Below, piece by piece: positions 1-20,413 of a stretch of 20,413 bases of DNA. The position numbers were made by a program, and so were the translations under genes. The notes beneath the pieces are model-generated. The model saw only the letters and a list, made by a program, of their open reading frames with translations. It was not told where the DNA came from and did no database searches. Within the stretch, counting starts at the first letter, position 1, and the number at the start of each line of letters is the position of its first letter. This DNA comes from a virus: positions 1 through 20,413 of IMG/VR virus record IMGVR_UViG_3300017706_000140, one strand, 5' to 3'.

Positions 1-93
1 GTGAGAATAATGAGCATCATAGGTTTTGTCTATGTACTCTTTCATTTCTTTCAGAATAGAATCTTCTGAGTATTTGTAGTCTATATCTTTCAC
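1..93 (-). CDS. 5' end of an unknown phage gene, truncated by the window edge
   Basis: Thirty-one codons are open from a GTG at 93 down to base 1, with no stop, so the gene runs out of the window. The visible peptide begins MKDIDYKYSEDSILKEMKEY and is charged and probably helical. An in-frame TAG lies a few codons upstream of the GTG, so GTG is the only start. A TATAGGATGA sequence, matching the stretch ahead of uvsY, lies just 5' and can act as the ribosome binding site. A TTGACA-17-TATAGT promoter lies directly upstream (124-152). The N-terminus resembles, from memory, that of small phage proteins of unknown role. I cannot assign a function. Confidence 0.55.
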   Translation of the reverse strand, partial: MKDIDYKYSEDSILKEMKEYIDKTYDAHYSH

Positions 94-123
94 ATTTTCA
101 TCCTATAAAATTCAATTATCATT

Positions 124-152
124 ACTATATCATAAAAAGGTGCCCCTGTCAA
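124..152 (-). promoter_or_regulatory. sigma70-type promoter for the leftmost gene
   Basis: On the minus strand TTGACA (147-152) is followed after exactly 17 bases by TATAGT (124-129), a near-consensus host sigma70 promoter. It points at the GTG-start gene at 93. Its -35 box lies inside the loop of the terminator that ends the hsp20 transcript. This is seen directly in sequence; activity is inferred. Confidence 0.6.
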
Positions 153-162
153 GAGGCACCTT
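134..162 (-). terminator. Rho-independent terminator after hsp20
   Basis: On the minus strand an 8-bp stem AAGGTGCC/GGCACCTT (155-162 with 137-144) closes a 10-nt loop and runs into a T tract (the A run at 134-138 on the plus strand). It lies just beyond the hsp20 stop codon at 171 and is a textbook intrinsic terminator. Confidence 0.85.
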
Positions 163-170
163 CACTTTAC

Positions 171-602
171 TTACTTGATTTTGATTGAACGTGGTTTCTT
201 TTCGTCTGGAATAATTCTTTCCATGTCGATTTTAAGAATACCATCTTTCATATCAGCACCATTTACAACTACGTCATCTGACAGTGTAAATGCTTTTTTA
301 AATCGTTTATTTGAAATACCTTTGTATAGGTATTCCTTTTCATCATCACCCTCTGGCCGAGACTTAGATTCAATCTTGAGAACATTCTCTCTGAATTCAA
401 TATCAATCTCATCCTTTGAGAAACCAGCAACGGCAATCTCAATGGTGAACTTATCATCATCGTGTTTTACAATGTTGTAAGGGGGATAACTTGAAGGACT
501 AGTTTGATTGGGATGATTTCCCATCAGACTGTCAAACATTCTATCGAAACCGATAGAGTAAGTATTGATCCTTGACGGATCTAGTGTAAAGGCTGTATTC
601 AT
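171..602 (-). CDS. hsp20: Small heat shock protein, Hsp20/alpha-crystallin family
   Basis: This 143-aa protein is an ATP-independent holdase of the Hsp20 family, predicted to bind unfolding proteins in the infected cell. The alpha-crystallin domain covers roughly residues 40-135. It contains YNIVKHDDDKFTIEIAVAGF near its start and VVVNGADMKDGILKIDMERI towards its end, the family's A-x-x-x-n-G-v-L-x-I pattern in the form ADMKDGILKI. The C-terminus PRSIKIK carries the I-x-I motif used for oligomer contacts. The start ATG has a good AAAGGAG ribosome site (602-618 region). An exact T4-type late promoter lies at 665-672 and a terminator follows, so the gene looks monocistronic and late. Hsp20 is a known accessory gene of marine T4-like phages, where a role in capsid or tail protein folding is assumed rather than shown. 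Confidence 0.93.
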   Translation of the reverse strand: MNTAFTLDPSRINTYSIGFDRMFDSLMGNHPNQTSPSSYPPYNIVKHDDDKFTIEIAVAGFSKDEIDIEFRENVLKIESKSRPEGDDEKEYLYKGISNKRFKKAFTLSDDVVVNGADMKDGILKIDMERIIPDEKKPRSIKIK

Positions 603-664
603 CTTTAATCTCCTTTGTTAAGCAAGATACAGTGTAATACCCATATTATATGGCGTATCACGTT

Positions 665-672
665 TATTTATA
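665..672 (-). promoter_or_regulatory. T4-type late promoter (TATAAATA) for hsp20
   Basis: The minus strand reads TATAAATA, the exact T4 late promoter box read by RNA polymerase with gp55. It lies 63 bases before the hsp20 start. Transcription would begin near 660. No sigma70 -35 box is required for this class. Confidence 0.75.
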
Positions 673-674
673 AC

Positions 675-698
675 GGTAGTTTTTTAAAGAGAACTACC
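675..698 (-). other. Inverted repeat upstream of the hsp20 late promoter
   Basis: GGTAGTT (675-681) pairs with AACTACC (692-698) around a 10-nt loop. Neither strand has an immediately following T tract, though a run of Ts lies at 704-711 on the plus strand. It could stop or process readthrough RNA from the DUF932 gene; function unknown. Confidence 0.4.
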
Positions 699-784
699 AA
701 ACTCTTTTTTTGTGACACAGAGTAGGTTATATTGAGTGTCAAACAGGATGACTTACGAACTGCACCCATATTATATAGGTATTC

Positions 785-808
785 AAGAGGGATTTTTCAA
801 CCCCTCTT
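785..808 (-). terminator. Possible weak terminator after the DUF932 gene
   Basis: AAGAGGG (785-791) pairs with CCCTCTT (802-808) around a 10-nt loop just past the DUF932 stop at 817. On the minus strand no good T tract follows, so termination would be weak. The T-rich side lies on the plus strand. Confidence 0.4.
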
Positions 809-816
809 TTCAACTT

Positions 817-1776
817 TTATACAGCCTCGGCATATTCCAATGCTTTGTCGAGAGCTTTTAGTTTTACCTTTCGGTTACGTCCATACCATGCAGACTGTAA
901 ACGTCCGTCATTGGAACGACCTTGAAGGTGGTCTGTCATGTTAGTGACAGAGTTGAATGCAGTCCACCAAGTACCCTGAGCAAACTCAGCGCCAGGTTGT
1001 ACATCCAAATTCTCAAAAGCAAGTTTTGAGTTACGAGAAGTGAAAGGAACAACATTGTCTACTTTCTCTTTCGCAGGCGCACCAAACACTTCGTTGAAGT
1101 ATTGGATTACGTTATCACCAGTTGCTTTCTTTGAACCAAGAAATGCAGCCATTGATTTGTATTGTTCCATTTTCTCACGAGCAATACCCATCTGTTCTTT
1201 CACATCTTCAGCATCAAATGCTTTTCGGTGATTTACTGTTACCATTTGGTCAGCATTTTGTGATAGGGAAAGTGCGAGGGTGTTACTACATACAACACGA
1301 ATTGGTGTCATGCGAACATTAATCGCTTTACCAAACTGATGTGGATTAGAAAACAAAAAGTAGTTATCTGTAACATCACCGTTAAATAGTTCAAATGACT
1401 CTTTAGTTTTTGCAAGAGCCCATACCATTTGTCCATCTTTCAATGAACCAGCAGTATGCATTTCCATGTCACCTGACATGCAGTACTCATGGAAAAATTC
1501 AAACGCCTCTGAGTTCTGTACTGGATTCCAACCAGTACCAACAACATCTAATACAGTGTTGTCAGATGTACGAACAAGTGCTTCCTTGTTCTTTACCGTC
1601 ACACCAGATGGTGTAACAAGTGGTTGTTTTTCAACTGTCCAATCAAGTCCAGCAACCTTTTGGAATTGGTCTGGTGTAAGTTCTTCTTCCACCTTAGTTC
1701 CAAGTCCATGCCATGGTAATTCACCGACATACGCCATTTGTGCTTCACCGTTTACGATTTCAAGTTCATGTGCCAT
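817..1776 (-). CDS. DUF932 domain phage/plasmid-like protein
   Basis: This 319-aa protein matches the DUF932 family by its N-terminal pattern, including AYVGELPWHGLG (about residues 15-26), a Trp-rich start typical of the family, and the central VRMTPIRVVCSNTLALSLSQ (about 154-173). The family is widespread on phages and plasmids; its biochemical role is not established, so no function is assigned. The C-terminal segment (about 260-319) ends with basic RNRKVKLKALDKALEYAE, which could contact nucleic acid. The ATG is preceded by an AGGAGA ribosome site and by an excellent sigma70 promoter at 1823-1851. This suggests early expression, unlike its late-promoter neighbour hsp20. The length is normal for the family and there is no sign of truncation. 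Confidence 0.85.
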   Translation of the reverse strand: MAHELEIVNGEAQMAYVGELPWHGLGTKVEEELTPDQFQKVAGLDWTVEKQPLVTPSGVTVKNKEALVRTSDNTVLDVVGTGWNPVQNSEAFEFFHEYCMSGDMEMHTAGSLKDGQMVWALAKTKESFELFNGDVTDNYFLFSNPHQFGKAINVRMTPIRVVCSNTLALSLSQNADQMVTVNHRKAFDAEDVKEQMGIAREKMEQYKSMAAFLGSKKATGDNVIQYFNEVFGAPAKEKVDNVVPFTSRNSKLAFENLDVQPGAEFAQGTWWTAFNSVTNMTDHLQGRSNDGRLQSAWYGRNRKVKLKALDKALEYAEAV

Positions 1777-1822
1777 AATATAATGTCTCCTAACGACTCT
1801 GTTTTTATCAACTTACCTATAC

Positions 1823-1851
1823 AGTATACCTGTTATAATAACAAATGTCAA
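1823..1851 (-). promoter_or_regulatory. sigma70-type promoter for the DUF932 gene
   Basis: On the minus strand TTGACA (1846-1851) is separated by exactly 17 bases from TATACT (1823-1828), 47 bases upstream of the DUF932 ATG. The -35 overlaps the stop codon of def (1848-1850). This is one of the clearest host-type promoters in the window and implies early transcription. Confidence 0.75.
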
Positions 1852-2378
1852 GATGTTTTTAGAACTTTTTTATTCTTTTTTCTAGCTTTTTTCAAACCCA
1901 TTTCAAGTTTGAGTTTAGATGCCCACATGGTAAAGTTACGTCCTTGCATATGGTCGAACTCATGTTGGAATATTCTTGCAGTGATACCACTAAACTGTGC
2001 TTGTCTTTGTTCACCATTCACATCCATAAATTCAAAACTAATTTGTTTTGGTCTTCTTATATTCAGAAATAGATTCGGATACGTCAAACATCCCTCAACA
2101 AATAGTTCTGTTTCTTCAGAAGTGTTTGTAATCTTAGGATTGAAAAATATTGTTGCTGCCTTCTTATCCAAGTCTGTCATCATTACAAATGCTCTGATAG
2201 GAAGTCCACACTGATTTGCAGACAAACCAATACCTTTGTACTTTGTCATTGCTTCACCTAAGTTGTCAAACAATTCTTTTGGTTCAAGTCCAAACTTTTC
2301 TTTCAACTCTTCAAAGGTAATATCAGGCAATACTTCTTGTAGAATTGGTTCATTCGGATCAATTAATTCATATGTCAT
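1848..2378 (-). CDS. def: Peptide deformylase
   Basis: Metalloenzyme that removes the formyl group from the N-terminal methionine of new proteins. All three family motifs are present: GIGLSANQCG (motif 1, with Ser where most have Ala), EGCLTYP with the metal-binding Cys, and QHEFDH with the two metal-binding His and the catalytic Glu. I place the start at the ATG at 2378, giving 176 aa. Its ATG overlaps the TGA of the upstream methyltransferase gene (ATGA), and GGGGAAG lies just ahead as ribosome site. An in-frame TTG four codons earlier would use that site as coding sequence and is less likely. The C-terminus is lysine-rich. Peptide deformylases are common in marine T4-like phages, where they are thought to keep fast protein synthesis going. 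Confidence 0.93.
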   Translation of the reverse strand: MTYELIDPNEPILQEVLPDITFEELKEKFGLEPKELFDNLGEAMTKYKGIGLSANQCGLPIRAFVMMTDLDKKAATIFFNPKITNTSEETELFVEGCLTYPNLFLNIRRPKQISFEFMDVNGEQRQAQFSGITARIFQHEFDHMQGRNFTMWASKLKLEMGLKKARKKNKKVLKTS

Positions 2379-2896
2379 GTTCTTCCCCAAAATTCAATAG
2401 GTTTATGTTGTTCTGTGTCGTGAAATAGATACCAACAACAGTTATCTTTTCCAACACTTTTACTATCTTCAATCCACTTAACTCTTCCTATACTAACAAC
2501 TTTTTGTAACTTTGTCAAGAAGGGAATTGACTGTTTTGTATGTATCCAATCTGCATCAAATAATAACCAAGTTGGAGCCATAGATGTAAGATGTTCTATT
2601 AAAGGATGTAATATCTTTCTATCCCAAGGCGGATTTGTAATAAAGAATGGTGTATTAACTTGTTTCAATAACATCGCATCACGTTCAACAACTCTATCAT
2701 TTCTTGGTTCTACGTCATACGCCTGTGTGCATGTTCCACCATGTTTTTCCAAGTGATCTATTAGTCTACCATCACCAGCACAAGGTTCAGTAAATGTGTA
2801 CAACTCTGGAAGGTGTTCAACTAGAGGTAGGACAGCTTGATAGGGGGTTGGATAATAATCCCTTGGTATTCTTTCAAAGTCACTACGTTTTCCCAT
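2375..2896 (-). CDS. SAM-dependent DNA methyltransferase-like protein (N6-adenine type)
   Basis: This 173-aa protein has class I methyltransferase signatures. DYYPTP at residues 13-18 resembles the leading motif of phage N6-adenine methylases, EPCAGDG at 37-43 is the SAM-binding motif I, and ITNPPW at 86-91 is the (D/N)PP(Y/W) catalytic motif IV. The C-terminal stretch VKWIEDSKSVGKDNCCWYLF fits the last strands of the same fold. The order of motifs is that of small phage Dam-like enzymes. There is little room for a target recognition domain, so specificity cannot be predicted. Its start overlaps the gp46 stop (TAATG) and its stop overlaps the def start (ATGA), so translation is probably coupled in the gp47-gp46-MTase-def run. 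The N6-adenine assignment is inferred from motifs; another small-molecule or RNA substrate is possible. Confidence 0.7.
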   Translation of the reverse strand: MGKRSDFERIPRDYYPTPYQAVLPLVEHLPELYTFTEPCAGDGRLIDHLEKHGGTCTQAYDVEPRNDRVVERDAMLLKQVNTPFFITNPPWDRKILHPLIEHLTSMAPTWLLFDADWIHTKQSIPFLTKLQKVVSIGRVKWIEDSKSVGKDNCCWYLFHDTEQHKPIEFWGRT

Positions 2897-4605
2897 TATG
2901 TCACCATATGACTAAAGTTCTTTTCTTTCTTGAACTGGATAATGTCTCTAAACTTATCAATCAAAATATCTTGTTTGTGTGATATAACAAATACATTCTG
3001 TTTGTCAAATGTATTAAGTATTTTCAAGAAATCATCTGTACCAGTATTATCCAAAGACGAATCAAATATCTCATCTAGAATTAGTAGATTTGTATTTGTA
3101 GAGTTTTTCATCTTTGCAATAGCTCTCCAAGTAAACAACAATGCAAGGTCGATACGCATCTTCTCACCTTCAGAAAATGATGCATAAGAAAACTCATCTC
3201 TAAAACGTGACTTGATTGTTTCGTTGAAGTTCTCATCAATATTAAAGTTGACAAAGAAATCCATACTCGACAAATAAGTGTTGACAAGTTTATTCATTAT
3301 TGGTAAGTACTGTTTTACAATCTTTGTTTTGATACCACTATCTTGTAGAAGATTACGAGCAATATCATTGTAAAACTTATCTTCAGTTAACTTAGATTTT
3401 AGTTCTTCAACTATTTTGATTGCACCTTTTAGTTCTGATAGTTTTTCTTTATCATCATCAGATACAGAACCAGCTTCATACTTTGCAATATCTTTTTCTA
3501 GTTTTTTATTGAACTTTTCTAATTCAGAAATAGAAGAACGTATCTTTGCAATCTCTACATCTGCACTTCTAATATTGTCCAAGTCTCTAAGAATTTGATC
3601 TAAGAACTCTTCACTGGACTTTTCCATTTCTTCAATTTCTCCGATTGCTCGGTCGAGTTCTCCAATCTTTGAGGTTCTAGATTCAATCTGCGTCTGCTTT
3701 GTTGACTCTGTAATCGACTGTTCACAAGTCGGACATTCTGAGTTGTTCTGGAAAAATTCGATTTGTTTCTCATGGTTTCCTCGTTTGTTAACTAATGCAG
3801 CTTCCGTCTTACTTAGTTCTCTTATCTTTGCCTCTGTTCTTGTTTTTTCCTCTGCTGAGAATGATAAACTTTCCTTCTCATCGCTAAGAGTTTTAATTTC
3901 TTCTTCTTTTGACGTAATATTTTTTTCATTGTCACTTACTTTCTTTTTGTTTTCGGTGATGATATCTGATTTATTATTTGCTACGTCCTCAATGAATCTT
4001 TCTTGTAAAGAAATCTTTTCTCTAGTTATATCATGTTGATATTCAACATTACGAATTTCTTCATTTAGTTCTTTAGTTTTACTTTTTAGTAAGAAGTTCA
4101 TCAAAGAAAAAATCTTAATGTCTAAGATATCTTCAACAACTTCTCTACGAGCCTTTGTAGACAACTGCATAAATGGAACAAAGGTAGAAGAACCTAGAAT
4201 AACAACCTGAGTAAAGGAACGATAGTTCAATCCTAAGATTTGTTGTTCTAGATGTTTCTGATAATCCCTTGCATTTGCATCTTGATTAATCATAGTGTCA
4301 CCAATCCAAACTTCAAATTTGTTTGGTTTGATACCACGAATAACTTTTACATCTTTACTGTTAACATTAAATTCAACTTCAACAAGAGCAGAACCATTGT
4401 TGACTGAGTTTACTAATTGTCCTTTTGAAATATTCCTAAACGGTTTATTAAAAAGACCAAAACAAAGAGCATCAAGAATAGTACTTTTACCAGCACCATT
4501 CTCTCCGATAATTAAAGTAGTTGAACTTCTGTCCAACTGCACTTCTGTAAATTGGTTTCCAGTGGAAAGAAAGTTTTTCCACTTAACGGTTTTAAATGTT
4601 ATCAA
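2896..4605 (-). CDS. 46: Recombination endonuclease subunit gp46 (Rad50/SbcC-like ATPase)
   Basis: This 569-aa SMC-type ATPase forms, with gp47, the T4 Mre11/Rad50-type complex that resects DNA ends for recombination-dependent replication and helps degrade host DNA. Walker A is GENGAGKST at 34-42. A long coiled coil covers roughly 170-400 and carries the zinc hook CPTC at 291-294 at its turn. The ABC signature is SFSEGEKMRID near 476-486, and Walker B is LLILDEIFD at 507-515. The length matches T4 gp46 (about 560 aa). The only start that fits is a TTG at 4605, which overlaps the gp47 TGA by four bases (TTGA), so translation is coupled to gp47. The N-terminus ITFKTVKWKNFLSTG aligns with the start of the T4 family, supporting the TTG. 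Confidence 0.96.
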   Translation of the reverse strand: MITFKTVKWKNFLSTGNQFTEVQLDRSSTTLIIGENGAGKSTILDALCFGLFNKPFRNISKGQLVNSVNNGSALVEVEFNVNSKDVKVIRGIKPNKFEVWIGDTMINQDANARDYQKHLEQQILGLNYRSFTQVVILGSSTFVPFMQLSTKARREVVEDILDIKIFSLMNFLLKSKTKELNEEIRNVEYQHDITREKISLQERFIEDVANNKSDIITENKKKVSDNEKNITSKEEEIKTLSDEKESLSFSAEEKTRTEAKIRELSKTEAALVNKRGNHEKQIEFFQNNSECPTCEQSITESTKQTQIESRTSKIGELDRAIGEIEEMEKSSEEFLDQILRDLDNIRSADVEIAKIRSSISELEKFNKKLEKDIAKYEAGSVSDDDKEKLSELKGAIKIVEELKSKLTEDKFYNDIARNLLQDSGIKTKIVKQYLPIMNKLVNTYLSSMDFFVNFNIDENFNETIKSRFRDEFSYASFSEGEKMRIDLALLFTWRAIAKMKNSTNTNLLILDEIFDSSLDNTGTDDFLKILNTFDKQNVFVISHKQDILIDKFRDIIQFKKEKNFSHMVT

Positions 4606-5678
4606 AGTTCTAAATCACTCGCTTCTACATATAACGACTTCATCGTGCTTGTTAGTCGTTTCTTATCCAAGTCAACATCGAGTTCATCAATGTATCTTTC
4701 CAATAGTGTCATAGTATCTTCTGCATTCTCTACGATTGCATCATCTACATTAGACGCATCAAGTTCACTAAAGTCTTCTACAATTTTTACCTCATGGGCT
4801 CCAGATTCAGATAAAACTCTATCAATGAATCTATCAAACTTGTAGAAATCTTTTTTATTGACAACCACTATTTTAACAAATTTATCTCGTAATGTCAATA
4901 CGTTAAAATCAGAATAATCTGTAGTAGTATCATCATAATATACCTTGTCAAAGATTGTATGTGGATTTAGAATGTATTCTAGTTCTCTTGTTTCTGTATC
5001 AAAGATATGGAAACCTTTTGTTTCTTTGTAATCACTCCATGTCATCTGATAGGTGTTACCAAGATAGTAAATATGACCATCATCTGACTTCTTGTGGAAA
5101 TGTCCACTCATTACAGTATCAAACTTATTGAACATTTCTTTTGGATACCCACCTTCACAAAAATGTCCAGCATGCATTTCAAAACCATTTAGTTCCAAGT
5201 GACCCATACAAATTTGTGCATAGGTTGATTGAATACTTCTCATTGCACGTTCATAGTTTTCTGCATTTATCCAAGGCATAAAATGAATACCAACACCATC
5301 GAACTCTTCAGTACATGGCCCATCGTAACATTTAATGTTTGGATATTTTTCTTCGCCTGGCCCACCAAGCAATTCATACAAAGAGTTTACCTCATTTGTA
5401 TTTTTATAGTAGGTATCGTGATTACCTACCATCATGTGAACATCTAATTTTCTACTTGCAAGAGGTAGAACAAAACGCTCACGAAAATCCTTTGCAATCT
5501 TGTATGAAACATACTTACGTCTGTCCATTACATCGCCAAGGTGAATAACTGTTTTAATGTCGTGTTTATCTATATAAGGGAAAAACTCTTCTTCCCAAAA
5601 TTTGTAGAAGTAATCATTAAATGCTAAGTTATCGTTTCGTGCGCCAAAGTGTGTATCAGTTATTAACGCTATCTTCAT
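4602..5678 (-). CDS. 47: Recombination endonuclease subunit gp47 (Mre11/SbcD-like nuclease)
   Basis: This 358-aa metallophosphoesterase is the nuclease subunit of the gp46/gp47 complex. The phosphoesterase motifs are in order: DTH (D8, H10), GDVMDRR (D49), GNHD (85-88), a metal-binding region around GH at 159-160, and GHFH (192-195). The C-terminal third should bind the gp46 coiled-coil base. The length is close to T4 gp47 (339 aa). The ATG lies inside the 3' end of gp55 (overlap of 23 bases), and the stop overlaps the TTG of gp46. It therefore sits in a tightly packed run gp55-47-46 driven by the promoter at 6243-6270. Confidence 0.96.
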   Translation of the reverse strand: MKIALITDTHFGARNDNLAFNDYFYKFWEEEFFPYIDKHDIKTVIHLGDVMDRRKYVSYKIAKDFRERFVLPLASRKLDVHMMVGNHDTYYKNTNEVNSLYELLGGPGEEKYPNIKCYDGPCTEEFDGVGIHFMPWINAENYERAMRSIQSTYAQICMGHLELNGFEMHAGHFCEGGYPKEMFNKFDTVMSGHFHKKSDDGHIYYLGNTYQMTWSDYKETKGFHIFDTETRELEYILNPHTIFDKVYYDDTTTDYSDFNVLTLRDKFVKIVVVNKKDFYKFDRFIDRVLSESGAHEVKIVEDFSELDASNVDDAIVENAEDTMTLLERYIDELDVDLDKKRLTSTMKSLYVEASDLEL

Positions 5679-6216
5679 TTATCTCTTCACCGTCATCATC
5701 ATAAAATATTTCAAGTCCTTTGGGTTGTTTCTTTTTCTTCTTTGGTTTGTAAACAGCTTCAGCTGGTAGAAAGTTCTTTTGTAGATAGTCTACAAATGCA
5801 CCTTGATCACCATCTCCATCCATAAGAATATCAACATTCATGTTCTCAATAATCTTGTGTTTAACATGTTGTTGTTTCTTTTCCTTTTGTATTCTACGAA
5901 TAAATGCATAGTAAATGATTTGTGTAAAATATGCAAAAGGATTGTTTGATTTTTCTGGATTGAAGTTACTGCAATATTGTAAACAGTTTTCAATACCATC
6001 AGAAATCATTTCATCTCTATAGGTATAATTAATAAAATTTGGTCTGTATGATAAGTGGTTTGCAATCTTTAGAAAACACTCACCAATATAATTTGTAACA
6101 GGTGGTTGAGGATCATCTTCTTCTTCTGCCTCTTTACAACGCTGTTTCCACTCTTTCATCGCCTCCAAGAATTTCTTGTTATCGACATAGTGAGTGCTTC
6201 TTTGTCTTTTAGCCAT
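5656..6216 (-). CDS. 55: Late-transcription sigma factor gp55
   Basis: This 186-aa protein is the T4-type sigma factor that binds host RNA polymerase core and recognises TATAAATA late promoters. The visible signature is a sigma region 2-like helix pair, FAYFTQIIYYAFIRRIQKEK (about residues 93-112), preceded by a conserved region with NYIGECFLKIANHLSYRPNF. The size equals T4 gp55 (185 aa). The C-terminus is acidic (DDDGEEINED) and should carry the clamp-contacting tail. A GGAG ribosome site precedes the ATG. The gene heads the gp55-gp47-gp46-MTase-def run and has a strong sigma70 promoter, as expected for a regulator made before late genes. Six exact late boxes in this window are its predicted targets. 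Confidence 0.93.
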   Translation of the reverse strand: MAKRQRSTHYVDNKKFLEAMKEWKQRCKEAEEEDDPQPPVTNYIGECFLKIANHLSYRPNFINYTYRDEMISDGIENCLQYCSNFNPEKSNNPFAYFTQIIYYAFIRRIQKEKKQQHVKHKIIENMNVDILMDGDGDQGAFVDYLQKNFLPAEAVYKPKKKKKQPKGLEIFYDDDGEEINEDSVNN

Positions 6217-6242
6217 AACAACTCCACTTATTTGTACCCTCT

Positions 6243-6270
6243 ATTATACACATTTATTCGTGTATGTCAA
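6243..6270 (-). promoter_or_regulatory. sigma70-type promoter for the gp55-gp47-gp46 run
   Basis: On the minus strand TTGACA (6265-6270) and TATAAT (6243-6248), both perfect consensus, are separated by 16 bases. The -10 box lies 27 bases before the gp55 ATG. This is the strongest host-type promoter in the window and implies that gp55 is made before late transcription. Confidence 0.8.
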
Positions 6271-6296
6271 CAAGTAAATTTATTTTCAAAAATGTA

Positions 6297-6325
6297 TTGA
6301 CTTGCTCTTGACAGGGTGGTATATT
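6297..6325 (+). promoter_or_regulatory. Possible plus-strand sigma70-like promoter
   Basis: In the 142-base gap between gp55 and the next gene, the plus strand reads TTGACT (6297-6302), 17 bases, then TATATT (6320-6325). Nothing coding lies downstream on that strand, so any transcript would be antisense to the 128-aa gene and uvsW. Seen in sequence only; may be chance in AT-rich DNA. Confidence 0.25.
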
Positions 6326-6358
6326 AACTATGCTGGGTTTGAGAATAGATAGATAAGC

Positions 6359-6745
6359 TTAGTGAATAGTATCTGAGATAACTTCAAAGTCATCATATAG
6401 ATCTTCTTCTTCTATATCCATTAGTTCTTGATCGGATGGGAACTCAACGTCTTCTTCTTCCATTCTCATCTTAGTAACACAGTATTCATAAAATTTAGAT
6501 AATCCGTAGGATGCAGCAGTAACCACAATAATCTGTGATTTAGGTACATCGTATGAATTTGTTTCAGAGAAATGTATCCATCTCTGTAATGAGAGTGACT
6601 CTTCTAAAGAACCATCTCTTTGTAACTTAGGAAGGGCATTTAGCTTCATAGGCCTACTAACCTTCATATGAGTTTTTTCATTAGTGCTTATATTGCAGAT
6701 AATTTCTTCACCACTAGATAGTTTTAGAATTTTTACATCTGTCAT
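6359..6745 (-). CDS. Conserved-looking protein of unknown function between UvsW and gp55
   Basis: This 128-aa protein begins TDVKILKLSSGEEIICNIST, a short beta-rich start with the L-x-S-G-E-E-I pattern seen in Sm/Lsm-like small barrels of phage proteins. A middle stretch (RWIHFSETNSYDVPKSQIIV) is followed by a strongly acidic C-terminus (about residues 95-125). The Lsm-like reading is inference from pattern only. The ATG overlaps the uvsW stop (ATGA), so it is translationally coupled to uvsW. A CATAAATA box (6795-6802) inside the end of uvsW could add a late start. A small unknown gene next to uvsW also occurs in other marine T4-like phages as I recall. A nucleic-acid-binding or accessory role in recombination is possible but unproven. 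Confidence 0.75.
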   Translation of the reverse strand: MTDVKILKLSSGEEIICNISTNEKTHMKVSRPMKLNALPKLQRDGSLEESLSLQRWIHFSETNSYDVPKSQIIVVTAASYGLSKFYEYCVTKMRMEEEDVEFPSDQELMDIEEEDLYDDFEVISDTIH

Positions 6746-8217
6746 TTAAGTTTAATCCTTTTAATTTCATAATCAAATTGTTCCTCATTGTATATATTTA
6801 TGCGTTCCATAAAGTGATTCAGGGTAAAGTTCCGTTTTGACTTGTATGTGATATCATCGGCAATGTCATAGAGGACAGCGGAATCTTTACTTTCACTCCT
6901 ACGCAAGCCACGTCCAATACTTTGCAAGGTACGAATTCTGGACTTACTTGGACTTGAGAACACGATTGTGTGAAGATTACGAATATTAATACCAGTAGAG
7001 AACGTACCATAAGATGCAACAATAATTGCATTCTTTTCTTTTTCTGTGATTTCACGAATTTGTTCTCTTGTCTGTGTATCAGTGCCTCCATATACATAAA
7101 ACACTTGTCTGTCTGTATTGGATTTGATTAAGTCATAAAGAACACTACCATGTTTCTCTACGAATTGAAAAAGAACTAATGTATTATTATTCAGACTTAA
7201 TGTCAAGTCTTTAATGAAATTATTTCTCTTTTCGTGTGTTACAATATAATCAATCTCATCTTGATAATTCATATCTTTTACAAGCTTGCATTCCTGTTCT
7301 GGATATGTTAATACAAGAGAACGTATCTTAAATGAAGATAAAGTTTTATCGTCAATCAACTTCTTTGTTGAAACAACTTTATTTAGCCCACCAAATAGTC
7401 CTTCCAGAACTAATCTGTGGGTTTGCATACCATCAAGTGTACCTGTAAGTCCAAAACGATATTTGCATAGATGCAATTTAGTCAGAATAGATGTGAGAGA
7501 TTTTGCTTTAAACAAATGAGCTTCATCACCTATGACACAACCAAATTGTTCAAAGTATTTCTTAGGCATTTTATACAAAGACTGCCATGTAGATATCACA
7601 ACTTTCTTTGATACTTCTCTATCATGTCCACTGTATACTTTTTGTATATACGCTTCTTGCCATCCATAGTCAATAAAATCAGAAGTCATCTGTTCAACCA
7701 AAGATGTTGTGGGAACAAGTATTAGTATTTTATCATTTTGATGTTCTCTGAGAAGTAATTCGTAATATCTTACTAGGATGTAAATAATAAGTGACTTGCC
7801 TGAGGCAGTAGGACTAAGGAGTAAAGCACGATGTTTTCTAATTGCGAAATCCACGGCATCAACTTGGTAGTCACGAGGTCTAATGGATTTACCTCTAGCT
7901 CTAAGATTAAGTTGTCGTATGAATCCATCCAGTATTTTTCTGTCAATTTGTTTTTCATCTTTTAGTTCCTCACTTATTTCATATGGTTCATCATAATCTA
8001 TTAACCACTTTTCTAAGTATGAAAGTAGTCCTAGATAAAGTTCTCCTGTGGCTGGAGAATACAAACGTATCTTACCATCCCAAATACGATTGCGATATGC
8101 AGGCATAAATCTAGCGCCTGGCACTTCAAATGTAAAGAAATCAGATAATGATCTTGCAGTAGATGGTTCTGCATTTACCTCTAGATAGACTTCATTTTTC
8201 TTTGAAACTTTAGTCAC
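6742..8217 (-). CDS. uvsW: DNA/RNA helicase UvsW
   Basis: This 491-aa superfamily 2 helicase unwinds branched DNA and R-loops, drives branch migration and shuts off origin replication in T4. The N-terminal domain (1-100) has FFTFEVPGARFMPAYRNRIW, matching the T4 family. The core carries Q-motif-like IRPRDYQVDAV (112-122), Walker A SPTASGKS (135-142), DEAH (231-234), GLTGT (256-260) and motif VI SIGRGLRR near the end. The size is close to T4 UvsW (503 aa). The start is GTG at 8217, overlapping the uvsY stop as TAGTG, so the two recombination genes are coupled. The GTG start gives the family's expected N-terminus. Confidence 0.96.
   Translation of the reverse strand: MTKVSKKNEVYLEVNAEPSTARSLSDFFTFEVPGARFMPAYRNRIWDGKIRLYSPATGELYLGLLSYLEKWLIDYDEPYEISEELKDEKQIDRKILDGFIRQLNLRARGKSIRPRDYQVDAVDFAIRKHRALLLSPTASGKSLIIYILVRYYELLLREHQNDKILILVPTTSLVEQMTSDFIDYGWQEAYIQKVYSGHDREVSKKVVISTWQSLYKMPKKYFEQFGCVIGDEAHLFKAKSLTSILTKLHLCKYRFGLTGTLDGMQTHRLVLEGLFGGLNKVVSTKKLIDDKTLSSFKIRSLVLTYPEQECKLVKDMNYQDEIDYIVTHEKRNNFIKDLTLSLNNNTLVLFQFVEKHGSVLYDLIKSNTDRQVFYVYGGTDTQTREQIREITEKEKNAIIVASYGTFSTGINIRNLHTIVFSSPSKSRIRTLQSIGRGLRRSESKDSAVLYDIADDITYKSKRNFTLNHFMERINIYNEEQFDYEIKRIKLK
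6795..6802 (-). promoter_or_regulatory. Possible variant late promoter (CATAAATA) in the 3' end of uvsW
   Basis: The minus strand reads CATAAATA, one base from the T4 late consensus, 50 bases before the start of the 128-aa gene. It lies in coding sequence, so it may be chance. Confidence 0.3.
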
Positions 8218-8645
8218 TAAATCGTACCATCTACAAATTTACGCCATTCGATTGCGTTTTTAATATCCCATCCACGAGACTGAATTTGTTTCAGAATACG
8301 TTCACAAGAATCCATGCACATCACATAGTATTCTACTTTTTGTTTTGCCTTAATTAGTTCTTCATCAGAATCCATATAGATATGTAAATCTGCTTTTAGA
8401 ACTTTATGGTCAAAGGGATTGTCACGATAGACTTCTGGTGATGCTTTACCACCATAGTATTCCCACTTCTTACGTTTGAGTACATTGTATGTACCCTCAT
8501 TCATAAGTCTGAGTTGTCTAAAGTTATTGTAGATGTTTAGGTATTTTTGGTGCAGAGTTGCAGACTTGAGAGACTCATCTGCGAGTTCCAAGTCATCCAT
8601 TTTTAAATCTTTTTCAGCTTGTAGCTGCAATTCATCAAGTGTCAT
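8217..8645 (-). CDS. uvsY: Recombination mediator UvsY
   Basis: This 142-aa protein is the T4-type mediator that loads UvsX recombinase onto single-stranded DNA covered by gp32. The assignment rests on size (T4 UvsY is 137 aa), an all-helical charged sequence starting TLDELQLQAEKDLKMDDLEL, and a conserved central part with NIYNNFRQLRLMNEGTYNVL. It is also placed directly before uvsW, as in T4-like marine phages. The ATG is preceded by TATAGGATGA as ribosome site. The gene is led by a T4-type late promoter (8757-8764) and a 100-base leader with predicted structure. Its stop overlaps the uvsW GTG. UvsX is not in the window. Confidence 0.92.
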   Translation of the reverse strand: MTLDELQLQAEKDLKMDDLELADESLKSATLHQKYLNIYNNFRQLRLMNEGTYNVLKRKKWEYYGGKASPEVYRDNPFDHKVLKADLHIYMDSDEELIKAKQKVEYYVMCMDSCERILKQIQSRGWDIKNAIEWRKFVDGTI

Positions 8646-8665
8646 TATATTATCATCCTATAGGC

Positions 8666-8751
8666 GAGCAGAGATTGGTTGGAACTTTCTTGTTCTATAT
8701 TATCTCTTTCAGAGACTCAACGATGGCTGTTAAAGTTCACCGTTTCTGCTC
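8666..8751 (-). ncRNA. Predicted structured 5' leader of uvsY
   Basis: On the minus strand GAGCAGA (8745-8751) can pair with TCTGCTC (8666-8672), closing an 86-base element. Three inner hairpins fit between them: AACGGTG with CATCGTT (one G-U pair, 12-nt loop), TCTCT with AGAGA (3-nt loop), and GAAC with GTTC (6-nt loop). Together they draw a four-way junction. The first base of the closing stem lies about 6 bases past the TATAAATA late promoter, so the transcript would start with the stem. The element ends just before the ribosome site of uvsY. It is not a tRNA: there is no T-loop and no 7-nt anticodon loop. Pairings were found by eye and no energy was calculated. Confidence 0.45.
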
Positions 8752-8756
8752 AAGTA

Positions 8757-8764
8757 TATTTATA
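8757..8764 (-). promoter_or_regulatory. T4-type late promoter (TATAAATA) for uvsY-uvsW
   Basis: Exact TATAAATA on the minus strand. It overlaps the TAA stop of the gp19-like gene and lies 112 bases before the uvsY ATG. The predicted start falls at about 8751, the first base of the structured leader. Confidence 0.7.
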
Positions 8765-9326
8765 AAGTTTCAAATTCGTACAAGTCGTAATTCATAGTTA
8801 CAGATGCAGTCAATTGGTTTGAGTCAGCAGTCTGTGAATCATAATCTAAACCAGATAGTGATGTTGGATATAACGCACTATAGTTTACATTAATCAATGG
8901 GTTATTCTTATTAGACAGAATGGTAAGAGTTCCATCTGAAACAAGAGCGGATGGATTTACTGTAGGGTTTTGTGATGCTGCGCCTGGCTTTGTTTGTTCA
9001 GCGGCAATTGCACTTGCAAATTGTTCTGGATCTTTTGGAAAACCAATCCCTGTCATCCAATCATGTATTTCACGATAATTAGATAAATCTTCACTTACTA
9101 GAAAAGTAAGTTCCATAGGACTGTATTCTAAAGTATCCCCCATAAAAGGCATAGCCTTGTATCTACTATTCATAATCGCATCACCAGAAAATGCAATGCC
9201 TGGAATGTTAACTCTAGTTACAAAGTAAATTGTATTAGGGATTTTTAAAAGACTAAACCTAAACTGACTAGGACTTGCAAAGTCTAGTGTTTCTGGTTGT
9301 CTCATTAGTGGATTAAATTCTACCAT
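8760..9326 (-). CDS. Virion structural protein resembling tail tube protein gp19
   Basis: This 188-aa protein can be aligned by eye in blocks with gp19 of the same phage. SQFRF and VTRVNIPGI (20-44) correspond to NQYRV and LVKATSLPG. MGDTLEYSPMELTFLV and YREIHDWMTGIGFP (62-97) correspond to AGDRTFETWTTTVI and VRNAIERWMNGIND. The end, ALYPTSLSGLDY to ASVTMNYDLYEF, corresponds to CWPTVVAPIELSY to FDVTWRYTSF. It therefore probably has the tube-type beta-sandwich fold shared by tail tube, tube initiator and terminator proteins. A Pro/Ala-rich insert (about 108-128) is not in gp19. It sits between gp23 and uvsY with its own late promoter (9345-9352) only 19 bases from the ATG, plus an AAGGAAG ribosome site. 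Role in baseplate, tube end or neck is undetermined. Confidence 0.75.
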   Translation of the reverse strand: MVEFNPLMRQPETLDFASPSQFRFSLLKIPNTIYFVTRVNIPGIAFSGDAIMNSRYKAMPFMGDTLEYSPMELTFLVSEDLSNYREIHDWMTGIGFPKDPEQFASAIAAEQTKPGAASQNPTVNPSALVSDGTLTILSNKNNPLINVNYSALYPTSLSGLDYDSQTADSNQLTASVTMNYDLYEFETL

Positions 9327-9344
9327 TTTGTTCTTCCTTTATAG

Positions 9345-9352
9345 TATTTATA
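9345..9352 (-). promoter_or_regulatory. T4-type late promoter (TATAAATA) for the gp19-like gene
   Basis: Exact TATAAATA on the minus strand, between the gp23 terminator T tract and the gp19-like ATG at 9326. The leader would be only about 12 bases and contains the AAGGAAG ribosome site. Confidence 0.75.
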
Positions 9353-9355
9353 AAG

Positions 9356-9383
9356 AAAAAAGGGGAAGCAAAATGCCTCCCCT
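9356..9383 (-). terminator. Rho-independent terminator after gp23
   Basis: On the minus strand AGGGGAGGC pairs with GCTTCCCCT (9375-9383 with 9361-9369, one G-U pair) around a 5-nt loop, followed by a run of Ts (the A run at 9356-9361). It lies 29 bases beyond the gp23 stop at 9412 and should cap the abundant capsid transcript. A second small hairpin (GTTGT/ACAAC, 9392-9406) lies between stop and terminator. Confidence 0.88.
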
Positions 9384-9411
9384 AAGTTTTGGTTGTTTAA
9401 CACAACTCGTA

Positions 9412-10728
9412 TTACATGATGTTTGTAACTTGTACTCTTCTGTAGTATACGTTTGCGTTTGCAGTTAAAGCACCAGCACCAACAGTTGTTCCTTGAGCAA
9501 ATGGGTTTGCAGTAAGACCATAACGTGTCTTGAAACCGATTTTTGGTTGGAAAGTGTTTTCACCAACCGCACGAACCATCTGTAGTGGAACGTATGGGCA
9601 GTAGAAAATACCAGCATCGTAAGGTGAAGTACCTTTGTACCCAGCAACGTAGAACTGTTTTGCAGCTGCGTTCGCTGAATATGGATCAATGTACACTTTG
9701 TAGCGTCCGTTAAGAACACCAGCAAATGTGTTTCCAGAGTCATCAACACTCAAGTTGTTGTTGAGAGCAGGAGTGTAATCTAATACACCAGCCATTTGAA
9801 GTGCAGATGCAACATCAGATGAACAGATGATTAAGTTACCTTTTCCTCTACGAGTTTCTTGAGCAATTGCGTTTGCATCTCTCTCAAGTTGGAACATAAG
9901 TCCTTTGAACTTCTCAACACTCCAACGGCCGTTTGAGTCAACGTCCATGTCGAAGATACCAGCGTTTGCAGTATCAGTTGCAGCACCAGCTTTTGCAGTT
10001 ATATAAACAGTTCTTATAACTTCTCTGTTGATCTCAGCGAGGATTTCAGCAGAAAGGATATTTGCAAGTTCTGTCTCTGCGTCAAGACCGTGAATTGCCT
10101 TCAAGTCTTGTGCAAGTTCCATTGTGTATTCTGCTTTTAATGCTCTTGATTTTGCAGTAACGGTTTGTTTCTCGATTGAGAACGCCATTTCTGCGAAAGA
10201 GTTGCCAGCAGAGTCACCCAAAGCTTCAGCAGTTGCTGTTGCCATTGCTGGATCAGCAGTATATGCACCAGCGGGGCCATCGTTAAGAACAGCTGGGTTT
10301 GTTTCACCAGCGGATGATGTACCAGCAGAGCCTGGGATGTTAGCACGAGTGTCACCACCTGAAAATGCAGAATCAGCTTCGTTGTAGAATGCCTCATCAC
10401 CATTTTGTGCTTTGAAACGTGAACGCATTGCAAAGATAAGTCCTGTTGGGCCTGTCATTGGTTGTACGCCTGCAACGTCATATGCGATAAGATTTGGCAT
10501 AGAACGTCTTACTAGTGAGATCATAATTGGATCCCAATTTGTAGCACCGCCTGCTACGTTAGTTGGAGCAGCTTCTGAAAGGAACGCACTGTCCTCACGA
10601 AGAGCTTTTTCTTGGTTTTCTAGGATAACTGTGGTTACAGCTTTACGATAAGAGTCTTTAATCTCTGGGAGATCATTGTGCTCTAGCACTGGCTGCCACT
10701 TTTCCTGTAAATGTTCAGTTTGAAACAT
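9412..10728 (-). CDS. 23: Major capsid protein gp23 (precursor)
   Basis: This 438-aa protein is the T4-type hexameric capsid subunit with the HK97-like fold. Strong family matches are RRSMPNLIAYDVAGVQPMTG, EKQTVTAKSRALKAEYTMEL, AQDLKAIHGLDAETELANIL and FQPKIGFKTRYGLTANPFAQ. The N-terminal delta domain ends at a likely gp21 cleavage site, FLSE (residues 49-52), which fits the (L/I)-x-E rule, leaving a mature protein of about 386 aa. It is shorter than T4 gp23 (521 aa), mainly in the insertion region, as in marine relatives. It has an exact late promoter (10760-10767), an AAGGAG ribosome site and a strong terminator, so it is a high-expression single-gene unit inside the late region. No separate vertex protein gp24 is seen here. 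Confidence 0.97.
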   Translation of the reverse strand: MFQTEHLQEKWQPVLEHNDLPEIKDSYRKAVTTVILENQEKALREDSAFLSEAAPTNVAGGATNWDPIMISLVRRSMPNLIAYDVAGVQPMTGPTGLIFAMRSRFKAQNGDEAFYNEADSAFSGGDTRANIPGSAGTSSAGETNPAVLNDGPAGAYTADPAMATATAEALGDSAGNSFAEMAFSIEKQTVTAKSRALKAEYTMELAQDLKAIHGLDAETELANILSAEILAEINREVIRTVYITAKAGAATDTANAGIFDMDVDSNGRWSVEKFKGLMFQLERDANAIAQETRRGKGNLIICSSDVASALQMAGVLDYTPALNNNLSVDDSGNTFAGVLNGRYKVYIDPYSANAAAKQFYVAGYKGTSPYDAGIFYCPYVPLQMVRAVGENTFQPKIGFKTRYGLTANPFAQGTTVGAGALTANANVYYRRVQVTNIM

Positions 10729-10759
10729 TTGTTTTTCTCCTTATTGAGTTTTCTAATAA

Positions 10760-10767
10760 TATTTATA
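10760..10767 (-). promoter_or_regulatory. T4-type late promoter (TATAAATA) for gp23
   Basis: Exact TATAAATA on the minus strand, 32 bases before the gp23 ATG and preceded by a T-rich stretch. It lies just past the gp22 stop at 10774. Confidence 0.8.
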
Positions 10768-10773
10768 AAAACC

Positions 10774-11991
10774 TTAGTTTTTAGCTCGCTTTACATTATT
10801 GCTAATGGCATTCATGTAAGCGGCCATTGCACCAGTTGTATCGTAAGATTCAGAACCATCAGATTCAGAGTCTACAGATTCAGCGATAGTGGATGCCTTA
10901 GGAAAATAACTTTCCTTCAGCTGGTCGAGTTTTGCTTTGAATGATTCTTCATCACTGAACTCTACTTCTTCTGCAAGAGATTTGAACTTTTCGACTTCAG
11001 TGTCGGCAAGGTCAGAAGCTACCTCTGCAAAAACAGACTCACGAACTAGAACGTCATGTGACTTTTTCAACTCAGCACTCTTTTCAATTTGTTCGTTAAG
11101 TTTTGCTTCTAGTTCATCAATCTTCTCAGACTGTTGACCTAAAATATCGTACTTTTCATCTGGAACGTCAACATAATGTTCTGCGAACAAGTCTTTCAAT
11201 CCAGAAATAAAGTCTTCTGCGATTTCGCCTTTGAGTCCACGCTCAATTGCGATTTCATTTTCTTTCATCCACTCTTCTACAACGTAGTTCATGTAGTTGT
11301 CAACTTTTTCAGTCAACTCGTCACGCACTGTGTTGATTTCTTCAGCGACTTCTTGAACCTTTGCAGATTCAATTCTTTCGACTTCAGAACGGAGTTTAGA
11401 TTTAACAGCAGCTTCAAATATTGTAGCAGCCTTTTCTTTGAATTCTTCAGTAATTTCTTCACCTTCAACAAGTGCAGAAACGTCTTCAGATACATCTACT
11501 GATGCAAGACGGTCATCAAGAGTAGATTCGTCAACTTTCACTGACTCTTCTTCTTCTTCCTTACCCATCATTTCCATTTTGTTGTACATAGCCTTGAGTT
11601 CTTGAGCTTTCATGCCTTCCATTTTTTTCATCATTTCAGACTTCATCATCTCTTTAGTCATGGCCTTTTCCTCTAGAGCTTCACCGTCATGTTCAATTTC
11701 GGTTTCTGCAGCAAGAGGTTCTTTAATTTTAGTTGGTGTGTCATCGCCACCAGCATCTTTTGCACCCTTAGTTGGAGCAGAAGTGTCCTTCTTAGTTGCT
11801 TTCGCAGCATCAGGGCCCTTCTTCTCGTCTGGGGAAACAACAGCTTTGCCTAGGTCTTGGACTTCACCCTCTACTTTTTCCATTGAATCACCTTTGTCGG
11901 CACCTTTTTTAGGCATATCCTGAGAAGCTTCTTCAAGCTCCTTTTGGACTTCCGCTTCAAGTTCCTCAATTGTCTTGTCTAGTTCTGACAT
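10774..11991 (-). CDS. 22: Prohead core scaffold protein gp22
   Basis: This 405-aa, highly charged, largely helical protein fits the scaffold gp22 by position (gp21 > gp22 > gp23) and composition. Order: a low-complexity Lys/Asp/Ala-rich N-terminal part (about 25-100), a methionine-rich stretch (111-144, 11 Met in 34 residues) followed by EEEEE, then a long coiled-coil-like region (about 150-345) ending in a Ser/Asp-rich tail and MAAYMNAISNNVKRAKN. T4 gp22 is only 269 aa, so this form is longer, mostly at the N-terminus. The family is cut to small peptides by gp21 during maturation, and many L/I-x-E sites are visible. It has its own late promoter (12028-12035) and an AAGGAG site. Confidence 0.9.
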   Translation of the reverse strand: MSELDKTIEELEAEVQKELEEASQDMPKKGADKGDSMEKVEGEVQDLGKAVVSPDEKKGPDAAKATKKDTSAPTKGAKDAGGDDTPTKIKEPLAAETEIEHDGEALEEKAMTKEMMKSEMMKKMEGMKAQELKAMYNKMEMMGKEEEEESVKVDESTLDDRLASVDVSEDVSALVEGEEITEEFKEKAATIFEAAVKSKLRSEVERIESAKVQEVAEEINTVRDELTEKVDNYMNYVVEEWMKENEIAIERGLKGEIAEDFISGLKDLFAEHYVDVPDEKYDILGQQSEKIDELEAKLNEQIEKSAELKKSHDVLVRESVFAEVASDLADTEVEKFKSLAEEVEFSDEESFKAKLDQLKESYFPKASTIAESVDSESDGSESYDTTGAMAAYMNAISNNVKRAKN

Positions 11992-12027
11992 TGGGATTTT
12001 CTCCTTGAGTTTTTTGTTATCTCAACA

Positions 12028-12035
12028 TATTTATA
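12028..12035 (-). promoter_or_regulatory. T4-type late promoter (TATAAATA) for gp22
   Basis: Exact TATAAATA on the minus strand, 37 bases before the gp22 ATG and just past the gp21 stop at 12040. In the leader, TTGAG (12021-12025) can pair with CTCAA (12005-12009), whose 3' side abuts the GGAG ribosome site. Confidence 0.78.
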
Positions 12036-12039
12036 ATGA

Positions 12040-12687
12040 TTAAAGTTTTGACATAAATTTTGCGAAGGCAAGTGCGGAAACATTTGACTGTTTCTTTCTT
12101 ACACCTTCATTTATATCATTTTTGATTCCAGCAATCTCGACTTCTTTGAGAATGCCATTATCCCACACCCATTCTTTTCCTTCCATAATACCTTCAACGA
12201 AGGCTTGAGGAGCAGAAGGGTCTGCAACGATGTCTGCCGCAGTTGCGAGATAGAAATCGTCTTTCACATAGTTAGCACCACCTTTAGATTCTAGTGAACC
12301 CATGCCTCTTGAAGAGACACCAAGTTTACCACCATCCTTGATTAGTGCTTTCGCAATTTCCCCCATAGGAGTAGACAACAATTTTGCCTCACCAACGAAG
12401 TTCTTTCCATCAGCTTCAAGTTTTGTGATCATGTGCGAAACTCTGTCAAGATTGACAGTTGGGCCTTCTGGATGTCCAAGTTCCCCAAACGCACGACCTT
12501 CAGCAACAAATTCTTTATTATAACGAGCGACTTCTTTATTAAGTACACTCATTGGATAGACACGACCATTTCTATTCTTTTGGTCTGCCTGCATAAAGAT
12601 TCCACGAATCTTCATATCTTTACCACCGTCCTCTTTGGCTTCGGTGATGTATTCTACTTCTTGTATCTGTTCTGCAATTAGTTTCAT
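12040..12687 (-). CDS. 21: Prohead core protein protease gp21
   Basis: This 215-aa serine protease of the T4 gp21/herpesvirus assemblin type matures the prohead by cutting gp22, gp67, gp68 and the gp23 N-terminus after (L/I)-x-E. The motif FGELGHPEGPTVNLDRVSHM carries the catalytic His (H72). KLGVSSRGMGSL at 131-142 carries the catalytic Ser (S135 or S136), and a conserved acidic segment follows (DDFYLATAADIVADPSAP). The length equals T4 gp21 (212 aa). The start ATG follows the stop of the 82-aa gene by one base, with GGGGTTC ahead, so it is likely coupled. It sits in the run gp20-67-68-small protein-21. Confidence 0.95.
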   Translation of the reverse strand: MKLIAEQIQEVEYITEAKEDGGKDMKIRGIFMQADQKNRNGRVYPMSVLNKEVARYNKEFVAEGRAFGELGHPEGPTVNLDRVSHMITKLEADGKNFVGEAKLLSTPMGEIAKALIKDGGKLGVSSRGMGSLESKGGANYVKDDFYLATAADIVADPSAPQAFVEGIMEGKEWVWDNGILKEVEIAGIKNDINEGVRKKQSNVSALAFAKFMSKL

Positions 12688-12688
12688 T

Positions 12689-12937
12689 TTAGAACCCCAC
12701 TGCTACAATTGGTGTGCCTTTGATAGTGGATGCTCCACGCAATCCTTCTCCAGCGCCAAGTGTTAATATAATCCCAGCTCCAGCACCTACACGAATACTA
12801 CCTACATCGGCATTATCTGCAGCGTTCCGAACTGTAACCAATCCAGCAGAGCCAGTGTTGAAAACCCACACAGCACCAGTATCATCTAACTTAGTTGTAC
12901 CTGTTGCGAGGGCTACTTCTGCTCCACGAACTCTCAT
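12689..12937 (-). CDS. Small Gly/Ala/Val-rich probable structural protein
   Basis: This 82-aa protein lies between the gp68-position gene and gp21. It is rich in Gly, Ala, Val and Thr, with alternating hydrophobic strands (AVWVFNTGSAGLVTVRNAAD; IILTLGAGEGL). This suggests a compact beta barrel or sandwich such as a decoration or virion-surface protein. There are no catalytic motifs, signal peptide or membrane segment. An AGGAGA ribosome site precedes the ATG. T4 has no gene here, so this is an addition seen in some marine T4-like phages as I recall. I do not recognise a named family; the virion role is inferred from position and composition. Confidence 0.75.
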   Translation of the reverse strand: MRVRGAEVALATGTTKLDDTGAVWVFNTGSAGLVTVRNAADNADVGSIRVGAGAGIILTLGAGEGLRGASTIKGTPIVAVGF

Positions 12938-12946
12938 GTTATTCTC

Positions 12947-13195
12947 CTAAATTGACAATAGTTCATTTTCAAAATAGTCCATAAGTTTCTTTGGCGGAAC
13001 TTTAAACTTCTTTGAAACACTATTTATTGTTTTATCAAAAGTATTTAGGAAATCTGAGGGTTTAGACTCCATTTCCTTAAAAATAGCATCAACAGCATCT
13101 TTCATCTTAGGGGATAGTTTTTTATATTCCTTAGACTTTGTATGCTCATCCTTTTCTGGTAATTCCTGTTGGAATTGGGAAATGGTTTTACTCAC
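12947..13195 (-). CDS. Small helical protein at the position of prohead core gp68
   Basis: This 82-aa protein starts at GTG (13195), eight bases inside the end of the gp67-like gene. It is charged and lysine-rich, with likely helices (KLSPKMKDAVDAIFKEMESK; KKLMDYFENELLSI). In T4 the order is 20-67-68-21, so its place fits gp68, but it is shorter than T4 gp68 (141 aa) and I see no clear sequence match. A prohead core function is inferred from context only. Confidence 0.6.
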   Translation of the reverse strand: MSKTISQFQQELPEKDEHTKSKEYKKLSPKMKDAVDAIFKEMESKPSDFLNTFDKTINSVSKKFKVPPKKLMDYFENELLSI

Positions 13196-13370
13196 TATCT
13201 TCTTCTACCTCTGGGATGTGTTGCGTTACAAATGTTTTCGCAACGTCTTTTCTTTTTGTTTCCAAAGCATCACCAACTTTAGCTGCAAGTGCAGCATTAA
13301 ATTGTGTTTCTGCTGAGAGATTATCTCCATCTCCAATTGAGTCAACAAAATCTCTTACATTATTTTCCAT
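13188..13370 (-). CDS. 67: Prohead core protein gp67-like
   Basis: This 60-aa protein lies directly downstream of the portal gene, as gene 67 does in T4. The central part, ETQFNAALAAKVGDALETKR followed by KDVAKTFV, aligns by eye with the T4 gp67 pattern (AxxFxxAmAaRtxDLIxEeKixIAKnFl), and the acidic tail EVEEDSE also fits. T4 gp67 is 80 aa with a longer acidic tail. The protein would be a minor scaffold component cut by gp21. Its ATG overlaps the gp20 stop (TAATG), and the coding end of gp20 supplies the AAAGGAG ribosome site, so translation is coupled to the portal. Confidence 0.72.
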   Translation of the reverse strand: MENNVRDFVDSIGDGDNLSAETQFNAALAAKVGDALETKRKDVAKTFVTQHIPEVEEDSE

Positions 13371-14896
13371 TATTTATCTCCTTTTGAGGGATCGTTGTGA
13401 GCAAACATACCATCATCTTCTGGCGCACCCATTTCACCACCCTCTTCATCTTTTATTTGATCTTCAATTTCTTCAATCTCATGTTCAGTCATTCTTAGTA
13501 TATTCTTTCGTACATACTCTTTAGAAAAATATGTTCCAACATAAGACTCAATCTGTCCTAACATATCCAAACGATTTTGTAGAAGTTCTGCATTCTTGAG
13601 TTCAGTGAAGTGTCCGTCTGCAAGGAAGTCGAACTGAATATGTTCCTTCATTGTATCCCATTCTTCTACTGCGATTACACCCTTCAATACTAGTTGTGTC
13701 TTCAACATGTCTGAGAAAAGAATAGCAAACTTCTTACGAAGTCTTTGTACAAACTTTGTAAATTTTAGTTCATCTCTTGTAATGTTATCAGAACGTCCTA
13801 TAGAAAATCCTGATTCTTCTGCAAGTCTTGATACAGGTACATTGAGTGAACGATATAGTTTTTTCTGGAAGTACTGAATGTCATCAATCTCACCAAGGTT
13901 TGAACCGCCAGGCAAGGTTGTGATTTCTGTTCCTCTACCGCCTTCTCTACGAGGTAGCCAGAAATCTTCTAACATTGACATATGATTTCTATCGTCACGA
14001 ATTTCACCAGTTCGTGCATCATACACCAACTTGTTACGATAACGATTCATCACATCTTTCAGATATGCTTCTGCCTTCATTTTAGGCAAGTTACCAACAT
14101 CAATATAGAAAATACGTCTTTCAGGCGCACGAGAGATACGATAGATAACTAATGCATCTTCAATCATACGCAACTGATTGACAGGTTTAATAGCTTTATT
14201 TAAATGAGAAAGGACTGTTCCTTTGTGCATATCCACCAAACCAGATGGACAATAAGAAATTGCATCAGCAGTAATCTTTACACCAGTAGATGTTCCTGTG
14301 TTTTGATCAGCACCCTTTTCGTTATAGAGATAAAAATCCTCTATGTTCTTTACCATATCCAAACCAGTTTTTGGATCTTTTTCTTTTCTTTGTTCTCTGA
14401 CCTTCTTAATCTTGCGAGGGTCAATAAACCTTACTTCCTTAATTCCTTTGCGAGGCATTTTCGTATCAATAATTTTATGATAATATACTCTACCATCAAC
14501 ATACCATCTTCTAAAAATGTCATGTCCTTTTGCATTGAAATCAAGCAAACGCAGAACTTCATCAAACTCATCTCTAATTTTAGATTTGATGTTTGGTGAA
14601 AGTTTTAAATTGTCTAGAGAAATTGATACAGATTGATCTCTTTCATCAGAGACAATCGCTTCATTTACAATATCTTCAATTGCACTATCGCATTCTGCTT
14701 GTTGTGCAATATCACGATATCTACGAATTAAGTCTAGTTCGTTTTTGTCACGGCCGTCCATATCAAGGATGGATGCATAATGCCCACCACCTGATACAAT
14801 GTCCATTGTACCGTCATCAGTAGAAGGAGCAGTGAAACCATCACTACCCCCACTCTGATTCGCCCTTGTGATTCTGAAACCAAATAGTTCCGCCAT
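13370..14896 (-). CDS. 20: Portal vertex protein gp20
   Basis: This 508-aa protein forms the dodecameric portal through which DNA enters the head, nucleates prohead assembly and docks terminase and the neck. Family matches include IVNEAIVSDERDQSVSISLD, VRFIDPRKIKKVREQRK, RISRAPERRIFYIDVGNLPK and YLKDVMNRYRNKLVYDARTG, ending in an acidic C-terminal region. The length is close to T4 gp20 (524 aa). The ATG has AGGAGAA ahead and a variant late box ACTAAATA at 14924-14931. The stop overlaps the gp67-like start. This gene is widely used as a marine myovirus marker, so it can place the phage in a tree. Confidence 0.97.
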   Translation of the reverse strand: MAELFGFRITRANQSGGSDGFTAPSTDDGTMDIVSGGGHYASILDMDGRDKNELDLIRRYRDIAQQAECDSAIEDIVNEAIVSDERDQSVSISLDNLKLSPNIKSKIRDEFDEVLRLLDFNAKGHDIFRRWYVDGRVYYHKIIDTKMPRKGIKEVRFIDPRKIKKVREQRKEKDPKTGLDMVKNIEDFYLYNEKGADQNTGTSTGVKITADAISYCPSGLVDMHKGTVLSHLNKAIKPVNQLRMIEDALVIYRISRAPERRIFYIDVGNLPKMKAEAYLKDVMNRYRNKLVYDARTGEIRDDRNHMSMLEDFWLPRREGGRGTEITTLPGGSNLGEIDDIQYFQKKLYRSLNVPVSRLAEESGFSIGRSDNITRDELKFTKFVQRLRKKFAILFSDMLKTQLVLKGVIAVEEWDTMKEHIQFDFLADGHFTELKNAELLQNRLDMLGQIESYVGTYFSKEYVRKNILRMTEHEIEEIEDQIKDEEGGEMGAPEDDGMFAHNDPSKGDK

Positions 14897-14923
14897 ACTA
14901 TAGTTCTCCTAATTTTACCCAAC

Positions 14924-14931
14924 TATTTAGT
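14924..14931 (-). promoter_or_regulatory. Possible variant late promoter (ACTAAATA) for gp20
   Basis: The minus strand reads ACTAAATA, two bases from TATAAATA, 28 bases before the gp20 ATG in the short gap after gp19. The same octamer occurs at 19882-19889, also in an intergenic gap. Confidence 0.4.
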
Positions 14932-14948
14932 CGGTTTGTAAAACTAGA

Positions 14949-15473
14949 TTATACGTTACTAGCGGAGAAACTTGTGTATCTCCAAGTTACATCAAATGAT
15001 TCAATATCACTTACAGTGTCATATGACAATTCGATTGGTGCAACTACAGTTGGCCAACAGTTTTTAAGAATGTATGATTTTAGAATTCTGTCATCCCTAT
15101 CCAACTGTTGTACAGTCAACTGTGAAGAATAATCTGAAACACTTACGAGTCCAGTATTTTCATCCAGATCGTTGATACCATTCATCCAACGCTCAATTGC
15201 ATTACGAACCATGAAATCAGTATCATTGATAACTGTTGTTGTCCAAGTTTCAAAAGTTCTGTCACCAGCGAGGAACAATTGGCGTCCTCTGAAGTTAACA
15301 GTTACTTCTGGAATTGTCTGGCCAGGCAACGAAGTCGCCTTAACCAAATATTGTGTTCTTACGGTGTCCAAACCTGTTGCAATTCCTGATGGTGTGGACA
15401 TGATAACCCTATATTGGTTAGCCCTTGCGCCACCGCCGATAAGGTTTGATTTAAAATCGTCAATACTAGCCAT
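14949..15473 (-). CDS. 19: Tail tube protein gp19
   Basis: This 174-aa subunit makes the inner tube of the contractile tail. The hallmark is LAGDRTFETWTTTVINDTDF followed by VRNAIERWMNGIND (68-102), which matches T4 gp19 NVAGDRTFDDWTVTVMND closely. The C-terminal block, LKNCWPTVVAPIELSYDTV to FDVTWRYTSF, is also typical. T4 gp19 is 163 aa. The ATG lies four bases past the gp18 stop with a GGGGGA ribosome site, so gp18 and gp19 form one unit. The sheath-tube order is conserved across T4-like phages. Confidence 0.96.
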   Translation of the reverse strand: MASIDDFKSNLIGGGARANQYRVIMSTPSGIATGLDTVRTQYLVKATSLPGQTIPEVTVNFRGRQLFLAGDRTFETWTTTVINDTDFMVRNAIERWMNGINDLDENTGLVSVSDYSSQLTVQQLDRDDRILKSYILKNCWPTVVAPIELSYDTVSDIESFDVTWRYTSFSASNV

Positions 15474-15477
15474 TTAA

Positions 15478-17487
15478 TTATCCCCCTACCTCTGAAAATG
15501 CTACCCCAGTTCTCACTGCGATAAAGTTTAGTTGAATGAAGTTGATTGAACGTGCTGGTTTGATAAAGATATCTCCAACAAATTCATTTCTATCAATTAC
15601 TTCACCTGTGTTATTTGTTCCATCTGCAACAACCTTGAAGTCGGTAATACCTCTTCTACCTTGTACATCTCTTAGGAATGGTTCAACAAGATTTTTGAAT
15701 TGTGCTTGAGTAAACGCATCGTTAATTTCAAAGAGTTGAAACTTAGCAGCAGTTGCAATTGCCTTTTCAAGAACAAGGAACAATCTACGGACGTTAATCC
15801 TATCGAATGCACTTGGTCTAGACAATGCAGTTTTATCACCGAAGAGAACAGTACCTTGGCCTGGGAATGTGCAAACAGGGTTTACACGAGCAGGATAAAG
15901 TATATCTCTTTCTGCTTTTGTTGGGTTGTATGCAAGTTTTACTGAACCACGAATTTGTCCTCTGTTGTAACCAGCTGGTGAGAACCAAGGGTCAGCAACA
16001 GTGTCTGCATTTGCACATAGTCCAGCAGTATCACCGTTCAATGGAACGTAACGATACACATCACTATACTTGTCGTACATATACTTGTATCCACTATCGA
16101 ATACTGCATATGAAGAACTTGCAAGAAGGTCAAAGAAACCTTTGACGTTTGATGTTTGTGCGGCACCTGTTGTGACACCTACAACATCAGCTGATCTTGG
16201 TGAAATAAATGCAACACAATCTTTTCTTTTCTCTGCGAGGTCGATTAGACTAGTTGCATGTGTTACACCACCAGTACCAGCAGGAGATTGTCCACCGATA
16301 ATTAAGTTAACATCTACTGTGTCTGCATCACTAAATTTTTCGTATGCAACATCCAGTTCACCTACAGTAGGCGCAAGTGGATTTGCAGTACCGTCTGCAC
16401 CACCACCAAGAGCATCATTAATGATACCAGCTTTACCAGCTGTTGATGCGAATGTAGTACCAGAAGCTGGATTTGATCCAGCAGCAGATAGTGTTGAATG
16501 GTGATCCAACCAACGTACAAATTCTGAACCTAAGTTGACTACGTTTGCATAGAAGTTGCTGTTACCTTGTGGTGTTCTTGCATTTCCTGCCTGAGATACA
16601 AATGGGAAAGTTTCAAGTACTGAATTTCCTCTTTGTCCAGCAAGGTCGTTATCGAAACCACTGATACCACCAGTTTTATCAAATACTACGACATGCATCT
16701 CATCTGAAACAAGTCCTCTGTCAGCAGCATAAGTTGATGTGCCTGGCGCAGCATCAAACAAGTCATAGAATCTCCAGCGTCTGCGAACATTAGTTGCCGC
16801 AACTAAGGCAGATTTAAGTCCACCACCACTAGGATTGTCTAGTTGTCTAATTGTTAAGTTGTCAGTTGAAATTGCAGTAACTTCATACTGTTGTCCGTCT
16901 GCTTCTTGAAAGAATACAATGTCACCAACATTGAATGCAGCACCACCGTCACCAGCAGAACCACCACCGTTGTCAACACCGACAGTTGTTGCACCAGCAG
17001 CTGGTGTACCTGTTGTTACACCTAGTGTACCAGCAGAACCAGTAAAGTTTTGTTCAAACCCTGTTGAGTTTGCACATATTGATGTTCCTAGAGCATTACC
17101 GTAAGCGCCTGGGAATTTAGATCCCCAGTTTCCTACAGAAGCTTGCCCACCAGCATAATTTGCATCGTAAACATCATCGTTATTAATTTGCAATCCAGCA
17201 CCGTTTGCTGTTGCGTTTTTAGATCCTGCCATGTTAGCACGAACTACACGCAAAGCATTACTGTATTGCAAGAAGTTGGCGCTTGAAAACCATGTTTCAT
17301 AGTTGTCAGAAGTTGGTTTACCAAAAATACTTACCAGCTCTTGCTCCGAACCAATTGAAACGACTTCATCTACTGGGCCTTGTGTAAAGTGTCCAGCGAG
17401 CGCTCCGATTGATGTTGCAACAGCAGGCACAACATTGGTAAGATCAACTTCCTTGACTAATACGCCAGGGGATACTTGAAATGCCAT
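15478..17487 (-). CDS. 18: Tail sheath protein gp18
   Basis: This 669-aa contractile sheath subunit (T4 gp18 is 659 aa) wraps the gp19 tube. The N-terminus FQVSPGVLVKEVDLTNVVPA is the standard sheath start. The C-terminal core domain contains VKLAYNPTKAERDILYPARV, VNPVCTFPGQGTVLFGDKTA and NVRRLFLVLEKAIATAAKFQ, all typical. The variable middle holds a Gly/Ala-rich stretch (about 150-190) followed by a small beta unit (FNVGDIVFFQEADGQQYEV), probably a surface domain. The ATG has an AAGGAGA site and an exact late promoter at 17542-17549. Confidence 0.97.
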   Translation of the reverse strand: MAFQVSPGVLVKEVDLTNVVPAVATSIGALAGHFTQGPVDEVVSIGSEQELVSIFGKPTSDNYETWFSSANFLQYSNALRVVRANMAGSKNATANGAGLQINNDDVYDANYAGGQASVGNWGSKFPGAYGNALGTSICANSTGFEQNFTGSAGTLGVTTGTPAAGATTVGVDNGGGSAGDGGAAFNVGDIVFFQEADGQQYEVTAISTDNLTIRQLDNPSGGGLKSALVAATNVRRRWRFYDLFDAAPGTSTYAADRGLVSDEMHVVVFDKTGGISGFDNDLAGQRGNSVLETFPFVSQAGNARTPQGNSNFYANVVNLGSEFVRWLDHHSTLSAAGSNPASGTTFASTAGKAGIINDALGGGADGTANPLAPTVGELDVAYEKFSDADTVDVNLIIGGQSPAGTGGVTHATSLIDLAEKRKDCVAFISPRSADVVGVTTGAAQTSNVKGFFDLLASSSYAVFDSGYKYMYDKYSDVYRYVPLNGDTAGLCANADTVADPWFSPAGYNRGQIRGSVKLAYNPTKAERDILYPARVNPVCTFPGQGTVLFGDKTALSRPSAFDRINVRRLFLVLEKAIATAAKFQLFEINDAFTQAQFKNLVEPFLRDVQGRRGITDFKVVADGTNNTGEVIDRNEFVGDIFIKPARSINFIQLNFIAVRTGVAFSEVGG

Positions 17488-17541
17488 CCTGTTTTCTCCT
17501 TTATGGATTTATCATTATTAAGTTTTCCAAACTTACACGAA

Positions 17542-17549
17542 TATTTATA
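17542..17549 (-). promoter_or_regulatory. T4-type late promoter (TATAAATA) for gp18-gp19
   Basis: Exact TATAAATA on the minus strand, 55 bases before the gp18 ATG. The leader has a 6-bp hairpin, AAGTTT/AAACTT with a 3-nt loop (17520-17534). Confidence 0.78.
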
Positions 17550-17590
17550 AAAAACCTTCTCTTCATTTATTTTTTATAGGTTTTGCGGCA

Positions 17591-17598
17591 CATAAATA
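17591..17598 (+). promoter_or_regulatory. Possible late box (CATAAATA) for the divergent HNH-like gene
   Basis: The plus strand reads CATAAATA five bases before the ATG at 17604. If used as a late promoter, transcription would start at or inside the first codon, giving a leaderless message. It may instead be chance. Confidence 0.25.
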
Positions 17599-17603
17599 AT
17601 TAT

Positions 17604-17903
17604 ATGTCAGAGCACTATCAGAAATACAAAGAAACCATAAAAAAGGTTTCCCAACGCAATTATAGAGCTAGAAAGATATGGGTAAACCAATATCTCTCTA
17701 ATAAAGTCTGTAATTACTGTGGGGAATCTGAAACCGCATGTCTCCAATTTTATCCCTATGAAGGGAAAATACGAAATCTTACTAAAAGAAAAGGATTAAA
17801 TGAAGAATCTAGAACTGAAGTTGTAGGTTTAATCAATGAATCCAAAGTTGTGTGTGCAAACTGTTTCTTAAAGTTAGATAACGATATTATTGATATTATG
17901 TAG
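17604..17903 (+). CDS. Degenerate HNH-type zinc protein, opposite strand, between gp18 and gp17
   Basis: The only plus-strand gene, 99 aa from ATG 17604; a TTG at 17583 would add seven residues but has a poorly spaced ribosome site. The pattern is that of a small HNH endonuclease: CNYCG (C36, C39), then CLQFYP where the active enzymes have L-x-F-H-H, then VVCANC (C84, C87) where active ones continue with His. The four zinc cysteines are kept but the catalytic histidines are replaced (YP at 50-51, F88). It is therefore probably a structural zinc or DNA-binding protein rather than a nuclease. The N-terminal 30 residues are basic and helical. It converges with gp17, with a 14-base gap and no terminator. 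Confidence 0.75.
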   Translation: MSEHYQKYKETIKKVSQRNYRARKIWVNQYLSNKVCNYCGESETACLQFYPYEGKIRNLTKRKGLNEESRTEVVGLINESKVVCANCFLKLDNDIIDIM

Positions 17904-17917
17904 GTATTTGATGTTTT

Positions 17918-19561
17918 CTACCAATCCGAATCGTGACTACGAACTACTGGACTCCATCTTTGACCGTATTCATCAACAACAGCCTCACCATAATCATTTA
18001 CTCCATCTACAATAAATCCAAATGGAGCCATATCTTGTTCTAGTTGATTTTGTTGTTCTAAGTACATTCTAGCACGAATGTCATCATCTGTCAACTCCTT
18101 AAAATAAGTCTGTTGAACTAACCAACCAAATAACACACAACACATTGCAAGGTCATCACAATGTCCTTCCTCAGCCTCATAAGACTGTCCTTTAAGTATA
18201 AATGTAGAAAATTCATTTATTAGTTCATAATCTTGTATAATTAGTTTATCAGTCTCAATAATTTGTTTAAGATTTGAACAACCCATCTTTTTTACTGCTT
18301 TAGTTGTTCTTACTCCCAACTGTGCTTTTCCCCCTGAGAACCCACCGCCAACGACTTGGCCTGCACGACCACGCATTGAAGCCATAATAAGGTTCTCATA
18401 CTCCAAGTCAAACTGTAGAGCAGAAGCAACTTGTTCACCTATATCATTTACCTCTATCATAGTATATGCAAGGTTATATGCAGTAGCAACTTCATGGATT
18501 ATGTTAGGAAATAGTAAAGGTTTTATTTGATTGTTACGGTATTTTGCAACTATTTTATAGGGAACAGTTGATACGTCAAATACAATAAACGCAGAGTAAT
18601 CATTGTTTGTTCCTCTTGACACATCAGCAATTAGTGTATATGTATGTTTTTCTTTTGGATTTTCATAAACATCCAACCCAGCATTTGACTTGGTAGGAGT
18701 ATGAAATGCCATTGTCTTAATCTTTGCAGCTGCAATAAGTGTATTAGAAGAACCAAGAAACTCACAATCAAACTCTCTTCTGAACTGTTCCTCAGAGGTG
18801 TTTGCGATTGTTTCTGTTCTCCACATCTCATCACGGCCAGGCACTTGACTCCAATGAACATCTATGATATTGTATGAGTTACGTTTATTCTCTGCGTCTA
18901 CCCAAAGTTTGTAGAACAAGTTCATACCGTTTGGTGTAGAAACAATAATAACCTTTGTAGACTTACCAGATGAAATTGTAGGATAAACAGAACTAAAGAA
19001 GTCCTCTGCAACATTAGTAGGAACGAATGCAAATTCGTCCAAGAATATCATGTTGTAAGAACCACCACGAACTGCACTTGAAGATGTTGATGAAGCAACT
19101 ACACGAGAACCGTTCTCTAAGTCCACTGAACCCTTGTTCCAAGACACAACTCCTTGTTGTAACCACTTGGGTAGGTTCTCGTATGCAAGTTGCAAACGTC
19201 CAAGAATATCTCGTGCAGTCGCAGCCTTGTTAGCAAGGATTGCAACATTCATATTATCATTGAAAAGAACGTAGTGAAGAATGTAAGATACCATAGTCGT
19301 GGATTTACCAGACTGTCGTGGCATTTTACATATAGTGAATCTATCATTATGAATTGTATCTACGATATCTTCTTGGAAGTCATACATTTCAAAAGGAACG
19401 AGTCCTTCATCAAGAGATACAATTTTAATGTAATTTTTAATAAAGTATATGGGGTTTTCCATACACTTCTGGTATTCTAAAATATTCTCTTTTGTCCAGT
19501 TTACTGGAACATTAGATTTTTTTAGTAGTGGGTTTCCAAGATAGTGTTCATAATTTGACAT
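17918..19561 (-). CDS. 17: Terminase large subunit gp17
   Basis: This 547-aa packaging motor combines an ATPase with a headful nuclease. The N-terminal ATPase has Walker A PRQSGKST (81-88), Walker B MIFLDEFA (171-178) and coupling motif STPNG (208-212). The C-terminal RNase H-like nuclease shows IADVSRGTNNDYSAF (D313, D321), IEVNDIG (370-376) and GHCDDLAM, the expected acidic cluster. T4 gp17 is 610 aa; the difference is mostly at the ends. The start ATG is 11 bases past the stop of the 86-aa gene and lacks a clear ribosome site, with AATAAATA (19567-19574) just ahead, so its expression signal is uncertain. No gp16 small terminase gene is visible next to it. Confidence 0.97.
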   Translation of the reverse strand: MSNYEHYLGNPLLKKSNVPVNWTKENILEYQKCMENPIYFIKNYIKIVSLDEGLVPFEMYDFQEDIVDTIHNDRFTICKMPRQSGKSTTMVSYILHYVLFNDNMNVAILANKAATARDILGRLQLAYENLPKWLQQGVVSWNKGSVDLENGSRVVASSTSSSAVRGGSYNMIFLDEFAFVPTNVAEDFFSSVYPTISSGKSTKVIIVSTPNGMNLFYKLWVDAENKRNSYNIIDVHWSQVPGRDEMWRTETIANTSEEQFRREFDCEFLGSSNTLIAAAKIKTMAFHTPTKSNAGLDVYENPKEKHTYTLIADVSRGTNNDYSAFIVFDVSTVPYKIVAKYRNNQIKPLLFPNIIHEVATAYNLAYTMIEVNDIGEQVASALQFDLEYENLIMASMRGRAGQVVGGGFSGGKAQLGVRTTKAVKKMGCSNLKQIIETDKLIIQDYELINEFSTFILKGQSYEAEEGHCDDLAMCCVLFGWLVQQTYFKELTDDDIRARMYLEQQNQLEQDMAPFGFIVDGVNDYGEAVVDEYGQRWSPVVRSHDSDW

Positions 19562-19572
19562 TCAGATATTTA

Positions 19573-19833
19573 TTACTCATATTTTTTTGCAGAGTCTTCT
19601 AATTCTTTTTTATATGCAGCTTTGACTGCATCAGTATGAAACTGTGCAACCATCGCTTTTACGTCTGCACTTTCACCAGAAATATCTGAGTCTGGTGCAA
19701 CAACATGGCGTGAGAAATTTCTTGAAATTTCTACACTATCTTCTTCAATGATAGTAGCAGTTCTCACTTGAATCATTTTGTGAGGGCCTACTACCTCAAT
19801 TTTATCTTGTTCTGTACGTTTTGTAATCGCCAT
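19573..19833 (-). CDS. Small conserved-looking phage protein, unknown function
   Basis: This 86-aa protein begins AITKRTEQDKIEVVGPHKMI and continues with VRTATIIEEDSVEISRNFSR and a C-terminal helix (about 58-86). This resembles small proteins that follow tail-fibre or structural genes in several phages, as I recall; their function is not known. It occupies the place of gp16 (small terminase) in front of gp17, but it is much shorter than T4 gp16 (164 aa) and lacks the helical coiled-coil character of that family, so I do not call it gp16. A variant late box ACTAAATA (19882-19889) and a leader hairpin lie upstream. Confidence 0.7.
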   Translation of the reverse strand: MAITKRTEQDKIEVVGPHKMIQVRTATIIEEDSVEISRNFSRHVVAPDSDISGESADVKAMVAQFHTDAVKAAYKKELEDSAKKYE

Positions 19834-19853
19834 TATTTTTATCCTTTTGTCCG

Positions 19854-19873
19854 CCTCTAGTATCCACTAGAGG
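19854..19873 (-). other. Perfect hairpin in the leader of the 86-aa gene
   Basis: CCTCTAG (19854-19860) and CTAGAGG (19867-19873) form a 7-bp stem with a 6-nt loop. No T tract follows on the minus strand, so it is a poor terminator for the fibre gene. It lies just past the possible late box, so it could instead be the 5' end structure of the 86-aa gene's message. Confidence 0.55.
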
Positions 19874-19881
19874 TATAAAGT

Positions 19882-19889
19882 TATTTAGT
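19882..19889 (-). promoter_or_regulatory. Possible variant late promoter (ACTAAATA) for the 86-aa gene
   Basis: The minus strand reads ACTAAATA between the fibre-gene stop (19891) and the hairpin at 19854-19873. The octamer is identical to the one ahead of gp20. Confidence 0.4.
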
Positions 19890-19890
19890 A

Positions 19891-20413
19891 TCACGCTGTT
19901 TGATAAGAAATAAAATAGTAAACTTCTGAACTTCCAGTATATGGAACAGCACTATGACCACCAGCACTAGTAACAATATATGTGTCAAATTGTGAACCGC
20001 CATTACCAGCACCCAAAATTCCCAGACCAGAGTCTTGAGCAATACTATATGGTGTAGCAGAACCTTGTATTCCATATTCACTTCCATCATATGCGAAAGG
20101 TAAATTTATAGTATATCTGTTAGTTGCAGATGAATTAAACCAAATTGAAAAATTGATAAACACTCTGTTACCTATTTTTGTATAAGGTAGTGCATTTGTA
20201 CTACTATTAAGACCAGGCAACCTAAACTCGTAATCACTTGAATATGTGAGGACACTACCAACAGAACCTGTTTTTACTACTGGCGTCCAAGTGCCTTCTT
20301 CATAATCGTCTAAAGTGTTGGCTGCACCAGTACCACCAATTGCGACACCAGCACTTGCAGTAATTAATCCAGTTGATGTGAATGTTCCACTTGCAGATAG
20401 GGTTGCACCACTA
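19891..20413 (-). CDS. C-terminal part of a tail-fibre-like or virion surface protein, 5' truncated
   Basis: The frame is open from base 20412 to a TGA at 19891, so at least 174 aa belong to a longer protein that starts outside the window. It opens with a repetitive Gly/Ser/Thr/Ala stretch (SGATLSASGTFTSTGLITAS), as in fibre shafts. This is followed by the motif LDDYEEGTWTPVV, found in many phage fibre and surface proteins just before a C-terminal beta-sandwich. The end (SGLGILGAGNGGSQFDTYIV and SSEVYYFISYQTA) fits a beta-rich binding domain. It may contact the host surface, but this is inferred from the motif. The apparent TTG start at 20220 is internal and not real. Confidence 0.8.
   Translation of the reverse strand, partial: SGATLSASGTFTSTGLITASAGVAIGGTGAANTLDDYEEGTWTPVVKTGSVGSVLTYSSDYEFRLPGLNSSTNALPYTKIGNRVFINFSIWFNSSATNRYTINLPFAYDGSEYGIQGSATPYSIAQDSGLGILGAGNGGSQFDTYIVTSAGGHSAVPYTGSSEVYYFISYQTA

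Follow-up and report, generated by a model that had tools for sequence, protein, structure and literature searches.

A conserved structured 5′ leader RNA before the late uvsY-uvsW genes of Melnitz-like phages

Only a few cis-regulatory leader RNAs are known in T4-like phages. The translational operator of gene 32 in T4, T2, and RB69 controls a recombination or replication gene, binds a protein ligand, and consists of a folded 5′ leader with an H-type pseudoknot followed by an A/U-rich ribosome site (PMC3014915). In the leaders of T4 gene e and I-TevI, a late promoter lies beside a hairpin that hides the ribosome site in RNA from early read-through and that the late RNA lacks (PMC3014915). In bacteria, the 5′-terminal stem-loops of ompA and papA illustrate a third principle: RppH and RNase E require single-stranded 5′ ends, and structures at the 5′ end stabilize mRNA (PMC3997798). 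Finally, the paper describing the Melnitz phages lists 15 late promoters and predicts a glutamine riboswitch (glnA RNA) at ssrA, and the word uvsY is absent from it (PMC9004378).

Here, we describe a conserved, lineage-specific structured RNA that adds to this small set and that precedes two genes of abundant marine phages, those for the recombination mediator and the R-loop helicase. Comparison of relatives shows that an RNA-level fold, made of a closing helix (P1), a long-range helix (K), and a hairpin (P3), is kept before uvsY throughout the Melnitz-like phages, where, judging from its sequence and position, it probably protects or regulates the uvsY-uvsW message. By analogy, the T4 gene 32 leader is its closest working counterpart, and the gene 32 layout, a folded element and then an A/U-rich, unstructured ribosome site, is found at this locus too. 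The uvsY leader differs from that operator in its gene, in a consensus without an H-type pseudoknot, in a protein ligand that is only putative, and in beginning at a late start site. It would resemble the ompA and papA stem-loops in having a paired 5′ end at the predicted start, and its ribosome site is likewise outside the structure, but it is larger and includes a long-range helix and conserved unpaired bases. It shares with gene e and I-TevI a late promoter beside a folded leader; the difference is that here the predicted late RNA keeps the entire fold and leaves the ribosome site exposed. With the glnA RNA it has in common that it is a structured regulatory RNA of the same phage group, albeit at another locus and without covariance-model similarity.

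The DNA analysed, hereafter the window, is a stretch of 20,413 nucleotides (IMG/VR record IMGVR_UViG_3300017706_000140, positions 1 to 20,413), and comes from a T4-like phage closely related to Melnitz, whose hosts are Methylophilales (OM43). Its UvsY shares 84.5% identity with the UvsY annotated in the Melnitz phages (MZ577095–MZ577098), while the next-best relatives, from pelagiphage HTVC008M and cyanophages, reach 49–51%. Over the uvsY region, DNA identity to Melnitz is 72%, and the gene order matches: gp23, a hypothetical gene, uvsY, helicase, a hypothetical gene, and the late sigma factor. Annotated uvsW likewise lies downstream of uvsY in cyanophage S-SSM7 and, with one gene between them, in HTVC008M. 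Read 5′ to 3′ on the minus strand from 8764 to 8646, the gap before uvsY contains TATAAATA, TACTT, an 86-nt element running from GAGCAGA to TCTGCTC, and a 20-nt spacer with AGGAUG that ends at the uvsY ATG. The features are as follows, all on the minus strand.

8757–8764: T4-type late promoter box TATAAATA, seen in the sequence and also present in all 72 distinct relatives.
8666–8751: structured 5′ leader RNA element of 86 nt whose first base is the inferred +1; supported by fold z-scores and a covariance model score of 86.9 bits, the window being among the model-building sequences.
8745–8751: 5′ strand of P1, GAGCAGA; covaries with its 3′ strand and is paired in 72 of 72 relatives.
8666–8672: 3′ strand of P1, TCTGCTC, the covarying partner in the same 72.
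8732–8741: 5′ strand of long-range helix K (P2), GGU-GAACUUU; RNAalifold consensus and N10–N′ covariation.
8677–8688: 3′ strand of K (P2), AAAGUUC (8688–8682) plus ACC (8679–8677); minimum free energy (MFE) fold, consensus, and covariation.
8702–8716: hairpin P3, GUCUC(UGAAA)GAGAU; its three inner pairs are 100% paired in 72 sequences.
8695–8701: conserved unpaired AAUAUAG between P3 and K; AAYNUAR in nearly all relatives.
8682–8695: alternative hairpin P4, GAAC(AAGAAA)GUUC; excludes K and is paired in 69 of 72 sequences in a hand alignment that leans towards P4.
8646–8665: A/U-rich spacer with the Shine-Dalgarno-like AGGAUG (8659–8654); outside the structure and unpaired in the MFE fold.
8217–8645: uvsY (recombination mediator), ATG at 8645; first gene of the transcript, identified by UvsY identity to Melnitz.
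6742–8217: uvsW helicase, the second gene, an open reading frame whose start is overlapped by the uvsY stop.

In T4, the late promoter box spans about −13 to −6. With the same placement in the window, +1 falls on the first G of P1 (8751), in keeping with a box about one helical turn before the transcription start (PMC2988020). We infer, from the sequence and the T4 precedent, that the late uvsY mRNA begins at the first paired base of P1. The distance from TATAAATA to the GAG of P1 is 4 or 5 nt in 72 of 72 distinct relatives, so that base pairing starts at the predicted +1 throughout the group. An earlier note on this DNA had placed the element between the late transcription start and a point just ahead of the ribosome site, and the sequences agree: P1 sits at the predicted +1 in the window and in all 72 relatives, and the element stops 20 nt before the uvsY ATG. 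The same note had called this leader far longer than the other late leaders; it measures 106 nt from the inferred start, compared to 13–57 nt for the window's other five TATAAATA leaders. In Melnitz, most late leaders are short and that of uvsY is 110 nt. Two more Melnitz genes (leaders at 31038 and 132436 in L388–L390), the late sigma factor gene included, lie 100–159 nt after a TATAAATA box. The uvsY box itself overlaps the TAA stop (8762–8760) of the upstream tail-completion gene (window 8760–8764).

The relatives comprise 72 distinct elements drawn from at least 388 loci, all from one phage group. Every listed downstream reading frame of the 72 is uvsY or begins like UvsY, and most were followed to the conserved WDI stretch. 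Their shared blocks are GAGYAG, GGUNNACUUNNNCA, AAYNUAR, N′AAGU, ACC, and CURCUC. The extraction pattern itself demanded GAGNAG and GGTNNACTTNNNCA, which accounts in part for the invariance of those two; the same conserved blocks are present in the first, unbiased set of 80 UvsY relatives. Patterns written without reference to uvsY returned only uvsY loci among the matches listed, and there is one copy of the element in Melnitz and one in a 145-kb relative. In bacterial genomes, none of 81 pattern matches carried the rest of the motif.

The element folds better than its composition predicts. The MFE of 8751–8646 is −25.2 kcal/mol, compared to −16.3 in dinucleotide shuffles (z = −2.87; 1 of 200 shuffles as good), and the 86-nt element alone reaches z = −3.8. 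Low-energy folds occur in 17 of 17 clades (<85% identity), with a mean z of −3.3. In a structure-blind alignment of 22 sequences, the RNAalifold consensus is nested and consists of P1, a 7-bp helix K, and P3; for counting, GGU/ACC was added to K by hand. In this P1+K+P3 fold, 93.5% of cells are paired, with 35 double-change cells compared to 10.9 in shuffles, and the covariation is 0.268, compared to 0.04–0.09 for slid structures. Thus, the two checks proposed with the earlier note, a low-energy fold relative to shuffled sequence and compensating base changes in relatives, both came out in favor of a structure, the changes falling in P1, P3, and K.

A tree-based test over all 72 sequences, in which substitutions were reshuffled along the tree (our own version of such a null, not R-scape itself), gives a more graded picture. 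The pair N10–N′ of K, which is G-C in 46 sequences, U-A in 17, A-U in six, and U-U in three, comes out on top among 5,671 column pairs, its E value being 0.013 with the tree of flanking genes and 0.1 with the tree of leaders. The P1 pair ranks third and the P3 pairs 7th, 10th, and 12th, but these are significant only as named pairs, and apart from the variable pair of K, no single pair survives correction for the full set of column pairs. Counted on the flank tree, independent double changes number four in P1, four in each of three P3 pairs, and six in K; on the leader tree, they number two in P1, two, two, and three in P3, and two in K. The exchange in P1 is between GAGCAG/CTGCTC and GAGTAG/CTACTC (2–4 independent double changes), and each inner pair of P3 likewise shows 2–4. 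The two trees disagree for the 72 leaders, which suggests that recombination may have swapped leaders from one lineage to another, in which case the flank tree may overstate the number of changes. K follows the formula GGU.NNACUUN/N′AAGUNN.ACC; most of its invariant columns do not vary, which puts much of the helix outside the reach of covariation, and its N4–z2 pair, standard in 75% of the 72 sequences, is not significant alone (p 0.08–0.09).

The earlier note had drawn the element as a four-way junction. Of that drawing, the closing helix GAGCAGA (8751–8745)/TCTGCTC (8672–8666) around 86 nt and the TCTC/GAGA hairpin stand. The P2 hairpin AACGGTG/CATCGTT pairs in only 35–53% of cells, with a weak shuffle test (mean fraction 0.31), and GAAC/GTTC, paired in about 74%, is a competing fold. 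In both the window MFE fold and the covariation consensus, GGUGAACUUU pairs with AAAGUUC..ACC as helix K, which excludes both hairpins, so the junction as drawn is not the conserved fold. Scored on the 22-sequence alignment, it has 78.9% of cells paired, 24 double-change cells, and a covariation of 0.205, carried by P1 and P3. A model of kissing loops between P2 and P4, in which ACUUN covaries with N′AAGU, gave way to nested K as the main model, since K explains this covariation and the N4–z2 changes as well; as regards an H-type pseudoknot, the consensus is nested and K accounts for that covariation equally well.

Single-sequence ensembles are mixed, with mean probabilities of 0.94 for P1, 0.57 for P3, 0.53 for P4, and 0.39 for K. 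Since AAGUUC is used by both K and P4, the two helices are mutually exclusive. P4 carries a symmetric U-A insertion (GUAAC/GUUAC) in one group, while the clade of L324, L325, and L368 has lost P4 and kept ACUUG/CAAGU. In our reading, the conserved fold is K, and P4 is a competing helix that most sequences retain, possibly as a second state.

What the leader does can be proposed from its layout and by analogy with the systems above. Our preferred reading, to which we give about an even chance, is that this RNA acts in cis as the structured leader of the late uvsY-uvsW message, where it would combine a 5′-end shield with a candidate protein-binding site. A start at the first paired base would place the 5′ triphosphate at the end of a helix, and such a helical end would impede both RppH and RNase E and give the message a longer life, if the rules of E. 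coli apply in OM43 hosts. A plain hairpin would be enough for this, so the conserved unpaired bases need another cause: the invariant GGU..ACUU..CA, AAYNUAG, N′AAGU, and ACC may form a docking site for a phage protein that binds ssDNA or RNA, such as UvsY itself or gp32, and, once bound, that protein could exert feedback on translation by way of the A/U-rich spacer that follows. The least certain step is that K and P4 might be alternative states of a switch. In the window, the ribosome site sits beyond the structured element and stays unpaired in the MFE fold when the leader is extended by 60 nt of coding sequence, which makes a protective 5′ structure with a conserved recognition site the simplest reading. 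In other relatives, the ribosome site can pair partly with coding sequence (mean unpaired probability 0.45), and the spacer is 79% A+T over the relatives. Simple masking of the ribosome site is unsupported in the window, where the element does not cover it. The Melnitz isolates are in culture, making the start site, decay, and protein binding directly testable.

An autogenous translational operator with no role in 5′ stability, in which UvsY or gp32, once free of ssDNA, would bind the leader, spread over the A/U-rich ribosome site, and stop translation, would suit the gene 32-like layout (PMC3014915) and the conservation of specific unpaired bases. We consider it unlikely, however, given that the protein partner is only putative, the element occurs once in Melnitz and was not found before gene 32 of that phage, and an operator would not need a fixed position at +1. 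Unlikely, too, is an undescribed class of RNA switch, in which K and P4 would toggle on binding a phage recombination protein or a ligand; were it real, recombination capacity late in infection would be tuned by RNA.

In the form of a metabolite-sensing riboswitch, with K and P4 as the ligand-free and ligand-bound states, such toggling becomes improbable. The two mutually exclusive helices sharing AAGUUC are both widely kept, and a glutamine riboswitch is predicted elsewhere in Melnitz (PMC9004378), but no terminator-like site was found in the leader, the ribosome site is outside the structure and free in the window MFE, leaving no expression platform, and the target is a recombination operon. 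No Rfam riboswitch matches even up to E 5: with the Rfam 15 covariance models, nothing in the window passed the gathering threshold, and 8600–8800 gave only chance-level matches (E 3–5). We found no report of a uvsY leader structure in the open-licence literature. With no Rfam match, no such report, and no true bacterial match, the uvsY leader RNA is therefore new as a motif, though of a known kind, the structured 5′ leader of a phage mRNA.

A DNA-level element, either a cruciform or a replication origin like T4 oriF, i.e., ori(uvsY), is highly improbable. In T4, an R-loop origin does lie at the promoter of uvsY, and R-loops are unwound by UvsW (PMC3016281), but oriF depends on a middle promoter together with an A+T-rich unwinding element rather than on a folded RNA (PMC3016281); the window has a late promoter box and a structured leader, and in Melnitz the cumulative GC skew does not turn at uvsY. 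The pairing changes also favor the mRNA strand. P1, P3, and P4 together contain 52 G-U cells and three A-C cells (43 of the G-U cells are the last P3 pair), and in Melnitz, itself among the model-building sequences, the covariance model reaches 79.8 bits on the sense strand, compared to 20.2 on the other strand. The G-U excess and the sense-strand score favor a function in the uvsY mRNA. Just as remote is an undescribed self-cleaving ribozyme or processing site trimming the 5′ end of the message; the fold is compact with conserved internal loops, and the failure of known ribozyme families to match would suit a novel one as well as none, but no sequence feature marks a cleavage site. Least probable of all, a functionless by-product of sequence conserved for another reason would accord with the unvarying columns that put much of K beyond covariation, and fails to account for double changes repeated on the tree in P1, P3, and K or for the z-scores in all clades.

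Beyond the Melnitz-like group, the gene is preceded by something else. The element is absent from the pelagiphage-type uvsY genes examined, and in cyanophage S-SSM7, uvsY overlaps the upstream gene and has no leader. At 76 of 79 pelagiphage-type loci (50 distinct upstream regions), we found TTTACW-N13-15-ATGWTA, compared to 0.02 expected in shuffles, an expectation that is only a guide given that the pattern was written after reading those sequences. This motif resembles an extended −10 sigma70-type promoter and lies 7–24 nt before the uvsY ATG (L391–L470); it was not found in the window's gap before uvsY. Its position almost at the start codon suggests that in the pelagiphage-type relatives the leader is very short and uvsY is expressed at another time. 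Judging from these sequences, the Melnitz-like group seems to have rewired both the timing and the mode of uvsY expression, its pelagiphage relatives having an early-type promoter-like motif in that place.

A second late leader of the window also folds. That of the phage hsp20 gene (171–602), at 603–659 on the minus strand, forms two hairpins. In hairpin 2, UCUUGCUU pairs with the ribosome site AAGGAGA, the signature of a ROSE thermosensor; the Rfam ROSE_3 model scores below its cut-off, at 18.7 bits (E 0.052) in the window and 21.6 bits (E 0.0078) in the relative L577. Hairpin 1 varies in sequence, with its pairing kept, in relatives and in Melnitz.

Follow-up and report, generated by a model that had tools for sequence, protein, structure and literature searches.

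What becomes of a homing-type endonuclease gene once its catalytic histidines are gone, and why would a phage keep it, on the opposite strand, between the genes for its tail sheath and its large terminase? The question is raised by a small gene in a 20,413-nucleotide stretch of viral DNA (IMG/VR record IMGVR_UViG_3300017706_000140, positions 1 to 20,413, hereafter the window). Homing endonucleases are usually viewed as selfish elements that spread, decay and are lost, and here one was apparently fixed after the loss of its active site in a large lineage of marine T4-type phages. The best reading of the data is that a homing-type nuclease became fixed in the distant past and has been retained as a late protein that no longer cuts but probably binds DNA.

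Position of the gene and its neighbours

The gene spans positions 17604..17903 on the + strand, from the ATG at 17604 to the TAG at 17901-17903, and encodes a protein of 99 residues (11.7 kDa, pI 9.0). Its neighbours, gp18 for the tail sheath (15478..17487), identified by synteny with the annotated genome of the cultured Methylophilales phage Melnitz, and gp17 for the large terminase (17918..19561), both lie on the − strand, so that the gene diverges from gp18 and converges with gp17, with 14 bp between the two stop codons. The open reading frame from 17583 to 17903 is uninterrupted in the window, in agreement with the earlier note, which had placed it on the strand opposite to the sheath and terminase genes between which it lies. 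The start at a TTG (17583) given there had to be abandoned in favour of the ATG at 17604, because in Melnitz a stop codon interrupts the upstream extension and the deposited coding sequence begins at the equivalent ATG.

The Melnitz ortholog is gene 200 (QZI94926.1, annotated as ‘hypothetical protein’), which is also antisense at the gp17/gp18 junction and encodes a protein 76-78% identical to that of the window. In the rightward block of that genome (from approximately 62.8 kb to the record end) it is the sole annotated − strand gene besides three open reading frames of 96-99 bp. The location is fixed well beyond these two phages: in all 271 testable loci the gene diverges from gp18, including 154 of 154 in the deeper clades, and in 243 of 265 it converges with a nearby gp17, as scored by the distance limits of the script (116/116 in the closer clade, 127/149 in the deeper ones). 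The 22 misses all fall in the deeper clades; among the 12 that were itemised, gp17 is farther off in four and was not found in eight.

Two T4-like marine phages, Prochlorococcus phage Syn1 (stretch 5138-5377) and Marine virus AG-345-F15 (5741-5968), have at the gp17/gp18 junction a different, sense-oriented gene of 75-79 codons. It is matched by phrog_4723 ‘endonuclease VII’ and seems to correspond to no more than the zinc-finger half, the N-terminal one, of these nucleases; that one junction holds two different nuclease-derived zinc proteins, HNH-like and endonuclease VII-like, is curious. HTVC008M (stretch 1552-3511) carries genes for a phytanoyl-CoA dioxygenase and a tryptophan halogenase between its two terminase genes, where Melnitz has a gene with an F5/8 type C domain.

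HNH ancestry

The 99-residue protein is matched by the PHROG family phrog_2255 ‘HNH endonuclease’ with an E value of 1.6e-6 (hmmscan), and PHROG HNH families match all 24 relatives scanned in the same way. Comparison by hhalign with seven phage HNH proteins that retain the general-base histidine gave a probability of 98.6 with an alignment of 24 sequences and of 98.7 with one of 82, so that the profile searches proposed in the earlier note do relate the protein to HNH. A Pfam search with the window protein returned no HNH match, the relatives gave weak matches, some of them to zinc ribbons, and the best E value in a sequence search of solved structures was 0.072.

At the structural level, an AlphaFold2 model built from the 82-sequence alignment reached a mean pLDDT of 85.3, an earlier one from a narrow alignment being weaker (73.7). 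In a library of viral structures the top match was the HNH protein of Halogranum tailed virus 1 (probability 1.00, E 1.9e-3, TMq 0.63), and 34 of the 50 printed matches were named HNH or HNHc, none of the 50 reaching an E value of 0.001; against solved structures, neither model yielded a Foldseek match at E 0.001. An HNH nicking enzyme came first with both models in a second aligner (VIA; Z 3.3 and 4.0), that found with the 82-sequence model being the Gme enzyme 4h9d (Z 4.0, rmsd 3.9, 61 residues aligned), which alone proves little. The unrelated zinc ribbon that the earlier note had considered did not emerge from structure prediction, the viral-library matches being mostly HNH and those to solved structures falling short of significance. 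Taken together, the PHROG and hhalign matches identify the protein as a true HNH relative, and the viral-library matches point to the HNH proteins as well. Caution is called for where annotation pipelines may call such dead genes nucleases.

Loss of the catalytic histidines

HNH catalysis depends on a general-base histidine within an LxF(H/D)H motif and on a metal-ligand histidine that follows the last CxxC pair. With residues counted from the ATG at 17604, the window protein has the pairs C36-x2-C39 and C84-x2-C87, and carries Y50-P51 and F88 at the former histidine sites, just as had been read initially from the letters: two C-x2-C pairs in an HNH layout, with YP and F replacing the active-site histidines. 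Position 51, the site of the general base, is proline in all 285 related loci, and position 88 is Phe in 138, Trp in 84, Tyr in 61 and Ser in two of them; not one of the 285 has histidine at either position. The zinc cysteine pairs are present in every one of these loci, and P51 and the four cysteines are invariant in the 82-row alignment. The proline also follows the LQF-x motif in 80 of 80 contigs selected by gp17. The seven live HNH proteins, instead, have LxF or LxL followed by (H/D)H with the general-base histidine in 7/7, and a histidine after the last CxxC in 6/7, the seventh sequence ending before the site.

From these residues it appears very probable that the protein has no nuclease activity. 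No intact HNH ancestor was found at the gp17/gp18 junction among the loci read, the scans covering mostly the best 80 matches and one of them at least 508 relatives; in the collection of phage records, residues were read for the Melnitz copies and seven other matches.

Selection and inheritance

The median dN/dS, obtained from 116 loci of the clade to which the window belongs (3,555 pairs whose divergence was usable), is 0.076 for the HNH-like gene versus 0.166 for codons 1-80 of gp18 in the same pairs. Across divergence bins it ranges from 0.076 to 0.112, with 1,104 of 3,741 pairs excluded because of saturation at synonymous sites. That the function of the protein is under selection is therefore close to certain, and simple decay is rejected by such purifying selection (dN/dS approximately 0.08-0.11) together with the losses common to 285 of 285 relatives. 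Of the alternatives offered in the earlier note, the decaying homing endonuclease thus falls and the reuse of an HNH fold without catalysis is supported, the role of ‘DNA or protein-binding factor’ continuing as a proposal; nor did the relatives show intact HNH residues beside a window copy under relaxed selection, as had been envisaged there.

The gene is present in all of 80 contigs picked by gp17 alone (the best 80 of 207), 79 of which have no in-frame stop in the part read. In the remaining one (3300023110_000884), codon 65 reads TAG in frame, through either a true nonsense change or a sequencing error, and the other codons are readable. Contigs picked by gp17 of Pelagibacter phage Mosig (the best 80 of 291) have the gene in none of 80 cases, and in the 76 that are readable the junction measures just 108-145 bp; the gene was also not found at the gp17/gp18 junction of HTVC008M, P-SSM2, Syn1 and AG-345-F15. 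The pattern of 80/80 versus 0/80 differs from the patchy distribution, with some close relatives having an empty site, that is expected of a mobile homing gene. Moreover, distances between the HNH-like proteins track those of gp18 (Spearman coefficient 0.64, not equalled in any of 999 permutations, 77 loci). The gene is not decaying and is not behaving as a mobile gene.

As for its distribution, the sole close relatives among 50,697 phage records come from four isolates of Melnitz (76% identity to the protein of the window, E 7e-49); the Melnitz copies match a deeper member of the family at 57% (E 5e-34), and the next matches in phage records (E 1e-4 and 2e-7) either are HNH proteins or lack an annotation. 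Relatives are encoded in IMG/VR by at least 508 candidate stretches, counted among 600. One divergent member protein, 76% identical to that of the window, is the same in the contigs 3300017911, 3300017903 and 3300017914. In the genome collection, 234 pattern matches yielded no confirmed relative at the sensitivity applied. No paper on the family was found in the open-licence PMC literature, as judged by titles and the beginnings of abstracts, and the words ‘HNH’ and ‘homing’ do not occur in the text of the papers on Melnitz (PMC9004378) and on pelagimyophage mining (PMC7029224).

A late-promoter 8-mer at the start codon and a box between promoters

The HNH-like gene has a T4-type late-promoter 8-mer of its own, CATAAATA at 17591..17598 (+), exactly 5 nt before the ATG. 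In all 283 testable loci the 8-mer, in the general form NATAAATA, ends 1-8 nt before the ATG, the distance being 5 nt in 267. In T4 late promoters, as described in PMC2988020, the box lies approximately one helical turn before the transcription start site, being numbered from −13, and there is no conserved −35 element. By this geometry, transcription of the HNH-like gene is predicted to start at or beside the A of the ATG. Since, furthermore, none of four purine-rich ribosome-site 4-mers occurs within 20 nt of the ATG in any of 81 representatives, the mRNA is predicted to be a leaderless late one. Genes 104, 112 and 200 of Melnitz each begin 5 nt after a late-promoter 8-mer (record positions 54812, 62276 and 121054), which suggests a small class of leaderless late mRNAs. 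The late-type 8-mers of Melnitz are strand-biased, with 24 forward and four reverse, the latter being 5-43 nt 5' of annotated reverse-strand genes.

Between this promoter and the divergent late promoter of gp18 (8-mer TATAAATA, 17542..17549, −) lies an AT-rich box, TTTTTATAGG, at 17571..17580 (+), with the core TTTATA at 17573-17578, which is a candidate operator or an element of one of the two promoters. The motif TTTATA[T/G/A] is found between the two promoters in 80 of 81 representatives; its distance to ATAAATA is 12-13 nt in 79/80, and that to the gp18 promoter 23-26 nt in 78/79. The bases that separate the box from ATAAATA are mostly weakly conserved (0.07-0.5 bits), except for the three directly before it (1.0-1.2 bits); closer to the gp18 promoter, a further stretch shows moderate conservation (at most 1.3 bits), so that the box is not the sole conserved non-promoter sequence of the interval. 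With its exact core and at the given spacing, the box precedes one of 28 late-type 8-mers in Melnitz and one of eight in the window, in both cases that of the HNH-like gene, and it is therefore not a general late-promoter element. When the promoter is left out of the pattern, the motif by itself recurs at one or two other places in Melnitz, depending on how it is written, and at one further place in the window.

The box could be an operator. As it reads TATAAAA on the − strand, a sequence similar to a late promoter, it may also be a (weak) second gp18 promoter. A sigma-70 reading was rejected: the match is weak (9/12) and the bases after ATAAATA, at the end of the second hexamer, are not conserved.

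Proposed origin and role

From these observations, we infer that a free-standing homing-type HNH gene may have entered, on the strand opposite to the late genes, the gp17/gp18 junction of a phage ancestral to the Melnitz-like marine T4-type group. The general-base histidine would have been replaced by Pro51, and the histidine after the last CxxC by a mostly aromatic residue at position 88, before the members examined here separated, the zinc-knuckle fold and the basic N-terminal helix being retained and the protein presumably kept as useful. The protein is most likely a late product, expressed from the late promoter that precedes its gene and translated without a conventional ribosome site. 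It would bind the AT-rich DNA between gp18 and its own gene, which includes the gp18 promoter, the middle box and its own promoter, and such binding may tune late transcription of gp18, of its own gene, or of both.

That the protein is a DNA-binding late regulator at this junction is the reading that we tentatively favour, with a confidence that stays below even, on the basis of the conserved basic N-terminal helix and of the inter-promoter box. Among the seven segments compared, this helix scores highest in mean column identity (0.80), narrowly ahead of the second zinc segment (0.77) and the former active-site segment (0.74), and residues 1-35 carry a net charge of +7. Against the regulator speaks the fact that the basic helix is also present in cutting relatives and is no proof of DNA binding, and the same conservation would be expected from a partner of the terminase or of a host protein. 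A more specific version, in which the domesticated HNH protein would be a dedicated non-cutting switch of late transcription that reads the three-box element, is made from a leaderless mRNA and is under stronger constraint than residues 1-80 of the sheath, is possible but rather doubtful.

Active HNH proteins adjoining the terminase genes act in DNA packaging in some siphophages, and the dead protein might be a packaging partner that contacts gp17 or the portal without cutting. The 14 bp that separate the gene from the gp17 stop codon in the window, the convergent gp17 neighbour in every testable locus of the closer clade (116/116) and the predicted late timing would suit packaging. However, the gene is antisense to gp17 and thus outside the gp17 operon, in the deeper clades gp17 is adjacent less regularly than gp18 (127/149 versus 154/154), related Mosig-like phages do without the gene (none of the best 80), and packaging HNH proteins require their catalytic residues, all of which makes this role unlikely. 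We regard as similarly improbable that a small zinc protein acting in late host takeover, or associated with the virion, binds a host or virion protein and owes its location to history. A small, highly conserved product with a zinc-knuckle fold and its own promoter, whose C-terminal tail is conserved as well (mean column identity 0.72), would fit this role, but the box at fixed spacing between the promoters would be left unexplained.

It is very unlikely that the protein is still a nuclease by means of a shifted histidine, H52, one residue past the usual position, and of other ligands: of 82 representatives, 70 have H52 and 23 have H50, but the window protein has tyrosine at both positions and a single histidine, H4 (Phe in many relatives), and Pro51 and the lack of His88 are common to all 285 loci. 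Hardly likely at all is the proposal that the DNA or RNA matters rather than the protein, the insert being retained because of an antisense late transcript or because its deletion would disturb the gp18 promoter. The gene is indeed antisense and convergent to gp17 with the short gap between stops mentioned above, and no terminator-like site turned up there when the + strand was scanned. There is also a precedent in T4, where, according to the review PMC2988022, antisense transcripts can come from inserted endonuclease genes and embedded essential promoters favour retention, though in the present case the gp18 promoter adjoins the gene rather than lying inside it. The dN/dS of approximately 0.08-0.11, instead, shows that selection acts on the protein sequence.

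The late regulator that we prefer makes the HNH-like protein a concrete candidate for the control of divergent late promoters at the terminase/sheath junction, and the use made of a dead homing enzyme is directly testable in a cultured phage, Melnitz.

Comparison with known systems

The closest terms of comparison are the free-standing phage HNH endonucleases of phrog_2255 and phrog_3106, such as Felix O1 ORF47 and gene 89 of Halogranum tailed virus 1 (the PHROG assignment was tested for both), along with crAss001 Gp8 and gene 32 of Streptomyces phage WhereRU. The window protein shares with them the order of elements of the C-terminal domain, namely a basic helix, CxxCGE, an LxF hairpin and C-x-N-C. 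Those that were read at full length have an N-terminal extension, in some cases with another CxxC pair, which is absent here, and they keep the two histidines that are both replaced in the window protein. Their surroundings also differ, with tRNA genes nearby in five of six annotated loci fetched, and one beside the terminase. Within the family itself, gene 200 of Melnitz has H50-P51-H52 where the window has Y-P-Y. Terminase-associated packaging HNH proteins of the HK97 gp74 type are encoded on the strand of the terminase and have intact catalytic residues; the HNH-like gene lies on the opposite strand and has lost them. The residues found argue against site-specific cleavage, and against homing, by the window protein.

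Among T4 genes, segD, as described in PMC2988022, is similar in being a free-standing gene of endonuclease type that is antisense between genes 23 and 24 in the late structural block. It differs in belonging to the GIY-YIG family and in that no promoter of its own was found, whereas the HNH-like gene has a conserved late-type promoter. I-TevI, also of T4, offers a functional analogy only, being a GIY-YIG, intron-encoded and still active nuclease: according to PMC2988022 it is a homing enzyme that also represses its own late promoter by binding DNA. The analogy is again only functional with T4 DsbA, which according to PMC2988020 is a non-essential protein of approximately 10 kDa with low-affinity, AT-rich binding sites at each of two late promoters.
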